Shown: positions 1 through 64,000 of the stretch, in pieces
Numbering within the stretch: position 1 is the stretch's first letter
Layout: each line of letters opens with the position of its first letter
Source of the DNA: an uncultured Pelagibacteraceae bacterium
Lineage (GTDB): Bacteria; Pseudomonadota; Alphaproteobacteria; Pelagibacterales; Pelagibacteraceae
DNA: 64,000 nucleotides
NCBI GenBank assembly: GCA_902587095.1
Contig: CACIJY010000001.1
Span: 186,001 to 250,000 of the forward strand
Reading direction: 5' to 3'
The notes under the pieces: model-generated
The model's input: only the letters and a program-made list of their open reading frames with translations
What the model was told of the DNA's origin: nothing
Databases searched by the model: none
Position numbers and translations under genes: made by a program

Positions 1-225
1 CATTAAAATACCTGATTCTTCAAATAGCTTTACTGTTCTATAAACTGTTGCAATACTTATCTTGTTATCAATATCCGAGACTCTTTTGTAAAGTTCATCT
101 ACATCTGGATGATCTGACTCACCATAATTTTTTTTTGACTCGGATATTACTCTGGCAATAGTCCTTCTTTGGTCAGTCAACTTTACACCTTTTGCTAAAC
201 ATTTTTGCTCAATTGTATCTGTCAT
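1..225 (-). CDS. fur: Fur/Mur-family metalloregulator, 3' end cut by window edge
   Basis: Absent from the ORF track. The reverse complement opens MTDTIEQKCLAKGVKLTDQR and continues through HPDVDELYKRVSDID and ISIATVYRTVKLFEESGIL, where the window ends (75 codons visible). This is the N-terminal winged-helix DNA-binding domain of the Fur superfamily; ISIATVYRTV is the recognition-helix region, and the HPDVDELY signature is typical of alphaproteobacterial Fur/Mur rather than Irr or Zur. The metal-binding dimerisation domain lies outside the window, so the metal cannot be inferred here. It starts 9 bases after the tsaB stop and is probably co-transcribed with it. Fur-box-like palindromes occur near 15.6 kb in this window, which makes an iron or manganese role plausible. 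Confidence 0.9.
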   Translation of the reverse strand, partial: MTDTIEQKCLAKGVKLTDQRRTIARVISESKKNYGESDHPDVDELYKRVSDIDNKISIATVYRTVKLFEESGILM

Positions 226-234
226 ATTATTATT

Positions 235-627
235 TTAACTCATATAAAGTGGTTTAATCAATTTTTTTATTAATTTGCCTTTTTTTAATAATTCCAAAAC
301 TCTTGAATAATCGTGTTTTTCGACATCTTTAGAGGAAAAACCATAAATTTTAAAACTATATACTAAATTGATAGCTTTTAGAGTTGTTATTGATGTTCTT
401 ATACTTGAGAATTTACCAGGCCCTAAATTTATTAAAACTTTATCAACTATATCAAAACTTATCATATTTTTATCTAAGAATTTGAATAAAAGAATGGCAA
501 ACCTATCAAAATTTTTTCTACTGTTTTCATAATCATTAGTATAAGTTTTATTATTATCTATGATTTTGAAAATAATTTTTTCATTTGCAGCATCGATTAT
601 TAAATTTTTTTTGATCTTTTTTTTCAT
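235..627 (-). CDS. tsaB: TsaB-like tRNA t6A biosynthesis protein, short form
   Basis: TsaB/YeaZ is the non-catalytic ASKHA-fold partner of TsaD in making N6-threonylcarbamoyladenosine at position 37 of ANN-decoding tRNAs. The sequence LIIDAANEKIIFKII followed by LINLGPGKFSSIRTSITTLKA matches the family's first ATPase-like lobe and its GPGSFTGLR-like motif. I start at the internal MKKKIKKN rather than the ORF-track Met at 660, because the longer start adds residues with no family counterpart and deepens the clash with the divergent gene. At 130 residues it is much shorter than the usual 200-plus: most of the second lobe is missing. rimI, often found between tsaB and fur in alphaproteobacteria, is absent. 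Family call is good; function of so short a form is less sure. Confidence 0.8.
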   Translation of the reverse strand: MKKKIKKNLIIDAANEKIIFKIIDNNKTYTNDYENSRKNFDRFAILLFKFLDKNMISFDIVDKVLINLGPGKFSSIRTSITTLKAINLVYSFKIYGFSSKDVEKHDYSRVLELLKKGKLIKKLIKPLYMS

Positions 628-1618
628 AAACAGTTCAGCTTTAGCTGAAAGAAATATCAAATATCATTCTAATGATCATGGAATTGTTTCAATTATGTAC
701 CATAGATTCAATGAAAATAAATACCCATCAACAAATATTAAAATAGATGTTTTTAAAAAGCAACTTGAACTAATAGAGAAAAACAGTATAGAAATTTATA
801 ATCCTTCAAAGTTTGATAATGAATTTAATGATCCAAAAAAAGATAAAAAAATTTTAATTACTATAGATGATGCTTTTTCATCTTTTTATGATAATGCCTG
901 GCCAATATTAAAGGAAAAAGAAATACCATTTATATTGTTTGTCTCTACAGAACCAGTAGGAAAATTTGGTTACATGAACTGGGAACAAATCAAAGAAGTA
1001 TCAGATTATGATTTTGCTTATATAGGTAATCACTCACACACTCATGAATACTTACTAGATTTCTCTCATGATGAATTCAAAAAAGATATTAAAAAGTCTA
1101 TAAATATATTTAAGGAAAAATTAGGTTATAATCCGATTTTTTTTTCTTATCCGTTTGGAGAATATAATTTAAAACAAACAGAATTTATTAAAAATAACTT
1201 TAAGTATGGTTTTGGTCAACATTCTGGTGTCATTGATTTAACAAAAAATCGTTTTGAACTTCCAAGATTTCCAATAAATGAAAAATATGGTGATTTAGAG
1301 AGATTTGAATTTATTTTAAAATTATTTCCCATACCATATAAAAGTTTAAAACCCAGAGACAAATTTATTAGCAAGGATCAGAACCCTCCAACTGTTGAAA
1401 TAGAATTCTTTAAAAGTCAAAAAAATATTCGAAATATTAATTGTTTCTCAAACGAGGGAAATAAATGGAGAGACTCAATTATGAAATTTGAGGAAAATAT
1501 ACTTAAAATTGATTTTAGAGAAGAATTTTCATTTAGACGAGGAAGAGTAAATTGTTCTCTGAAAGATGAAAATATTTGGAGATGGTTAGGTATTCAAATG
1601 TCAATTGAAGTAGATTAA
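560..1618 (+). CDS. Secreted polysaccharide deacetylase (NodB homology domain)
   Basis: A carbohydrate esterase family 4-type protein that would de-N-acetylate or deacylate a glycan outside the inner membrane. Residues 1-29 form a signal peptide ending SSALA. Conserved blocks follow: SIMYHRF (about 44-50), TIDDAFSSFYDNAWPIL (from 101, with the catalytic/metal Asp pair), HSHTH (158-162, the metal-binding His motif) and FSYPFGEYN (near 195). The last 90 or so residues form a C-terminal extension I do not recognise. The start at 560 is chosen because it supplies the signal peptide, but it puts the 5' end antisense to the first 68 bases of tsaB. The 3' end overlaps the convergent glucosaminidase gene by 4 bases. 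The substrate cannot be told from sequence. Confidence 0.87.
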   Translation: MILKIIFSFAASIIKFFLIFFFINSSALAERNIKYHSNDHGIVSIMYHRFNENKYPSTNIKIDVFKKQLELIEKNSIEIYNPSKFDNEFNDPKKDKKILITIDDAFSSFYDNAWPILKEKEIPFILFVSTEPVGKFGYMNWEQIKEVSDYDFAYIGNHSHTHEYLLDFSHDEFKKDIKKSINIFKEKLGYNPIFFSYPFGEYNLKQTEFIKNNFKYGFGQHSGVIDLTKNRFELPRFPINEKYGDLERFEFILKLFPIPYKSLKPRDKFISKDQNPPTVEIEFFKSQKNIRNINCFSNEGNKWRDSIMKFEENILKIDFREEFSFRRGRVNCSLKDENIWRWLGIQMSIEVD

Positions 1619-2772
1619 ATCAAATTTTTGTATTTAATACTTAAAGGCATTAATTTTACGTCATCAAAATCTTTTAAGGAGTTCTGATTGATAATTTGTT
1701 TAAGTATTTTAGTATACTCCTTACCTGTCTCTGCATAATTGTCTAATTGTTCAGCAAGTAATAAACTATCTAGTTTATCGCTATCATCTCTCAATTGAGC
1801 TCTTAATTGTCTAAAACTTTTATAACTTGAATGGGTGTTTAAATTTCTCTGATAAGCTCTTACAGACGCTTTTAATACTTTAAACTTCATCACTTTATGC
1901 TTTGTGTCACTTTCAGCTCCAGCTGGTTTAATACCGTCTCCAGACCATGTCCATTGCCCAAATAATGCATTTCCTTCAAGAGCAAACCTAGATGTGCCCC
2001 ATCCTGTTTCTTTAGCTGCTTGAGCTATGGCAAGAGATACCGGGATAATATCCATACGTACTTTTAATGTAGGTATATCTCTGTTTAAAACACCATATTG
2101 TTTAAACTTTCGATTTAGCCAATTTATTTCTTTTTTTGAATTTTTATTTTTATTTAAAATACTAAATAGTTTTTTTCTATCCAACAAAATTAAGTTATTT
2201 TCCTCTAGTATTAGCGGCAAAATAATTTGAATAAATAGGCTCTTTCTTTTTTTAGAATTTTCAATTTGCTTAATCTCATTTGGGAGAAGCGACAGTCTAA
2301 TTGGCTTAACTTTTTTACTTTTTCTAACCTCATTTAATGAATAGTTGGTATCCTTAAAAAGTTGTTCTATTGTAGATGCGCTTAATCGGACTGTGTCTTC
2401 AGGTAGATCTTCAAACTTAAAAACGTCTTCTAAGATATTAGATAAATCTAGTCCTTCATCTATTTTCGATTTATTTTCCAAATCACCACCCTCAAGAACC
2501 TTTTTGAATTTTTTATTTGAGTCGTTAATTTTTAGATTTTTAGCAATCTTTGGGGTTGAATCTGAAAATAAAGGTACTACGAAAGAAACAATGATTATCA
2601 GTAAACTAGAAAGTCCCGTTAAATATAAAGTTTTAAATTTTTCATAACCTAATTTAAAAGTTGGCTTTCTTTTAATAATTATACCTTGAGAGGATAAAAA
2701 CTTTTTGAGTTTTAAAAATTGATTTATGTTAAAATTTTTTTTTATTAATTTATTCGGAAAAATTTTTTTCAA
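1615..2772 (-). CDS. Bax-like glucosaminidase-domain protein, membrane anchored
   Basis: The C-terminal half carries a FlgJ/Bax-type glucosaminidase domain, recognisable from IPVSLAIAQAAKETGWGTSRF, GNALFGQWTW and VRAYQRNLNTHSSYKSFRQLR; the Glu in AKETGWG is the expected catalytic acid. Such enzymes cleave N-acetylglucosaminyl bonds in peptidoglycan. The N terminus is basic and followed by one membrane segment at about residues 51-69 (LTGLSSLLIIIVSFVVPLF), placing the catalytic domain in the periplasm. A low-complexity linker of about 150 residues separates anchor and domain. Its start overlaps the Nfu stop by 4 bases, suggesting co-transcription. E. coli Bax has the same domain, but I leave the symbol blank because the role is not established. 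Confidence 0.85.
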   Translation of the reverse strand: MKKIFPNKLIKKNFNINQFLKLKKFLSSQGIIIKRKPTFKLGYEKFKTLYLTGLSSLLIIIVSFVVPLFSDSTPKIAKNLKINDSNKKFKKVLEGGDLENKSKIDEGLDLSNILEDVFKFEDLPEDTVRLSASTIEQLFKDTNYSLNEVRKSKKVKPIRLSLLPNEIKQIENSKKRKSLFIQIILPLILEENNLILLDRKKLFSILNKNKNSKKEINWLNRKFKQYGVLNRDIPTLKVRMDIIPVSLAIAQAAKETGWGTSRFALEGNALFGQWTWSGDGIKPAGAESDTKHKVMKFKVLKASVRAYQRNLNTHSSYKSFRQLRAQLRDDSDKLDSLLLAEQLDNYAETGKEYTKILKQIINQNSLKDFDDVKLMPLSIKYKNLI

Positions 2773-3308
2773 ACAGCTTCAACCTCTCTCACCTCAGGTA
2801 TATAATGACAAAGTAAGTTTTGAACACCTTGTTTCAATGTTAAGGCAGCACTGGGACAGCCTGAGCATGCGCCTTGAAGTTCTACACGAACTATACCATC
2901 TTTAAATTCTTTGAATTTAATATCACCTCCGTCTCTAGCAACAGCAGGTCTAATTTTAGTTTCCAATATATTAATAATTTGACCCTCTACAGTAGAAGTG
3001 TCTATTTCTCTTGTTTCTTCTCTTTTTGAAATAACATTTTCGTTTCCGCTAGCAAAATAATCATTAATAAAAGATATGATTATATGTTTTAAATCCTCCC
3101 ACTCAAACTCATCGTGTTTATTTACTGAAATAAAATCATTAGAAAGAAAGACACCTTTTACTCCATCTATTGATAGAATATTTCTAATAAGATCATTGCT
3201 AGTTTTACTAATTTCTGTAATTTCTATTGGCCCGATTAAAGATACACTTTTCCCCGGAAGGAATTTTAGTGAATTTGGATTAGGAGTTATTTCAGTTTGT
3301 ACAAACAT
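2769..3308 (-). CDS. Nfu-family Fe-S cluster carrier
   Basis: A two-domain scaffold/carrier delivering Fe-S clusters to client enzymes. The N terminus MFVQTEITPNPNSLKFLPG is the Nfu N-terminal domain hallmark (mitochondrial NFU1-like, typical of alphaproteobacteria). The C-terminal NifU-like domain shows RPAVARDGGDIKFKEF and VELQGACSGCPSAALTLK, with the cluster-binding CxxC. The length of 179 residues is normal. It lies between trpS and the glucosaminidase gene in a same-strand run with murJ-trpS, the order seen in many alphaproteobacteria. Clients in this window could include the endonuclease III-like Nth. Confidence 0.94.
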   Translation of the reverse strand: MFVQTEITPNPNSLKFLPGKSVSLIGPIEITEISKTSNDLIRNILSIDGVKGVFLSNDFISVNKHDEFEWEDLKHIIISFINDYFASGNENVISKREETREIDTSTVEGQIINILETKIRPAVARDGGDIKFKEFKDGIVRVELQGACSGCPSAALTLKQGVQNLLCHYIPEVREVEAV

Positions 3309-3353
3309 AGGATGAATATAGGTATTAGATATAATTTTTAAAGCAAATAATAC

Positions 3354-4355
3354 TCAAAAACCGAATTTTTTCTTAATATCTTGTATTTTTTTTGATGATA
3401 ATTCATAAGCTTTTACGCTACCATCTTGTAAAACTTTATCGATATATGAAGTATCTTGGTTTAATCTTTTAATCTCTTTTGAAATTGGTGAAATTTTTTC
3501 AACTATTAACTCTGATAATTTTTCCTTAAAAAAAGAAAAATTTTTATCTTTAAATTCGTTGAATATAAGATCAATTTTTTTTCCAGATAAGCTAGAATAA
3601 ATCCCTATTAAATTTTCAATTTCAGGCCTAGACTTTAAATTGTTCGTATTTGTTGGAAAAGGATTGGTGTCTGTTTTTGCTTTTTTAATTTTATTAATTA
3701 TGTCTGAATCTGTGTCAGTTAAGTTTATTCTGCTTAGTTCAGATGGGTCAGATTTACTCATTTTTTTTTTTCCATCTTTTAAACTCATAATTCTTGCAAA
3801 GTTTTTTTGAATTAATGGTTCTGGAATTTTAAAGAATTCAGGTGCATCAAAATCTGTATTAAATTTTTTTGATATATCTCTGGCTAATTCTAAGTGTTGT
3901 TTTTGATCCTCCCCCACAGGTACGTGAGTTGCATCATATAGAAGAATATCTGCAGCCATCAAAACAGGATAAATATAAAGACCAACACTGGCCTTTTCTT
4001 TATCTTTTCCAGCCTTTTCTTTAAACTGTGTCATTCTATTTAACCAACCCATCCTTGCAACACAACTTAACAACCAAGATAGCTCTGAATGAGCAGACAC
4101 AGAGGACTGATTAAAAATTATACTTTTTTTTGGGTTAATGCCACATGCTAAAAATGTTGCAGCAGTTTCTCTAACATTTTGTTTTAAAATTTTAGGATCT
4201 TGTTTTACGGTAACAGCATGCAAATCAACTACACAAAATATACAATCGTTATTTTCATTTTGTAGATCAACAAAGTTTTTTATCGCTCCAATATAGTTTC
4301 CCAAATGTAAATTACCAGTAGGCTGAACACCTGAAAAAATTTTTTTAACTCCCAT
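3354..4355 (-). CDS. trpS: Tryptophanyl-tRNA synthetase
   Basis: A class Ic aminoacyl-tRNA synthetase that charges tRNA-Trp. MGVKKIFSGVQPTGNLHLGN contains the HIGH-like signature, and KKKMSKSDPSE is the KMSKS loop that positions ATP. VPVGEDQKQHLELARDI is the conserved adenylate-site segment. The length of 333 residues is standard for bacterial TrpS. It begins 1 base after the murJ stop and precedes the Nfu gene, so the three form one transcription unit reading towards low coordinates. A universal stress protein gene often found after trpS in alphaproteobacteria is missing. Confidence 0.98.
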   Translation of the reverse strand: MGVKKIFSGVQPTGNLHLGNYIGAIKNFVDLQNENNDCIFCVVDLHAVTVKQDPKILKQNVRETAATFLACGINPKKSIIFNQSSVSAHSELSWLLSCVARMGWLNRMTQFKEKAGKDKEKASVGLYIYPVLMAADILLYDATHVPVGEDQKQHLELARDISKKFNTDFDAPEFFKIPEPLIQKNFARIMSLKDGKKKMSKSDPSELSRINLTDTDSDIINKIKKAKTDTNPFPTNTNNLKSRPEIENLIGIYSSLSGKKIDLIFNEFKDKNFSFFKEKLSELIVEKISPISKEIKRLNQDTSYIDKVLQDGSVKAYELSSKKIQDIKKKFGF

Positions 4356-4356
4356 A

Positions 4357-5886
4357 CTAATACTTTATTTTAATATCATTCAATTTGAAAGCTTTAGTAA
4401 TCAATGAAATTACAAAATAAATTAAGATACTCAATATTACTATAAAAAACAGATAGAGAAATTTGTAATTGCTTTCAAAAGATAATTGACTATCAAAATG
4501 AGATAGTAAATTTTGTAGTAATATTCCCATTGTTATAGTTGAAATAGTAATTCTTATAATTTGTATAATTAGTTTTTTGCTAAGTTTGAAATAACCTTCT
4601 TTACTTAAATAAATATATAATAAAATAGAATTAACCCATGATGATATTGAAGTTGCAATTGGTATTATAATAAAACCTAAATCTCTAAAATAATAAACGC
4701 TAATTAAAATATTTATTAAAACAGACACAGTAGAAAAATAAAAAGGAATTCTAGTATTATCTCTTGCAAAAATAAAACTTGAAAATATTTTTATTAAAGA
4801 AAATGCTGGAAGGCCTATTGAAAAATATAGTAAAGCTTTCGCAGAATTTTTTACACTTATTTCATCAAACGATCCATAACCAAATAATGACGATACAATT
4901 TCCTCATTTGCAATCATTAGTGCCAACATTGCTGGTAAACTTAAGAGCAATGACAATTCTAGAGATTTGTTTTGTATTTTATCTATATCCAATTTTTTAT
5001 TTTGTTGAATGTAAGATGACAATTTTGGGAGTATAACAGTCCCTATGGCAATGCCTGCAATTGCAAGATTTATTTGATATATCCTGTCTGCATAATAAAG
5101 GATAGAAACTGCACTTGCCTCAAATGAAGCAATAATTGTTCCTACTAAAATATTTATTTGAGTGACACCAGAAGAGAATATGCTTGGTAGGAGTTTTTTA
5201 AAAAATAATTTAACCTCTTTTGAAATGTTAAAATTAAATTTTAACTTTGGTTTAAAAAATTTTTTAACAAATATTATTAAGAAAATAATTTGAATAAAAC
5301 CTGCGATAGATATGCCATATGATAGATAGATAACTAATTTTTCATCTAAGATTTTTCCGCAAATTAATATTCCTATCATTACAATGTTTAGAATAATCGG
5401 GGCAGCTGAAGCTGCCGCAAACCTATTGTGTGAGTTCAAAATAGCTGAAAAAAAAGATGCTAAACTAACAAATAATATAAAAGGGAAAGTAATTTTTGTT
5501 AAATGAGTTGCTAAGGCAAATTTTTCTGGATTAGATTTAAAACCAGGTGCAATTAATGAAACAAAAAAAGGCATAAATAACTCGACTAAAAGCACTAATG
5601 CTAAAAGAAAAATAGTTAAGAGATTGAAAATATTATTAGCGAAATTCTCTGATCTTCTTTTCCCTTTGACTAACTCTTTAGAATAACTTGGTACAAATGC
5701 AGCATTGAATGATCCTTCACCGAACAATCTTCTAAAGGTGTTTGGAATTCTAAAAGCGACAAAAAAAGCATCAGCGATAGGTCCAGAACCAAGAAATATT
5801 GCAATAAGAATATCTCTTAGATAGCCCAAAATACGACTTACTAAAGTATAAAAACTGAAAGTCCCAGTTGACTTAATTATATTCAT
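4357..5886 (-). CDS. murJ: Lipid II flippase MurJ (MviN family)
   Basis: A polytopic inner-membrane protein of the MOP exporter superfamily that moves lipid II across the membrane for peptidoglycan synthesis. The N terminus STGTFSFYTLVSRILGYLRD and the segment SGPIADAFFVAFRIPNTFRR are near-diagnostic for MurJ, followed by GSFNAAFVPSY. About a dozen or more hydrophobic segments are visible across 509 residues, consistent with the family's 14 helices. It heads the murJ-trpS-Nfu run. It is divergent from maeB, with 50 bases between the two start codons for both promoters. Confidence 0.97.
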   Translation of the reverse strand: MNIIKSTGTFSFYTLVSRILGYLRDILIAIFLGSGPIADAFFVAFRIPNTFRRLFGEGSFNAAFVPSYSKELVKGKRRSENFANNIFNLLTIFLLALVLLVELFMPFFVSLIAPGFKSNPEKFALATHLTKITFPFILFVSLASFFSAILNSHNRFAAASAAPIILNIVMIGILICGKILDEKLVIYLSYGISIAGFIQIIFLIIFVKKFFKPKLKFNFNISKEVKLFFKKLLPSIFSSGVTQINILVGTIIASFEASAVSILYYADRIYQINLAIAGIAIGTVILPKLSSYIQQNKKLDIDKIQNKSLELSLLLSLPAMLALMIANEEIVSSLFGYGSFDEISVKNSAKALLYFSIGLPAFSLIKIFSSFIFARDNTRIPFYFSTVSVLINILISVYYFRDLGFIIIPIATSISSWVNSILLYIYLSKEGYFKLSKKLIIQIIRITISTITMGILLQNLLSHFDSQLSFESNYKFLYLFFIVILSILIYFVISLITKAFKLNDIKIKY

Positions 5887-5936
5887 AAATCATATTAGTC
5901 TTAATATTGGCTCAATTGTATATTTAAATAATATCA

Positions 5937-8222
5937 ATGAAAAAAAATAAAGTAGAACATTACTCAGATAAAGAAGCATTAGAATTTCATAATAGCAATA
6001 AATCAGGCAAGATTGAGATTATTTCATCAAAGCCAATGACTTCAAAAAGGGATCTCGCCCTAGCTTATTCACCTGGTGTTGCTGCACCAGTAAAAGCTAT
6101 TGCTGAAAATCCTGATCGAGCTTACGATTATACAACTAAAGGAAATTTGGTTGCTGTAATCAGTAATGGTTCGGCAATTTTAGGTTTGGGTAATTTAGGA
6201 GCCATAGCATCAAAACCTGTTATGGAAGGAAAGGCTGTATTATTTAAAAGGTTTGCTGATATAGATTCAATTGACATAGAGATCGACACTAACGATACAG
6301 AGGAAATAATTAAATCAATAAAAAATATTTCTAAAAGTTTTGGAGGAATTAATCTCGAAGATATAAAAGCACCTGAGTGTTTCATTATAGAAAAAAAACT
6401 AAAAGAAATATTAGATATCCCTGTTTTTCATGACGACCAACATGGCACAGCAATAATAACTAGTGCAGCATTAATAAATGCTTGTGATATTGCTAAAAAA
6501 AAGCTTAATGAAATAAACGTAGTCATTAATGGTGCTGGTGCATCAGCAATGGCGTGCGCAAAGCTTTTTATAAATTCAGGTGTAGATAAAAATAAAATTA
6601 AAATGCTTGACTCAAAAGGAGTTATTTACAAAGGCAGAGATAATTTAAATGAGTGGAAAAATGAGTTCGCAATAAAAACAGATGATAGATATTTAAAGGA
6701 TGCCATAAAAAATGCAGATGTTTTTTTGGGATTATCACAAGCAGGAGTTCTTAAAAAGGATATGGTAAAAAGTATGGCAAAAAATCCTATAATTTTTGCC
6801 TGTGCAAATCCTGACCCAGAGATTACTCCTGAGGAAATAGAGGAAGTGAGAAGTGATGCAATTATTGCAACTGGTAGATCGGATTACCCTAATCAAGTAA
6901 ATAATTTAATCGGCTTTCCATATATTTTTAGAGGAGCTCTTGATGTTAGGTCAAAAACAATAAATGAAGAAATGAAAGTTGCAGCAGTGCATGCTATAGC
7001 TTCATTAGCAAGAGAAAGAGTTCCTGATGAGGTAGTTGCTGCGATGGGTGGTGAAAGACCAGTTTATGGAAAAGACTATATAATTCCATCAACTTTTGAT
7101 CCAAGATTAATAAGTGTTATACCGCTAGCAGTTGCAAAAGCTGCAATTAAAACTGGTGTAGCTAGAATAGGTATTGATAATTTTGATAATTACTCAGAAC
7201 AATTAAAAAATAGGCTTGATCCAACTGTAGCTGTGATGCAAGGTATAAATTCACAAATTAAAAAAAATCAAAAGAAAGTTGTATTTGCTGATGGAGAGGA
7301 TGAAAACAATTTAAAAGCAGCCATTGCATTCAAAAATAGCAGGTTGGGAATTCCTATTTTAATAGCGAAAGAAGAGATAGTAAGAAAAAAATTAAACGAA
7401 ATTGGATACGGTGAAAACTTTGATATCGAGATTATAAATTCTACTAATGAGGAATTAAGAAAAAAATATACGGAATTTTTATTTAAACGACTTCAAAGAT
7501 CAGAGGGTTTATTGGAACGTGACTGCGATAAACTTATAAGAAATGATAGAGTCACATTTGGTGCGTGTATGGTTTCATGTGGCGATGCAGATGCTATGGT
7601 TACTGGAAATACAAGAAGATATTCTGCGTCTTTAGAGAAAATCTCCAAAGTTGTTGATCCAAGACCAGGTGAAATAATGTTCGGTTTGAATATGATAGTT
7701 AATAGAGGAAAAACAATTTTTATTTGTGATACTACAGTAATTGAGTACCCAAATGAAAAACAACTCGCTGAAATGGCAATCTCGGCTGCTAGAGTTGTAA
7801 GGCTGTTTGGATTTGATCCAAAAATTGCTTTTTTATCTCATTCTACATTTGGCCAACCAACTACAGATAGAACAAAAAGAATAAGCGATGCTGTTGAGCT
7901 TCTTAAAAAGAAAAATGTTGATTTTAAATTTGATGGTGAAATGCAGCCAGATGTCGCTTTAGAGGATATGTTTCAAGAACTTTATCCCTTCTCAGAAATT
8001 GTTGGAAATGCGAATGTTTTAATTATGCCAAGTCAACACAGTGCTGCTATATCATATAAAATGATACAATCTATGAGTAGAGCAAAATTAATTGGACCTC
8101 TTTTAATAGGTTTAGGTCAAGCTATTGAAATAGCTCCATTAAGAAGTTCAACATCAGACATATTAAATTTAGCTTCTGTTGCAGCTTATTCAGCTGAAAT
8201 AATTGATTATAAAAAAAATTAA
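5937..8222 (+). CDS. maeB: NADP-dependent malic enzyme, MaeB type
   Basis: Oxidatively decarboxylates malate to pyruvate, yielding NADPH. The N-terminal malic domain shows KRDLALAYSPGVAAPVKAI and DDQHGTAIITSAALINA; a Rossmann NAD(P) domain follows with NVVINGAGASAMACAKLF. From about residue 430 on there is a phosphotransacetylase-like domain (VVFADGEDENNLKAA, PTTDRTKRISDAVELL, MPSQHSAAISYKMIQ), which in this family is regulatory rather than a working Pta. The length of 761 residues matches the two-domain MaeB type. It has a 4-base tail overlap with the convergent BON lipoprotein gene. In a streamlined heterotroph it would link the TCA cycle to pyruvate and biosynthetic NADPH. Confidence 0.97.
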   Translation: MKKNKVEHYSDKEALEFHNSNKSGKIEIISSKPMTSKRDLALAYSPGVAAPVKAIAENPDRAYDYTTKGNLVAVISNGSAILGLGNLGAIASKPVMEGKAVLFKRFADIDSIDIEIDTNDTEEIIKSIKNISKSFGGINLEDIKAPECFIIEKKLKEILDIPVFHDDQHGTAIITSAALINACDIAKKKLNEINVVINGAGASAMACAKLFINSGVDKNKIKMLDSKGVIYKGRDNLNEWKNEFAIKTDDRYLKDAIKNADVFLGLSQAGVLKKDMVKSMAKNPIIFACANPDPEITPEEIEEVRSDAIIATGRSDYPNQVNNLIGFPYIFRGALDVRSKTINEEMKVAAVHAIASLARERVPDEVVAAMGGERPVYGKDYIIPSTFDPRLISVIPLAVAKAAIKTGVARIGIDNFDNYSEQLKNRLDPTVAVMQGINSQIKKNQKKVVFADGEDENNLKAAIAFKNSRLGIPILIAKEEIVRKKLNEIGYGENFDIEIINSTNEELRKKYTEFLFKRLQRSEGLLERDCDKLIRNDRVTFGACMVSCGDADAMVTGNTRRYSASLEKISKVVDPRPGEIMFGLNMIVNRGKTIFICDTTVIEYPNEKQLAEMAISAARVVRLFGFDPKIAFLSHSTFGQPTTDRTKRISDAVELLKKKNVDFKFDGEMQPDVALEDMFQELYPFSEIVGNANVLIMPSQHSAAISYKMIQSMSRAKLIGPLLIGLGQAIEIAPLRSSTSDILNLASVAAYSAEIIDYKKN

Positions 8223-8815
8223 TCTTTTTGAATTCTTAAATCTTCTACTAAGAGAATACTAGCAATTACTTTATTTACGTCCAAAATAGAATTTGCCTCA
8301 TCAACAACTATATCTAATTCATCTTTATTTCTTGCTATGCCATATATGTAGATATTCTTTTTATAAGTATCTATTTGATAATTGCCAGATTTTATATTTT
8401 TATTTACAATCAAAGCCGCTCTTAATTGTGAGGTTATTAAAGTATCCTTAGCTGACTGTTTAAAATTGAATTTCTCCTTAATTTTTATGTCGTTTCTTAC
8501 AGACCTAACTCCACTAGTTTCCCATGCAATTTTTGTAATTTTTAACTTCTCCTCTGGATTATCAACTTTACCAGTAATAAATATTCTACCATCTAAAACC
8601 TTAGTTTTAACAGACAAGAAATATTTTTTTTCTTCCATTGTAAGTCTAGTTATTAAATTTTTTTCCATGATAGAGTCATCGATTTGTGTACCCAAAGATC
8701 TTGGATCAATCGCTACTGAAACACCTGTTCCAAAAAGGCCTCTCGAGCTAGTGCCTGAACAACTGTTTAAGAAAACAAGCAATATTAAAAGGAAATAGAA
8801 ATTTTTAATTCTCAT
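8219..8815 (-). CDS. BON-domain outer-membrane lipoprotein (DolP/YraP-like)
   Basis: The N terminus MRIKNFYFLLILLVFLNSC is a lipoprotein signal peptide with lipobox LNSC, so the mature protein should be anchored by a lipidated Cys near residue 19. Two BON domains follow: one around 50-115 (KYFLSVKTKVLDGRIFITGKV) and one around 120-195 (QIDTYKKNIYIYGIARNKDE). DolP of E. coli has the same architecture and helps keep the outer membrane intact. The adjacency to rsmI and an LpoA-like gene recalls the E. coli rsmI(yraL)-lpoA-yraN-diaA-dolP cluster, which strengthens the call. The start overlaps the rsmI stop by 11 bases. A yraN homologue is not present. Confidence 0.86.
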   Translation of the reverse strand: MRIKNFYFLLILLVFLNSCSGTSSRGLFGTGVSVAIDPRSLGTQIDDSIMEKNLITRLTMEEKKYFLSVKTKVLDGRIFITGKVDNPEEKLKITKIAWETSGVRSVRNDIKIKEKFNFKQSAKDTLITSQLRAALIVNKNIKSGNYQIDTYKKNIYIYGIARNKDELDIVVDEANSILDVNKVIASILLVEDLRIQKD

Positions 8816-9647
8816 TTTTTAGTTTTAGACAAAAATTGTAAATTATTTTTTTAGGTATTTTTTTATTAGAAAATTTTTTTATTATATCTTTTATACTTTT
8901 ATTTTTTAACATCTTTTTTATAATTTTTTTATCAGATTCGGTCAAAAAACCGAAAGTATTTGTATCTTCTTTTATCTCAGAGATAACAATCGTTAATTCA
9001 CCTTTATCATAAATTTTGATTTTTTTTAAATCTTCAACTTTGCATCTAATAAATTCCTCATGTATTTTTGTCATTTCTCTACATAGAACAATTTCTCTTT
9101 TACTAAAATAATTTATAACTAGTTCTAAATTTTTGATCAATTTTTTTGGTGGAATAAATAAAACTATCGAACAATCCATTTTGGAGAGAAATTCTAACTC
9201 TTTAATTAATTTACTTTTTTTTTCTTCTAAAAAACCAAAAAAAATGAACTTGTCTGAAAAACCGCTAATTGATAACGAAGTTATAACTGATGATGCACCA
9301 GGTATTGGCGTAACTTGAATATTATTACTTATACATTCTTTAACTAATAATTTACCCGGATCTGAAATTACAGGAGTTCCTGCATCAGAGATAAGTGATA
9401 TTATTTTACCATTGATTAAGTGATTTATAATATCTTTGGTCCTTTTTCTTTCATTAAATTTATGAAATGCAATAAGTTGGGTTTTTATATCAAAATGATT
9501 TAAGAGCTTTATAGATACCCGAGTGTCTTCACATAAAATTAGTTCTGAGTTTTTAAGAATTTCTAGTGCTCTGATCGTTAAATCACCTAAGTTTCCTATT
9601 GGCGTGGAAACTAGATAAAGCCCTTTTTTTTGTGATTGTGATATCAT
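8805..9647 (-). CDS. rsmI: 16S rRNA (cytidine1402-2'-O)-methyltransferase
   Basis: A tetrapyrrole-methylase-fold enzyme that 2'-O-methylates C1402 in the decoding centre of 16S rRNA. GLYLVSTPIGNLGDLTIRAL is the diagnostic N terminus, followed by ELILCEDTRVSIKLLNHF, and SLISDAGTPVISDPG plus TPIPGASSVITSLSISG form the SAM-binding core. The length of 280 residues is typical. It faces the LpoA-like gene across a 31-base divergent gap and continues into the BON lipoprotein gene, so it is probably the first gene of a two-gene unit. Confidence 0.97.
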   Translation of the reverse strand: MISQSQKKGLYLVSTPIGNLGDLTIRALEILKNSELILCEDTRVSIKLLNHFDIKTQLIAFHKFNERKRTKDIINHLINGKIISLISDAGTPVISDPGKLLVKECISNNIQVTPIPGASSVITSLSISGFSDKFIFFGFLEEKKSKLIKELEFLSKMDCSIVLFIPPKKLIKNLELVINYFSKREIVLCREMTKIHEEFIRCKVEDLKKIKIYDKGELTIVISEIKEDTNTFGFLTESDKKIIKKMLKNKSIKDIIKKFSNKKIPKKIIYNFCLKLKNEN

Positions 9648-9678
9648 TAAATTAAATGTTTATTATATAATATATAAT

Positions 9679-10830
9679 ATGAAAAAATTACTTAATTTAA
9701 TATTTTTTGTATTCATAGTTTTTATTTTTACTAGCAAGCTTTTTGCGTCTGAGGAGAAGATTAAGGTTGGTTTGTTATTACCTTTAGACGGTCAAAACCA
9801 AGAAATTGGAAAATCAGTATTGAGATCTGTAAATTTAGCAATTAACAAAATAAATGATCCAATTTTAGAAATCTACCCAAAAAATAATTTTGATAATCCT
9901 GACGATAACATAAAAGCAGCAGAGGAATTATATAACCAAGGTGTAAGAATATTCATTGGTCCTATTTTTGATAAAAATATTAAAAATTTAAAAAAATTTG
10001 GTGATGCAATTTTTATAACCTTCTCAAATAAAAATAAAGATGATCAAAAAAATTTAATTTATGCAGGTGTTAATGCAGCTTCACAGATGGCTACGATAAA
10101 AAAATTTCTTGAGGATAATGATATAAAAAAAACTATTTGCCTTATACCTGAGACTGACTTCAAAGAAGAAATAAAAAAAGGAATATCCCAGACGAAAATT
10201 AATTTAAAAAAAGTTTTTTATTACGACACAAAACCAACAGAGATTACTAAAAGAATTGAAAAAATTACGAGATATGATGTAAGAAAACAAAACTTACTTG
10301 ACGAAATAAAAAGAGTAGAAAGTTCTGATGATCCTAATAAAGAAAAAAAAATAAAAAATCTTGAGAAGAAAGATACATTAGGAAAATTAGGTTTTGACTC
10401 AGTTATAATTTCAGATTTTGATGAATCGTTAAAAAGTGTGATAACATCCCTTATTTACACAGATGTATCCACAAAAAGAGTTCATTTTATAACTCTCAAT
10501 CAATGGTTTGATAACAGTTTATTAAAAGAAGAAAGTTCACAAAATATTTATTTTCCGTCAATTAACAAAAAAAATTATGACAATTTCTCAAATTTATTTT
10601 TTAAAAAATTCAATAGCTATCCAAACCAGATATCATTTTTAAGTTATGACTTAGTTGGACTGGTTTATTATCTGACAAAAAAAAATAGTTTAGACGATAT
10701 TGGGAAAATTTTTAATCAAAAAAATGTTTTCAAAGGTAAAACGGGTATTTTTGAAATTAAAGATAAAAAAATTAGACATGTTCTTAATTTCTATAAGGTT
10801 GAAAAAGGAAAGTTTATAAAAATTTTTTAA
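9679..10830 (+). CDS. LpoA-like periplasmic binding protein (penicillin-binding protein activator family)
   Basis: A type I periplasmic-binding-fold protein: after a signal peptide (residues 1-23, ending SKLFA) come EKIKVGLLLPLDGQNQEIGK, GVRIFIGPIFDKNIKNL and FGDAIFITFSNKNKD, which resemble the Leu/Ile/Val-receptor fold. In alphaproteobacteria such genes beside rsmI are annotated as penicillin-binding protein activators, by likeness to the C-terminal domain of LpoA. There is no lipobox and no ABC transporter neighbour, which argues against a transport role. The N-terminal TPR domain of E. coli LpoA is absent. Its last 17 bases overlap rdgB on the other strand. The fold is fairly sure; activation of a PBP is inference from context. 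Confidence 0.75.
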   Translation: MKKLLNLIFFVFIVFIFTSKLFASEEKIKVGLLLPLDGQNQEIGKSVLRSVNLAINKINDPILEIYPKNNFDNPDDNIKAAEELYNQGVRIFIGPIFDKNIKNLKKFGDAIFITFSNKNKDDQKNLIYAGVNAASQMATIKKFLEDNDIKKTICLIPETDFKEEIKKGISQTKINLKKVFYYDTKPTEITKRIEKITRYDVRKQNLLDEIKRVESSDDPNKEKKIKNLEKKDTLGKLGFDSVIISDFDESLKSVITSLIYTDVSTKRVHFITLNQWFDNSLLKEESSQNIYFPSINKKNYDNFSNLFFKKFNSYPNQISFLSYDLVGLVYYLTKKNSLDDIGKIFNQKNVFKGKTGIFEIKDKKIRHVLNFYKVEKGKFIKIF

Positions 10831-11416
10831 TTTTTTGAAAAGCTTTGTATCTATGATCAATTTTGTATTTTTTTTTAGGTGAAATTTGACCAAATGTTTT
10901 CTTTGATCCGCTCGGAATAAAAATTGGATCATATCCGAAACCTTTGTTGCCAATTTTTTTATTTGATATTCTTCCCAAAATTTTTCCAATTGTTGTCTTG
11001 TATTTTCCGCTTGGCCAATAAATTGTTAATGCGCAAATAAATTTAGCATTTATTTTTCTGTTTCTCCAATTAGAAATTTTTTTATCTAATTTTTTAAATA
11101 CTTTTTTTATTGCTAAATCAAAATTATTTTTTTTTCCTCCCCAGCGTGCTGAATAAATGCCGGGTTGATTATTTAAAAGATTTATTTCCAAACCAGAGTC
11201 GTCTGACATACAAATTTGATTGGTTTTTTTGGAAAAAAAACGTGCTTTAATGAGCGAATTTTCTTTAAATGTTTTTCCATTTTCCTTTGGACTTTTTAAA
11301 TTATAATCAGATGTTGAATAAATCTTAATATTTTTTGGCAATAAAGCTTTGATTTCCCTTAATTTACCTTTGTTATTAGTGCCAATTAACAGTTGTGAAA
11401 TTTTTTTTGCTTTCAT
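10814..11416 (-). CDS. rdgB: Non-canonical purine NTP pyrophosphatase (RdgB/HAM1)
   Basis: Hydrolyses dITP, XTP and ITP to monophosphates, keeping deaminated purines out of nucleic acids. LLIGTNNKGKLREIKALLP is the family N terminus, ICMSDDSGLEINLLNNQPGIYSARW contains the catalytic DDSGLE, and KGFGYDPIFIPSGSKKTFGQ is the FGYDP substrate loop. The length of 200 residues is normal. In alphaproteobacteria rdgB commonly sits next to the heat-shock genes, as here beside grpE. The start codon at 11416 lies 36 bases from the grpE start; a candidate RpoH promoter for grpE begins directly beside it. Confidence 0.96.
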   Translation of the reverse strand: MKAKKISQLLIGTNNKGKLREIKALLPKNIKIYSTSDYNLKSPKENGKTFKENSLIKARFFSKKTNQICMSDDSGLEINLLNNQPGIYSARWGGKKNNFDLAIKKVFKKLDKKISNWRNRKINAKFICALTIYWPSGKYKTTIGKILGRISNKKIGNKGFGYDPIFIPSGSKKTFGQISPKKKYKIDHRYKAFQKIKKFL

Positions 11417-11446
11417 CTGGAAATTTTTATTTTACATACCATATAA
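11417..11446 (+). promoter_or_regulatory. Candidate RpoH (sigma-32) promoter of grpE
   Basis: The 36-base gap before grpE contains CTGGAA (11417-11422), then 14 bases, then TACCATAT (11437-11444), compared with the RpoH pattern CTTGAA-N13-15-CCCCATNT. One mismatch in the -35 hexamer; the CCATAT core is intact. The identical 14-base spacer recurs in the dnaK and hslV candidates below. The leader would be only a few bases long before ATG at 11453. Confidence 0.55.
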
Positions 11447-11452
11447 GTAACT

Positions 11453-12043
11453 ATGGATAAAGAAAACGAAAATACTTCAGAAATAAAAAACGAAGATAAA
11501 ACAGTAAATGAAGAAAGTGATTCCAAAGAGGAACAAAAAGAGGAGTTATCTCAAGAGGACAAACTAAGAGAGATTGAGGATAAGCTAACTAGAAGTTATG
11601 CAGAATTAGAAAATCAAAGAAGAAGATATGAAAAAGAAAAAGATGAAGCCTATGATTTTGGAGGTATGGCACTTGCAAAAGAATGTTTAAATCTGACAGA
11701 CAACTTAGAAAGATCTAAATCGTCTATTATTAACGACGAAAGTCTTGAAAAAAATAACAAAGAAAAAATAATTGAGCACCTTGATATTATTTATAAAGAT
11801 ATATTATCAATTTTTAAAAAAAACCATATTGATGAAATTTCAGCTCTTGGTGAAAAATTGGATCCAAATAAGCACCAAGCTATGCTTGAAATTGAAGATG
11901 CAGAAAAAGAACAAGGTACTATTGTTCAAGAAATTCAAAAAGGATTTACGTTAAAAGGAAGGTTGCTTAGACCTTCACTCGTTGGGGTCTCAAAAAAACC
12001 CCAAAAAAATGAGGAAAAACAACAAAAAAAGGAGAAAAATTAA
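11453..12043 (+). CDS. grpE: Nucleotide exchange factor GrpE
   Basis: Releases ADP from DnaK to restart its chaperone cycle. The first 45 residues are a highly charged Glu/Lys-rich tail, followed by a long coiled coil (LREIEDKLTRSYAELENQRR, YEKEKDEAYDFGGMALAKEC) and a beta domain ending near FTLKGRLLRPSLVGVSK, where the family usually reads GY.L..R.LRPA.V.V. The length of 196 residues is typical. It precedes dnaK by 60 bases and dnaJ follows, giving the complete DnaK machine in one direction. The acidic and Lys-rich tails are low complexity, in keeping with the genome's composition. Confidence 0.96.
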   Translation: MDKENENTSEIKNEDKTVNEESDSKEEQKEELSQEDKLREIEDKLTRSYAELENQRRRYEKEKDEAYDFGGMALAKECLNLTDNLERSKSSIINDESLEKNNKEKIIEHLDIIYKDILSIFKKNHIDEISALGEKLDPNKHQAMLEIEDAEKEQGTIVQEIQKGFTLKGRLLRPSLVGVSKKPQKNEEKQQKKEKN

Positions 12044-12055
12044 TATTAGTTATAA

Positions 12056-12083
12056 CTTGTAGATTAAAAATTAACACTTATAT
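12056..12083 (+). promoter_or_regulatory. Candidate RpoH (sigma-32) promoter of dnaK
   Basis: CTTGTA (12056-12061), 14 bases, then ACTTATAT (12076-12083) in the grpE-dnaK gap. The -35 matches CTTG exactly; the -10 resembles the CTTATNT variant of alphaproteobacterial RpoH sites rather than CCCATNT. The 14-base spacing equals that of the grpE and hslV candidates. It would give dnaK its own heat-inducible transcript besides read-through from grpE. Confidence 0.5.
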
Positions 12084-12103
12084 GACCAATATAATTTAAA
12101 ATT

Positions 12104-14026
12104 ATGAGCAAAGTAATCGGAATAGATTTAGGAACAACAAACTCTTGTGTAGCAATCATGGATGGTACGCAAGCCAAGGTTTTAGAAAACGCTGAAGGTG
12201 CAAGAACTACACCATCAGTTGTTGCATTCACTGACAATGATGAAAAGTTGATTGGACAACCAGCTAAAAGACAAGCTGTAACCAATCCAGAAAATACTGT
12301 ATTTGCTGTTAAAAGATTAATTGGAAGAAATTTTGACGATCCATCAGTAAAAAAAGATATAGAAACATCTCCTTTTAAGATTGTAAATTCGGATAAAGGT
12401 GATGCATGGATTGAAGCCAAAGGTAACAAATACTCCCCATCTCAAATTTCAGCTTTTATTCTTCAAAAAATGAAAGAGACCGCTGAAAAATATTTAGGAC
12501 AAGAAGTAAAAAAAGCTGTAATTACCGTACCAGCATACTTTAATGATGCCCAAAGGCAAGCAACTAAAGATGCTGGAAAAATTGCAGGTTTAGAAGTTCT
12601 AAGAATTATTAATGAACCTACTGCAGCATCTCTTGCTTATGGTTTAGATAAAAAAACTAACAAGAAAATTGCTGTATATGATTTAGGTGGTGGAACATTT
12701 GATGTTTCAATACTTGAATTGGGCGATGGCGTATTTGAGGTTAAGTCTACAAACGGTGATACTTTTTTAGGTGGTGAAGACTTCGATAATACGATAGTTG
12801 AATATTTATTATCAGAATTTAAAAAAGATAGTGGAATAGATTTGAAATCTGATAAGCTTGCACTTCAGAGATTAAAAGAAGCAGCAGAAAAAGCTAAAAT
12901 TGAGCTTTCTTCAGCAGCACAAACTGAGATAAATCTTCCTTTTATTACAGCGGACAAAACTGGTCCTAAACACATAAATTTAAAAATGACTAGAGCAAAA
13001 TTAGAGGCCTTAGTTGAAGATTTAATTAAAAGAACAATGCCACCATGTGAAACAGCTCTTAAAGATGCTGGTCTTTCAGCAAGTGAAATTGATGAGATTG
13101 TGCTAGTTGGTGGAATGACTAGAATGCCAAAAATTATAGAAGAAGTTAAAAACTTTTTTGGCAAAGAGCCTAATAAATCTGTAAACCCTGATGAGGTAGT
13201 TGCCATGGGTGCAGCTATTCAAGCTGGTGTATTACAAGGTGATGTGAAAGATGTTTTATTATTAGACGTTACGCCTTTATCTCTTGGAATTGAAACTCTT
13301 GGAGGTGTATCAACAAAATTAATTGATAAGAACACAACAATACCAACTAAAAAAAGCCAAGTATTTTCAACAGCTGAAGATAATCAACCAGCTGTGTCTA
13401 TCAGAGTGCTTCAGGGTGAAAGAGAAATGGCATCAGATAACAAAGTTTTAGGTAATTTTGAATTAGTCGGAATTGCACCTGCACCTAGAGGAGTGCCTCA
13501 AATTGAAGTTACATTTGATATTGATGCAAACGGTATAGTTAATGTATCTGCTAAAGATAAAGGAACTGGTAAAGAACAAAAAATCCAAATTCAAGCATCA
13601 GGTGGCTTAAGTGAAGAAGAAATTAATAAAATGGTTAAAGATGCTGAAGCTAATAAAGATGCTGATAAGAAGAAAAGAGAAGCTGTTGATGCAAGAAATC
13701 AAGCTGATACTTTATTACATTCGACCGAGAAAAACTTAAAAGAACATGGAAGTAAGGTGTCTGAGGCAGATAAAAAAGCTATCGAGACTGCATGCTCAGA
13801 TTTAAGAAACTCTTTAAAAGGAACTGATGTAGAGGATCTTAAAAAGAAAACGCAAGATTTAGTTCAAGCATCTATGAAATTAGGTGAAGCTATCTATAAG
13901 TCACAACAAAGCGCTAAAACAGATGATGGTGCAAAAGACAAAAAAGAAGAAGGAAAAAAAGACGATAACGTTGTAGACGCAGACTTTGAAGAAGTAAAAG
14001 ACGAAAATAAAGAAAAAAGTGCCTAA
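12104..14026 (+). CDS. dnaK: Chaperone DnaK (Hsp70)
   Basis: An ATP-driven chaperone that binds exposed hydrophobic stretches in nascent and damaged proteins. The ATPase domain (1-385 or so) shows [33 protein letters not shown] and [18 protein letters not shown]; the linker reads [19 protein letters not shown] and leads into the substrate-binding domain; the C-terminal lid is Lys/Asp/Glu-rich. The length of 640 residues is standard. The C terminus ends [12 protein letters not shown] instead of the exact EEVKDKK, a small variation. dnaJ starts 28 bases downstream. Codon choice is somewhat more selective than in neighbours, as expected for an abundant protein. Confidence 0.99.
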
Positions 14027-14054
14027 GAGCTAACAACTATTTGTCTAATTAGTT

Positions 14055-15179
14055 ATGGCAAAAAGAGATTACTATGATGTCTTAGGTGTAAATAAATCAG
14101 CATCAGCAGATCAAATAAAAGCAGCTTATAGAAAACTCGCTGTTAAACATCACCCAGATAAAAATAAGGGAGATAAAGCTTCTGAGGAAAAGTTTAAAGA
14201 AGCATCAGAGGCATATCATGTCTTATCAAATACAGAGAGAAAACAAAATTATGATAATTTTGGTCATGCTGCATTTGAGAATGGAGGTGGAGGAAGAGGA
14301 GGTTTCAGCAACTTTGATTTTTCTAGTCATTTCTCGGATATATTTGAGGATTTTTTTGGTGATTTCGGAGGTGGTGGAAGAAGAAGTCGGAGAGCAAATT
14401 TTAGAGGATCTGATTTAAGATATGATTTATCTATTTCGCTTGAAGAGGCTTACACAGGGAAAAAGCAAGACATAAAATTTTCAACTTCTGAAAAATGTCA
14501 AACTTGTAATGGCAGTGGATCTAAGCCAGGTACTAATGTTGGTTCATGTTCTATGTGTGGAGGTAACGGTCAAGTAAGATCAAGCCAAGGATTTTTTACT
14601 GTTCAACAAACATGTCCTCAATGTTCAGGTACAGGTGAACAAATTACAAACCCATGTGGTAGTTGTAGCGGACAAGGAAAAAAACAAGCTTCAAAAAGAT
14701 TATCAGTAACAATTCCAAAAGGTGTAGATGATGGGACCCGAATAAGATTGGCCGGAAAAGGTGAAGCCGGTTCTAGAGGTGCCTCAAGTGGTGATCTGTA
14801 TCTTTTTATTAATGTTTATTCACATGATTTATTTAAAAGAAGTGAGGAAAATTTATTTTTTGAATGCCCAATATCTATTGCAGATGCAGCACTAGGAGCA
14901 TCCATAGAAATACCAACTATCGATGGGGGAAAAGCAAAAATCAAAATTCCCTCTGGAACTCAAAGTGGTAAACAATTTCGTTTAAAAGGTAAAGGAATGC
15001 CCCTAATGAGAAGTGGTGGAGTTGGCGATTTATATGTGCAAGTAAATACAGAAGTCCCTATTAATCTTAATAAAGAACAAAAAGATCTTCTTGAAAAATT
15101 TAGAGAAATAGAAAATGAGAAGTCTAACCCGAGTATTAAAAAGTTTTTTCAAAAAGCAAAAAACTTTTGGAAAAATTAA
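14055..15179 (+). CDS. dnaJ: Co-chaperone DnaJ (Hsp40)
   Basis: Delivers substrates to DnaK and stimulates its ATPase. In order: J domain with KHHPDKNKGD (the essential HPD), a Gly/Phe-rich region (GGGGRGGFSNFDF, about 75-110), four zinc-binding CxxCxGxG repeats (CQTCNGSG, CSMCGGNG, CPQCSGTG, CGSCSGQG), then the C-terminal substrate domains with KRLSVTIPKGVDDGTRIRLA. This is a full type I DnaJ at 374 residues. Co-directional with grpE and dnaK. An 11-base A/T inverted repeat lies in its final codons, probably a product of Lys/Phe codons rather than a terminator. Confidence 0.98.
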   Translation: MAKRDYYDVLGVNKSASADQIKAAYRKLAVKHHPDKNKGDKASEEKFKEASEAYHVLSNTERKQNYDNFGHAAFENGGGGRGGFSNFDFSSHFSDIFEDFFGDFGGGGRRSRRANFRGSDLRYDLSISLEEAYTGKKQDIKFSTSEKCQTCNGSGSKPGTNVGSCSMCGGNGQVRSSQGFFTVQQTCPQCSGTGEQITNPCGSCSGQGKKQASKRLSVTIPKGVDDGTRIRLAGKGEAGSRGASSGDLYLFINVYSHDLFKRSEENLFFECPISIADAALGASIEIPTIDGGKAKIKIPSGTQSGKQFRLKGKGMPLMRSGGVGDLYVQVNTEVPINLNKEQKDLLEKFREIENEKSNPSIKKFFQKAKNFWKN

Positions 15180-15185
15180 ATTTAA

Positions 15186-15362
15186 ATGAATTTTATGAGT
15201 CTGGAGGTAATAGTGCCAGTAATAGCCTTAATAGGCGTACTAGTGCTAGTTTTGCCTGGTTTTATTCAAACTAATTATAGCTTTAAGATCCTAATTAAGA
15301 ATTTATCAATATGGATTATAGTGATAGCTGTAATATTAATATTTATATATTTTATATTATAA
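15186..15362 (+). CDS. Small membrane protein, 58 residues, two hydrophobic segments
   Basis: Below the ORF-track length limit. It begins ATG six bases after the dnaJ stop and encodes MNFMSLEVIVPVIALIGVLV and onwards to a TAA at 15360-15362. Two hydrophobic segments (about residues 7-27 and 40-58) are joined by a short polar turn QTNYSFKILIKN, suggesting a helical hairpin in the inner membrane. Start could also be the Met at residue 4. I do not recognise a family. Its place right behind dnaJ on the same strand suggests co-transcription with the chaperone genes. Confidence 0.6.
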   Translation: MNFMSLEVIVPVIALIGVLVLVLPGFIQTNYSFKILIKNLSIWIIVIAVILIFIYFIL

Positions 15363-15369
15363 ATAATAA

Positions 15370-15549
15370 TTAATTATTTTCAGTGCAGATATCCTTGATA
15401 ACTGGAACACTTGAGCAGTCACCACATTTAGTTACTTGAACTAAACAACCACTATCAAGTAATTTTACATCAACAACTCTATCGCATTTAGAGCATACTG
15501 ATGAAATAGTTAATCCACATTTTTTACAACTAAATTTTTGTGTTTGCAT
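15370..15549 (-). CDS. Small zinc-ribbon-like protein, 59 residues
   Basis: Too short for the ORF track. The reverse strand reads MQTQKFSCKKCGLTISSVCS, then KCDRVVDVKLLDSGC and VTKCGDCSSVPVIKDIC. It has eight cysteines; the CKKCG, CSKC and CGDC groups look like paired CxxC metal-binding knuckles of a zinc ribbon. No function is recognised. The stop is 8 bases from the stop of the convergent small membrane gene. Its upstream region carries the first of two Fur-box-like palindromes, so it may be metal regulated together with, or instead of, dapB. Confidence 0.68.
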   Translation of the reverse strand: MQTQKFSCKKCGLTISSVCSKCDRVVDVKLLDSGCLVQVTKCGDCSSVPVIKDICTENN

Positions 15550-15592
15550 AAGTAAAAGATAGGAAATTAAAAATATTATTCAAGAAATAACG

Positions 15593-15598
15593 TATAAT
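15593..15598 (+). promoter_or_regulatory. Candidate -10 element upstream of dapB
   Basis: An exact TATAAT hexamer followed 2 bases later by the first Fur-like palindrome. No good -35 hexamer is seen at 17 bases. A start site near 15605 would place the first palindrome over the transcription start, a usual position for repression. In so AT-rich a sequence this hexamer alone is weak evidence. Confidence 0.35.
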
Positions 15599-15600
15599 AT

Positions 15601-15615
15601 TGATTATCATTATCA
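15601..15615. promoter_or_regulatory. Fur-box-like operator 1
   Basis: TGATTATCATTATCA is a 7-1-7 inverted repeat with one mismatch to TGATAATNATTATCA, the classic Fur operator core. It sits between the divergent zinc-ribbon gene and dapB. A Fur/Mur-type regulator is encoded at the start of this window. Confidence 0.65.
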
Positions 15616-15660
15616 CAAAAAAACCAATTAAAAACATCTCTTTAAAAAAATCTTTATGAA

Positions 15661-15675
15661 TGATAATCATTATCA
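15661..15675. promoter_or_regulatory. Fur-box-like operator 2 (perfect palindrome)
   Basis: TGATAATCATTATCA is a perfect 7-1-7 palindrome identical to the Fur core consensus. It begins exactly 60 bases after operator 1 and ends 13 bases before the dapB ATG at 15689, covering the upstream ATG (15656) that the ORF track uses. Its perfection argues that this stretch is regulatory rather than coding. Confidence 0.72.
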
Positions 15676-15688
15676 ACAAAATCTTTAT

Positions 15689-16462
15689 ATGAAAATAAAT
15701 TTAACTATTACAGGCTGTATGGGAAGGATGGGGAAACAACTTATTAAGTCCTCAAATAAAAATAAAAACTTTAAAATAGTTTCACTTACTGAAAACTATA
15801 AAATTAATAGAAAAATAAATAATATTTTACCTGAATTTAATAATGTTAATTCTTTCAAAAAAACTAATATCATTATAGATTTTACAGTTCCTAAATGTAC
15901 TCTAGAAGTGCTTAAAATTGCTTCCAAACTAAAAAAAAGAGTTGTTATAGGCACTACTGGCTTTACTAAAAACCAGGAAAATTTAATAAAAAAATATTCT
16001 AAAGAAATACCGATACTAAAAGCTGGAAATATGAGCTTAGGGATTAATTTATTGATGTATTTAACAGAAATTACCTCCAAATCTCTTGGAAATAATTTCT
16101 TAAGTAAGGTTTTTGAAATTCACCACAAACACAAAAAAGATCACCCGTCTGGCACGGCATTGATGCTTGGAAAAGGAATAGCTATTGGAAAAAATAAAGA
16201 TTTGAATAAATTGATCGGAGAAAAATATCTAAATAAAAAATCTTTTCCTTATGGAAAAAAAATAAATTTTAATTCGATGAGAAAAGGTGAAGTAGTTGGT
16301 GAACATGAGGTAAAATTTTCTAGCGGCAAAGAAATTATAACTTTAAATCATGAAGCATTTGATAGAGCTTTATACTCTGAAGGCGCTCTAACTGCCGCAA
16401 AATGGTTGATGAAAAAGAAACCGGGCCTTTACTCAATGAGAGATGTATTGAACTTTAAATGA
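15689..16462 (+). CDS. dapB: 4-hydroxy-tetrahydrodipicolinate reductase
   Basis: A diaminopimelate/lysine pathway enzyme that reduces hydroxy-tetrahydrodipicolinate with NAD(P)H. The N-terminal Rossmann motif reads TGCMGRMGKQLIKSS, VIGTTGFTKNQENLI lies mid-protein, and the substrate-site signature is EIHHKHKKDHPSGTALMLGK. I start at MKINLTITG (257 residues), not at the ORF-track Met at 15656, because the extra 11 residues have no family counterpart and their DNA is a perfect Fur-like palindrome. It overlaps nth by 4 bases and leads an apparent dapB-nth-pfkB-oxidoreductase run. If the palindromes are real operators, iron status may influence this unit, which would be unusual for dapB. Confidence 0.96.
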   Translation: MKINLTITGCMGRMGKQLIKSSNKNKNFKIVSLTENYKINRKINNILPEFNNVNSFKKTNIIIDFTVPKCTLEVLKIASKLKKRVVIGTTGFTKNQENLIKKYSKEIPILKAGNMSLGINLLMYLTEITSKSLGNNFLSKVFEIHHKHKKDHPSGTALMLGKGIAIGKNKDLNKLIGEKYLNKKSFPYGKKINFNSMRKGEVVGEHEVKFSSGKEIITLNHEAFDRALYSEGALTAAKWLMKKKPGLYSMRDVLNFK

Positions 16463-17127
16463 GTTCAAAAAATGCTGATAAAATTAAAAGAGCTAAGATA
16501 GTATTAAAAATACTTAATAAAATATATCCAAACATTAATGTTCCACTTGAAAGTAGGAATATATTCACTTTATTAATTTCTGTACTTTTGTCTGCACAAT
16601 GTACAGACGTAAATGTTAATAATGTAACAAAAGATATTTACCCGAAATATTATAAACCAATTCATTTTGTAAGGCTTGGTAGAAAAAGAATTGAGAGGTT
16701 AATAAGGAAAATAGGTATATTTAGAATTAAAGCCAAAAGTATTTATTACTTATCTAAAACGTTAGTAGAGAAATATAATAGTAAAGTTCCAAGTACCTTC
16801 GATCAATTAGAGGAACTTCCAGGGGTTGGCCATAAAACAGCAAGTGTTGTTATGTCTCAAGGTTTCGGATACCCTGCTTTCCCAGTTGATACTCATATTC
16901 ATAGGCTTGCTCAAAGGTGGGGTTTAACTAATGGAAAGAATGTTGTGCAAACTGAAGAAGATTTAAAGAGTTTATTTCCAAAAAAATATTGGAACAAACT
17001 TCATTTGCAGATTATTTTTTATGGTCGAGAATATTGTAAAGCTCGCGATTGTTACGGTATTTCTTGTAAAATTTGTACGAGTTGCTATCCTAATAGAAAA
17101 AAACCAATTAAAACTAAAAAGGCTTAG
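16459..17127 (+). CDS. nth: Endonuclease III (DNA glycosylase/AP lyase)
   Basis: Removes oxidised pyrimidines and nicks at abasic sites in base excision repair. The helix-hairpin-helix reads LEELPGVGHKTASVV with the catalytic Lys, and FPVDTHIHRLAQRWGL supplies the catalytic Asp. The C terminus should hold a 4Fe-4S loop of pattern C-x6-C-x2-C-x5-C; here it reads CKARDCYGISCKICTSC, where the second canonical Cys position is Gly and a Cys lies two residues earlier. There are five Cys, so a cluster is possible but with changed spacing. It overlaps dapB at its start, and pfkB follows after a single base. Confidence 0.95.
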   Translation: MSSKNADKIKRAKIVLKILNKIYPNINVPLESRNIFTLLISVLLSAQCTDVNVNNVTKDIYPKYYKPIHFVRLGRKRIERLIRKIGIFRIKAKSIYYLSKTLVEKYNSKVPSTFDQLEELPGVGHKTASVVMSQGFGYPAFPVDTHIHRLAQRWGLTNGKNVVQTEEDLKSLFPKKYWNKLHLQIIFYGREYCKARDCYGISCKICTSCYPNRKKPIKTKKA

Positions 17128-17128
17128 C

Positions 17129-18058
17129 ATGAAAATATTAGGCATAGGTAATGCAATTGTAGATGTAATTTGCAAAGTTGAAGATGATTTTATAGAAAAA
17201 AATGGTCTTACTAAAAGTACAATGAAACTTATTTTTGATGAAAAAGAATTTAAGCAACTATTATCTAATTTAAAAATTGAAAAAACTGTTTCGGGTGGAT
17301 CTGTTGCAAATTCGATTGTTGGTCTTTCTCAACTTAAAAACAAAGTTGGTTTTATTGGTAAAGTGAGTGATGATGACTTAGGTGGAAAATATGAAGAAGG
17401 ACTTAAACAAGAAAATGTTCAATATTTTTACGCGAAAAAAAGGGAAGAATTGCCAACAGGAACTTGTTTAATTTTAGTAACACCAGACTCAGAGAGAACA
17501 ATGTGTACTTTTCTTGGAACAGCAGGTAAAATTAACGAGAGTGATGTAGATACAAGTGCCATAAAACAAAGTGAGATTATTCTCCTGGAAGGATATTTAT
17601 GGGACGAGGGAGATCCTAAAAAAGCTTTTGATAAAGCTATAACTAATGCAAATAAGGTAGCAATGTCTTTATCAGATCAATTTTGTGTTGATAGACATAA
17701 GCCTAATTTTTTAAATTTAGTTAAAAATAAATTAGATATAACATTTGCTAATGAACAAGAAATTATGTCTTTAATTGATGCTAAAAACTTTGATGAGGTA
17801 ATTAATTTTGGAAAAGGTCTTAACAAATTATTGGTTATCACTAGAGGTGAAAAAGGTGCAATCTCAATTAATGGCGATGAAGTTACAGAGTGTGGTATTC
17901 AAAAAAATCTTAAAATTGTTGATCTAACTGGTGCTGGAGATCTATTCGCTGCAGGATTTTTACATGGTCATGTAAACGGTCTGTCTCAGAAAGAATGCTT
18001 AGAAAAAGGCACTGAAATGTCCTCTAAAGTTATTCAACAAATTGGTGCAAGAATTTAA
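17129..18058 (+). CDS. PfkB-family sugar/nucleoside kinase (adenosine kinase-like)
   Basis: A ribokinase-fold ATP-dependent kinase. MKILGIGNAIVDVICKVEDD is the family N terminus, SGGSVANSIVGLSQLKNKVG the substrate-binding PfkB signature 1, and DLTGAGDLFAAGFLHG signature 2 with the catalytic Asp and anion hole. The closest type, by the N terminus and VANSIVG motif, is adenosine kinase, but sugars cannot be excluded. The ORF-track start at 17021 lies inside nth in another frame; the correct start is ATG at 17129, one base after the nth stop, giving 309 residues. It is followed after 12 bases by an FAD oxidoreductase. Confidence 0.9.
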   Translation: MKILGIGNAIVDVICKVEDDFIEKNGLTKSTMKLIFDEKEFKQLLSNLKIEKTVSGGSVANSIVGLSQLKNKVGFIGKVSDDDLGGKYEEGLKQENVQYFYAKKREELPTGTCLILVTPDSERTMCTFLGTAGKINESDVDTSAIKQSEIILLEGYLWDEGDPKKAFDKAITNANKVAMSLSDQFCVDRHKPNFLNLVKNKLDITFANEQEIMSLIDAKNFDEVINFGKGLNKLLVITRGEKGAISINGDEVTECGIQKNLKIVDLTGAGDLFAAGFLHGHVNGLSQKECLEKGTEMSSKVIQQIGARI

Positions 18059-18070
18059 GAATTTTTCTTA

Positions 18071-19039
18071 ATGATTAATTTTGCTGTAATAGGATCAGGA
18101 ATATCAGGTGCTACTATATCTAATAAATTAAATAAAAAATATTCTATTAAAGTTTTTGAAAAAGCCAAAGGAGTTGGTGGGAGAAGTTCTTTTAAAAGAT
18201 TTAAAGGTAAGATAGGTTTTGATCATGGTCTTCAATATCTATCACCAAGGTCTAAAGAGTTTAAATCTTTTACTAATAAACTTCTTAAAAAAAGAGTTAT
18301 TAAGCTTTGGAAAGGCAATCATGAATTTTTAAATGAAAGAGTAAAAAAAAACAAAAAACACGTCAAATTAATAGGAGTAAGAGGGAACAATGATATTAGT
18401 AAATATTTATTAAAAAGTATAAATTGTAAATTCCAATCAGAATTATCAGAGATTAAAAGACAAAAAAATTGTTGGTTTCTTAAATTCAAAGATAAAACAA
18501 GTACTCATGCAAAAAACTTAATTATTACAGCTCCATTTCCACAAGTGAAAAAACTAGCATCAAAATTTGTGAAAACAAAACTTTTCAGAAATAAAGTTAA
18601 AATGAATTCGAGTCTGACTGTGTTATTGATGACTAATAAAACTAATAGCAATGTCAGTAGTTTTTTTACTAACGATGATATTTTAGGTTGGGTTTCAAAT
18701 GAAAATTCAAAGAAAAGGTTTCAATACAATAAAGATTTATGGGTCCTTCAAAGCACTTATGAATATGGAAAAAAACATACTGATAATTATAGAAATAAAA
18801 AAAAGTTTTACACAAACGTGTTGATCAATAAATTTAAAAAACTAACTAAAGTAAAAATAAAAAAAATATATTTCACACATATTCACGGTTGGAAATATTC
18901 ATCAAATTCAAAACCTTTGAAAATCTTAAGTTATTGGGATAAAAAAATAGGCTTAGGAATTTGTGCAGATTGGTTTGGCGGACCAAGGTTAGAGAACGGA
19001 TGGTTGAGTGCAAATGATCTATATAATAAAATTAAGTAA
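18071..19039 (+). CDS. FAD-dependent amine-oxidase-like oxidoreductase (renalase-like)
   Basis: The N terminus INFAVIGSGISGATISNKLN is a dinucleotide-binding GxGxxG motif, followed by VFEKAKGVGGRSSFKRF, the FAD-stabilising ERxxxxGGR-like segment, and FDHGLQYLSPRS. Near the C terminus GLGICADWFGGPRLENGWLS is the second flavin contact, close to the GDxF..GxVEGA pattern. Overall it fits the COG3380/renalase-like group of flavoproteins, whose bacterial substrates are mostly unknown. 322 residues. Predicted cytosolic; no signal peptide. Co-directional with pfkB and nth, which gives no clear functional hint. Confidence 0.8.
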   Translation: MINFAVIGSGISGATISNKLNKKYSIKVFEKAKGVGGRSSFKRFKGKIGFDHGLQYLSPRSKEFKSFTNKLLKKRVIKLWKGNHEFLNERVKKNKKHVKLIGVRGNNDISKYLLKSINCKFQSELSEIKRQKNCWFLKFKDKTSTHAKNLIITAPFPQVKKLASKFVKTKLFRNKVKMNSSLTVLLMTNKTNSNVSSFFTNDDILGWVSNENSKKRFQYNKDLWVLQSTYEYGKKHTDNYRNKKKFYTNVLINKFKKLTKVKIKKIYFTHIHGWKYSSNSKPLKILSYWDKKIGLGICADWFGGPRLENGWLSANDLYNKIK

Positions 19040-19041
19040 TT

Positions 19042-19161
19042 ATGTCTAAAAGATATAGCGGAAAATCCTTTAAAGACTCCAGTGTAATGAAGAAACCCAG
19101 GTTATCTCTGAAAGAAAAGAGAAAAATTAAAAAAGAGAAAAAAGCAAGAAATAAAAATTAA
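19042..19161 (+). CDS. Small basic protein, 39 residues
   Basis: Too short for the ORF track. ATG at 19042 lies 2 bases after the flavoprotein stop and the ORF runs to TAA at 19159: MSKRYSGKSFKDSSVMKKPR then LSLKEKRKIKKEKKARNKN. It is about 40 percent Lys/Arg with a predicted helical basic tail, suggesting nucleic-acid or ribosome contact. Many Lys codons are AAA, so chance cannot be dismissed, but tight coupling to the upstream gene and mixed codon use (AGA, GAG, TCT, GTA) favour a real gene. No family recognised. Confidence 0.5.
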   Translation: MSKRYSGKSFKDSSVMKKPRLSLKEKRKIKKEKKARNKN

Positions 19162-19174
19162 ATATCTTTATAAA

Positions 19175-20416
19175 TTAAAAACTTACTTTATAGAAACTTG
19201 CGGCCAGAAAAAACAAATAAAGAAAATAATATTTTTTAGTTATCTCTTTCATATTAAAATTAACTGAACCTTTTTTAAAATTTGCTAAAAATAAAAATAT
19301 AAATAGAATTAATGGATCAAAATATTTGTGAAATATAGAAGCTTGTAAATTATAAAGTATTAAGCAAATAAATATTAGAATATTATTTAAATTAAAAATT
19401 TGTATAGATTTGAATATATATGTTGATACAAAGAAGACTAAAAATAAAATAATACTGTTAGAGAATAACTTGTAAGATATGTGATAAAATATCCCTCCCC
19501 CGTAACCGAGAGGAAAATTATAAAATAATATACATATTAAAATAAAAAAAATAATTAAATAATTATCCCTTAATATTTTCAGCTCCTTAGTGAATTTTGC
19601 AATAGAATTCTTTTCAAGGAAAGGGATGAAGTAAAAAAAGATTATACTTGTGATTACAACAATCTTATTGAAAATATTAAATTTAATTAATGTGTCAGTG
19701 TTAGCTGTAACTGAGATATTTAAAATATAAAAGTTTGTTGTGTAATAAAAAATAAACGCTGGTAGTGCTAAACAAAAATTTAGAGCTAATATGTAAAAAA
19801 GTTTCTTTGTATATTTAAATTCTAATAGAAATTTATAAGTAAAAAAAATAGCAAAAATACAAAAATTAGGAGTAAAATACGAGGCCGCTGCTATAAATAT
19901 AACGTTAAGTAGAGCATTCTTAAGTTTATTTTTTTTATCTCTACAAAATAATAAGTAATACTTTATTGAAAACAAAAATAATATAAATGCATATAAAATT
20001 GGATAAGGCCAAACCGCAAGACTTCTTACAGTTGGTGATAATAATAAAACTAGTGATAAAATTTTTAAAGTACCGATATTAACTTTGTTAAACTTTATCT
20101 TTAAACAATCGTAAAATAAATAAGTTATCAAAAAAACTGATACTATATTAAGATATCTAATAAGATCTAATTCTAATCCCAATTTGTAAAGATACGACAA
20201 TATAATAAAAAAAATTGGAGAATTTCTCGTATAACCAAATGATGAATAATTTTTAAGAGTATTAAATAAATCTTCTGAAAATAAATAAATAATATCTTCA
20301 TATTGATAGAAATCAATTTTAGCGCCACCTAGTGTATCTTCAGAAATTATGTATGAAAATATTATTGATGCAAATAATAAGAAACTAACAATATTAATTT
20401 TTATAGAATTGTTCAT
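19175..20416 (-). CDS. Polytopic membrane protein, possibly a GT-C-type glycosyltransferase
   Basis: 413 residues with roughly ten to twelve hydrophobic segments. The first extracytoplasmic loop after the first helix contains GGAKIDFYQYEDIIYLF and NYSSFGYTRNSPIFFI, with acidic residues where GT-C enzymes (PMT/ArnT-like, O-antigen synthesis) keep their catalytic acidic residue. SPTVRSLAVWPYPILYAFIL further along is also reminiscent of that fold. This is only a resemblance; a polysaccharide polymerase or a protein of unknown role is possible. It stands alone on the minus strand, divergent from the GDSL lipase gene and convergent to the small basic gene. Its bias to A/T-ending codons matches the neighbours. 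Confidence 0.5.
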   Translation of the reverse strand: MNNSIKINIVSFLLFASIIFSYIISEDTLGGAKIDFYQYEDIIYLFSEDLFNTLKNYSSFGYTRNSPIFFIILSYLYKLGLELDLIRYLNIVSVFLITYLFYDCLKIKFNKVNIGTLKILSLVLLLSPTVRSLAVWPYPILYAFILFLFSIKYYLLFCRDKKNKLKNALLNVIFIAAASYFTPNFCIFAIFFTYKFLLEFKYTKKLFYILALNFCLALPAFIFYYTTNFYILNISVTANTDTLIKFNIFNKIVVITSIIFFYFIPFLEKNSIAKFTKELKILRDNYLIIFFILICILFYNFPLGYGGGIFYHISYKLFSNSIILFLVFFVSTYIFKSIQIFNLNNILIFICLILYNLQASIFHKYFDPLILFIFLFLANFKKGSVNFNMKEITKKYYFLYLFFLAASFYKVSF

Positions 20417-20452
20417 TTCTTTTTATATCATATAAAAGTATATAAAAATAAG

Positions 20453-21085
20453 TTGAAAAATAAATTATTAATTTTTTTTAAAATAATTCTTGTTAACTTC
20501 ACTTTGATTAGTTGTAGCGAAACTAATAAATTAGAGAATGTAAATAAAATTTTATTGTTTGGAGATAGTTTGATGTCTGGTTATGGTTTAAAGGAAAACC
20601 AAGTTCTTTCAATATTATTGGAAAATGATTTAAAAGAAGCTGGATATAATATTAAAGTGATTAATGGAAGTGTTTCTGGAGATACTTCGGAAGATGGATT
20701 GTATAGAATTGAAGAATATACTTCTAGTGGTGATATCGATTTGATTGTTTTAGGATTGGGGGCTAATGATATGCTTAGAAGAATTAATCCAGATCAAACA
20801 GAGAGTAATCTTAGAAAAATTATAGAAATTATAAAAACTAATAAGATAAGCATAATTTTAGCTGGCATGAAGGCGTCTCCAACAAATGGTTTGGCATATA
20901 AAAAAAAATTTGATGATATTTTTCCTGAATTAGCAAAAGAATATGATTTAAATTTAATCCCTTTTTTACTTAAAAAAGTAGCTTTAAATCCAAAGCTTAA
21001 TCAAAGTGATGGAATTCATCCAAACTATGAAGGTGCAAAGGTGATTTCAGAAACAATAAAAGAAAGTATTATTAATTTAGACTAG
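20453..21085 (+). CDS. GDSL/SGNH esterase, TesA-like, probable lipoprotein
   Basis: A periplasmic thioesterase/lysophospholipase/arylesterase of the SGNH fold. Block I is KILLFGDSLMSGYGLKENQ with the nucleophilic Ser, block III is DLIVLGLGANDMLRRI with the oxyanion Asn, and block V is NQSDGIHPNYEGAKV with the catalytic Asp and His. The N terminus MKNKLLIFFKIILVNFTLIS followed by C suggests a lipobox LISC. The start codon is TTG at 20453 (no better ATG with a signal peptide is available). It is convergent to the small periplasmic gene, with a GC-rich hairpin directly after its stop. The physiological substrate is unknown. Confidence 0.9.
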   Translation: MKNKLLIFFKIILVNFTLISCSETNKLENVNKILLFGDSLMSGYGLKENQVLSILLENDLKEAGYNIKVINGSVSGDTSEDGLYRIEEYTSSGDIDLIVLGLGANDMLRRINPDQTESNLRKIIEIIKTNKISIILAGMKASPTNGLAYKKKFDDIFPELAKEYDLNLIPFLLKKVALNPKLNQSDGIHPNYEGAKVISETIKESIINLD

Positions 21086-21087
21086 TA

Positions 21088-21119
21088 GGGGCGTTCTGTT
21101 GCCAGGTGCCCCAAACCCC
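21088..21119 (-). other. GC-rich structured element, GNRA-capped hairpin
   Basis: Read on the minus strand: GGGG-UUU-GGGGC-AC-CUG-GCAA-CAG-AAC-GCCCC. The outer stem GGGGC/GCCCC, an internal loop AC/AAC, and an inner 3-bp stem CUG/CAG capped by GCAA (a GNRA tetraloop) make a compact RNA hairpin in the 3' region of the 68-codon gene. The upstream GGGG could compete for the same CCCC. No U-tract follows on either strand, so it is not a standard terminator. It also occupies nearly the whole gap after the GDSL gene stop. Identity unknown to me. Confidence 0.55.
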
Positions 21120-21126
21120 AAAGAAT

Positions 21127-21333
21127 TTATCCCTTAAACATTTCTAATGCTTTATTAAGAAGATCTACTGATTTTTTGTGTTCACCACTGTCGTGAGCCT
21201 TTATTCCAGCATCTCTTAATTCTTGAGCTTCTGCAATTTTTGCATCAAGGTTTTTTGCCATCATTGGGCATGAACCTGCAAAAACAGAACTCGAAAATAA
21301 TACAAAAGATAAAATTAACGCTAATTTTTTCAT
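21127..21333 (-). CDS. Small periplasmic protein of unknown function, 68 residues
   Basis: MKKLALILSFVLFSSSVFAG is a clear signal peptide with cleavage after SVFA; the mature part of about 49 residues is GSCPMMAKNLDAKIAEAQEL then a helical stretch with DAGIKAHDSGEHKKSVDLLNKALEMF, which resembles a single TPR-like helix pair. One Cys remains in the mature protein. Codons include more preferred forms than the neighbours, hinting at good expression. It stands alone, with a structured GC-rich element immediately 3'. I do not recognise a named family. Confidence 0.82.
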   Translation of the reverse strand: MKKLALILSFVLFSSSVFAGSCPMMAKNLDAKIAEAQELRDAGIKAHDSGEHKKSVDLLNKALEMFKG

Positions 21334-21443
21334 TGTTTTCCTTTCGTTTACTTGGATATGGTTATTTATTTATAATTTTTAAGCAACAGAGTGTCACACT
21401 TATTAAGCTATAAAACTATATGTAATAAATATATATAGTCTGC

Positions 21444-21746
21444 ATGTTTATAGCGATGAATAGATTTAAGATTGTTCTTGGTAAAGAACAAGATTTCGAG
21501 AGTGTTTGGAAAAATAGAGATACTCATTTAAAAGGCGTACAAGGTTTTAAAGAATTTCATTTAGTTAAGGGAAATACTAACGAAGAGTTTACCTTGTATG
21601 CATCACATAGTATATGGAATTCAAAAGAGGACTTTATTAATTGGACTAAATCGGAAGCCTTCAGGTTGGCTCATAAAAATGCTGGTCAACATCAAAACCT
21701 TTATTTGGGTGCGCCTAATTTTGAAGGATTTGAGGTTGTTTTATAA
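21444..21746 (+). CDS. Antibiotic biosynthesis monooxygenase (ABM) domain protein
   Basis: A 100-residue single ferredoxin-like-fold protein. MNRFKIVLGKEQDFESVW, then VQGFKEFHLVKG and SIWNSKEDFINWTKSEAFRLAH, fit the ABM/HmoA-IsdG superfamily pattern with the conserved W-x-S-x-x-x-F-x-x-W-x-x-S-x-x-F. Family members include haem-degrading monooxygenases and quinol oxygenases; here the exact reaction is open. It is translationally coupled (TAATG) to a DUF4149 membrane protein and then msrB, so the three form an operon with a redox or stress flavour. The start may be Met 1 or Met 5. Confidence 0.85.
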   Translation: MFIAMNRFKIVLGKEQDFESVWKNRDTHLKGVQGFKEFHLVKGNTNEEFTLYASHSIWNSKEDFINWTKSEAFRLAHKNAGQHQNLYLGAPNFEGFEVVL

Positions 21747-22138
21747 TGATTGAACAAAGCATTACATATTTAACTGCAATACTTTTAGGGATTATGTTTT
21801 TTTTTTCATTTGTTGTTGCACCATCTACATTTAGATTTTTAAATGAAGAATATGCTAGAAAATTTATTAGAGGTATATTTCCCTTATATTATTTACTGAA
21901 TCTTAGTATCAGCCTAATTGTTGTTTTATTGATCGCTTACTTAAGTGATTTTAGTCTTAAATTTTATTTAATGCTGTCTATCTGTATTCTGTTCTTTATT
22001 TCTAATTTTTTTTTAATGCCATTAATAAATAAATTTAAAGACAATGGTAAAGAAAAGTACTTCAAAGTGTCACATTTTGTGTCTGTACTTATAAACTTGG
22101 TGCAAATGATATTTCTATTAATAATATTAATAAAATAA
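21746..22138 (+). CDS. DUF4149-type four-helix membrane protein
   Basis: 130 residues with four hydrophobic segments (about 5-28, 43-65, 70-92, 107-129). FFFSFVVAPSTFRFLNEEYA and RKFIRGIFPLYYLLNL match the DUF4149 (TMEM205-like) pattern: a proline after the first helix and a conserved F-x-R-x-x-F-P-x-Y-Y motif. The role of the family is not known to me. Coupled by one-base overlaps to the ABM gene upstream and msrB downstream. Confidence 0.8.
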   Translation: MIEQSITYLTAILLGIMFFFSFVVAPSTFRFLNEEYARKFIRGIFPLYYLLNLSISLIVVLLIAYLSDFSLKFYLMLSICILFFISNFFLMPLINKFKDNGKEKYFKVSHFVSVLINLVQMIFLLIILIK

Positions 22139-22614
22139 TGAAATCTAATTTAGATAAAAGAACTTTCATAAAATGGATTGGTGCCACGTTTTTTTCTTTT
22201 TTCTTGATACCATTTAAGTTTGCAAAAGCTGTTACCAAAAAAGTTATTAATGAAAATCTTACAAAAAAACAAAAAGAAATAATGTTTAATGAAGGAACAG
22301 AAAGGCCATTTACAAGTGATCTTTTGAATGAAAAAAGAGAGGGTTTTTATCATTGCGCAAACTGTGGTGCAAAATTGTTTGCATCCACTGCCAAATTTGA
22401 CAGTGGGACTGGTTGGCCATCTTTTACAGAGGCTTTGCCAGGTGCGTTTAAAACTAAAATTGATTACTCATTTGGAATGAAAAGAATTGAATACCATTGT
22501 GCAAATTGTGGAGTTCATCATGGACATGTCTTTGCCGATGGTCCTGGCGAGACTGGAAAAAGATTTTGTAACAATGGTCTTTGCTTAATATTTAAACCGT
22601 CAAGCAGCAATTAA
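22138..22614 (+). CDS. msrB: Peptide-methionine (R)-S-oxide reductase, exported form
   Basis: Repairs oxidised methionine (R-sulfoxide) in proteins. Zinc-binding CANCG motifs occur twice (HCANCGAKLFASTAKF and YHCANCGVHHGHVF), with DSGTGWPSFTEAL and the catalytic Cys in KRFCNNGLCLIF. The N terminus DKRTFIKWIGATFFSFFLIP is an export signal resembling a Tat signal with KR in place of RR, ending FAKA; the domain is therefore likely periplasmic, where it could protect envelope proteins. Last gene of the ABM-DUF4149-msrB operon, convergent to the ArfA-like ORF with only 1 base between the stops. Confidence 0.95.
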   Translation: MKSNLDKRTFIKWIGATFFSFFLIPFKFAKAVTKKVINENLTKKQKEIMFNEGTERPFTSDLLNEKREGFYHCANCGAKLFASTAKFDSGTGWPSFTEALPGAFKTKIDYSFGMKRIEYHCANCGVHHGHVFADGPGETGKRFCNNGLCLIFKPSSSN

Positions 22615-22615
22615 T

Positions 22616-22723
22616 CTATTTTTTTTTTCTTTTAAAACTACCTTTTCCTTTTTTAGGTTTGATAATCCTAGGTTTATATTTTTTTGTAAATAGGTCTTTT
22701 TTTAAAGGATTTTTTTTAATCAT
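22616..22723 (-). CDS. arfA: ArfA-like alternative ribosome-rescue factor, 35 residues
   Basis: Missed by the ORF track. The minus strand encodes MIKKNPLKKDLFTKKYKPRI then IKPKKGKGSFKRKKK and a TAG. The segment NP-L-x-LF-x-KKY-x-P-R-I-I-K-x-KKGKGSF-x-RK closely follows the ArfA signature (E. coli [21 protein letters not shown]), which recruits RF2 to ribosomes stalled without a stop codon. Its ATG overlaps the stop of the upstream winged-helix gene (ATGATTAA), so it is translationally coupled. It is about half the length of the E. coli precursor, close to its active truncated form. The family call rests on my reading of the motif, not on a search. Confidence 0.72.
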   Translation of the reverse strand: MIKKNPLKKDLFTKKYKPRIIKPKKGKGSFKRKKK

Positions 22724-23315
22724 TGATTATATATCCATCCTTTTTACTTTGTATAAATGAATCGTCGTCGAATGTATCTTTTATTTTTTTTCTTAATCTA
22801 TAAATATGTGTCTCAACAGTATGTGTTTCTAAATCCTCTCCGTATTTCCAAACTTCTTTTTGAAGAACATCTACCTTTATTGGTTTGTTCTCATTTTTAA
22901 GAAATATAATTGTATCAATTTCTCGTTCAGTTAATTTAAGTTCATTGTCAGATGTTTTTAATACTCTTGAATTAATATCTAATATGTATTTATTTATATT
23001 GATATTTGATTGGGCTGAGTAATTTTGTTGTATTAATCTTGCGTTTAATTGATCAATTAAATTTGAGATTTTTATTGGAAATTTTGTAATACAATGAATT
23101 TGTTTTTCATTTGTTTTATCTTTCAATGAGGAAAAATCTTTCTGATTAACTATAATTATTGAATTTTCTAAAAATTTTTTTTCCTCCTCAATTTTTTTAA
23201 AAAGTACTTTTTTTTCTTTAAAGTAGTTAACTTCATAATTAAAATAATCTTTGATTTCTATAATAATTTTATCTAATTCTGGTATATTTAAAATATGCAA
23301 TTTTTGAGAATGCAT
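22716..23315 (-). CDS. OmpR/PhoB-type winged-helix regulator with degenerate receiver
   Basis: The C-terminal 90 residues are a winged-helix effector: LKLTEREIDTIIFLKNENKP, EVWKYGEDLETHTVETHIYR and LRKKIKDTFDDDSFIQSKKD, close to the OmpR/PhoB consensus including the recognition helix. The N-terminal 110 residues have the size of a receiver domain but lack its usual acidic pair and phospho-acceptor Asp context; they begin MHSQKLHILNIPELDKIIIE. It is probably phosphorylation independent, or an orphan needing no kinase. No histidine kinase gene is nearby. Start 11 bases from the divergent L,D-transpeptidase start, so the two share one tiny promoter gap. Confidence 0.85.
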   Translation of the reverse strand: MHSQKLHILNIPELDKIIIEIKDYFNYEVNYFKEKKVLFKKIEEEKKFLENSIIIVNQKDFSSLKDKTNEKQIHCITKFPIKISNLIDQLNARLIQQNYSAQSNININKYILDINSRVLKTSDNELKLTEREIDTIIFLKNENKPIKVDVLQKEVWKYGEDLETHTVETHIYRLRKKIKDTFDDDSFIQSKKDGYIIND

Positions 23316-23326
23316 TTAATTATATT

Positions 23327-23818
23327 ATGCTATTAAAATTAAAAAATAAAGAACACTTAATTGTAGATGAATTTAAATTTAAATGCTCTATTGGAAAAAA
23401 AGGTTTAAAATCAAAAAAAAAAGAAAGAGATAATTGCACTCCAATAGGAGTTTTTAAGATAGGTAAAGTTTACTATCGAGCAGATAGAATTAAAAAACCT
23501 GACACAATTTTAAAAACCAAAAAAATTACAAAAAATATGGGTTGGTGCGATGATCCATATAATAAAAATTATAATAAAGAAATTATCTTAAATAGAAAAA
23601 ATAAAGGTGAAAAATTTTTTAGAAAAGATAGCACTTATGATATTTTGATTGTTATCGAATATAATACAAAAAAAATACAACCATTTAAAGGTAGTGCAAT
23701 TTTTATTCATTTAACAAAAAATTATAAGCCTACTCAAGGATGTATAGCTCTAAACAAGAATGATTTACTAATACTATTAAGAATAATAGATAAAAATTCT
23801 AAAATTAAGATTTGTTAA
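23327..23818 (+). CDS. L,D-transpeptidase (YkuD-type catalytic domain)
   Basis: A peptidoglycan 3-3 cross-linking or lipoprotein-attaching enzyme family. The catalytic motif is IFIHLTKNYKPTQGCIALNK, with His about 14 residues before the nucleophilic Cys. It reads T-Q-G-C-I-A-L rather than the classic S-H-G-C-x-R, which is the form common in the COG3786 branch. NCTPIGVFKIGKVYYRADR is the conserved TPxGxF segment. At 163 residues it is a bare domain, and no signal peptide is evident from the ATG used, so export is unexplained unless the start is wrong. Divergent from the winged-helix regulator and convergent to yggS, overlapping it by 4 bases. Confidence 0.85.
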   Translation: MLLKLKNKEHLIVDEFKFKCSIGKKGLKSKKKERDNCTPIGVFKIGKVYYRADRIKKPDTILKTKKITKNMGWCDDPYNKNYNKEIILNRKNKGEKFFRKDSTYDILIVIEYNTKKIQPFKGSAIFIHLTKNYKPTQGCIALNKNDLLILLRIIDKNSKIKIC

Positions 23819-24456
23819 CTCCTAGCACCAAATATTTTTGATCCGACTCTTATAAATGTTGATCCTTGTTCTATAGCATCTAAATAATCATCGGACATGC
23901 CCATACTTATATCTTTTAAATTTAAATGTTCAGATAATTCTTTCATTTTTAAAAAATAGGGCTTGGAGTCTTTTTCAAATGGTGGGATACACATTAGGCC
24001 AATTATATTTAATTTAAATTCATCGACACATTTTTTATAGAAGTTTTCTAAATTACTAATTTCAATACCACCTTTTTGTTGTTCTTCTCCAATGTTAACT
24101 TGAACAAATATTTTAGGTTTGAAATTTTTTTTATTTTGTTCTTCTGCAATCTTGCTGGCCAACTTAATATTATCTAGAGAATGTATGTAATCAAAAAGAG
24201 GTAGCACAAACTTAACTTTATTAGTTTGTAATTTACCTATTAAATGTAAATTAATCTTAGGAAAATCTTGTTTAATGCTTGTCCATTTTTCCATCGCCTC
24301 TTGCACTTTATTTTCGCCAAAATCAGTATGTCCCTCGTTAATTACTGGTAATATATGGCTAATTGGGAAAGTTTTAGTAACCGCAACCAATTTAACATTT
24401 TTTTTGTCTATAATTTCTTGCTTTATTAGATTAAAATTTTTTACAACATTTTCCAT
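23815..24456 (-). CDS. YggS/PLPBP family pyridoxal-phosphate homeostasis protein
   Basis: A PLP-binding TIM-barrel protein that balances vitamin B6 and amino acid pools rather than a classical enzyme. VKLVAVTKTFPISHILPVIN holds the PLP Lys, DFGENKVQEAMEKW and INLHLIGKLQTNKVKFVLPL are hallmark blocks, and GMSDDYLDAIEQGSTFIRVG is the C-terminal phosphate-binding SMGMSxD..AI..G.T.VRIG motif. The length of 213 residues is normal. The start codon directly abuts that of the divergent ThiE-like gene: the sequence CATATG holds both starts with no base between them. Confidence 0.95.
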   Translation of the reverse strand: MENVVKNFNLIKQEIIDKKNVKLVAVTKTFPISHILPVINEGHTDFGENKVQEAMEKWTSIKQDFPKINLHLIGKLQTNKVKFVLPLFDYIHSLDNIKLASKIAEEQNKKNFKPKIFVQVNIGEEQQKGGIEISNLENFYKKCVDEFKLNIIGLMCIPPFEKDSKPYFLKMKELSEHLNLKDISMGMSDDYLDAIEQGSTFIRVGSKIFGARS

Positions 24457-25011
24457 ATGTTTAAATCTATTTACTATTATATAGACAAATTTAACAGAGA
24501 TGAAATCTATAAATTAAATAAATCTATAAACATAATATATAGAAATTATTCAACCAAGTTTAACACAATAGAAATTTTAGAATTAGTGAATTTTTGTAAA
24601 AAACAAAGAAGAAAAGTTTATATATCAAATAACTTGAAGTTAGCATTAAAGTTTAATTTTGATGGAGTTTATATTCCTGCATTTAACAGAGCGTTAAGTT
24701 ACAAAAACATTCCAAAAAAAAAGTTTGAAATAATAGGATCTGCTCACAATGTAAAAGAGGTTATTAATAAAGAATACCAAGGTTGTAATAAGATTTTTTT
24801 AAGCCCTATATTTAAGACTAAAAAAAATACAAATTATTTAGGCGTTACAAAATTTAATATAATTAAATTGATCACAAAAAAAAACGTTATTGCCCTTGGT
24901 GGAATTAATGAACGGAATATTAAATACTTAAAAATGTGCAATGTAAAAGGATTTGCAGGTATATCTTGGATAAAAAAAAACGGCCCAAGTATAAATACTG
25001 GGCCGTTTTAA
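24457..25011 (+). CDS. TenI/ThiE-like thiamine phosphate synthase family protein
   Basis: A TIM-barrel protein of the thiamine-phosphate synthase superfamily. VYISNNLKLALKFNFDGVYI, then EIIGSAHNVKEVINKEYQGC, KIFLSPIFKTKKN and KNVIALGGINERNIKYLK match the family's phosphate-binding loops. At 184 residues, and without the full DDxxxA-type pyrophosphate motif that I would expect in ThiE, it may be a TenI-like or degenerate form. Its first codon abuts the yggS start. The final codons (NGPSINTGPF) are encoded by one arm of a strong bidirectional terminator hairpin, so stop codon and terminator are merged. Confidence 0.75.
   Translation: MFKSIYYYIDKFNRDEIYKLNKSINIIYRNYSTKFNTIEILELVNFCKKQRRKVYISNNLKLALKFNFDGVYIPAFNRALSYKNIPKKKFEIIGSAHNVKEVINKEYQGCNKIFLSPIFKTKKNTNYLGVTKFNIIKLITKKNVIALGGINERNIKYLKMCNVKGFAGISWIKKNGPSINTGPF
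24977..25009. terminator. Bidirectional Rho-independent terminator
   Basis: AAAACGGCCC and GGGCCGTTTT form a perfect 10-bp stem with an inner AGTA/TACT extension and a short loop. T-runs follow on the + strand and, read the other way, on the - strand (TTTTTTTTTA). It serves the convergent tenI-like and porin genes and lies inside the last coding bases of the former. It is the clearest terminator in the window. Confidence 0.9.
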
Positions 25012-25030
25012 ATTTTAATAGAAAATTAAA

Positions 25031-26119
25031 TTAGAACGCAAGTCCTAAAGCAATTTCTGTTACTTTTGAATCAGAAGCATCTTCATCAAATGCTGGGTTT
25101 TCCACTTCCATTTGATAAGCTTTGATTGACATACCACCCATTGAGTAAGCAACTTGTAGAGCATCAATCTTTTGATCTACATCAGCTATCGCTGTAGAAG
25201 CATTGTCCTGAGCGTCGTATGTCTCAGTTGATTCCGTGTAAGAAACTGACAGATTGTCGTTTACGTTAAACGCAATACCAATCTGATTTCCTTCTGTGAA
25301 ACCACCTGATGTTCTTAAAGTTTTAGCAGCACTTGTAGCTACAGCATCTGATTCTGTAACACCAGCGTCTACGTAAAACTCTGAATAACCAATCGATACT
25401 GGACCGAAGTTATACTTCGCGTACCAAACACCGTTGAACTCGTCTCTTACTGAATCAGAACCTGCTGCAGGTGAACCTAGATTTTCTCTAGTTGCACCAT
25501 AAACACCAACTTTTAATGCATCATAAACGATTGTTATACCAGCTTCTTGACCTGTTCCGTATGTTTTGTGAGCAGTCTTAGCTACACCACCATCACCTGT
25601 TTCAGTGTCGTTCGCATCAGAAGCATAACCAATATCCAATGTAACTGAAGCACCACCAAATTCTAATGTTGGAGATGTGTATGTGATGTGGTTGTTATCC
25701 ATGAAGTCACCAACTTTGTTTTGCGTAACAGTTGCAGTAATATCTGAAATCTGTTCGTAAACTTGTGGAACTTCTTCATCGTATTTGTAGTGAGCTGCAC
25801 CACTGTGGTGACCTAACAAGAACGAACCAAATGATGGTGTCGAAATTGATAAATACCCAGACGTTAAGTCTGTTTGTGAATCAGTCGTAGCAGTTGCAAT
25901 AGTAAATGTTGTACCATTGTCTAACTCACCTGAACCAGTAAACGCTACGTCTTTGTCAACACCGATAGCTTTACCAGTTGTGTTTGATGTACTGCCAGCA
26001 GTTCCCCATTTGTAAGTAGCATTAGCGCCACCTGTAACAGTTAACTCACCAGCATGAGCTGATACTGCAACTAACGAACTCGCTAGTGCTGTAAGCCCTA
26101 CTTTTTTAAATTTATTCAT
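25031..26119 (-). CDS. Major outer-membrane porin (Gram-negative porin family)
   Basis: MNKFKKVGLTALASSLVAVS ending in AHA is the signal peptide, and the mature protein starts GELTVTGGANATYKWG. It is made of alternating amphipathic strands, for example GNQIGIAFNVNDNLSVSYTE, and ends in a Phe (EIALGLAF), the C-terminal beta signal recognised by the BAM complex. I start at 26119, not the ORF-track Met at 26146, because an AGGAG Shine-Dalgarno lies 6 bases before it. Codon use is clearly richer in G/C-ending and preferred codons than its neighbours, typical of a very abundant protein. It would be a general diffusion channel. Flanked by a strong terminator and an elaborate leader. Confidence 0.9.
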   Translation of the reverse strand: MNKFKKVGLTALASSLVAVSAHAGELTVTGGANATYKWGTAGSTSNTTGKAIGVDKDVAFTGSGELDNGTTFTIATATTDSQTDLTSGYLSISTPSFGSFLLGHHSGAAHYKYDEEVPQVYEQISDITATVTQNKVGDFMDNNHITYTSPTLEFGGASVTLDIGYASDANDTETGDGGVAKTAHKTYGTGQEAGITIVYDALKVGVYGATRENLGSPAAGSDSVRDEFNGVWYAKYNFGPVSIGYSEFYVDAGVTESDAVATSAAKTLRTSGGFTEGNQIGIAFNVNDNLSVSYTESTETYDAQDNASTAIADVDQKIDALQVAYSMGGMSIKAYQMEVENPAFDEDASDSKVTEIALGLAF

Positions 26120-26125
26120 AAAGTA

Positions 26126-26130
26126 CTCCT
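26126..26130 (-). promoter_or_regulatory. Strong Shine-Dalgarno site of the porin gene
   Basis: AGGAG on the minus strand, 6 bases before ATG at 26119. Most genes in this window show little or no Shine-Dalgarno sequence, so this one stands out and decides the start codon. Confidence 0.8.
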
Positions 26131-26137
26131 TTTTATT

Positions 26138-26155
26138 TGTATTCATATGAATACA
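26138..26155. promoter_or_regulatory. Perfect 18-bp palindrome in the porin leader
   Basis: TGTATTCATATGAATACA is its own reverse complement. It ends 18 bases before the porin ATG, so it lies in the 5' leader or promoter. It could be an operator for a dimeric regulator or form an mRNA hairpin. No match to a regulator I can name. Confidence 0.5.
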
Positions 26156-26218
26156 GGTTTTTTAGCAAAAAAATCCGTTTCATCGCTTTAAATTCAATTA
26201 AATTAGACATTTTTTACC

Positions 26219-26242
26219 ATTGTGTGATAAAAAGGTCACAAT
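26219..26242. promoter_or_regulatory. Inverted repeat, CRP-like half sites
   Basis: ATTGTG-N12-CACAAT, containing TGTGA-N8-TCACA. The half sites look like CRP/FNR family sites but the spacing is 2 longer than TGTGA-N6-TCACA. It lies about 100 bases upstream of the porin start and 67 bases before the DUF3576 start, so it could act on either gene. Confidence 0.4.
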
Positions 26243-26308
26243 AAAAACACTGGATTTTGCTATGTTTTGATATATCTCATGAGTTTTATATCATTAAAGC
26301 AAATTTAT

Positions 26309-26887
26309 ATGATTAGATTTAAACATTTCAACCTTATTTTGACTTTAGCAATATTAGTAAGTCTAAATTCTTGCGGTTTATATAAAAGATCCGACGTTAA
26401 AGATAATCCAGTAAACGTTCAGGATAGAGTAAGAAAAAATATTCAAGAAGGAAGAGGAGTGCGATTTGGCAAGGGTGCTACAAGGGGTGGGGATTTTGAC
26501 TTTGCGTCTTCTAATCCTCTATGGAGAGCTTCTATAGAAATTTTTGATTTTGTGCCATTAACAAATGCTAGTTATTCAGGTGGAATAATTATTACCGATT
26601 GGTTTTCTACAGAAAATAAAAATTCAGATAGTACAAGAGATTTAAAAATAACATTAAAGTTTTTAAGTAATGAAATAAGAGCTGATGCAGTGGAGGTAGT
26701 TGTCTTTGAAAAGGTTTGTGAAATTCAAAAATGCAAAACCAATAAGGTTCAATCAAAATTGGAGAAAGAAATTAAGCTAGCGATTTTGAAAAAAGCAACA
26801 CTAATGGAGAAACAAGGTTATCAAAAATATTATGAAGAAGGTGGTAAAAACAAAGGCAAAATTCTAGAAATGAAAGGTAGAAAATAA
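26309..26887 (+). CDS. DUF3576 lipoprotein
   Basis: A conserved alphaproteobacterial lipoprotein found directly upstream of leuS, as here. The signal peptide from MIRFKHFNLILTLAILVS ends in lipobox LNSC. NPLWRASIEIFDFVPLTNAS followed by YSGGIIITDWFST is the DUF3576 core. The C-terminal part KLEKEIKLAILKKATLMEKQ is helical. I prefer ATG at 26309 (192 residues) because the ORF-track start adds 14 residues before the signal peptide. It likely faces the periplasm, with a role in envelope upkeep suggested only by the neighbours leuS-lptE. Confidence 0.88.
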   Translation: MIRFKHFNLILTLAILVSLNSCGLYKRSDVKDNPVNVQDRVRKNIQEGRGVRFGKGATRGGDFDFASSNPLWRASIEIFDFVPLTNASYSGGIIITDWFSTENKNSDSTRDLKITLKFLSNEIRADAVEVVVFEKVCEIQKCKTNKVQSKLEKEIKLAILKKATLMEKQGYQKYYEEGGKNKGKILEMKGRK

Positions 26888-26909
26888 TTATACTTAATAA
26901 ATAATTTTT

Positions 26910-29453
26910 GTGGAAAGATATAATTTTAAATCAGTCGAAGAAAAGTGGCAAATTTACTGGCAAAAAAATAAAAGTTTTAAAACAAATTTAGACAAAAAAA
27001 AGAAAAAATTCTATTGCCTTGAAATGTTTCCTTATCCTTCTGGCAAGATACACATGGGCCATGTGAGAAATTATACCATCGGGGATGTTCTAGCCAGGTA
27101 TAAAAAACTGCAAAACTTCAATGTACTTCATCCTATGGGTTGGGACTCATTTGGAATGCCTGCAGAGAATGCAGCAAAAGAAAATGATTTAGACCCAAAA
27201 CTTTGGACTGAAAAAAATATATCAGTTATGAAATCACAATTAAAAAAACTTGGACTATCTATAGATTGGGATAGAGAAATATCTACATGCTCACCTGAAT
27301 ATTATAAACATCAACAAATATTTTTTTTAGAATTACTTAAAAAAGGACTAATCTATAAAAAAGAAAATTATGTTAATTGGGATCCAATTGATCAAACAGT
27401 CCTCGCAAATGAGCAGGTAATTGATGGGAAAGGATGGAGATCGGGCGCTTTAGTAGAGAGAAAAAAATTAAGCCAATGGTTCTTCAAAATATCTAAGTTT
27501 TCAAACGAGCTCCTAAAAGGGTTAGAACAACTAGACAAATGGCCAAACAAAGTTAAAGTCATGCAAAAAAATTGGATTGGTAAATCTTTTGGTTGTGAAA
27601 TTGACTTTAAAATTGAAGGTGATCCATCGATTAAAAATATAAAATGTTTTACTACCAGACCCGATACATTATTTGGCTTCTCTTTTTTAGCAGTTTCAGC
27701 AGATCATCCGATTTCAAAAATTTACGAAAAAGACGAGGCCTTCATTAAATTTAAAAAGGAATGTTCAAAAACTGGTACAACGGAGGAGTCAATTGCACAA
27801 GCAGATAAAATAGGATTTAAAACAAATCTCACTGCCATTAACCCATTTGATGAAAGCATAAAAGTACCGGTTTATTTTGCTAACTTTGTGTTAATGGATT
27901 ACGGCTTCGGTGCTGTTTTTGGTTGTCCAGCTCATGATCAAAGAGACTTTGAATTTGCGAAAAAATATAATCTTCCAATAAAAACTGTCGTAAAGCCAAA
28001 TGAGGTTAAAGGAAAATTTGAAGTCAAAGATGAAGCATACGTGGATAATGGTATAATGATAAATTCCTCATTTCTAAATGGATTAAACACACCTAATGAG
28101 GCAATCTCTGAGGCAATTAAAGCTATTGAAGATCGAAAATCAGGTCAAAAAAAAATTAATTTTAGATTAAAAGATTGGGGTATTTCTAGACAAAGATATT
28201 GGGGCTGTCCAATACCTATAGCTTATGACGATAAAGGAAATTTTATTGCTGTTCCAGAGGAGTTGTTGCCAATTAAATTACCAGAAAAAATTAATCTTAA
28301 AACAAAAGGTAATCCACTAGATCATCAAGAAAAGTGGAAAAAAATTATTATTAATGGCAAAGAGTATAATCTTGAAACAGACACTCTTGATACTTTTGTA
28401 GACTCTTCATGGTACTATTTGCGTTTTTGTTCACCAAAAAATGAAACTTACGGATATAATTTTGATGAAATTAAATATTGGATGCCTGTTGATCAATATA
28501 TTGGTGGCGTTGAACACGCAATACTACATTTGTTGTATTCTAGGTTTTTCATGTTGGCTTTGGGATATAAAAATGAAAAATTTATTCCAACCGAGCCTTT
28601 TGAAGGTTTGTTTACTCAAGGAATGGTGTGCCATGAAACATACAAAGATAAAAATAATAATTGGTTAAGCCCAGATGAAGTATTTTCTGAAGATGGAAAA
28701 AATTTTTATAAAATAAAAGATAAAAAAGAAAAGATTATTGTTGGCTCATCAGAGTCAATGTCTAAATCAAAAAAAAATGTTATTGATCCTGAGAATATAA
28801 TTAAGAATTATGGTGCAGACGCTGTTAGATTATTTATATTATCTGATAGTCCTCCTGAGAAGGATATACAATGGTCAGAACAAGGTATGGTAGCTTCATA
28901 TAAATTTATTCAAAAATTTTGGATTCTTCACAAAAAAATAATTGAAAAAATTAATTCAAATAACAAAGGTTCGCAAATTGATGATTTAAATATTTTTACA
29001 AATAAACTAATTCAAAAAATATCGTTTAATTTAGAAAAGTTTAATTATAATGTGATTATTGCGAATATATATGAAACTTATAATTTTTTAATTAAGGAAC
29101 TAGAAAAAGATTATCAATCCGAGGTTCTTAAGGAAAATTACAAAAAAATTTTAATTCTTATGATGCCAGTAATCCCTCATATTATATCAGAGGCAATTAA
29201 CGATTTAAATTTTGTTGAAAAAATTACATGGCCCATGGCAGATAGCAAGTATTTACAAGAAAAATATGTAAATATTGTTGTCCAAATTAATGGTAGAAAG
29301 AAATCTTTAGTTAAAATTGAAAAAGACTTAGACGATAAAGAGGTCATTAACAAAATTAAAAAGGATGAAAAAATCTCGAATATTTTAAATGATAAAAACT
29401 TGTTAAAACATATTGTGGTTAAAAATAGATTAGTTAACTTTATTGTAAAATGA
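26910..29453 (+). CDS. leuS: Leucyl-tRNA synthetase
   Basis: A class Ia synthetase charging tRNA-Leu. [20 protein letters not shown] is the HIGH region; the CP1 editing domain covers roughly 220-420 ([40 protein letters not shown], where the universal Asp for editing is kept); [16 protein letters not shown] is the KMSKS loop; the anticodon-binding and C-terminal domains follow. The length of 847 residues is standard. The start codon is GTG at 26910. It overlaps lptE by 4 bases and lies in the conserved DUF3576-leuS-lptE-holA order. Confidence 0.99.
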
Positions 29454-29902
29454 AAAAATTATACTTAATCATTCTTATTTTATTTATGAATGGCTGTGGC
29501 TTCACTCCAATATACTCTTCAAAAGACAGCAATTATAAGATCATTAGTTTCGAAAAGAATATTAATAATAATCTTACAAATTACATACAAAACAGCATTA
29601 AAGTTCTTTCCAATGAAAAATCTGAAAAAAGTTTAAAGATAAATTTTAAGTATGAAGAAGAAATTTCAGTTATATTAAAAGATTCCAAGGGTGACCCTAA
29701 GAAAAACAGATTAAATATAATTGTAGATCTTTCTATACTCAATGAAAATAATAATTTATTAAACTCAAAAACTTTTTCTGAAAGCTTCGAATATAATATT
29801 GTTGATAACAAATTTAATTTAAGACAATACGAGAAAACTATTAAATTTAACCTTGTAGAAAATATTACAAAACAAATAATTACATTTTTGGCCAATTTAT
29901 AA
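29450..29902 (+). CDS. lptE: LPS-assembly lipoprotein LptE
   Basis: The plug and partner of LptD in placing lipopolysaccharide into the outer membrane. [20 protein letters not shown] contains a lipobox NGC followed by the GFTPIY stretch typical of alphaproteobacterial LptE. The rest alternates beta strands with Lys/Asn-rich linkers, and [20 protein letters not shown] fits the family. 150 residues. It starts inside the leuS stop (ATGA) and ends 1 base into holA, so all three are translationally coupled. Its presence implies LPS. Confidence 0.88.
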
Positions 29903-30903
29903 TGATTTTAAAATCTTTTGAAATTAATAAAAAAGATATATCAAAATTAAAATTTTTCTTAATATACGGTGAAAACGAAGGGTTAAAAAAAGAAATAATT
30001 AATAACATAAAAAGCAAACATCTTGGTAAAGAGATAAAATATGAAGAGTCACAAGTTTTAGAAAATATTTCTAATTTTCACAGTGAGATTAAAAACAGGT
30101 CGCTTTTTGATGATAATAAAAAATATTTAATTGAAAGATGTACTGAAAAGATATCAGGGATTGTTTTTGAATTAATTGAGAATGAGATAGAGGATTTAAT
30201 AATAATTAATTGTGGACTTCTTGAAAAAAAATCAAAATTGAGAAGTTTGTTTGAAAAGTCAAAGAGTTTAGTAATTATTCCAACTTATAAAGACAACTCT
30301 CAATCTTTAATAAATATCGCTAAAATGTTTTTTTTAGAGAGAAAAATAAGCGTTTCATTTGAAACACTTAGCTTATTAGTAAATAGATGTAGCGGTGACA
30401 GAGGATACCTTAAACAAGAACTAGATAAAATTTCAAACTATTTAAATAATAAAAAAAGTATATCATTAAAGGAAATCGCAACCCTAACAAATTTATCAGA
30501 AAATTATGCTGCATCTGAACTAGTAGATGCTTCTTTATGTAAAAATGTAAAAAAGACTCAAGAAATACTAAATGAAAATAGATATTCTCAAGAGGATAGT
30601 TTTTTGATTTTAAGAATTTTTTTGAATAAAACTAAAAAGATTTTAAATCTTAAAGAGATTATAAATAGTGAAAAAGATATCGAAAAAGTAATTTCTGCGT
30701 GTAAACCACCAATTTTTTGGAAGGATAAACCAGTAATAAAAAAGCAACTTCAATTATGGTCTTATGAAGCAATTAATAGCCTAATTTTCAAATTAAATGA
30801 AATAGAATTAAAAATTAAAAAAAACAACTCTTTGAGCTTAATTCTAATGAAAAATTTTATTTACGAAGTTTTAGAAATAGAGACTAATAGTTATTCTTTA
30901 TAA
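29902..30903 (+). CDS. holA: DNA polymerase III delta subunit
   Basis: Opens the beta sliding clamp during loading. FFLIYGENEGLKKEIINNIK is the N-terminal pattern of HolA, IIPTYKDNSQSLINIAKMFF and RCSGDRGYLKQELDKISNYL are the conserved middle blocks, and the C-terminal collar domain follows. The sequence is quite diverged, in keeping with low composition constraints, but 333 residues and the lptE-holA-parB order fit alphaproteobacteria. The 3' end overlaps the convergent parB gene by 20 bases. Confidence 0.92.
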   Translation: MILKSFEINKKDISKLKFFLIYGENEGLKKEIINNIKSKHLGKEIKYEESQVLENISNFHSEIKNRSLFDDNKKYLIERCTEKISGIVFELIENEIEDLIIINCGLLEKKSKLRSLFEKSKSLVIIPTYKDNSQSLINIAKMFFLERKISVSFETLSLLVNRCSGDRGYLKQELDKISNYLNNKKSISLKEIATLTNLSENYAASELVDASLCKNVKKTQEILNENRYSQEDSFLILRIFLNKTKKILNLKEIINSEKDIEKVISACKPPIFWKDKPVIKKQLQLWSYEAINSLIFKLNEIELKIKKNNSLSLILMKNFIYEVLEIETNSYSL

Positions 30904-31726
30904 GCTCTATAATCCTATTTAATTGTTCTAGTTCATTATAATTGAAGGTTATTGAACCTTTATTATTTCTTCTATTTTTTATTTCAATATTCATTCCTAT
31001 TTTTTCCATTAGATCTTGCTCTAAATATTTTATATTTGGATCTTTATTATTTGAAAGCTTCTTAACTGGTGTCTTATAAACTCTTACAAGATTTTCAGTT
31101 TGTCTTACTGACAATTTTTTTAATACTATTTTTTTTGCAATTGATAAGCTGTTATCTAATCCGACTAGGATCTTTGCATGGCCAGCCGAAATTTTATTAT
31201 CCTTAACAAAACCGATTACATCATCGGGCAAAGTGAGAAGCCTCAAAGAGTTAGCAATATGACTCCTGCTTTTGCCGATGAATTTTGCAACTTGATCCTG
31301 ATCATATGAAAACTCATCAATAAGTCTTTTATATCCCTCTGCTTCCTCAATCGCATTTAAGTCGTGTCGTTGTACATTTTCAACAATTCCGAACTCAAGA
31401 GCTTTTTTATCATCAGCTTCAATGACAACTATTGGCACTTCATGCAAACCTGCTTTTTGAGCTGCAAGCCATCTTCTCTCTCCTGCTATAATTTCATATT
31501 TAGCAGAACCTTCAGTGTCTCTTACAATAATAGGCTGTATAATGCCTCTAGACCTAATGGAATTAGTTAACTCAATTAAACTTTCCTCATCAAATTTTTT
31601 TCTTGGCTGATATTTATTTCTTTGAAGATCACTTATACTAGCTTTAGCATTTGAAGATACTTTTCCTTCTCCTATTAAAGATGATAATCCTCTGCCCAAG
31701 CCTTTTTTATTTTTAAGAGTAATCAT
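30884..31726 (-). CDS. parB: Chromosome partitioning protein ParB
   Basis: Binds parS, spreads on flanking DNA and drives origin segregation with ParA. The N-terminal KKGLGRGLSSLIGEG is a typical start; ISDLQRNKYQPRKKFDEESL and GERRWLAAQKAGLHEVPIVV are the CTP-binding ParB/Srx boxes (GERRWRA-like); the HTH is YDQDQVAKFIGKSRSHIANS; the C terminus is the dimerisation domain. The length of 280 residues is normal. It overlaps parA by 4 bases. A near-perfect parS site is about 1.4 kb away in rsmG. Confidence 0.98.
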   Translation of the reverse strand: MITLKNKKGLGRGLSSLIGEGKVSSNAKASISDLQRNKYQPRKKFDEESLIELTNSIRSRGIIQPIIVRDTEGSAKYEIIAGERRWLAAQKAGLHEVPIVVIEADDKKALEFGIVENVQRHDLNAIEEAEGYKRLIDEFSYDQDQVAKFIGKSRSHIANSLRLLTLPDDVIGFVKDNKISAGHAKILVGLDNSLSIAKKIVLKKLSVRQTENLVRVYKTPVKKLSNNKDPNIKYLEQDLMEKIGMNIEIKNRRNNKGSITFNYNELEQLNRIIELIKNNY

Positions 31727-32523
31727 GCAGCAGACTCAAAACTTTCCTCCTGGGCCAAAAACTCCTCTGTAAAATTAATATAGGACTTACTTCCTGGACA
31801 AGATTTATCATAAAATATTACTGGCATACCGTGTGATGGTGCTTCCGACAACCTTACATTTCTAGGTACAACATTTTTATAAACTTTTTCTTTAAAATAA
31901 TTTCTTGCTTCATTCTCAACTTCGCCAGAAAGTTTATTTCTCTTATCATACATTGTCAGAAGTATTCCTCTAATCGTTAGTTCTGGATTTAATCCAGCTT
32001 TAATTCTATCAATAGTTTTGATCAGTTGAGTTATGCCCTCCAAAGCAAAGAATTCTGTTTGAAGAGGGACTAAAAGAGAATGAGAAGATACTAAGGCCAT
32101 AACAGTTAACAAACTGAGTGATGGGGGACAGTCTATAAGGACATAATCATATGATGTCCTAGAATCATTTAAATATGAGGTCAATTTCTCCTTTAAAATA
32201 TAAGCTCTACGACCATCATCTGCAGTTTCCACCTCCAATCCTGATAAATCTACATTTGAAGTAATAATATCAAGGTTAGAAAAATTAGTTTTAGAAATTG
32301 CCTCATCAATTTTTTTTTTACCAATCAAAACTTGATAAATCGAATTAGATGTTTGATCTATATTTGATAAGCCTAAACCTGTCGTAGCATTTCCCTGGGG
32401 ATCTAAATCAATTACCAAAACTTTTTTTTTATTCAAAGAAAGTCCTGCCGCTAAATTTATTACAGTCGTAGTTTTGCCAACCCCACCTTTTTGATTTATT
32501 ATTGATATAATTTTTTCTTTCAT
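31723..32523 (-). CDS. parA: Chromosome partitioning ATPase ParA (Soj)
   Basis: A deviant Walker ATPase that forms the DNA-bound gradient pulling ParB-parS complexes. KIISIINQKGGVGKTTTVIN is the deviant Walker A with its signature Lys; VLVIDLDPQGNATTGLGL is the A' box; YDYVLIDCPPSLSLLTVMAL is Walker B. 266 residues. It lies between parB and rsmG with 4-base overlaps on both sides, in the widespread mnmG-rsmG-parA-parB order seen near bacterial origins. Confidence 0.98.
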   Translation of the reverse strand: MKEKIISIINQKGGVGKTTTVINLAAGLSLNKKKVLVIDLDPQGNATTGLGLSNIDQTSNSIYQVLIGKKKIDEAISKTNFSNLDIITSNVDLSGLEVETADDGRRAYILKEKLTSYLNDSRTSYDYVLIDCPPSLSLLTVMALVSSHSLLVPLQTEFFALEGITQLIKTIDRIKAGLNPELTIRGILLTMYDKRNKLSGEVENEARNYFKEKVYKNVVPRNVRLSEAPSHGMPVIFYDKSCPGSKSYINFTEEFLAQEESFESAA

Positions 32524-33155
32524 ATTTTTTTTAAATTATTAATTTTTACAATCACTGAATTGGCATCTGTTAAACTTTTTACAATTTCATAATCAAACTT
32601 CCATGATTTTAAACATTCATTAATGCTATCTCTGCCACTTTTTCCTAAGAAAAGTATTAATCTGTTATAGTGAGCAAAATTTTTATTTATTAATTCTAAT
32701 ATTGTTTGAAGTGGTTTAAATGCTCTAGCTACTATTATGTCTGCCTCTAATTCTTTCTCTTCAAAAATATTTTTTTGTTTTACCTCAGCGTTTAATTCGA
32801 AATGCTTGATCATCTTCCTTAAAAAGTTACTTTTCTTCAGACTTTTCTCGTAAAGTTCAAATTTTATTTTTGACCCTTTTTTTTTACAAATAATTGCTAA
32901 TACTACGCCTGGAAGGCCAGAACCTGACCCTAAATCTAAACAAGTTTTAGTATTTTCATCAATAATTTCAATAATTTGCGCTGAATCTATTATATGTCTT
33001 TTTATTGTGTCTTTCTCAGTTGATTTGCTAATTAAGTTTATTTTTTTGTTCTCGCTCAATAACAATGATCTGAACTCATCTAAGGCTGGAAATGTTTCAC
33101 GTGAAACGTTTAATGTTTCTAATTGAGAATATTTCTTAAAATTTGATTCGATCAA
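32520..33155 (-). CDS. rsmG: 16S rRNA (guanine527-N7)-methyltransferase RsmG
   Basis: Methylates G527 of 16S rRNA using [23 protein letters not shown]-type text near the N terminus (here [20 protein letters not shown]) and [20 protein letters not shown] (motif I, SAM binding) are diagnostic; [20 protein letters not shown] and [13 protein letters not shown] follow. 211 residues. A parS site is embedded in the codons for [10 protein letters not shown] near the N terminus, so this coding stretch also serves chromosome segregation. Overlaps mnmG by 4 bases at its start and parA by 4 at its end. Confidence 0.96.
33093..33108. other. parS: parS centromere site
   Basis: TGTTTCACGTGAAACG matches the bacterial parS consensus TGTTTCACGTGAAACA at 15 of 16 positions, with a perfect 14-bp palindromic core GTTTCACGTGAAAC. 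It lies inside rsmG, near parAB. It is the only such site I see in the window. Confidence 0.95.
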
Positions 33156-35023
33156 GCTATATGCTTAATAGACTTTCTTTTAAGATGTGACAATAGAATA
33201 AATACGGCTGCTGGGGTAATCCCATCTATTCTTAAAGCCTGACCCATTGTTTTTGGCCTAATTTGCTTAAATTTAGACTTAACTTCATTAGAAAGCCCTG
33301 AAAAACTGTCATAATTTATATCAGATGGTATTTTAAGGCTCTCATCTCTTTTAAAAGCTAAAATATCCGCCTTTTGTTTCTTCATATAACCTTTATAGTG
33401 AGCATTAATTTCAACCTGCTCCTCAATTTCACTACTATAATCACCTATTTGAGGCCAAATATCCCTTATTTTGTAAAATTTCACACCTTTTTGAGCTAAA
33501 ACAGAATTTGCAGACCTGTAAACTCCGTCTTTTGCGATTTTAACTCCGTGTTTTTCTGCTTCTGACGGTGATATTTTCAATTCATCCATTATTTTATTCA
33601 ATTTCTCCAATTTTATTGATTTATCTTCAAATAATTTCTTCCTATCTGATTTAACTAGACCGAACTTAATTCCAATAGGTGTGAGCCTTAAGTCAGCATT
33701 ATCGCATCTTAAGGATAATCTGTATTCGGCTCTTGAGGTAAACATCCTATAAGGTTCAGCAACTCCCTTTGTAACTAAATCATCTATCATCACGCCAATA
33801 TATGCCTGAGACCTATCTAGAATTAATGGTTCTTTGTTCTTAATTGATAAAGCAGCATTTGCTCCAGCTATTAGTCCTTGAGCTGCAGCTTCTTCATAAC
33901 CTGTTGTGCCATTAATCTGTCCGGCAAAGTAAAAGTTTTTTATCTTCTTCGTCTCTAATGTTAGAAAAAGTTCTCTTGGATCAACATAATCATATTCTAT
34001 TGCGTATCCTGGCCGTAATATTTTAACATTCTCTAAACCATTGATATTATTGCATATTTCTTGTTGCAATTCTGCCGGAAGTGATGTTGAAATTCCGTTG
34101 GGGTAAACTGTGTTATCTTCAAGCCCTTCGGGTTCTAAAAAGATTTGATGCCTAGTCTTATCCTTAAATTTATAAATTTTATCTTCTATAGAAGGACAGT
34201 ACCTTGGACCTACACCCTTAATACTACCCGAATACAGTGCGCTTTGTTTAATATTTTTTGAAATCAATTCATGTACCTTTTCATTGGTGTATGTAATTCC
34301 ACAGCTAATTTGTTTATTGATATTTTTTTTTGTTAAGAAAGAGAAAAAAGATACTTCATGATCTGGATGTTGCTCTTCTAAATTTGAGTAATTAATAGTA
34401 CGTCCATCTAACCTAGGTGGTGTCCCTGTTTTTAACCTTCCAATTTTAAAATTATATTTTTGCAACTGATCACTTAAACCAGTAGTAGGCTTTTCATTAT
34501 ATCTACCTGCAGGGGTTCTTTTATCACCAATATGTATCATTCCATTCAAAAAAGTGCCTGTTGTAAGTATTACCTTCTTAGAGTGAATTTCTTTTCCAGT
34601 GGAAGTTAATATACCGTTTATACTATTTTTACAAAATATAAAGCCGATTACAGAGTCAGAAAAAATGCTTAAATTACAATAGTTTACGAGTTTTTCTTGC
34701 ATGTATTTTTTATATAGTGATCTATCACTTTGGGTTCGGGGCCCTCTCACAGCTGGACCTCTACTTCTATTTAATAACTTAAATTGTATACCAGATTTAT
34801 CAGCCACATCTCCCATAACACCATCTAAAGCATCTATTTCTCTGACTAAATGGCCTTTACCTAAACCACCAATTGCTGGGTTACAAGACATCTCACCAAT
34901 AGAAGATTTATCATTAGTAAAGAGAGCTGTATTTACTCCTAATCTTGCAGACGCGGTAGCAGCCTCGCAGCCTGCATGACCTCCCCCGATTACTATAACG
35001 TCATACTGTTTATTATTTTCCAT
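33152..35023 (-). CDS. mnmG: tRNA uridine-5-carboxymethylaminomethyl modification enzyme MnmG
   Basis: With MnmE, installs the (carboxymethyl)aminomethyl group on U34 of certain tRNAs, using FAD, NADH and methylene-tetrahydrofolate. [20 protein letters not shown] is the FAD-binding N terminus; [20 protein letters not shown] and [16 protein letters not shown]-type blocks follow; [20 protein letters not shown] and [20 protein letters not shown] are highly conserved. 623 residues, full length. It precedes rsmG by a 4-base overlap; mnmE lies 95 bases upstream in the same direction. Confidence 0.99.
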
Positions 35024-35118
35024 TAGTTAAATTTATATTTGAAATCTTTTTTTACAAGACTAACTTAAATTTTATTAATTATTTGTAAAATAAGACAATA
35101 AGACAGAAAAATAGCGGT

Positions 35119-36450
35119 TTATTTACCTATACAGAAATCATTGAAAATACTCGATAAAATCTCTTCAACATCAACTTTTCCAACAACCTTACCTAAATTT
35201 CTTACAGCAACTCTTAAATCTTCAGTCGCTTTATCGAAATCTTCGTTTATATTTTTATTTTTAAAATCTTGTAAAGAAAGAATACAATTATTTATATCAA
35301 TCCTGTGACGTTCTCTAGTAATAAAAACATCTGAACTTGTATATAATGATTTTTTTAAAATGTATTTGATTTCTGATATTACTTTATCGATATTGGTTTC
35401 TTTAAGAACTGAAATGGAAAAAGGATTATATTTTTTTAATTGCTCAGGAACTTTAAAATCATATAAATCTGTTTTGTTAACTAATAAAATTGAACTTTTA
35501 TCGAATAAATCATTCAAAAAACCAAAGAATTCAACATTTTTTGGCTCTATTATTACTATTCTTAGGTCTGCTTCCTCTGCTTTTTTAAACGCTAGTTTTA
35601 TACCTTCTTTTTCTATTATATCTTTTGATGCCCTAATGCCTGCTGTATCTGAGATAATAACCGGAAAACCGTCAAAATTTAGATGGGTTTCTAAAACATC
35701 CCTAGTTGTGCCAGCTATTTCAGAAACAATTGAAACATCTCTTTTTGAAAAGTAATTCATTAAACTTGATTTCCCTGAGTTCGGTGGACCGACAATAGCT
35801 ATTTTGAAACCAGTTCTGATTTTCTCTCCAACTTTATTATCATCAAGTATCTTTTGAATTTCTATTTCGATATTTGCGACCTCATTTTTTATATTTGCGA
35901 TCACATTTTCAGGAATATCTTCTTCGGGGAAGTCAATTTTAGCTTCCATTGTCCCTAATATTTTAATAATTTTTTCTCTTATATTTTCAAATTTTAGAAA
36001 ACTTTTTCCTCTAATAATACTTTGAGCTTGATCAATTTGAATTTGTGTTTCTGCTGCTATTAAATCTCCTATTGCCTCTGCTTTTAACAAATTTATTTTA
36101 CCGTTCACAAATGCTATCTTTGTAAATTCTCCTGCCTCAGCCATTCTACATTTCTTAGTACTTAAAAGATTGTTTTGTATCTCTGTAATAACACCCCTGC
36201 TTCCATGAACATGTAATTCAGCCATATCTTCGCCTGTGTAACTATTTGGTCCCGGAAACCATAAAACTATTCCCTCATCAATCAATCTAGAATCCTTGAT
36301 ATTGTTTATTTTTAAAAGCTTTGCTTTTCTAGGTGGTGGCAAGTCACTGTTTGTTATTAATTTTAGTAATTGACTTGTCTCTGGACCAGATATCCTAAAT
36401 ACAGCTACGCCTGATTGACCTGAGGCGGAAGATAAGGCAAAAATAGTCAT
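35119..36450 (-). CDS. mnmE: tRNA modification GTPase MnmE
   Basis: The GTPase partner of MnmG in U34 modification. N-terminal folate-binding domain (MTIFALSSASGQSGVAVFRI, YTGEDMAELHVHGS), helical domain, then an inserted G domain: G1 IVGPPNSGKSSLMNYF, switch region VSEIAGTTRDVLETHL, G3 SDTAGIRASKD, G4 LLVNKTDLYD, and the C-terminal CIGK whose Cys is needed for modification. 443 residues. It is followed in the same direction by mnmG after 95 bases. Upstream it faces a divergent sulfotransferase gene. Confidence 0.98.
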   Translation of the reverse strand: MTIFALSSASGQSGVAVFRISGPETSQLLKLITNSDLPPPRKAKLLKINNIKDSRLIDEGIVLWFPGPNSYTGEDMAELHVHGSRGVITEIQNNLLSTKKCRMAEAGEFTKIAFVNGKINLLKAEAIGDLIAAETQIQIDQAQSIIRGKSFLKFENIREKIIKILGTMEAKIDFPEEDIPENVIANIKNEVANIEIEIQKILDDNKVGEKIRTGFKIAIVGPPNSGKSSLMNYFSKRDVSIVSEIAGTTRDVLETHLNFDGFPVIISDTAGIRASKDIIEKEGIKLAFKKAEEADLRIVIIEPKNVEFFGFLNDLFDKSSILLVNKTDLYDFKVPEQLKKYNPFSISVLKETNIDKVISEIKYILKKSLYTSSDVFITRERHRIDINNCILSLQDFKNKNINEDFDKATEDLRVAVRNLGKVVGKVDVEEILSSIFNDFCIGK

Positions 36451-36497
36451 TAAAACAGTATATATTGATTTTAATTATTTAAGTATATTTAAATTAG

Positions 36498-37331
36498 ATG
36501 ATTATCTGGATTGCATCATATCCTAAAAGTGGAAATACATGGATGAGGCTTTTTTTAAAATCTTATTTTAATCCTCCAAACAAAAAATTCTCTTTAAATA
36601 GACAAAAAGACGATCCTTTTTTGATACAAACATTTCCTACAGAAGGTAGATTTGATGAATTGAAAATAAAATATGATGATTTTTTTGAACTTTCTAAAAA
36701 CTGGATAAATTTACAATCATTGATAAATCTAAATAATAAAATAAATTATTTAAAAACCCACAATGCGATGTGCACAGTCAAAAATAATAAATTTACAAAT
36801 GTAGACAATACACTTGGTGCAATTTATATCGTCAGAGACCCAAGAGATGTTTTGGTCTCATACTCTAGTTATATAGACAAAAGTATTGATGAAACATTAA
36901 AAATTTTAGTTTCCGATGACTCTTATGAGTATGGAAACTTTAAAGATAAAGGTTATAGAAAGAGTTTAATGGGCAGTTGGTCTAGTCACTATAATTCTTG
37001 GAAAAATTATAAATCCAAAAAGACAATAATAGTCAAATATGAAGATATGGTAAATAAATCGAATTCCACTTTTTTAAAAGTCTTAAATTACCTTGAAAAA
37101 ATTAATAAATTTGAAATTGATAATAATAAGATAAGCCAAGCAATTAAAGAAACGTCATTTGAAAATCTTAAAAGATTAGAAGCAAGCGAGGGTTTTAAGT
37201 CAAATGTGTCAAATAATCCCTTTTTTAGAAAAGGCAGAGTCGGGGACTGGAAAGACAAATTAACAAAAAATCAGAGAGAAAAAGTTGAGGAATTTTTTAG
37301 AGCAGAAATGATTGAACTTGGATATTTATAA
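36498..37331 (+). CDS. Sulfotransferase-domain protein
   Basis: Transfers sulfuryl groups from PAPS to an alcohol or amine. MIIWIASYPKSGNTWMRLFL contains the 5'-phosphosulfate loop (YPKSGNTW), AIYIVRDPRDVLVSYSSYID the 3'-phosphate site, and FFRKGRVGDWKDKLTKNQRE the C-terminal RKGxxGDWK motif, all typical of the cytosolic sulfotransferase fold. 277 residues. It sits alone on the plus strand between mnmE and rho, interrupting an otherwise conserved alphaproteobacterial order, so it may be a later insertion. Its base composition is not visibly different from neighbours. The acceptor is unknown; a surface glycan or small metabolite is possible. Confidence 0.93.
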   Translation: MIIWIASYPKSGNTWMRLFLKSYFNPPNKKFSLNRQKDDPFLIQTFPTEGRFDELKIKYDDFFELSKNWINLQSLINLNNKINYLKTHNAMCTVKNNKFTNVDNTLGAIYIVRDPRDVLVSYSSYIDKSIDETLKILVSDDSYEYGNFKDKGYRKSLMGSWSSHYNSWKNYKSKKTIIVKYEDMVNKSNSTFLKVLNYLEKINKFEIDNNKISQAIKETSFENLKRLEASEGFKSNVSNNPFFRKGRVGDWKDKLTKNQREKVEEFFRAEMIELGYL

Positions 37332-37333
37332 TT

Positions 37334-38605
37334 TTATCCAGGTTTATTCATCGAATTAAAAAACTCTGTATTGGATTTGGTAGCTTTTAGTTTTGAGTTA
37401 ATGAATTCAATAGCATCCATGGATCCCATTGGGGCAATTATTCTTCTTAGAACATTCATTTTTTGAAGATCATTTTTATCAAACAACAATTCTTCCCTTC
37501 TCGTTCCAGATTTAGTTATGTCTATAGCTGGGAAAATCCTTTTTTCTGAAATCTTTCTATCAAGTATTGTTTCGCTATTTCCTGTGCCTTTAAATTCTTC
37601 AAAAATTACCTCATCCATTCTACTTCCAGTATCTATTAATGCTGTTGCAATAATTGTTAAAGATCCACCTTCTTCAATATTCCTTGCTGCTCCAAAAAAT
37701 CTCTTCGGTCTTTGAAGAGCGTTAGCATCAACACCTCCAGTTAAAACTTTTCCAGAACTTGGTACTACTGCGTTGTAAGCTCTGCCTAACCGAGTTATCG
37801 AATCTAGTAGAATTATTACATCTTTTTTATGTTCCGTTAGTCTTTTAGCCTTTTCAATTACCATTTCTGCTACAGCAACGTGTCTTTGAGCTGGTTCATC
37901 AAAAGTAGAGCTTATAACCTCTCCTTTGACCGTTCTTTGCATATCTGTTACCTCCTCTGGTCTCTCGTCGATTAACAATACCATTAACGAACACTCTGGA
38001 TGGTTGGCGGTTATTGAGTTTGCGATGCTTTGAAGTATCATTGTTTTCCCTGCTTTTGGTGGAGATATAATTAAAGATCTTTGACCCTTTCCTATTGGGC
38101 TAACTAAATCAATTAATCTTGATGTCAAATCTGGCTTCTTTTCGATTTTATTGTTTTCAATTTCCATTACTAATTGTTTATTGGGGTATAGGGGGGTTAA
38201 GTTATCAAATGCTATTTTGTGTCTAGACTTTAAAGGATCTTCATAATTGATTTTACTGACTTGTAATAAGGCAAAATATCTCTCACCTTCCTTAGGGGCT
38301 CTTACTGGGCCCTCAACAGTATCTCCAGTTCTAAGACCAAATTTTCTTATTTGGTTCGGGCTTACATAAATGTCATCTGCACCTGGTAAATAATTTGACT
38401 CCAGTGCTCTAAGAAAACCAAAACCGTCTTGTAATAATTGTAACACTCCCATACCAGTTATTTCCTCACCTTTTTCAGCGAGTTTTTTAAGTATAGCAAA
38501 TAAGATTTCTTGTTTTCTTAAAGTACTAGCGTTTTCTATACCGAGTTCTTCTGCTTGAGTAATAAGTTGTGCGGGGGGATTTTTTTTTAATTCTTCAATT
38601 TTCAT
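37334..38605 (-). CDS. rho: Transcription termination factor Rho
   Basis: An RNA-dependent hexameric helicase that ends transcription. N-terminal helix bundle, then the cold-shock-like RNA-binding domain ([40 protein letters not shown]), then the ATPase: Walker [42 protein letters not shown]-loop and R-loop region [20 protein letters not shown]. 423 residues, the compact form without insertions. Very few intrinsic terminators are visible in this window, so Rho may carry much of the termination load. Only 2 bases separate its stop from the convergent sulfotransferase stop. Confidence 0.99.
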
Positions 38606-38664
38606 GTAAAGGGAATTTTTATTAAGATATGATTAATATAAACATTATTATTAATTTTTCAACC

Positions 38665-39099
38665 CTACATAGGCTTTAAAATAGCTAAAAAAACTATCAA
38701 TATTAATAAAACTGTTGGAATTTCGTTAATTATTCTAAAAAATTTAGGACTGTTGTTGTTAATATCCTGGTTAAAAGATCTTAAACAATGTCCAAGATAA
38801 AAGTGATAGCCTGTTAAAATAAATACAGCGATAATCTTTAGTAAGAACCATTTGGCTTTAAGTAATTCTATTCCTTGAAAATGAATTATAGCTATACCAA
38901 AAATCCAAGACAACAACATTGCTGGATACATAATGTAAAAATAAAGTCGTCTCTCCATTGTTTTAAAAACACCAGATATATTGTTGTTTAATTTGTTCTC
39001 AGAGTGATAAACAAAAATCCTTGGTAAATATAGAAGTCCAGCCATCCAAGAAATGACAGCTATTAGGTGTAAAGATTTAAAAATTAAATAAAAATTCAT
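38665..39099 (-). CDS. hemJ: Protoporphyrinogen IX oxidase HemJ
   Basis: A small four-helix membrane oxidase for the penultimate haem step. NFYLIFKSLHLIAVISWMAG carries the conserved HxxxxxxW haem/His region, LYLPRIFVYHSENKLNNNIS follows, and KAKWFLLKIIAVFILTGYHF holds the conserved W-x-x-K-x-x-x-x. 144 residues with four hydrophobic segments. It is third in the hemE-hemH-hemJ run, overlapping hemH by 4 bases, and with them supplies the last haem steps apart from coproporphyrinogen oxidation. Confidence 0.93.
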   Translation of the reverse strand: MNFYLIFKSLHLIAVISWMAGLLYLPRIFVYHSENKLNNNISGVFKTMERRLYFYIMYPAMLLSWIFGIAIIHFQGIELLKAKWFLLKIIAVFILTGYHFYLGHCLRSFNQDINNNSPKFFRIINEIPTVLLILIVFLAILKPM

Positions 39100-40097
39100 T
39101 TTTTAACCAAATATGAATACACTAAGTGTTGAAGTAAATTAATATGGTCTTCATTGTCGTTTAAACATGGAATTAGATCAAAATTTTCACCACCTGAATC
39201 GATAAAAGTTTCTTTTCCTTGTATCGCAATCTCTTCTAATGTTTCTACACAATCTGATGCGAAACCGGGGCAAATAACCAATATGTTTTTTTTTCCTTGT
39301 TTTGGAATTTCTTCTAAAGTTTTATCAGTATAAGGTCTAAGCCATTCCTGTGGTCCAAACCTTGATTGAAATGTTGTTATAATATCAATGCTTTTAAACT
39401 TTTCTTTTAGAAGTCTTGTCGTTTTCATGCAATAACAATGATATGGATCTCCTTTTTCAAAATATTTTTTTGGTATTCCGTGGTAAGATGCAACAATTAA
39501 ATCTGGTTTCCAGTTGATTTCGGAAATTTTCTTTTTAATTGAATTAACAATTGCATCTATATAGAGAGGGTTTTCTTCGTAGTGAGATACGATTTGAAGG
39601 CTGGGCTGCCACCTTAAGCTCATTAAAGATCTAAATACTTCGTCACAAACAGTTGCGGTTGTTGGCGATGCATATTGAGGGTAAAGAGGTAATATTATCA
39701 AATTTTCACAGCCTTTTTCTTTAAGGTCTTTAATTTTTCCCTTAATACTTGGTGACCCGTATCTCATCGCAAAGTCTATTATTAGATTTTCCATATTAGA
39801 TTTTTTTGATAATTTTTCAGTTTGCATCATCGTATAGTATCTAAGCGGAGACATGTTCTTATCTTTCATCCAAATTTCTTTATAAGCTTTTGCTGTTTTG
39901 GAAGGTCTAAATGTTAGTATGAAAAGATTTAATATTATTTGCCACAGAAATGGGTTAACCTCTATAACTCTTCTATCAGATAAAAATTCTTTTAAGTATT
40001 TTCTTATATCGAACCAACTGGTGCTATCTGGGGTGCCAAGATTGATTAGCAATACTCCTGTTTTTCCATAGTTAACTTTTGGGTGATTTTCATTCAT
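39096..40097 (-). CDS. hemH: Ferrochelatase
   Basis: Inserts ferrous iron into protoporphyrin IX. KTGVLLINLGTPDSTSWFDI is the family N terminus; IVASYHGIPKKYFEKGDPYH carries the active-site His and ends in the conserved GDPYH; FQSRFGPQEWLRPYTDKTLE is the porphyrin-binding signature; CPGFASDCVETLEEIAIQGK has the conserved Glu cluster and Cys. 333 residues. Overlaps both hemE and hemJ by 4 bases. Confidence 0.98.
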   Translation of the reverse strand: MNENHPKVNYGKTGVLLINLGTPDSTSWFDIRKYLKEFLSDRRVIEVNPFLWQIILNLFILTFRPSKTAKAYKEIWMKDKNMSPLRYYTMMQTEKLSKKSNMENLIIDFAMRYGSPSIKGKIKDLKEKGCENLIILPLYPQYASPTTATVCDEVFRSLMSLRWQPSLQIVSHYEENPLYIDAIVNSIKKKISEINWKPDLIVASYHGIPKKYFEKGDPYHCYCMKTTRLLKEKFKSIDIITTFQSRFGPQEWLRPYTDKTLEEIPKQGKKNILVICPGFASDCVETLEEIAIQGKETFIDSGGENFDLIPCLNDNEDHINLLQHLVYSYLVKK

Positions 40098-41095
40098 GAG
40101 TAATTTTTAACCAATTTAACTAAATAATCTACCATACCTGGGTCAGTATTCGGTAATACACCATGACCAAGATTAAAAATATACGGTTTATCCTTAAAAA
40201 TATCTAAATATTTTTTAACATTTATTTCTAATTCCTCTTTGCTACCAATTAAGAAATTTGGATCTAGTCCTCCTTGCACCGTTATATCTATAGTTTTTGA
40301 GATTAACATTGGGTCAACATCATAATCTATACTAATTACATTTGGATTAACTGCACCAACATATTCTTTATAGTCCTTAATTCCTTTTGGAAAACATATG
40401 GCTGGAGTTTTTTTCGATTTCACAAAGTCCACAAGATCTTTGGTGGGTTTATATATGTATTTTTCATAATCTTTTTTATCTAAAAGACCTGCCCAACTAT
40501 CAAATATTTGAATTATTGTTGCACCATTATTAATTTGGTTTTCAATATGAATTTTAAGGAATTTAATTATAATTATTAATAAATCATCAATAAATTTTTT
40601 GTCATTGACATTAATATTTAATTTTTCATTTTTTGGAGACTTTCGATTTAACATATAGACAAGAATTGTCCAAGGAGCCCCGACAAATCCTATTAGATCT
40701 TTATCTTTTATTTCGTCTTTATCTTTTGTTTTATGTATAGCGTTATAAACTGGTTTTAATTTGTTCACAAATTCAGACTCTTGTACATTGGAAATTTTAT
40801 TAAAATTTATTTCACCCAACATTGGACCAAAATCTTTCTTAAAATTAACAGTTTGGCCTAGGGCATGAGGGACTAACAAAATATCAGAGAATATTATTGC
40901 TGCATCTATGTCAAATCTTTTTAATGGTTGTACCGTAATTTCAGAAGATAAATTTTCATTTAAACATAACTTTATAAAATCTTGGTTATTTTCCCTAATT
41001 CTTCTGAATTCTGGTAAATATCTACCTGCTTGTCTCATAAGCCATATACAATTACCATTAGATTTCTTTTTTATACATTTCTGCAAAACAGTCAT
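40094..41095 (-). CDS. hemE: Uroporphyrinogen decarboxylase
   Basis: Removes four carboxyl groups from uroporphyrinogen III. WLMRQAGRYLPEFRRIRENN is the diagnostic N-terminal motif with the substrate Arg pair; FVGAPWTILVYMLNRKSPKN and IQIFDSWAGLLDKKDYEKYI follow; FNLGHGVLPNTDPGMVDYLV ends the protein with the conserved GHG. 333 residues. First gene of the hem run. It borders the 284-base gap that I propose as oriC, as hemE does in Caulobacter. Confidence 0.98.
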   Translation of the reverse strand: MTVLQKCIKKKSNGNCIWLMRQAGRYLPEFRRIRENNQDFIKLCLNENLSSEITVQPLKRFDIDAAIIFSDILLVPHALGQTVNFKKDFGPMLGEINFNKISNVQESEFVNKLKPVYNAIHKTKDKDEIKDKDLIGFVGAPWTILVYMLNRKSPKNEKLNINVNDKKFIDDLLIIIIKFLKIHIENQINNGATIIQIFDSWAGLLDKKDYEKYIYKPTKDLVDFVKSKKTPAICFPKGIKDYKEYVGAVNPNVISIDYDVDPMLISKTIDITVQGGLDPNFLIGSKEELEINVKKYLDIFKDKPYIFNLGHGVLPNTDPGMVDYLVKLVKNYS

Positions 41096-41379
41096 AATAA
41101 TAGATTAAGTAATATTTATATTATTTGTATTAGAGTTGTTAATATTGAATATTACTATTTTCTAACACTTTTATAACATTTTTTTCACAATTAATTTCTT
41201 TAAATAAATCATAAAAAATAAGGATGATAGTGATTAATATAATTTTATTCAAAAATCTATATATTGGTTATAAACATGTTTAATAATGTTATTAAAAAGC
41301 CTTTTTTTTATTTTAGATGATAGAATTTGCAAGTTTGTTTATAAATTAATATTAATACAAAAATCTTTATTAATTATAC
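41096..41379. other. oriC: Candidate chromosomal replication origin (oriC)
   Basis: A 284-base gap without an ORF, the largest empty gap in the window, between hemE (leftward) and the PpsR-type gene (rightward) that heads the maf-aroE-coaE-dnaQ run. The same junction holds the Caulobacter origin, and the order is shared by other alphaproteobacteria. The sequence is almost pure A/T with tracts such as TTTTATAACATTTTTTTCAC. Two inverted DnaA-box-like 9-mers, TTATAAACA, occur at 41268-41276 (+) and 41336-41344 (-), each two mismatches from TTATCCACA. The location is established by synteny; the boxes are my inference. Confidence 0.65.
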
Positions 41380-42204
41380 ATGAGTAATACATATGAAATT
41401 TATTTAGTCTCAGATTCAACTGGTGAGACGCTTGAGAGGATATTTCTTGCTATAAAGGCCCAGTTTAAAAATTTCAATTATAAAACACATTATTTTTCAT
41501 TTACGCGAACTGAAAATCAGATATTAAAAATTATAGAAAATTCCGTAAAAAATAAGAATTCTATTTTTCTATATACAATAGTTGATAATAAACTTGCTCA
41601 ATTTTTATCAACAGAATGTAATAAAAAAAATATTCCATGTTTTGGAGTTTTGGGAGACCTTATTTTAACCTTTTCAAAATTATTAAATCAAGAAGCTAGC
41701 CACATCCCAAGTGGACAACACGTTATGAACGAGGACTATTATAAAAAAATTGAGGCTATACAATTTACGATGAACCATGATGATGGAAACTCATTAGAGG
41801 ACATAGGCAAATCAGATATAATCTTATTAGGAGTTAGTAGAACTAGCAAAACACCTACTTCAATTTATTTAGCTAACAAAGGTATGAAAATTTCAAATAT
41901 ACCACTGATTAACGAACAATCAGTTCCAAAATCTCTAAAAGAAAAACCGAATTGCACCTGCATTATAGGTCTAACAGCTGAACCCGATAGGTTGGTTGAT
42001 TTAAGAAAAAATAGGATGCAATCGATAAAGGAAAATGAAAATAAAAATTATATAGATTTTGATAAAATTAAAAACGAAATAGAAACTTCAAAAAAATTGT
42101 TTCAGAAATACAATTGGCCATCCATAGATGTTACAAGAAAGTCAGTTGAAGAAACTGCAGCCTCTATATTAAAAATACACGATATATTTAATCAAAATGA
42201 ATAA
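41380..42204 (+). CDS. ppsR: PpsR-type bifunctional kinase/pyrophosphorylase (DUF299)
   Basis: Regulates PEP synthase or pyruvate phosphate dikinase by ADP-dependent phosphorylation and phosphate-dependent dephosphorylation of a Thr. YEIYLVSDSTGETLERIFLA is the family N terminus, HYFSFTRTENQI follows, and the nucleotide loop is ILLGVSRTSKTPTSIYLANK. KIRKNRM-like text near the C terminus reads DLRKNRMQSIKENENKNYID. 274 residues. Whether the target is PpsA or PpdK cannot be seen here. It overlaps maf by 8 bases and is the first rightward gene from the proposed origin. Confidence 0.93.
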   Translation: MSNTYEIYLVSDSTGETLERIFLAIKAQFKNFNYKTHYFSFTRTENQILKIIENSVKNKNSIFLYTIVDNKLAQFLSTECNKKNIPCFGVLGDLILTFSKLLNQEASHIPSGQHVMNEDYYKKIEAIQFTMNHDDGNSLEDIGKSDIILLGVSRTSKTPTSIYLANKGMKISNIPLINEQSVPKSLKEKPNCTCIIGLTAEPDRLVDLRKNRMQSIKENENKNYIDFDKIKNEIETSKKLFQKYNWPSIDVTRKSVEETAASILKIHDIFNQNE

Positions 42205-42781
42205 AATAATATTAGCCTCAAAAAGCGAAGTGAGAAAAAAAATCTTAATAGAAAATGGAATATCTTGTGATGTAGAACCATCTAAAGTTGATGAAAATGT
42301 CATTAAAGAGTCATTGTTAAAAGAGGGGGCAACACCAGAAATAATATCTAAGAGTCTAGCAGAATTAAAAGCTAACAAAATAAGTAATAAAAATCCAGCC
42401 GAATTAGTGTTGGGCGCTGATAGCGTTATAGATTTAGACGGTGAGATAATTTCTAAACCCAAATCTCGAGAAGAAGCATTTAATATTCTTAAAAAAATGA
42501 ATGGCAAAAGCCATTTTTTAATTAGCTCAGTTTGTATTTCTCAAAATGGAAATATGATATGGAATTATACTGATCAAGCAGAATTAGTAATGAAAGAATT
42601 TAGTGACAAAGAGTTAGGAGACTACCTGGCAAAAATATCAGACCAAAATCTTTATGCATACAACGTATATCAAATAGAAGGCGAGGGTAAAAAATTATTT
42701 AGTAAAATAAAAGGAGATAAAAACACAATTATGGGTTTGCCAATAACAAAAATTAAAACTTACTTACAGGAGCACAAATGA
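42197..42781 (+). CDS. maf: Maf family nucleoside triphosphate pyrophosphatase
   Basis: A house-cleaning pyrophosphatase acting on dTTP/UTP or modified nucleotides. MNKIILASKSEVRKKILIEN is the ASxSxRR-like N terminus, ELVLGADSVIDLDGEIISKP carries the catalytic Asp, and SKPKSREEAFNILKKMNGKS the K-P-x-x-x-x-x-A...L..M.G.. motif; ALYAYNVYQIEGEGKKLFSK-like text (NLYAYNVYQIEGEGKKLF) replaces the more usual GxAGxYxIQGxG. 194 residues. Overlaps ppsR by 8 and aroE by 4 bases. Confidence 0.93.
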   Translation: MNKIILASKSEVRKKILIENGISCDVEPSKVDENVIKESLLKEGATPEIISKSLAELKANKISNKNPAELVLGADSVIDLDGEIISKPKSREEAFNILKKMNGKSHFLISSVCISQNGNMIWNYTDQAELVMKEFSDKELGDYLAKISDQNLYAYNVYQIEGEGKKLFSKIKGDKNTIMGLPITKIKTYLQEHK

Positions 42782-43560
42782 AGAAATTTTTTGTAATAGG
42801 CAACCCAATAAGCCATTCCCTTTCACCAGAGTTACATAATTTTTGGTTAAAAAAAAATAATATTGATGCGATTTATGAAAAAGTTAAATTAGAGGAAAAT
42901 GAATTAAAGGGTTTTATTGATAAATTAAGAAATGAAGAAATACATGGTATTAATGTAACAGTTCCTTTTAAAAATAAGGTTATAAAGTACATAGACAAAT
43001 TTAGCTTAGAGGTAGAGACTACTGATTCTGTTAATACAATTTATAAAAGTGGAAACGATATAATCGGTCACAATACAGATGTGGCTGGTTTTGAATTGGG
43101 CTTAAGACATTCTAAAATTAATGTTTTACACAAATCAATTTTTATTTTGGGGGCTGGAGGGGTGGTCCCCTCAATTATTTACTCTTTATTGAGTATGGGG
43201 TGTAAAAAAATATTTTTATCAAACAGAACTTTTGCAAAAGCTGAGAAGCTTAAAAAAAAATTTGATGAAATTGAAATCTTAAAGTGGGGAGAAATACCAG
43301 ATTTCGATATAGTCATAAATGCTACAAGCGTTGGCTTGCTAGGAGATAGTTTAGACCTAAATCTTAAAGTAGCAGACAAGATTTTTTATGATGTTATTTA
43401 CAATCCAAAAGAGACAAAATTTTTAAAAAAAGCAAAAGAGAACGGAAATAAAATAGAAAATGGTCAATTAATGTTTATTTATCAAGCTAATCAGTCCTTC
43501 TCAATATGGAACAACGTAATACCTAAAATAGACGGGGAAGTTTTAAAAATATTTAAATGA
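42778..43560 (+). CDS. aroE: Shikimate dehydrogenase
   Basis: Reduces 3-dehydroshikimate with NADPH in aromatic amino-acid synthesis. KKFFVIGNPISHSLSPELHN is the substrate-binding N terminus; GINVTVPFKNKVIKYIDKFS carries the catalytic Lys; GHNTDVAGFELGLRHS holds the conserved NTD; SIFILGAGGVVPSIIYSLLS is the Rossmann loop; VINATSVGL follows. 260 residues. 4-base overlaps with maf and coaE indicate one transcript. Confidence 0.98.
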   Translation: MKKFFVIGNPISHSLSPELHNFWLKKNNIDAIYEKVKLEENELKGFIDKLRNEEIHGINVTVPFKNKVIKYIDKFSLEVETTDSVNTIYKSGNDIIGHNTDVAGFELGLRHSKINVLHKSIFILGAGGVVPSIIYSLLSMGCKKIFLSNRTFAKAEKLKKKFDEIEILKWGEIPDFDIVINATSVGLLGDSLDLNLKVADKIFYDVIYNPKETKFLKKAKENGNKIENGQLMFIYQANQSFSIWNNVIPKIDGEVLKIFK

Positions 43561-44144
43561 TTAAAATTATTTTAGTTGGAGATATTGGTTCAGGGAAAAC
43601 TTATGTTTCAAGGTTATTTAAAGTTCCTTGTTTTTCTGCAGACTTAGAGGTTAAAAAATTATACAAAAACAACAGAAAATGTTTCCAAAAATTAAAAAAA
43701 AAATTTCCCAAATTTATTAAAACTTTTCCAGTTAAAAAGTCGGAATTATCAAATCTTATTAAAAATAAATTTTCTGACTTAAAAAAGATTGGTTTAATAG
43801 TCCATCCTTTTGTCAGAAAGAGGATGAAGATTTTTTTAAAAAAAAATAAAAGAAAAAAGGCTGTTGTTTTGGATATTCCTTTATATTTAGAAAATAAAAT
43901 GTACGAAAAAAATGATGTTATAATATTTCTTAAAACAAGAAGAAAAGATGTTGATATAAGATTGAGGAATAGAAAAAACTTCAATCAAAAAATACTAAAT
44001 ATTCTTAGAAAATCTCAACTTAATTTAAGACAGAAACAATTGAAATCAGATTATTTATTGGTAAATAAATTTAGTAGTGTAATCATGAAAAAGAAGATTA
44101 AAATACTTAAGGCAAAGATATTAAATGATAGAAGTAGTTCTTGA
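43557..44144 (+). CDS. coaE: Dephospho-CoA kinase
   Basis: The final step of CoA synthesis. IKIILVGDIGSGKTYVSRLF is the P-loop, FSADLEVKKLYKNNRKCFQK a diverged form of the usual D-A-D motif, KAVVLDIPLYLENKMYEKND the D-x-P-L-L-x-E region, and RNRKNFNQKILNILRKSQLN the lid. It is unusually Lys/Asn/Phe-rich and diverged, but context is decisive: maf-aroE-coaE-dnaQ is a conserved alphaproteobacterial order. 195 residues. Its last 20 bases overlap dnaQ. Confidence 0.93.
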   Translation: MIKIILVGDIGSGKTYVSRLFKVPCFSADLEVKKLYKNNRKCFQKLKKKFPKFIKTFPVKKSELSNLIKNKFSDLKKIGLIVHPFVRKRMKIFLKKNKRKKAVVLDIPLYLENKMYEKNDVIIFLKTRRKDVDIRLRNRKNFNQKILNILRKSQLNLRQKQLKSDYLLVNKFSSVIMKKKIKILKAKILNDRSSS

Positions 44145-44784
44145 TACAGAAACAACAGGATTGTCAGTATCCAAAGGTCATCGTATTGTTGAAATTGGAT
44201 GTATTGAATTAAAAGATCAAATACCAACTAATAAAACTTTTCATTGCTATTTAAATCCACAAAGAAAAGTTTCTGAAGATGCTATAAAAGTTCATGGTTA
44301 CACAGATGAATTTTTATCTGATAAAAAAAAATTTTCAGAGATTGTTGATGATTTCTTACAATTTATAAAAAATAAAAAATTAATAATACATAACGCCGAA
44401 TTTGATATTTCACATATTAACAATGAACTCAAATTGATAGGCAGACCAATTATAAACAAAGATAGTGTTATTGATACACTTGATATTGCTAGAGAAAAAT
44501 ACCCTGGATCTTCAATAAGTTTAGATGCTTTATGTAAAAGGTTTAGAATTGATAACTCAAGAAGAAAATTTCACACAGCTTTAATTGATTGTGAACTTTT
44601 GTCTAAAGTTTATATAAATTTGACTGACCAGAAGGAACCAAAATTAAACTTCCAAGCGGAAGAAATAATTAATACAAATAATTCTATAAAAACAGATTAC
44701 TGTAAAAAAATAGTCCTACCATCACAAGATGAACTAGAAAATCACAAAATTTTTATGAAAAAATCTTTAAAAAAAAATATTTAA
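44125..44784 (+). CDS. dnaQ: DNA polymerase III epsilon subunit (3'-5' exonuclease)
   Basis: Proofreading exonuclease of the replicative polymerase. MIEVVLDTETTGLSVSKGHR holds ExoI (DTE), KLIIHNAEFDISHINNELKL ExoII, and RKFHTALIDCELLSKVYINL ExoIII (HxAxxD), complete for the DEDDh family. 219 residues; the C-terminal tail that binds the alpha subunit is short and Lys-rich. Last gene of the rightward run; it has a 4-base convergent overlap with secB. Confidence 0.98.
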   Translation: MIEVVLDTETTGLSVSKGHRIVEIGCIELKDQIPTNKTFHCYLNPQRKVSEDAIKVHGYTDEFLSDKKKFSEIVDDFLQFIKNKKLIIHNAEFDISHINNELKLIGRPIINKDSVIDTLDIAREKYPGSSISLDALCKRFRIDNSRRKFHTALIDCELLSKVYINLTDQKEPKLNFQAEEIINTNNSIKTDYCKKIVLPSQDELENHKIFMKKSLKKNI

Positions 44785-45203
44785 TTTTTTCTGTTTTTAT
44801 ATAGTTCATTAAAATCTACTTTGTTTTCAAACTTCACATTTGGGTAGCCAGAATGTTTGAGTAAGTCTAAAAAAATTTTTTCAATTTTAGGATAAACTTC
44901 CGAAGGGACTTCTTTTAAAAAAATAGGCTCTAAAACTTCCTTTGTATTTACATCTTCATCAATTTTGACAATTACTGCATAAACCATTTCAAAATAACTA
45001 TTTTTTTGATTTTCATCAGCTTCTTTAAATTTTGTTGATATTGAAACTTCTGCCATTTTATTTTTTAAAGGCTTGGTATTTATATCTATAAATAGTTTAA
45101 ATTTTGAAATATTTTCTTTAGTGTATATGTAGCTTTCAACATCCTTTGTCTCAGCCGAAATATCTTTAACAAATTCTCCGAGAATTCTAAATTTTTTTTC
45201 CAT
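44781..45203 (-). CDS. secB: Protein-export chaperone SecB
   Basis: Keeps precursors unfolded and hands them to SecA. FRILGEFVKDISAETKDVES is the N terminus (QYVKDLSFENP-like), then VYAVIVKIDEDVNTKEVLEP and KEVPSEVYPKIEKIFLDLLK, a diverged form of the LLFPF.R.....T..GGFPPL region. The typical end is altered (HSGYPNVKFENKVDFNELYK). 140 residues. The dnaQ-secB-fxsA neighbourhood supports the call despite sequence drift. One-base overlap with fxsA upstream. Confidence 0.9.
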   Translation of the reverse strand: MEKKFRILGEFVKDISAETKDVESYIYTKENISKFKLFIDINTKPLKNKMAEVSISTKFKEADENQKNSYFEMVYAVIVKIDEDVNTKEVLEPIFLKEVPSEVYPKIEKIFLDLLKHSGYPNVKFENKVDFNELYKNRKN

Positions 45204-45607
45204 TATTTATCCTTATCTTCATATTCGCCTTCTATCAAATCATCTTTGATTTTTTCTTTTGTATATTTTTTACCTAAATAACTAAAAATTATATTTCGAG
45301 TTAGTGGAATAATTAAAAGAAAACCAAAAACGTCAGTTGCAAATCCTGGAATAATTAAAAGAGTCGCTGCAATAGCTAACGCAGCTCCCGACATAATTTC
45401 ATATATAGGTACTTGGTTTTTATAAATTTGGGAAACACCAGATTTTAAAGTGCTTAAACCCTGTAATCTGACAAAAAATATACCTACGACGGCAGTTAAA
45501 AGTATGATTAGAATAGTGTTAAAAGCTCCTATTAGACCTCCAATTTGTATGAAAAGGTATATTTCAACAAGAGGAACAAATAAAATAATTAATAAAAGTG
45601 TGTTCAT
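45203..45607 (-). CDS. fxsA: FxsA family membrane protein
   Basis: LLLIILFVPLVEIYLFIQIG is the FxsA N terminus, GAFNTILIILLTAVVGIFFV the second hydrophobic stretch, and LAIAATLLIIPGFATDVFGF contains the family's L-I-x-P-G-F-x-T-D-x-x-G motif, followed by LLIIPLTR. 134 residues with three to four hydrophobic segments. In E. coli FxsA suppresses F exclusion of phage T7 when overproduced; its normal role is unclear. It lies between secB and the divergent Tim44-like gene, as in many alphaproteobacteria. Confidence 0.95.
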   Translation of the reverse strand: MNTLLLIILFVPLVEIYLFIQIGGLIGAFNTILIILLTAVVGIFFVRLQGLSTLKSGVSQIYKNQVPIYEIMSGAALAIAATLLIIPGFATDVFGFLLIIPLTRNIIFSYLGKKYTKEKIKDDLIEGEYEDKDK

Positions 45608-45665
45608 TTGTCATTAATCTAATTTGCTAGTTGAAATTAAGCAATAGAGTAAATAATATAATAAT

Positions 45666-46253
45666 ATGAGTTATAGCTTTGAATATATAGATATAATACT
45701 TTTAGCAATGATAGCGGGTTTTATTTTTTTAAGACTTAGAGGTATTTTAGGAAAAAAATCTGGTTTTGAAGAAGACATCACACAAAGCTTTCCGCACGAG
45801 TTTCCAAACACAAAACCTGTAAAAAAAACAAACTTTGATGTATTTGATGATAAAGCTAAATCAGAATTTTTGTCAGGCGCTAAGATTGCATATGAAACAA
45901 TAATTACAGATTTTTCTAATGGAAATTTAAAAAATATTAAAAGTCTTTTAGAGAAAAAAGTTTTCAAGCAATTTGAAGAAGCTATCTCTGAAAGAGAAAA
46001 ACAAGGCAACAAATCTGAGACTACTTTCATAGGTATTAACTCTGCTGAAATCAAAAATCACGAACGAAATGGTAATTTTCTTGAAGTAACTGTTGAATTT
46101 GTAAGCGAGATTATTTCATGTGTAAAAGATAAAAATTCTAAAATTGTGGCAGGTGATCCAGAAAAAGTTAAAAAAGTTTATGATACCTGGAAGTTTTCAA
46201 AAGATGTAAAATCAAACGATCCAAATTGGTCGTTGATTGAAACCAGTGTTTAA
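45666..46253 (+). CDS. Tim44-like (TimA) domain membrane protein
   Basis: An N-terminal hydrophobic segment (YIDIILLAMIAGFIFLRLRG, about 7-27) anchors a C-terminal Tim44/Mba1-type domain: FLSGAKIAYETIITDFSNGN, LLEKKVFKQFEEAISEREKQ, VTVEFVSEIISCVKDKNSKI and DTWKFSKDVKSNDPNWSLIE. The last block is the highly conserved W-x-F-x-R-D-x-x-S-x-x-P-x-W pattern. Alphaproteobacterial TimA is the likely ancestor of the mitochondrial import motor subunit Tim44; its own role may concern membrane protein biogenesis. 195 residues. An mltA gene usually between tim44 and smr is missing here. Confidence 0.93.
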   Translation: MSYSFEYIDIILLAMIAGFIFLRLRGILGKKSGFEEDITQSFPHEFPNTKPVKKTNFDVFDDKAKSEFLSGAKIAYETIITDFSNGNLKNIKSLLEKKVFKQFEEAISEREKQGNKSETTFIGINSAEIKNHERNGNFLEVTVEFVSEIISCVKDKNSKIVAGDPEKVKKVYDTWKFSKDVKSNDPNWSLIETSV

Positions 46254-46658
46254 TTGAATAAAAAACTATCTAACAAAGATTTAAAAGACTGGAAAAATTT
46301 CTTAGAAAGTAACGAAAAGGTTCAAAATAAAGATAACCCTGAAGAGCAAATAAAATTTAAGAAAGAAGCAACGATAGATCTTCATGGATTTTCTCTAGAT
46401 CAAGCTAACAGCAGGGTAGAAAAGTTTATTATCGATTGTTTTGAAAAAAAAGTATTAAAATTAAATATTATTACAGGAAAAGGTTTAAGATCAAAAGTTG
46501 ATAAAAATCCCTATCAATCAAAAAATTTAGGCATTTTAAAATATTCTGTTCCCGAATTTATAAAAACAAATACTGATTTAATGAAAATTATAAAAAAAAT
46601 TGATGACCAAACAGATAATAAAAATTCAGGTTTTTTTTCAGTATTCTTAAAATTATAA
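46254..46658 (+). CDS. Smr-domain protein
   Basis: 134 residues with an Smr nuclease-like domain: [20 protein letters not shown] (the LDLHG motif), [20 protein letters not shown] (TGKG motif) and [16 protein letters not shown]. The start codon is TTG, immediately after the Tim44-like stop with no gap. Smr domains act on branched DNA or collided ribosomes, and this small form is widespread beside tim44 in alphaproteobacteria. The 3' end overlaps hslU by 6 bases. Confidence 0.92.
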
Positions 46659-48017
46659 AATAAACTTTGATAAATCGTTATCTTTTACTAATTGTCCAAG
46701 ATTTTCTTTTACATATTTAGAGTCTATTACTATTTTTTCTCCAGATCTATCAGTTGCAGTGAAACTAATTTCATCAAGAATTCTCTCAATTATAGTATGA
46801 AGTCTCCTTGCGCCAATATTTTCTACAGACGAGTTAACTTCATTTGCAAGATTAGCAATAGTCTCAATACCGTCTTCAGAAAATTCTAGGTCAACATTTT
46901 CTGTCCTAAGTAACGCTTTGTATTGTTTGATCAAACTATTGTCTGGCTCTTTTAAAATTCTTTTAAAATCGTCACTTGTAAGAGCGTCTAATTCTACTCT
47001 TATTGGTAATCTTCCTTGAAGTTCAGGTAATAAATCTGATGGTTTTGCTAATTGAAAAGCTCCAGATGCAATGAACAAGATATGATCTGTTTTAACCGGT
47101 CCATACTTTGTACTAACTGTTGTACCCTCAATTAATGGAAGCAGATCCCTTTGAACACCTTCTCTTGAAACATCACCACCAACTCTGTCGGTTCTTCCTG
47201 AAATTTTATCTATTTCGTCCAAGAATACTATACCATTGTTTTCAGTAACGTTTTTTGCTGATTTTATAATCTTGTCTTGCTCAATTAGCTTGTCTGCTTC
47301 TTCATTAATTAAAATTTCATGAGACTCTTTAACAGTCATTTTTTTCTTCTTTACCTTACCTCCCATAGATTTTCCTAACATATCACCAATATTTATCATT
47401 CCAATATTTGCGCCTGGCATTCCTGGAATCTCAAAGCTCGGCATGTTGTTAGACTCATTCGTGGCAATTTCTATTTCATTATCATCTAAGTCACCATCTC
47501 TTAGTCTCTTTCTAAAGCTTTCTCTTGTTGCAACAGATGCTTTGTTTCCGACTAAAGCATCCAATACTCTCTCTTCAGCTAATTTTTGAGCTTTTGCATG
47601 AACTTCTTTTCTTTTTTTAACTTTTTCCATTGCAATAGCTATTTCGAGTAAGTCCCTGATTATTTGTTCAACGTCTCTTCCAACATATCCAACTTCAGTA
47701 AATCTTGTAGCTTCAACTTTTACAAAAGGTGCTTCTGCTAACTTTGATAATCTCCTTGATATTTCTGTTTTTCCAACTCCAGTTGGACCAATCATTAAAA
47801 TATTCTTTGGCAGCACTTCGTCTCGCATATCACCTGTTAAAGCTTGTCTTCTCCACCTATTTCTTAATGCGATTGCAACAGCTCTTTTAGCTTTATTTTG
47901 ACCAACTACATACCTATCTAACTCAGAAACAATTTCTCTTGGAGATAATGAGTCAATGTGATTTTGTTTTTTTTCCTCGGTTTTCTTTGGGAAAGATTTT
48001 ACGTTAGATTTTTCCAT
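46653..48017 (-). CDS. hslU: HslU ATPase subunit of the HslUV protease
   Basis: Unfolds substrates and feeds them to Hsl[21 protein letters not shown] is the N-terminal start, [20 protein letters not shown] the Walker [21 protein letters not shown] the pore loop [24 protein letters not shown] the Walker B, and the C terminus DNDLSKFIL ends in the motif that docks into HslV. An intermediate domain occupies about residues 110-245. 454 residues. One-base overlap with hslV, the first gene of the unit. Confidence 0.99.
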
Positions 48018-48532
48018 TAAATTTTTTCAACTTTTATATTATGATTTGTAAATACACAGATATCAGCTGCTACCTGTATAGCTTTTTTTGCGACTTCCTC
48101 TGCTTTCAATTCTGTATCCATTAATACTTTAGCAGCAGCCAGAGCATAATTTCCACCTGAACCAATTCCAATGACATCTCCTTCAGGTTCCAAAACATCT
48201 CCAGTGCCTGAAATTATAAAACTTTTTTCTTTATCGCCGATCGCCATAAGAGCTTCTAATCTTCTTAAGTATTTATCTGTTCTCCAATCTTTAGCCAATT
48301 CAACAGCCGCTCTTGTTAAATTCCCTGCATGCTTTTCCAGTTTAGCCTCTAATCTTTCAAATAAAGTTAGTGCATCAGCTGTCGATCCGGCAAACCCAGC
48401 GATCACATTTCTTTTCTCAATTTTACGAACCTTGTTGGCATTACTTTTGATCACTGTATTTCCCATACTCACTTGACCATCGCTTGCCACAACTACGTCA
48501 TTATTTTTTCTTACAAGTACTATCGTTGTCAT
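48017..48532 (-). CDS. hslV: HslV proteolytic subunit
   Basis: An N-terminal-nucleophile threonine peptidase; [20 protein letters not shown] exposes the catalytic Thr 2 after Met removal, and [38 protein letters not shown] and [20 protein letters not shown] match the family along its length. The length of 171 residues is standard. Heat-shock control is likely from the RpoH-type promoter just upstream. It is divergent from hisB. Confidence 0.99.
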
Positions 48533-48539
48533 ATCAGTT

Positions 48540-48567
48540 AAATGGATACTAATTTTAAATGTTCAAG
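48540..48567 (-). promoter_or_regulatory. RpoH (sigma-32) promoter of hslVU
   Basis: On the minus strand: CTTGAA (exact -35 consensus), 14 bases, then ATCCATTT (match to CCATNT). The -10 ends 7 bases before the hslV ATG. This is the best of the three heat-shock promoter candidates in the window, and its spacing is the same as those of grpE and dnaK. Confidence 0.75.
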
Positions 48568-48622
48568 AGCTAAATTAACTGTTATTGATATCAATAAGTA
48601 ATGCATATATATCTAACTTAAT

Positions 48623-49213
48623 ATGAAGCGAAAAGCAGAAATAAGTCGAAAAACTAAGGAAACCAAAATTGATGTAGCTATAAATATCGATGGGAAAGGC
48701 AAGTTTAAAATAGACACTGGCATTGGTTTTTTAGACCACATGCTAGAACAATTATCTAAACACTCTTCAATTGATTTAAAAGTAAAAGCCAAAGGTGATA
48801 CACATATTGATCTTCACCACACAACTGAAGATACAGGCATTGCAATTGGCGAATGTTTAAAAAAAGCATCAAAAAAATTCGTAGGTATAAAAAGATATGC
48901 TCACGCAATGATTCCAATGGATGAAACTTTAACAAGAGTTGCTTTAGATGTTTCAAATAGACCGTACTTAATTTGGAAAGTTGATTTAAAGGTAGAAAAG
49001 TTAGGAGAAATGGATACCGAATTATTTAAAGAGTGGTTTCAAGCATTTTCACAAGCAGCAGGAATAACATTACATATAGAGAATTTATATGGTGATAATA
49101 GTCATCACAAAGTTGAGTCTTGTTTTAAAGGATTAGCAAGATCTTTAAGAAGCGCACTTGAGATTGATCCACGAAATAAGAACGTAATACCATCGACTAA
49201 AGGTTCTTTATAA
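48623..49213 (+). CDS. hisB: Imidazoleglycerol-phosphate dehydratase
   Basis: The sixth step of histidine synthesis; a Mn-dependent dehydratase. [20 protein letters not shown] and [20 protein letters not shown] are the two His-rich metal motifs, and [20 protein letters not shown] is the third. 196 residues, single-function (no phosphatase domain). It opens the hisB-hisH-hisA-hisF-hisE run, in which genes are spaced by -8 to +6 bases. A separate gene for histidinol phosphatase is not visible here. Confidence 0.99.
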
Positions 49214-49219
49214 GAATTA

Positions 49220-49846
49220 ATGAACGTAACAATTGTTGATTACAAATCAGGGAACATAAGTTCCGTCATAAACTCATTTAAAGAAGTAGCACAAAATAAA
49301 GTTAAAATTGAAGTTACTTCTGATCTTAATAAAATTAAATCGAGCGACAAGGTCGTCTTACCAGGCCAAGGTTCATTCAAGAGTTGCATCGATGCTTTAA
49401 ATACAATTAATGGCCTAGTTGAAACTTTAAATGATTTTGTAATAAATAACAAAAAACCCCTTTTAGGAATTTGTGTTGGGTTACAAATGTTTGCGGATGT
49501 TGGATACGAGGAAACGGAAACAAAAGGATTAGGGTGGATACCTGGAAAAGTTACAAAGATAGATAACCAAAATGGAAAATACAAATTACCCCACATAGGT
49601 TGGAATGAAATTAATATTATGAAGGACAGTAAAATTTTAAAGGATATAAAAGATAAATCTCATATGTACTTTGTACATAGTTACGAATTCGTACCTAATG
49701 AAAAAAATGCTATTTTAGCAACAACTAATTATTCTTCAAACCACGTCTGCGCTATAGAAATAGAAAATATTTTTGGCACTCAATTTCACCCAGAAAAAAG
49801 TGATAAAATTGGACTAAAAATAATAGATAATTTTATAAATTTATAA
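49220..49846 (+). CDS. hisH: Imidazole glycerol phosphate synthase, glutaminase subunit
   Basis: A class I amidotransferase giving ammonia to HisF. LVLPGQGSFKSC-type text reads KVVLPGQGSFKSCIDALNTI, the nucleophile is in KPLLGICVGLQMFADVGYEE, MYFVHSYEF follows, and the His-Glu pair is in FGTQFHPEKSDKIGLKIIDN. 208 residues. A complete triad is present. Directly followed by hisA with no gap. Confidence 0.98.
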   Translation: MNVTIVDYKSGNISSVINSFKEVAQNKVKIEVTSDLNKIKSSDKVVLPGQGSFKSCIDALNTINGLVETLNDFVINNKKPLLGICVGLQMFADVGYEETETKGLGWIPGKVTKIDNQNGKYKLPHIGWNEINIMKDSKILKDIKDKSHMYFVHSYEFVPNEKNAILATTNYSSNHVCAIEIENIFGTQFHPEKSDKIGLKIIDNFINL

Positions 49847-50563
49847 ATGAAAATATTCCCAGCCATAGATATTAAAGATAAAAAATGTGTACGCTTAGTT
49901 AAGGGTGATTTTGATAATAAAACGGAGTACAAAAATTCTCCTGTTGATCAAGCTAACAGCTATAAAGTTCACGGGTTTAAAAATCTACATATTGTTGATT
50001 TGGATGGAGCTTTAACTGGAGAAACCGTCAACGTTGATATTGTTCATGAAATAGTAAAAAAGTCTAATCTTAAAGTAGAGATAGGAGGAGGTATTAGAAA
50101 TTTTGATAGTATTAAAAAATATATTGATGCTGGTGTTGATAAAGTAATTTTAGGAAGTGCTGCAATTAAAGATAAAAAATTTTTAAAAGAAGCGTGTAAA
50201 AAATTTTCTGGAAAAATTGCTCTTGGTTTAGATTCAAAAAATGGTAAACTTTCGGTGTCTGCATGGAAAGAAAACTCAACTAAATCTACATTAGAATTTT
50301 TAAAAGAAGTAAATGATTATGGTGTGAGTAGATTAATTTTTACAGACATTAATAGAGATGGAACTAAAGAAAGCCCAAATTTTGATGAAACATCAAAAGT
50401 TGCAAGTATTTCTAATTGCCCGGTTATAATCTCGGGTGGGGTTTCGTCAATTAATGATATCATAAAAGCAAGGAACATGGAGAATATTGAGGGTATAATA
50501 GTTGGTAAAGCTATTTATGATGGCGATATTAAACTGGAAGAGCTAGTTAAAGAAGATGCTTAA
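49847..50563 (+). CDS. hisA: HisA isomerase (ProFAR isomerase)
   Basis: Converts ProFAR to [25 protein letters not shown] is the N-terminal motif with the catalytic Asp 8, [20 protein letters not shown] and [20 protein letters not shown] give one phosphate site, and [20 protein letters not shown] holds the second catalytic Asp. A (beta/alpha)8 barrel of 238 residues. Overlaps hisF by 8 bases. Confidence 0.98.
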
Positions 50564-51311
50564 AAATCGAATAATACCTTGTTTAGATGTAAAAAATGGG
50601 CGCGTTGTAAAGGGTATTAACTTTGTTGACTTAAAGGATGCAGGCGATCCAGTTGAACAAGCAAAAATTTATAGTGATGGCGGAGCAGATGAAATTTGTT
50701 TTTTGGACATTACAGCTTCAAATGAAAATAGAAACACAATTTATGAAGTGGTGGAAAAAACTTCCAAAAAATGTTTTGTTCCTTTAACTGTTGGGGGAGG
50801 AATAAGAAGTATAGAAGATATTAATAAGCTACTTAACTGTGGTGCTGATAAAGTATCAATCAACACAGCAGCTGTTCAAAATTCTAAAGTCGTTATCGAT
50901 AGTTCAAAAAAATTTGGCTCCCAATGCATTGTTGTTGCAATAGATGCAAAGAAAAATGGAAAAAATTGGGAAATATTTACCCACGGAGGAAGAAACAGCA
51001 CTGGCATAGATGCAATAGTATATGCAAAAAAAATGGAAGAATGTGGTGCTGGAGAATTATTAGTTACCTCTATGGATAGAGATGGAACCCAAGTTGGTTA
51101 TGATATTGAATTAATGTCAAAAATATCATCTAAGGTAAATATACCAGTAATTGCATCTGGAGGAGTTGGTAATCTCGATCATTTAGTTGAGGGTATAAAA
51201 CTAGGAAAAGCAAGCGCTGTCCTTGCAGCCTCAATATTTCACTATGGAAAACATTCCATAAAAGAAGCAAAGGAATATTTGGATTCAAAAGGGATTCCTG
51301 TTAGAATTTAG
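50556..51311 (+). CDS. hisF: Imidazole glycerol phosphate synthase, cyclase subunit
   Basis: Uses ammonia from HisH to form IGP and [25 protein letters not shown] is the universally conserved start; [40 protein letters not shown] and [20 protein letters not shown] carry the catalytic Asp residues 11 and about 129. 251 residues. The AICAR it produces enters purine synthesis through PurH, also encoded in this window. Confidence 0.99.
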
Positions 51312-51312
51312 A

Positions 51313-51585
51313 ATGCTTGATACGTTAGAGGATCTATTTAATCTTGCCAGAGACAGAAAAAAAAAACCAATCGACGGATCCTATACCAACAAATTGTTAA
51401 CAGATAAAAATTTGAGTAAAGAAAAAGTTTTAGAGGAAATTAAAGAGCTCATTGAAGCTGTTAAAACTAACAATAATCAAATTCACGAAGCCGCAGATGT
51501 ATTTTATCATTTAATTATGTATTTGGAGGCGAATGATATTAAAATCGAAAACGTAATGTCCGAACTAAAAAAAAGAAAAAAATAA
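51313..51585 (+). CDS. hisE: Phosphoribosyl-ATP pyrophosphohydrolase
   Basis: The second step of the histidine pathway. LEDLFNLARDRKKKPIDGSY, YTNKLLTDKNLSKEKVLEEI and EAADVFYHLIMYLEANDIKI are the MazG-like helices with acidic metal ligands (EE..E, EAAD). 90 residues, single-domain form without HisI. Last histidine gene of the run; a conserved small membrane-protein gene follows after 5 bases. Confidence 0.96.
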   Translation: MLDTLEDLFNLARDRKKKPIDGSYTNKLLTDKNLSKEKVLEEIKELIEAVKTNNNQIHEAADVFYHLIMYLEANDIKIENVMSELKKRKK

Positions 51586-51590
51586 TTGGT

Positions 51591-51935
51591 ATGGGAAAAA
51601 TAAAACTTATTTTTTATATCGTATTAGCTTTTGTAATCTACAAGGGTTATGTAGCTTTTACTAATTTTGAAATTGGTGTGGAAGATAGGGTAGCTGAAAT
51701 TTCGGAAAAAGCTGAATTTGAGAGAGAAGGAACGGTCATTGGACTTATGATGTATTTAGGTGATCCACCAGGATTAAAAGAACACCTGTACACTGAAGGC
51801 AAATCTAAATGTTTAGCAATGAAACAAATTGCAGAGGAAACTTCGTTTGCTTATTATGAGTGCGTAAGAGTTAGAGCGGTTTTAGTAGGCAAAAAAATTG
51901 TAGATATAATTGATGAGATTGAGGTTATTGAATGA
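51591..51935 (+). CDS. Conserved single-pass membrane protein of unknown function
   Basis: 114 residues. The N-terminal segment IKLIFYIVLAFVIYKGYVAF (about 4-23) is either a membrane anchor or an uncleaved signal; the rest, VGVEDRVAEISEKAEFEREG-like, is soluble and contains GLMMYLGDPPGLKEHLYTEG and two Cys (SKCLAMKQIA and YYECVRVRA) about 25 residues apart that could form a disulfide in the periplasm. I do not recognise the family. Its steady place between hisE and the HIT gene suggests a conserved gene; there is a 4-base overlap with the HIT gene. Confidence 0.75.
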   Translation: MGKIKLIFYIVLAFVIYKGYVAFTNFEIGVEDRVAEISEKAEFEREGTVIGLMMYLGDPPGLKEHLYTEGKSKCLAMKQIAEETSFAYYECVRVRAVLVGKKIVDIIDEIEVIE

Positions 51936-52297
51936 CTTATGATGATAACAATATATTTGCAAAGATTTTAAGAGGAGAGATACCTTGTAAAAAAATTTAT
52001 GAAGATGAATATGTTTTATCTTTTTATGATATTAATCCTCAAAAGAAAATTCACGCTTTAGTAATACCAAAAGGCAAGTTTATTGATTTGGATGATTTTG
52101 CTTCCAAGGCTTCCGAAAAAGAGATTTCAGGATTTATTAAAGGCATCAATATTGTTGCAAAAAAATTACAAATTTCTTCTGATACGGGAAAAGGTTATAG
52201 GGCTTTATCTAATATTAATGAAAATGGTGGACAAGAAGTACCTCACTTACATTTTCATCTTTTTGGTGGAGAAAAAGTTGGTAAGATGGTGGAATGA
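51932..52297 (+). CDS. hinT: HIT-family purine nucleotide hydrolase (HinT)
   Basis: A nucleoside phosphoramidase of the histidine-triad family. NNIFAKILRGEIPCKKIYED is the family N terminus, SFYDINPQKKIHALVIPKGK the second block, and PHLHFHLFGGEKVGK the HxHxHxx triad. 121 residues. In alphaproteobacteria it commonly follows hisE, as here with one gene between. Overlaps the GNAT gene by 4 bases. Confidence 0.97.
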   Translation: MTYDDNNIFAKILRGEIPCKKIYEDEYVLSFYDINPQKKIHALVIPKGKFIDLDDFASKASEKEISGFIKGINIVAKKLQISSDTGKGYRALSNINENGGQEVPHLHFHLFGGEKVGKMVE

Positions 52298-52800
52298 TTC
52301 CAGTAGAGAGAAATTTCTTAGAACTTAGAGATTTAAAAAAACTGAGGTTTAATTCACTCAAGCAAACTAAATTTTTAATAAAAAAAGTTAAACCTAACTT
52401 TCAATTAAATAAATTTTTTTACAAACAAGTTGGAAAAAAACACAGGTGGATAGATAGACTTAGTTGGTCTAATGAGAAATGGATTAATTTTATCTCAAAC
52501 AAAAACTTAGAAACTTATGTTATAAGCGAGCCTGATGATTTAATTGGCTTTTTTGAACTTTTGCACAATCCAGATTTAAATGAAACAGAGATTTCTTATT
52601 TTGGATTATTAGAGGAATATATTGGAAAAGGTATCGGTGGATATGCTTTAAGTGAAGCAATAAAAAAATCATTTGAAAAAAATATTAAAAGAGTCTGGCT
52701 TCACACATGTACTCTTGATCATCCCAATGCTTTAAAAAATTATATTGCACGAGGCATGACAGTGTTTAAAAAAGAAAATATCAATATATTGGATAGTTAA
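52294..52800 (+). CDS. GNAT-family N-acetyltransferase
   Basis: The acetyl-CoA site is FGLLEEYIGKGIGGYALSEA (motif A, R/Q-x-x-G-x-G/A-like), followed by VWLHTCTLDHPNALKNYIAR, a motif B with the conserved N-A-x-x-x-Y, and GMTVFKKE at the end. The N-terminal part contains FIKKVKP-like basic text whose role is unclear. 168 residues. GNAT genes of this type often follow hinT in alphaproteobacteria. The substrate is not predictable. Convergent 4-base overlap with lolA. Confidence 0.92.
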   Translation: MIPVERNFLELRDLKKLRFNSLKQTKFLIKKVKPNFQLNKFFYKQVGKKHRWIDRLSWSNEKWINFISNKNLETYVISEPDDLIGFFELLHNPDLNETEISYFGLLEEYIGKGIGGYALSEAIKKSFEKNIKRVWLHTCTLDHPNALKNYIARGMTVFKKENINILDS

Positions 52801-53348
52801 TTAAATTTTTTTAAGTCAAATAAATTATGATCAATAATCTTATTTACTTCTGTAATTATGATTTCTGTGAGAACAGAATTGTTATAAATATCTGTAGTTT
52901 TCCAACCTTTTAAGTGTAAATTATCTTTATCAAAGAAAACTTTGATTTCAATATTTTGATAATTTAAATTTATAATTAATTTACCATATTCATTTTTAAT
53001 GTCTCTTGATCCAAGTTCATCAATTAAATACTCTTTATCTAAAAGTTTATAGAAAGAGGTATTTTCTAATTTGTAAAAGTTAGGAATTTTAGAATTTATA
53101 TTTTTAATTACTAGATATTTACCGTCCGAAACTAGTATTTTACCTGAGTTGTCATATTTGCAATTTATTTTTCTATTAAAAACCAGAATGCAATTCCCTG
53201 TCTCTTTGTTTTGGTCAATTTTTTGTATAAAATTAAAATTATAATTATTAGTATTCTCTAAATTCGTTATTATTTTTTTTGTTATATCTGAAGAGGCCTT
53301 AACAGTTATAAAAAAAGTGATCGATACATAAATTAATAAACATCTCAT
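52797..53348 (-). CDS. lolA: Outer-membrane lipoprotein carrier LolA
   Basis: Ferries lipoproteins across the periplasm to the outer membrane. The N terminus MRCLLIYVSITFFITVKASS is a signal peptide. NNYNFNFIQKIDQNKETGNC and KILVSDGKYLVIKNINSKIP match the LolA fold (F.Q.........G.....P..........G........). The protein is diverged and Asn/Lys-rich. 183 residues. It directly follows ftsK with a one-base overlap; ftsK-lolA is a common bacterial pair, which supports the call. Lipoproteins in this window (LptE, BON, DUF3576) would be clients. Confidence 0.9.
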   Translation of the reverse strand: MRCLLIYVSITFFITVKASSDITKKIITNLENTNNYNFNFIQKIDQNKETGNCILVFNRKINCKYDNSGKILVSDGKYLVIKNINSKIPNFYKLENTSFYKLLDKEYLIDELGSRDIKNEYGKLIINLNYQNIEIKVFFDKDNLHLKGWKTTDIYNNSVLTEIIITEVNKIIDHNLFDLKKFN

Positions 53349-55417
53349 CAGAGGACTTCTCTTTTACCCACATGATTTGCTTTACTCACAATTCCATTTT
53401 CTTCCATTGTATCAATTATTCTGGCAGCTCTATTGTAACCAATTTGAAGTTTTCTTTGTAAAAATGATGTAGAAGCTTTTCTCTCAGATTTTACAATTTC
53501 CAAAGCTACTTCATATAAATCATCTAACTGATCATTACTTTTCTTGTCATCAGTATATTTATCATTCTCATCCGATAAATTTAAGATTTCATCAACATAT
53601 TCTGGTTCACCTTGGGATCTTAAAAAATTATTTATTTTTTCAATTTCATTTTCTGATACAAAAGGAGCATGAATTCGAGTAATTCTGTTTGCTGAAGACA
53701 TAAATAACATATCACCCTTTCCTAATAATTGTTCTGCACCTTGTTCCCCGAGTATAGTCCTGCTGTCTATTTTTGAAGAAACTTGAAATGATACCCTTGT
53801 TGGAAAATTTGCCTTAATAGTTCCAGTGATAACATCTACACTTGGTCTTTGTGTGGCCATTATAATATGAATGCCAGCGGCTCTTGCCATTTGTGAAAGT
53901 TTTTGAATATAATTTTCTATTTCTTTACCTGCAACTAACATTAGATCTGACATCTCATCAACGACGACCACAATATAAGGCATTGGTAGTTTGTGTTTTG
54001 TATTATATCCTCCAATATTTCTAACCCCGACTTTTGTCATTAATTTGTATCGATTCTCCATTTCTTTAACCACCCAACCTAAAACAGTAGCAGCTTTTTT
54101 TGCCTCAGTTATTACTGGGCATAATAGATGCGGAATACCTTCGTAAGTTGACAGCTCAAGCATTTTTGGATCAATCAATATAAATTTACATAAATCTGGT
54201 TTATGCCTATATAAAAGAGAAATTAGTATAGTGTTTATACACACTGACTTACCCGATCCGGTAGTCCCTGCAATCAGTAAGTGAGGCATAGAAGACAAGT
54301 CCCCGATAATTGGTTGTCCTGATATATTTTTTCCTAGTGCTATTGGTAAAATTAATTCTTTATTATTAAATTTAGGGCTATTAATAATTTCTTTTAGTAA
54401 TACGTTATCTCTCTCTTGATTTGGTAATTCAATTCCTACTGAGCTTGATCCTGGAACTACAGAAATTCTAGCTGATTCTGAACTTGTATTTCTAGCTATA
54501 TCGTCAGATAAATTTATTATCTTTGAAACCTTTACTCCAGCGGCAGGCTCGAACTCATTTAAGGTTACTACTGGGCCTGAACTAATTTTTTTTATTTTAC
54601 CCTCTACACCAAAGTCTAAAAGTATTTTTTCAAGAAATTCTTCATTCAAATCACTTCTTAAATTATTTTTTTTATTTTTTGCCTTTGGTTGATCTAATAA
54701 TTCAAGTTTCGGTAAATTAAATATTTTTTTTTGTTTTTCGATACTTAGATCTTTTTTTTCAAAAGAGAAGGTCTCTTGTATTTTATCAGAAGTAATAAAA
54801 TTTTCTTTTATTACTTCTTCAGGTTCATTTGATATTTTTGTTTTTTTATTATTAAAAATATTTTTAAAAAAAGATAACCATTTTAATTTAAAGTTAATGC
54901 TTATAAGAAATAATATTATAAATAGAAATAGTTGAAAATAATATGAAATATTTGTATTTAAATTAACAACTTTAAAGAATATTTTGTCATAAAAGTAGTT
55001 TCCTACAAAACCTCCGTTTCCATTTATTATTAAAAAAAATGCTTCTTTATAGAACTGTGTTAGAAAAATAGTGCCAACAATTGAATAACAAACTATGTAA
55101 AATAAACTATTTATTATTTGTGTTAAATTTTTGTGATAAACTACTGTGATTGATAAAAATATCAAAGATATAGGTAAAAAATAAGAAATCAGTCCGATCG
55201 ACTGTAATAAAAAATCAGCACCAATGCTTCCATTGATACCCAAAATATTAATTATTTCCTGATTTTTTGGATAAATAAAATTTGGATCGTCTGGACTATA
55301 GCTGATTAAGGCTAGTAATATTAGAATTGAAAAAATTAGTATTAAAATTCCGAATAACTCAATAAGCCTTTTTAGGGTGAAATTCCTAACCTTTTCAATA
55401 CTACTTTTAAAATCCAT
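53348..55417 (-). CDS. ftsK: DNA translocase FtsK
   Basis: Pumps the chromosome terminus at the septum and aids dimer resolution. Four N-terminal membrane helices (about 20-175) anchor it at the division site, followed by a short linker, then the motor: ENYIQKLSQMARAAGIHIIM, Walker A HLLIAGTTGSGKSVCINTIL, Walker B ILIDPKMLELSTYEGIPHLL, and the C-terminal gamma winged helix RKASTSFLQRKLQIGYNRAA that reads KOPS DNA. At 689 residues it is compact, with a linker far shorter than in E. coli. Upstream of lolA. Confidence 0.98.
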   Translation of the reverse strand: MDFKSSIEKVRNFTLKRLIELFGILILIFSILILLALISYSPDDPNFIYPKNQEIINILGINGSIGADFLLQSIGLISYFLPISLIFLSITVVYHKNLTQIINSLFYIVCYSIVGTIFLTQFYKEAFFLIINGNGGFVGNYFYDKIFFKVVNLNTNISYYFQLFLFIILFLISINFKLKWLSFFKNIFNNKKTKISNEPEEVIKENFITSDKIQETFSFEKKDLSIEKQKKIFNLPKLELLDQPKAKNKKNNLRSDLNEEFLEKILLDFGVEGKIKKISSGPVVTLNEFEPAAGVKVSKIINLSDDIARNTSSESARISVVPGSSSVGIELPNQERDNVLLKEIINSPKFNNKELILPIALGKNISGQPIIGDLSSMPHLLIAGTTGSGKSVCINTILISLLYRHKPDLCKFILIDPKMLELSTYEGIPHLLCPVITEAKKAATVLGWVVKEMENRYKLMTKVGVRNIGGYNTKHKLPMPYIVVVVDEMSDLMLVAGKEIENYIQKLSQMARAAGIHIIMATQRPSVDVITGTIKANFPTRVSFQVSSKIDSRTILGEQGAEQLLGKGDMLFMSSANRITRIHAPFVSENEIEKINNFLRSQGEPEYVDEILNLSDENDKYTDDKKSNDQLDDLYEVALEIVKSERKASTSFLQRKLQIGYNRAARIIDTMEENGIVSKANHVGKREVL

Positions 55418-55477
55418 AAAGAATCAAATTTATCACTTTGTATCATTTAATATTTATTGTTAAAATTAAAAAAAATT

Positions 55478-56572
55478 ATGTCTATTTGCTTAATAGGAAA
55501 AAATTTAACAGCGTTAGTATTATCAAAAATTTTAATTAATAAAGGTATTAGTGTTGATTTGTGTTATTCTAATAATAAAATACCAGAGAAAAAACTAAAT
55601 ACAAGCTCTAGAACAATTGGATTATCCAATGACAGTATTGAATTTTTGGAAAGTCAAAAAATAATACATAGAAAAAATTGCTGGAGTATAAAAAAAATTA
55701 ATCTGTATAAGGGGAAAAGCTCAAAAAGCTTTTTAAATTTTAAATCTAATAAAAGTAATTTTTTTATGACTTCTTATAACGATTTATATAAGTCTCTAGA
55801 AGCTTCACTTAAGAGAAACAAACTTATAAGAATTAACAAAAAAAATAGCGCTAAATCTTTTTTAGAGTTATTAAAAAAAAATTATGAAATAATTATTATT
55901 ACTGATGCTAATAATTCTTTATTTAAAAAATACTTCAGCAAAAGTATTACAAAAGATTATAATAGCATAGCATTTACAACTATAATTAGTCATAAAAGTA
56001 TTAAAAATAATGTTGCAGAACAATATTTTACAAATTGTGGGCCTTTGGCCTTTTTGCCGATCTCAAATACAGAAACTTCAGTTGTCTTTTCTGTTTTTGA
56101 TAAAGATCTTATGAAAAATAAGTTAGAGGTGATAAAATTAATTAAGCATTATAATAATTTTTACAAAATAAATAAAATAGGAAATTTGCAAGAATTTCCA
56201 ATAAATTTATCTCTCTCTCGAAAATACTTTCATAAGAATATTTTATCATTTGGAGATACTTTGCATAAGGTGCATCCTCTAGCTGGACAGGGATTTAATA
56301 TGACTTTAAGAGACGCCAAGATTCTAAGTGAATTAATTAAAAATAATTTAGATCTTGGATTAAATTTAGATGCAGTTTTAGAAAAGTTTGAAGTTAAAAG
56401 AAAAAATTCAAACTTTGTATTTGCGATGGGAGTAGATTTTTTACACGAATTTTTCAAATTTATTAATAAATATAATACTAAATCTGTTGATAATCTTTTT
56501 AAATTAATGAATAAGAATATGTTTATTAAGAAAAAAATAGAAAATTTTGCTGATAAAGGATTTATTTTTTGA
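55478..56572 (+). CDS. UbiH/COQ6-family FAD monooxygenase (ubiquinone synthesis)
   Basis: A flavin hydroxylase of the ubiquinone pathway. The N terminus MSICLIGKNLTALVLSKILI is a drifted Rossmann motif; KLNTSSRTIGLSNDSIEFLE is the R-x-x-A-L-S block; LSFGDTLHKVHPLAGQGFNM and TLRDAKILSELIKNN form the GDAAHxxHPxAGQGxNxGLxD FAD signature. I prefer ATG at 55478 (364 residues) over the TTG at 55457. Which ring position it hydroxylates (C1, C5 or C6; UbiL/UbiH/UbiM types exist) cannot be read from the sequence. Its stop touches the convergent LonN gene stop. Confidence 0.9.
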   Translation: MSICLIGKNLTALVLSKILINKGISVDLCYSNNKIPEKKLNTSSRTIGLSNDSIEFLESQKIIHRKNCWSIKKINLYKGKSSKSFLNFKSNKSNFFMTSYNDLYKSLEASLKRNKLIRINKKNSAKSFLELLKKNYEIIIITDANNSLFKKYFSKSITKDYNSIAFTTIISHKSIKNNVAEQYFTNCGPLAFLPISNTETSVVFSVFDKDLMKNKLEVIKLIKHYNNFYKINKIGNLQEFPINLSLSRKYFHKNILSFGDTLHKVHPLAGQGFNMTLRDAKILSELIKNNLDLGLNLDAVLEKFEVKRKNSNFVFAMGVDFLHEFFKFINKYNTKSVDNLFKLMNKNMFIKKKIENFADKGFIF

Positions 56573-57217
56573 TTATTGTAACGTTTTGTTAATAAAGTTA
56601 TCTGATGTATATAATTTTATTATCTGTTCTAATTTATTTTTTCTATACTCTAAATCTTTAGCCTCTAAAAGCATTTGTTTTTCCTCTTTTGAAAATGGCG
56701 CAGCCATTGAAAGAGTATTTATTGTTTGATCTATACTTTGTTTTTCAAGCTCATTCCAATTTACTATGTAGCCCTGTTTATCAAAAATATTTTTAAGATT
56801 ATTGAGTATAAGATTTAGGTCTGAGAAATTTATATTTTCTCTTTCATTCTTTATATCATTTTCAAATCCCTTATAATCAATTTTAAATTCTCTAAAAAGT
56901 TTCCCATTATCTAATTCTTCAATAATATTAAATCTAGTTATCCCACTTAAAACTACTACATATCTGCCATCGTCTGTTTCATTAAAGCTGGATATTTTGC
57001 CTAAGCTTCCAATTTTAAAAAGTTCAGGCTTTTTTGAATTTGACATTCCTTTCGGCTGTATCATCCCAATCATTCGATTGGATTTAATACTCTCATCAAT
57101 CATTTGAATATATCTTGGTTCAAAAATGTTTAGCGGTGCAGAAGTCTTAGGGAAAAATATAAAATTAGAAAGTGGAAAAACTGCAAGTGTATCCGGTAAA
57201 TCATTAATTTTGCTCAT
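56573..57217 (-). CDS. LON N-terminal (substrate-binding) domain protein
   Basis: A stand-alone Lon N-terminal PUA-like domain without ATPase or peptidase: LPDTLAVFPLSNFIFFPKTS, PLNIFEPRYIQMIDESIKSN, RMIGMIQPKGMSNSKKPELF and VVLSGITRFNIIEELDNGKL. The C-terminal part is helical (QSIDQTINTLSMAAPFSKEE). I place the start at MSKINDLPDT (215 residues) because the ORF-track extension looks non-coding. Common in alphaproteobacteria as a conserved peptidase S16 protein; its role is uncertain, perhaps substrate sensing or an adaptor. Confidence 0.92.
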   Translation of the reverse strand: MSKINDLPDTLAVFPLSNFIFFPKTSAPLNIFEPRYIQMIDESIKSNRMIGMIQPKGMSNSKKPELFKIGSLGKISSFNETDDGRYVVVLSGITRFNIIEELDNGKLFREFKIDYKGFENDIKNERENINFSDLNLILNNLKNIFDKQGYIVNWNELEKQSIDQTINTLSMAAPFSKEEKQMLLEAKDLEYRKNKLEQIIKLYTSDNFINKTLQ

Positions 57218-57319
57218 ATAACTAAAAATTAACAAATTATTGATAAAAGATCTATGTTCATATTGTTGCATTATTATATTAAAAAAAGGATGTTAATTAT
57301 TAAAATACTATCTTAATTT

Positions 57320-58762
57320 ATGAGTAATTTTAACGATGAAAGTTTGTATTCTAAGGGTTTAGAGCAATTTAAGAAAAATAAATTAGATAACTCTTTGGGT
57401 TTTCTACTGAATATAAAAAAAAAAAATTTAAATACACTTAAACTAATATCTCAAATACATATCAAAAAAAATGATTTTAAGAATGCAAAAATATCTTTAG
57501 GTAAAATCCTAAATTTAAATAAAAAAAATTTATTTGCCCTAAATTATTTAGGAGACTTGAATAGGTCTGAAAAAAATTATGTAGAGGCTGAAAAATTTTA
57601 CATTAAATCAATTTCTAGTGACAAAAATTTTTCTCCAGCCTATTTTAATTTGGCATCACTTTATGAGGATAAGGGTGAATTAAAACTTGCAAAAAAACAC
57701 TATCTTAAAGTCATTGAAATCGACAACAAAAATTATGCAGCCTTTTTTAATCTACAAAGACTTGATGAAAATTTTATAAATGATGAGATAATTAAAAAAA
57801 TTGATAATGAATTAAAAACTAACAATTATTTGAAAAACAAAAATATAGCCTACGGTCATTTTTTATTAGCCAATTATTATAGAAAAAAAAAGAAAATAGA
57901 TTTAGAAATTAAAGAATTGAATAAAGGGCACGATATTTTTTTTAATTCAGATAATATGAATAAATATTTTGTTAATTATTGGTTAGAAGTGGTTCCAAAA
58001 ATGATGAATAAAAAATTTTTGTTTAATGATAATAAAAAAAACAAAATTGCATCAAATGATATTGAGCCAATTTTTATTTTTGGTATTCCGAGATCTGGGA
58101 CAACTCTAGTAGAAACAATAATTACCTCCGGTAAGGAAAAAATTCATAATGCAGGTGAAAATTTTGTTCTTCAAAAAACTTTACAGAACTCACAATTAAA
58201 TAAAAAAATATATGAAAGTGAAAAATCTATAACCTTAGATATTAATTTTTTAAGAAAAAATATGGTTAAAAGTTATATGAAACAATTATCTATTCGGTCT
58301 AAAAAATTTAAGTTTATTGATAGAACTATGACAAATTTTTTCTTTTCTGAGATCTTATTAGAAATATTTCCAAACGCAAAAATTATAAATTGCAAAAGAG
58401 ATAGTTTTCACAATCTTGTAGCTATTTACCAACAGTGTTTAAATAATTTACCTTGGTCTCATAAAATTAAAGATATTAGAAAATATATTTCTATTTATAA
58501 TTATAAAATGAGCGATCTAGAGAAAAATTATAGTAAAAACATATTAAACGTTGAATTAAAAAAACTCACAGAGTTTCCAGAGGATATTTCAAAAGAAATA
58601 ATGTCTTTTTGTAAACTTGATTGGTCAGAAAAAGTACTGAAGTACTATAAAAGAAAAGACCTAATATGTACTACAGCAAGCAATATACAAATAAGAGAAA
58701 AAATTTTTAAATATGATAGTGCTAAGTTTTTACGCTACAAGGAACATTTTGATAATTTTTAA
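57320..58762 (+). CDS. TPR-repeat sulfotransferase
   Basis: The N-terminal 180 residues are tetratricopeptide repeats, for example FFIKSISSDKNFSPAYFNLA-like text (YIKSISSDKNFSPAYFNLAS) and YLKVIEIDNKNYAAFFNLQR. From about residue 255 comes a sulfotransferase domain with PAPS loop IFIFGIPRSGTTLVETIITS and the 3'-phosphate site ILLEIFPNAKIINCKRDSFH. 480 residues, the TPST-like arrangement common in marine bacteria. The acceptor is unknown, possibly a protein or glycan. It stands alone before tRNA-Gly. With the gene at 36.5 kb it is the second PAPS-using enzyme in the window. Confidence 0.93.
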   Translation: MSNFNDESLYSKGLEQFKKNKLDNSLGFLLNIKKKNLNTLKLISQIHIKKNDFKNAKISLGKILNLNKKNLFALNYLGDLNRSEKNYVEAEKFYIKSISSDKNFSPAYFNLASLYEDKGELKLAKKHYLKVIEIDNKNYAAFFNLQRLDENFINDEIIKKIDNELKTNNYLKNKNIAYGHFLLANYYRKKKKIDLEIKELNKGHDIFFNSDNMNKYFVNYWLEVVPKMMNKKFLFNDNKKNKIASNDIEPIFIFGIPRSGTTLVETIITSGKEKIHNAGENFVLQKTLQNSQLNKKIYESEKSITLDINFLRKNMVKSYMKQLSIRSKKFKFIDRTMTNFFFSEILLEIFPNAKIINCKRDSFHNLVAIYQQCLNNLPWSHKIKDIRKYISIYNYKMSDLEKNYSKNILNVELKKLTEFPEDISKEIMSFCKLDWSEKVLKYYKRKDLICTTASNIQIREKIFKYDSAKFLRYKEHFDNF

Positions 58763-58817
58763 CAAAAAGTCTATTGCTTAATTTGTAAAAAGCCTTTAAT
58801 TTTAAATAGATTTATAA

Positions 58818-58892
58818 GCGGGCGTAGCTCAGTGGTAGAGCGTCTCGTTGCCAACGAGAAGGTCGTGGGTTCAAGTCCCATTGCCCGCTCCA
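58818..58892 (+). tRNA. tRNA-Gly (anticodon GCC)
   Basis: A full cloverleaf: acceptor GCGGGCG pairs with TGCCCGC, D arm GCTC-AGTGGTA-GAGC, anticodon stem TCTCG/CGAGA with loop TTGCCAA (anticodon GCC), variable AGGTC, T arm GTGGG-TTCAAGT-CCCAT, discriminator T, and an encoded CCA. 75 bases. Its high GC contrasts with the flanks. It lies between the TPR-sulfotransferase and the pterin dehydratase; no integrase or att repeat is seen beside it. Confidence 0.99.
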
Positions 58893-58900
58893 AATAATAT

Positions 58901-59239
58901 ATGAAAGATTTATCAAAAAAAAAATGTGTGCCCTGTGAGGGCGGTATTCCATCTTTTAAATTAAGTGAAATTCATAAATATCTAAAAAAAGTTGATGGGT
59001 GGGATGTTAAAAAAAATGATAATGAAAATTTTTATTTAATAAAAGAATTTAAGTTCGAGAATTTTATAAATGCTCAAAATTTTGTTAACAAAGTTGGAGA
59101 AATTGCTGAAACAGAGGGACATCATCCAGATATATGGTTTGGATGGGGATATGCAAAAATAAAAATATTTACTCATGCAATAAACGGTCTTGCAGAGAGT
59201 GATTTCATTCTTGCAGCTAAAATTGATAAGATTAATTAA
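58901..59239 (+). CDS. Pterin-4a-carbinolamine dehydratase family protein
   Basis: Recycles tetrahydrobiopterin after aromatic hydroxylation, or has other roles in bacteria. KKCVPCEGGIPSFKLSEIHK is the family N terminus, EFKFENFINAQNFVNKVGEI follows, and AETEGHHPDIWFGWGYAKIK contains the catalytic His cluster (EGHHPDI), ending HAINGLAESDFILAAKID. 112 residues. It starts 8 bases after tRNA-Gly. No phenylalanine hydroxylase is in this window, so the role is open. Convergent 4-base overlap with purH. Confidence 0.95.
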   Translation: MKDLSKKKCVPCEGGIPSFKLSEIHKYLKKVDGWDVKKNDNENFYLIKEFKFENFINAQNFVNKVGEIAETEGHHPDIWFGWGYAKIKIFTHAINGLAESDFILAAKIDKIN

Positions 59240-60774
59240 TGTCTAAAGTGTCTAGTTTTCGAAAAAACTAGCACAGTATTTGTATTATTCGCAAATTTTA
59301 TAATTTCTTTATCTCTTATAGATCCATATGGTTGAATAATTGCCCTTACTCCTGATTGAATAAGTAATTCAATTCCATCAACAAATGGAAAAAAAGCATC
59401 GGATGCTGCAACTAGATTTTCTGTTTTATGATTAAACTTTCGCATTTTATTTACGGCGATCTCACAGCTATCTAGTCTACTAGGTTGTCCAGAGCCAATA
59501 CCTACAGTCGAACAATCGTTTGTCAATACAATCGCATTAGATTTTACAAATCTACATATATTGAAAGTGAAAATAAGATCATTTAACATTTTTTTACTAG
59601 GCTTCCTTTTCGAAACGACTTTAAAGTTTTGTTTAATAAAATTTTCATTATCAGAATTTTGCAAAATGAAACTTTTAGAAAGTGAGTTAATTACAATTTC
59701 ATTAAACTCATATTTTTGATTATTTTTAATAATTCTCAAGTTTTTTTTTTTCTTTAAAATTGACAAAGCTTTAGAATCAAAACCCTTAGCAACTATAACT
59801 TCAAAAAATTTTTTATTAATCTCCTTAGCAGTTTCATAATTAATTTTATAATTACATATAATAACTCCGCCAAAGGCACTTATAGGATCACAATTAAAAG
59901 CTTGTTTGAAGCTAAATAATTGTTTTTTATTAATTGACACTCCTGAGGGATTAGCATGTTTGATTATTATAGTACCAATCCCTTTTGGTAAGCTGTTTAT
60001 AATATCAAGTCCATAATAAATATCGTTATAATTGTTATAACTTAATTCTTTGCCATTTAATTTTTCTAATTCATTTAAATTATTCCTTGAATAAATTGCT
60101 CCTAATTGATGTGGATTTTCCCCATATCTTAATTTGTTTACTAGCGATCCATTGATAGTTATTTTTTTTGGAAATCTGTTATCATTAATTTTGTTAAAAT
60201 ATTTTGAAATATTTGAATCGTAATAAGCAGTCTCACTAAAAGCTTCTTGAGATAAATTTTTTCTGAATTTAAGGGAAGTAGAACCATTGTTAATATTCAT
60301 TTCACTGGCTAAATTATCTAATTGTTCATTTGAGGTTATTACAACCACATCTTTAAAGTTTTTTGCCGCCGATCTTACAAGTGCTGGACCACCTATATCA
60401 ATATTTTCGATTATTTTACTTTCACTTTTAGTTTTAAGAATAGTATTCTCAAAAGGGTAAAAATTAACAACCACAAGATCTATATTTTTAAAATCTTTGA
60501 CTTTCATTTGGTTTAAATGCTTTTTATTTTCTCTTTTAAATAGTATTCCTGAATGAATTTTTGGATGAAGAGTTTTTACTCTACCGTCTAAGATTTCTTG
60601 AAATTTTGTAAAATCACTTATTTCAATGCATTTAAATCCGAGTTTCTTAATATATTTATAGGTTCCTCCAGAACTTAAAATCTCTATTTTGAATTTTTTT
60701 AAAGTTGGTAAAATTTTAAGAAGATGAGACTTATCAGATACCGATATGATAGCCCTTTTAATTTTTCTATTCAT
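59236..60774 (-). CDS. purH: Bifunctional AICAR transformylase/IMP cyclohydrolase
   Basis: The last two steps of purine synthesis. The cyclohydrolase N-terminal MGS-like domain shows RAIISVSDKSHLLKILPTLK, ILSSGGTYKYIKKLGFKCIE and LDGRVKTLHPKIHSGILFKR; the transformylase domain carries KLRYGENPHQLGAIYSRNNL, KHANPSGVSINKKQLFSFKQ (catalytic KH) and VGIGSGQPSRLDSCEIAVNK. The C terminus RAIIQPYGSIRDKEIIKFAN ends it. 512 residues. Overlaps the heparinase-like gene by 4 bases. Confidence 0.98.
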   Translation of the reverse strand: MNRKIKRAIISVSDKSHLLKILPTLKKFKIEILSSGGTYKYIKKLGFKCIEISDFTKFQEILDGRVKTLHPKIHSGILFKRENKKHLNQMKVKDFKNIDLVVVNFYPFENTILKTKSESKIIENIDIGGPALVRSAAKNFKDVVVITSNEQLDNLASEMNINNGSTSLKFRKNLSQEAFSETAYYDSNISKYFNKINDNRFPKKITINGSLVNKLRYGENPHQLGAIYSRNNLNELEKLNGKELSYNNYNDIYYGLDIINSLPKGIGTIIIKHANPSGVSINKKQLFSFKQAFNCDPISAFGGVIICNYKINYETAKEINKKFFEVIVAKGFDSKALSILKKKKNLRIIKNNQKYEFNEIVINSLSKSFILQNSDNENFIKQNFKVVSKRKPSKKMLNDLIFTFNICRFVKSNAIVLTNDCSTVGIGSGQPSRLDSCEIAVNKMRKFNHKTENLVAASDAFFPFVDGIELLIQSGVRAIIQPYGSIRDKEIIKFANNTNTVLVFSKTRHFRH

Positions 60775-62396
60775 ATTTTCTTAATTTCCCATTTGATTAT
60801 TTCCTCTTCTTTTGAAATTTCTCCGTTTACATAAATATTATTATTTTCAGAGTATGAGTCTTTTTTGCCGAAATATAATCCAGTCTCAATGCCAAAATTG
60901 TTATAATTACAAGTAAATTTCCAACCAGTTTTTTTAAGTTGTAGCAAAATAGACTCTTTATCTTGTGTCTTTATTGCATTGGTTCCTGGCATCAAATGAA
61001 ATCGTATGTCAAAACTAACTTTCCGAAATTTTTTTTTGCTAATTAGTATATCCTTTCCGATATATCTAAATTCTTTAGGAAAATATTTAATATTTCTTTC
61101 GTGTAAAATACCATATTCTTTTAAATAACCATCATGAGACCCCTGTATTTCCCAAATCTCATCATCTTGATAAATTTTTTTTTTTAACACTTTCATATTA
61201 CTATCCAAAGCAAAGTAACCCGATCTATCTTTTTTAAATTTGCAAGAAGACCTATCATCAATTGAGAGGGTTGAATGTGCAGCTGTTGATTTAGATATAA
61301 TATTCAATTTATGATTATAATTTTGAAAATAACCACAATTTGTTATCAATTTTTCTTTGTCATGAAAAATCTCAAATGATAATGCACCAGATTGATAATC
61401 TACAGAATATCTTTTTTCTGGTGTTGGTCCAAAATCAACAATAATTTTATCTTTTTTATTTTTAATTATTGAGTAACCACCCAAACTGTTTAATTTATTG
61501 TTAAATTTATAACTGTGTTCTTTAAGGTATTTTTTGAATCCGGTAACATCTAAATTATGGTTGCCATTAAATAAAAATGAACCGTCATTATCTTCAAAAC
61601 AAAAATCAAAGGATTGGCCCAGATAAAATATTATCTCATTTAAATATTCTGGTATATCAGTATTAGAGTCTCTTAATAATTCTCTTATAAAAACAAAATA
61701 CTTTAAATAAAAAATTACCTGTCTTGGATTTCTAGATTTTGGAAAGCCATTGTTGTCAAAAATTGTATTGATTATTTTCTTTAATAATTGAAAACCCATA
61801 TTTAAATAATGCAACTGATGTTTAAAACATAAACCACCCATGATGATCGCAGAACATCCGATCATCTTGTCATTAACAAGCTCAGTATTTTCTATTTCAT
61901 TGGTTAAATGATTTAATTGTTTTTTTAAAACTTTTGTAAAGTTTATTTTAAAATATTCATCACCTTCATGATAGAAGTTATTAATATTTGCTATCCAAGA
62001 AATAATTCTTTTTGAGAGTGTGTTTAGTTCCCAGCTTTTGTAACTGTAGTTTTGATTTAAACTTGTCCAATTAGAGATTACAGATCTAGTAATCTTTTTT
62101 GAGGATTTTAAATCAATAGTAAATAACCAAAAAAAACTGTGTAGTTTTTTAAAATCCTTTTCCGATAAATTTTGATTTCCCCAAATACTTTCTATATTAT
62201 AATCCTCAATTCTATTCCTTCTATCCTTAACTTTAACAATACAATCAAATATCTTAAGGTGTGGAATATATTCAAAACCACCATCAAAAACTTTTGAAAT
62301 TTTGGTATTATAGATACTTGAGTTTAAATAAATTTTTCTGATTTGTTTTGTTATATATAGAAAAGGATTGGTTATTGAATTTTCTTTATATCCCAT
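60771..62396 (-). CDS. Heparinase II/III family protein
   Basis: 541 residues: an N-terminal alpha-toroid region (KSWELNTLSKRIISWIANIN) and a C-terminal beta-sandwich with GGYSIIKNKKDKIIVDFGPT, AHSTLSIDDRSSCKFKKDRS, and GSHDGYLKEYGILHERNIKY, matching the heparinase II/III-like lyase family. In alphaproteobacteria this gene is a constant neighbour of purH (with rsmB/rpe), where its true substrate is unknown; it may act on an endogenous acidic glycan. No signal peptide is visible from the start used, so a cytosolic role, or export by other means, is implied. The rsmB gene often found here is missing. Confidence 0.88.
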   Translation of the reverse strand: MGYKENSITNPFLYITKQIRKIYLNSSIYNTKISKVFDGGFEYIPHLKIFDCIVKVKDRRNRIEDYNIESIWGNQNLSEKDFKKLHSFFWLFTIDLKSSKKITRSVISNWTSLNQNYSYKSWELNTLSKRIISWIANINNFYHEGDEYFKINFTKVLKKQLNHLTNEIENTELVNDKMIGCSAIIMGGLCFKHQLHYLNMGFQLLKKIINTIFDNNGFPKSRNPRQVIFYLKYFVFIRELLRDSNTDIPEYLNEIIFYLGQSFDFCFEDNDGSFLFNGNHNLDVTGFKKYLKEHSYKFNNKLNSLGGYSIIKNKKDKIIVDFGPTPEKRYSVDYQSGALSFEIFHDKEKLITNCGYFQNYNHKLNIISKSTAAHSTLSIDDRSSCKFKKDRSGYFALDSNMKVLKKKIYQDDEIWEIQGSHDGYLKEYGILHERNIKYFPKEFRYIGKDILISKKKFRKVSFDIRFHLMPGTNAIKTQDKESILLQLKKTGWKFTCNYNNFGIETGLYFGKKDSYSENNNIYVNGEISKEEEIIKWEIKKI

Positions 62397-62403
62397 ACAA
62401 TGT

Positions 62404-63063
62404 CTAAATAGTTTTTAAAAAATTTATATTTTTTTTTATGTCTCCATTATTTTCTTTGAAAATTGTCGTACCTGAAACTAAAACATTCGCTCCAGCTTCA
62501 AGTACTTTTTTAAAGTTTGAGAAATTTATTCCGCCATCAACTTCAATATCAAATTTAAAATTATTTTTATCTTTAATTTCACTTATTCTTTCAATTTTTT
62601 TTAGAACATCTTTTATAAATTTTTGACCTCCAAATCCTGGAAAAACACTCATTACTAAAACTAAATCAATTTGATCCAGATATTTTTCTATCACTTCAAT
62701 TTTTGTGTCTGGATTTAATGATAAGCCTACTTTTTTTTTAAATTTTTTTATCTCATCAATAGACTCTTGTAATGAAGTAGTTGCCTCTGGGTGTATTGTA
62801 ATTATATCGGCTCCACTTTCTGCATAATCTTTTATGTACTTGTGCACAGGATTGATCATCAAATGTACGTCAAATGGAATATTAGTATATTTCCTCAAAG
62901 CTTTTATTACAGGAGGACCTATAGTTAGATTTGGTACAAAGTGACCATCCATAACATCTACATGAATCATATCAGCCCCACTATTCTCTAAATTTTTAAT
63001 TTCTTTCCCAAGCTGACTAAAATCTGCGGATAAAATTGATGGTGATATTTTTATTTTTTTCAT
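62404..63063 (-). CDS. rpe: Ribulose-phosphate 3-epimerase
   Basis: Interconverts ribulose-5-phosphate and xylulose-5-phosphate. IKISPSILSADFSQLGKEIK is the start of the barrel, DMIHVDVMDGHFVPNLTIGP holds catalytic and metal residues, FDVHLMINPVHKYIKDYAES follows, and VLVMSVFPGFGGQKFIKDVL plus IEVDGGINFSNFKKVLEAGA close the site. 219 residues. The start codon is partly inside a perfect 9-bp hairpin, and no Shine-Dalgarno is visible. Next to the heparinase-like gene, 7 bases apart. Confidence 0.98.
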   Translation of the reverse strand: MKKIKISPSILSADFSQLGKEIKNLENSGADMIHVDVMDGHFVPNLTIGPPVIKALRKYTNIPFDVHLMINPVHKYIKDYAESGADIITIHPEATTSLQESIDEIKKFKKKVGLSLNPDTKIEVIEKYLDQIDLVLVMSVFPGFGGQKFIKDVLKKIERISEIKDKNNFKFDIEVDGGINFSNFKKVLEAGANVLVSGTTIFKENNGDIKKNINFLKTI

Positions 63064-63087
63064 TGATACTTATTTACTAGTATCAAT
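63062..63087 (-). promoter_or_regulatory. Hairpin overlapping the rpe start codon
   Basis: ATTGATACT (63079-63087 read on the minus strand) pairs perfectly with AGTATCAAT (63062-63070), loop of 8. The 3' arm includes the first two bases of the rpe ATG, so the start region is base paired in the mRNA. It is not a terminator on the minus strand (A-tract follows). It could reduce or switch translation, or be a DNA operator. Confidence 0.45.
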
Positions 63088-63105
63088 TTTTGTTTTTTTT
63101 TTGAA

Positions 63106-63456
63106 TTATTTTTTACCAAATATTTGATAAATTTGAGACGCAATTTCACTTTCCAATGGAAAAGAAAGCATACCCATTACTGAATAACCCATTAAGTAAG
63201 GCATTAGATAAAATCGGAACATATAGAAAAACCATGCAACATATAAAGGAACCAGAGGTTTTATGATAAACGAAGGGGTTATAAACCTAAACATTGTTAT
63301 AAAAGGATCTGTCAATTTAACGAAAACTTTCATAAAGAAAAAACTAGAGTCTTCTCTTTGAAATATGTTCATTGCAACTCTACCAATTAAAGTCCACATG
63401 ATCATACCCATGACGTAGTCAATTAGGTAAATCATTGGATGAAAATTTGCGTACAT
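63106..63456 (-). CDS. YggT-like small membrane protein
   Basis: 116 residues with about three hydrophobic segments. MIYLIDYVMGMIMWTLIGRV, then VKLTDPFITMFRFITPSFII and KPLVPLYVAWFFYMFRFYLM resemble one YggT repeat: the pattern L-x-D-P-x-x-x-x-F-R-x-I-x-P and a following P-L. Role unknown, membrane. It lies directly downstream of the symporter gene, and the terminator between them ends 7 bases before its ATG, so its transcription would depend on read-through or a promoter overlapping the hairpin. Confidence 0.65.
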   Translation of the reverse strand: MYANFHPMIYLIDYVMGMIMWTLIGRVAMNIFQREDSSFFFMKVFVKLTDPFITMFRFITPSFIIKPLVPLYVAWFFYMFRFYLMPYLMGYSVMGMLSFPLESEIASQIYQIFGKK

Positions 63457-63462
63457 GTCTGA

Positions 63463-63500
63463 GAAAAAAACTTAAGGGGCGATAAATTCTCGCCCCTTAA
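63463..63500 (-). terminator. Rho-independent terminator of the symporter gene
   Basis: TTAAGGGGCGA/TCGCCCCTTAA is a perfect 11-bp stem with a 7-base loop; on the minus strand it is followed by G and TTTTTTT (63463-63470). It ends the symporter transcript 12 bases after the stop codon. The U-tract lies directly in front of the YggT-like ATG. Confidence 0.88.
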
Positions 63501-63511
63501 AAATTAAGTAT

Positions 63512-64000
63512 TTAGTGTTGTCTTCCTAGTATCGCTTTACCACTTGGTACACGAACATCGTCTACCATTTTTTGAGTAGCTGCGTCTGGCGCTTTAGTTG
63601 CCAAGCTGACTACGATCATAAGTACTAAGCTTACTACCGATCCAACTATACCAAATGTTAACTGAGTAATATCTAAGAAACCAGGGTAACCACTTCTTAC
63701 AGCAATTAAGTATGCTGTTCCAGCGGCTAGTCCTCCTAGCATTCCCGCGACTGCTCCTTGAGCATTTGCTCTCTTCCACCATACTCCTAGTACAAGTGGG
63801 AAGAATAATCCTGACATCGCAAAGTCAAAAGCCCAGATGACCGAACCTAAGATACCTTGAATTTCAAGTGCTGCAATTGTTGCTCCAGCGAAACCAATTA
63901 ATACAAGCAATATCCTTGCGATCAACAATCTTTTAGCTGTCTCCGCTTTAGGGTTAATCATCTTGTAGTAAATGTCGTGAGATAATGCGTTAGATATCGC
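63512..64000 (-). CDS. Sodium/solute symporter (SSS family, ActP-like), 5' end cut by window edge
   Basis: The frame stays open from the ORF-track Met (63961) to the window edge, adding AISNALSHDIYYK before MINPKAETAKRLL, so the ORF-track start is internal. AISNALSHD-x-Y is the conserved SSS motif seen in acetate permease ActP. Four membrane segments follow (LLIARILLVLIGFAGATIAA, WAFDFAMSGLFFPLVLGVWW, GAVAGMLGGLAAGTAYLIAV, FGIVGSVVSLVLMIVVSLAT), and the protein ends GKAILGRQH. Codons are G/C-richer and more biased than in neighbours, as in the porin, suggesting high expression. The substrate (acetate, pyruvate or similar) cannot be settled from this fragment. Confidence 0.92.
   Translation of the reverse strand, partial: AISNALSHDIYYKMINPKAETAKRLLIARILLVLIGFAGATIAALEIQGILGSVIWAFDFAMSGLFFPLVLGVWWKRANAQGAVAGMLGGLAAGTAYLIAVRSGYPGFLDITQLTFGIVGSVVSLVLMIVVSLATKAPDAATQKMVDDVRVPSGKAILGRQH

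Follow-up and report, generated by a model that had tools for sequence, protein, structure and literature searches.

Between hemE and ppsR lies an A/T-rich intergenic stretch of 284 bp (41096-41379, no strand assigned) that is very probably the replication origin (oriC) of a SAR11 bacterium. It would be positionally orthologous to the Caulobacter origin Cori and to the Rickettsia origin, and DnaA would load there on an array of mostly weak boxes. Position, conservation and box geometry make this putative oriC well supported, not proved, and by class it is putatively a hemE-type oriC of the Alphaproteobacteria whose array of boxes is specific to the lineage. The analysis shows the anatomy, the conservation, the enrichment and geometry of the boxes, the position on the skew curve, the linkage to parS and the unchanged DNA-reading motifs of DnaA. 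Four parts of this reading are ones that we infer: DnaA binding, the melting site, the weak affinity and the origin activity. The preliminary description had proposed a candidate origin at this junction, and the proposal is supported by the GC-skew plateau of a related chromosome (G012), the conserved length of the gap and the fixed positions of its boxes.

The window, the whole 64-kb stretch of DNA that was analysed, is contig 1, positions 186001-250000, of a draft genome of 871 kb in 27 contigs. Those of its relatives to which public records give a name are single-cell genomes of Pelagibacteraceae (SAR11). The gap is flanked by hemE (40094-41095, minus strand, PF01208) and ppsR (41380-42204, plus strand, PF03618), the latter a COG1806/DUF299 kinase-PPPase gene and by family a homologue of RP001. 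The gap has a GC content of 14.4%, compared with 24-34% in 2-kb windows of the 64 kb, so its A+T content is above that of the genome and the earlier wording, extremely A/T-rich, holds. Calling it the largest gap without a gene was also fair: the two ORF-poor stretches that exceed it in length (15180-15655 and 21086-21443) both hold plausible short genes, while none was found in the gap. An Rfam search of 40800-41700 gave no match, and neither did phage records.

By Pfam, the leftward block consists of parB, parA, rsmG, mnmG, mnmE, rho, hemJ, hemH and hemE, and the rightward block of ppsR, maf, aroE, coaE and dnaQ. This confirms that the gap splits two gene sets, as had been described, except for one rightward gene. 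That gene, with a sulfotransferase domain (PF00685, 36498-37331), lies between mnmE and rho and breaks the leftward block. The parS centromere site that had been placed 8 kb away was found at 33093-33108 (plus strand, TGTTTCACGTGAAACG, one mismatch to the palindrome), 8.0 kb from the gap. A single homologous parS site adjoins mnmG in G012 and in G061, a 966-kb contig of a closer relative.

The hemE-ppsR junction was present in all 77 relative loci in which both genes were readable. COG1806 flanks Cori, and the origin lies at the hemE-COG1806 junction in Caulobacter, by experiment, and in Rickettsia, by prediction (PMC1914354). That this junction carries the Caulobacter origin had been noted; the orientation of the flanking genes is also the same. 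The likeness to Caulobacter crescentus Cori (hemE - COG1806/CC0001) extends to the A/T-rich region, several weak DnaA sites, a dnaA gene that is not adjacent and a parS about 8 kb off. Caulobacter parS lies within 8 kb of Cori, which uses tuned weak DnaA sites, the G- and W-boxes (PMC4468827). The SAR11 gap differs from Cori in length (284 versus 404 bp), in A+T content (86% versus 44%), in its A/T-shifted boxes (TTATNAACA) in place of G-boxes, and in showing no enrichment of CtrA or IHF sites. CtrA sites (TTAA-N7-TTAA) were absent from our gap and numbered 60 in 72 distinct gap sequences, where 42 (sd 9.8) were expected; such sites are not seen in origins outside a limited group (PMC4468827). 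IHF sites were likewise absent from our gap, and the loose consensus was not enriched overall (19 versus 26.8 expected); the strict consensus occurred 12 times across the gaps versus 5.6 expected. The predicted Rickettsia origin (hemE-RP001; PMC1914354) shares the junction and is itself very A/T-rich (82%). It is, however, 383-396 bp long, and CtrA sites were looked for there and served as a criterion, whereas the SAR11 gaps measure 261-289 bp and are not enriched in CtrA sites.

Since our assembly was too fragmented for a skew test, we used G012, a complete chromosome of the same genus (1,343,202 bp). Its cumulative GC skew peaks at 0.616 Mb, and its minimum is a broad plateau at about 1.225-1.315 Mb. 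The hemE-ppsR gap, at 1.262 Mb, is inside this plateau and roughly opposite the maximum. The skew value at the gap is -3127 versus -3253 at the minimum (detrended, -1381 versus -1510), and the numerical minimum is 29-31 kb away. When the chromosome was divided into twenty equal bins starting from the gap, skew was positive in nine of the first ten and negative in nine of the second ten, so the gap divides it into a positive-skew and a negative-skew arm. The G012 skew thus supports an origin in the gap region, with a resolution of only some tens of kilobases. The skew check proposed in the preliminary description was run on relatives: the G012 plateau, though broad, includes the junction, and G061 has a wide, noisy trough whose minimum is some 219 kb away from the gap. 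Skew alone is not decisive because of this G061 result. Over G061 and over the window's own 289-kb contig GC skew was too noisy for placing the origin.

We next compared the gap with its homologues, the 72 distinct sequences coming from the 77 loci. Their lengths range from 261 to 289 bp; the majority fall at 278-289 bp, and a small number at 261-272 bp. The DnaA-like box TTATNMACA, that is TTATN(A/C)ACA, occurs 198 times in these gaps versus 13.3 expected from dinucleotide shuffles (maximum 26 in 200), an enrichment of about 15-fold, and control 9-mers reached 0.4- to 3.5-fold. At least one TTATNAACA is present in every gap, and this form is more frequent than the canonical TTATNCACA (156 versus 42). 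The canonical box is kept in 34 of the 72 congeneric gaps, is absent from our own and is almost missing from our own clade. The preliminary description had expected an origin with no consensus box or with a lineage-specific one; our gap lacks TTATNCACA, other members keep it, and the box array is specific to the lineage. In G012 the hemE-ppsR gap is the top 284-bp cluster of TTATNMACA genome-wide. On our own contig, at about 113 kb and outside the window, there is another cluster with three strict TTATNAACA within 284 bp. The CcrM methylation site GANTC is depleted in the 72 gaps (8 versus 22 expected, sd 6.7), and GATC showed no clear enrichment in them.

The boxes occupy fixed positions. On the hemE side the family layout has one reversed box about 42 bp from hemE and three forward boxes with 11-bp spacing at about 64, 75 and 86 bp. 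The ppsR half has one forward box about 112 bp before ppsR and a reversed one about 20 bp further on. One or two more boxes are located just before ppsR in the family and are degenerate or absent in our gap. Relatives strongly keep both gap length and box positions, the conservation that the preliminary description had asked to be checked.

Our gap contains two exact boxes and five degenerate sites, with one or two mismatches, at family positions. Box R1 (41137-41145, minus strand, ATATTAACA; TTATTCACA or TTATTAACA in most relatives) is at alignment column 53, where 46 of 72 gaps are exact and ours has one mismatch. The first of the 11-bp-spaced three is the degenerate F2 (41159-41167, plus strand, TTTCTAACA; column 75, exact in 18/72), with two mismatches here. 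It is followed by the degenerate F3 (41170-41178, plus strand, TTTATAACA; column 86), exact in three gaps and invariant in 16/16 nearest relatives, and by F4 (41181-41189, plus strand, TTTTTCACA; column 97, exact in 18/72, one mismatch here), the third of the phased set. F5 (41268-41276, plus strand, TTATAAACA; column 191), 112-114 bp from ppsR, is exact in 39/72 gaps and has 8/9 positions invariant in the nearest clade; it is our only exact match at the family positions. The reversed R6 (41287-41295, minus strand, TTAATAACA) is at column 211, exact in 26/72 and with one mismatch here.

The two inverted TTATAAACA copies that had drawn attention to the gap are both real, with 0.07 expected in shuffles, but only the copy at 41268 is a genus-wide site. 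The other (R7, 41336-41344, minus strand) is exact only in the 11 nearest relatives and is lost in some of the same clade; it is lineage-specific, not a family site, and counts as weak evidence. Their reading as degenerate DnaA boxes was right in kind and is refined here to TTATN(A/C)ACA at about eight fixed family positions, rather than two copies of TTATAAACA.

When the family positions were shifted along our gap, none of 275 shifts was as good as the true placement (mismatch sum 14 versus 39.3), and the same test placed 72/72 gaps at or below 2%; these shift tests are partly circular, since the aligned box columns were chosen from the same gaps, ours included. Conservation of the degenerate sites in the 16 nearest relatives provides a second line of support for fixed box positions: box columns have 78% invariant positions versus 45% elsewhere, and 0/287 shifts were as conserved. 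Part of the conservation of the gap may come from the divergent promoters of hemE and ppsR.

Beside hemE we found a candidate DnaA-trio or unwinding element (41113-41136, minus strand), which reads 5'-ACT-CTA-ATA-CAA-ATA-ATA-TAA-ATA-3' from box R1 towards hemE and whose complement consists of 3'-GAT/TAT-5' repeats. In the basal unwinding system (BUS), DnaA-trios are 3'-GAT/TAT-5' on the complement, and the criterion is three or more NAN trios no further than 16 bp from a DnaA box, with 3'-GAT-5' preferred (PMC8287927). In-phase [AC]TA per 24 nt averages 3.88 across the 72 gaps versus 2.03 in shuffles, in which the mean never exceeded 2.23, and our gap has five. The columns overlapping the element are among the most conserved of the gap. 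The longest in-frame NTN run was not above chance (2.93 versus 2.83 in shuffles; ours runs for two and is then interrupted), and the element therefore remains a candidate. It resembles the BUS (PMC8287927) in having a DnaA box, a 3-5 bp spacer and in-phase trinucleotides at an A/T-rich edge, whereas the trios of the window's clade are interrupted (CAA) and mostly TAT, and unwinding here is only a candidate function.

Support for the element comes from a sister family of the same order. Three genomes of its genera g3 and g4 carry CTACTACTA(CTA) at the trio place, with 3-4 consecutive in-phase CTA, a near-perfect 3'-GAT-5' array as in the BUS. No ppsR match was found in 24 sampled genomes of this family (loci L163-L167 and L218-L238), and PF03618 was absent from an essentially complete one (G037). 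Instead, in all 21 genomes in which hemE was found, its neighbour on the other side of a 271-286 bp gap is maf. The gap has survived the loss of ppsR, and this speaks against its being no more than a promoter region for ppsR. The sister family has few exact TTATNMACA boxes, 10 in its 21 gaps. The box rule therefore holds at the level of the genus, and the proposed homology of the gap across families rests on the junction, the gap length and the trio-side element.

A very unlikely explanation is that the gap is only a divergent promoter or regulatory region of hemE and ppsR, its motifs being promoter or transcription-factor sites. The flanking genes are indeed divergent, a conserved A/T-rich TATAC lies directly before ppsR, and the trio-like element is close before hemE, at a possible place for a -10 box. 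A promoter and terminator scan, however, showed no excess, with sigma-70-like sites at chance level (5 versus 5.2 expected). Promoters would not account for a DnaA box enriched 15-fold on both strands, at eight fixed places over some 280 bp of near-constant length, for the same length where maf replaces ppsR, or for the skew plateau. The origin may share the gap with a hemE promoter, as it does in Caulobacter, and this promoter may overlap the trio-like element. We consider it extremely unlikely that the origin has another location, such as the vicinity of dnaA some 62-74 kb off, with the gap serving as a DnaA-regulated promoter or a DnaA titration site. Such a location could draw on the breadth of the skew minimum and the uninformative skew of our own contig, but parS and parAB lie 8 kb from the gap, the gap is the top DnaA-box cluster of G012, and the G012 dnaA (1.199 Mb) falls outside the plateau of 1.225-1.315 Mb. 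In our genome dnaA occupies 157-159 kb of the contig, which puts 70 kb between it and the gap, and is followed by a 370-aa ORF that by its look is a candidate dnaN.

The abundance of TTATNAACA over TTATNCACA and the near loss of the canonical box from our own clade could also mean that the gap is an origin whose DnaA has evolved a new specificity and prefers TTATNAACA. This is unlikely: when domain IV of the protein is aligned with 1J1V, the structure of E. coli DnaA on DNA, its DNA-reading motifs RPRQ, SLPEIG and RDHTTV are unchanged, and canonical boxes persist in 34 of the 72 gaps. Given the unchanged motifs, the boxes are best read as low-affinity variants, and the C-to-A change at the sixth position of the box would most simply mean that A/T pressure has lowered affinity, without a new code. 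It is possible, and we suggest it tentatively, that this streamlined origin depends solely on A/T-drifted boxes of low affinity that geometry keeps in place (fixed spacing and 11-bp phasing), with no consensus box and no CtrA or IHF, so that position replaces sequence.

As an oriC, the gap would work as follows. DnaA would load on an array of some six to eight boxes, mostly weak, whose positions are fixed: the box beside hemE points at that gene, three more are phased by 11 bp, and two form a pair in the half towards ppsR. Starting at the box nearest hemE, a filament of DnaA would grow along the neighbouring DnaA-trio-like strand and open the A/T-rich DNA on the hemE side, and helicases would then be loaded in both directions.

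Among the papers searched, none describes a SAR11 oriC. Few cells in the ocean are as abundant as SAR11 bacteria, and estimating growth from metagenomes requires the replication start site. With an oriC that is fixed and alignable and has a box rule specific to the lineage, the origin could be placed in draft single-cell genomes, including those of families without ppsR. The SAR11 gap would also be a compact test of DnaA function with weak boxes. The hemE gene itself (40094-41095) has low identity among close relatives, 65% to AG-426-E17 and 72-81% within the clade, and its neighbours are better kept (rho 98%, hslU 95%, mnmG 93% and ppsR 85%).
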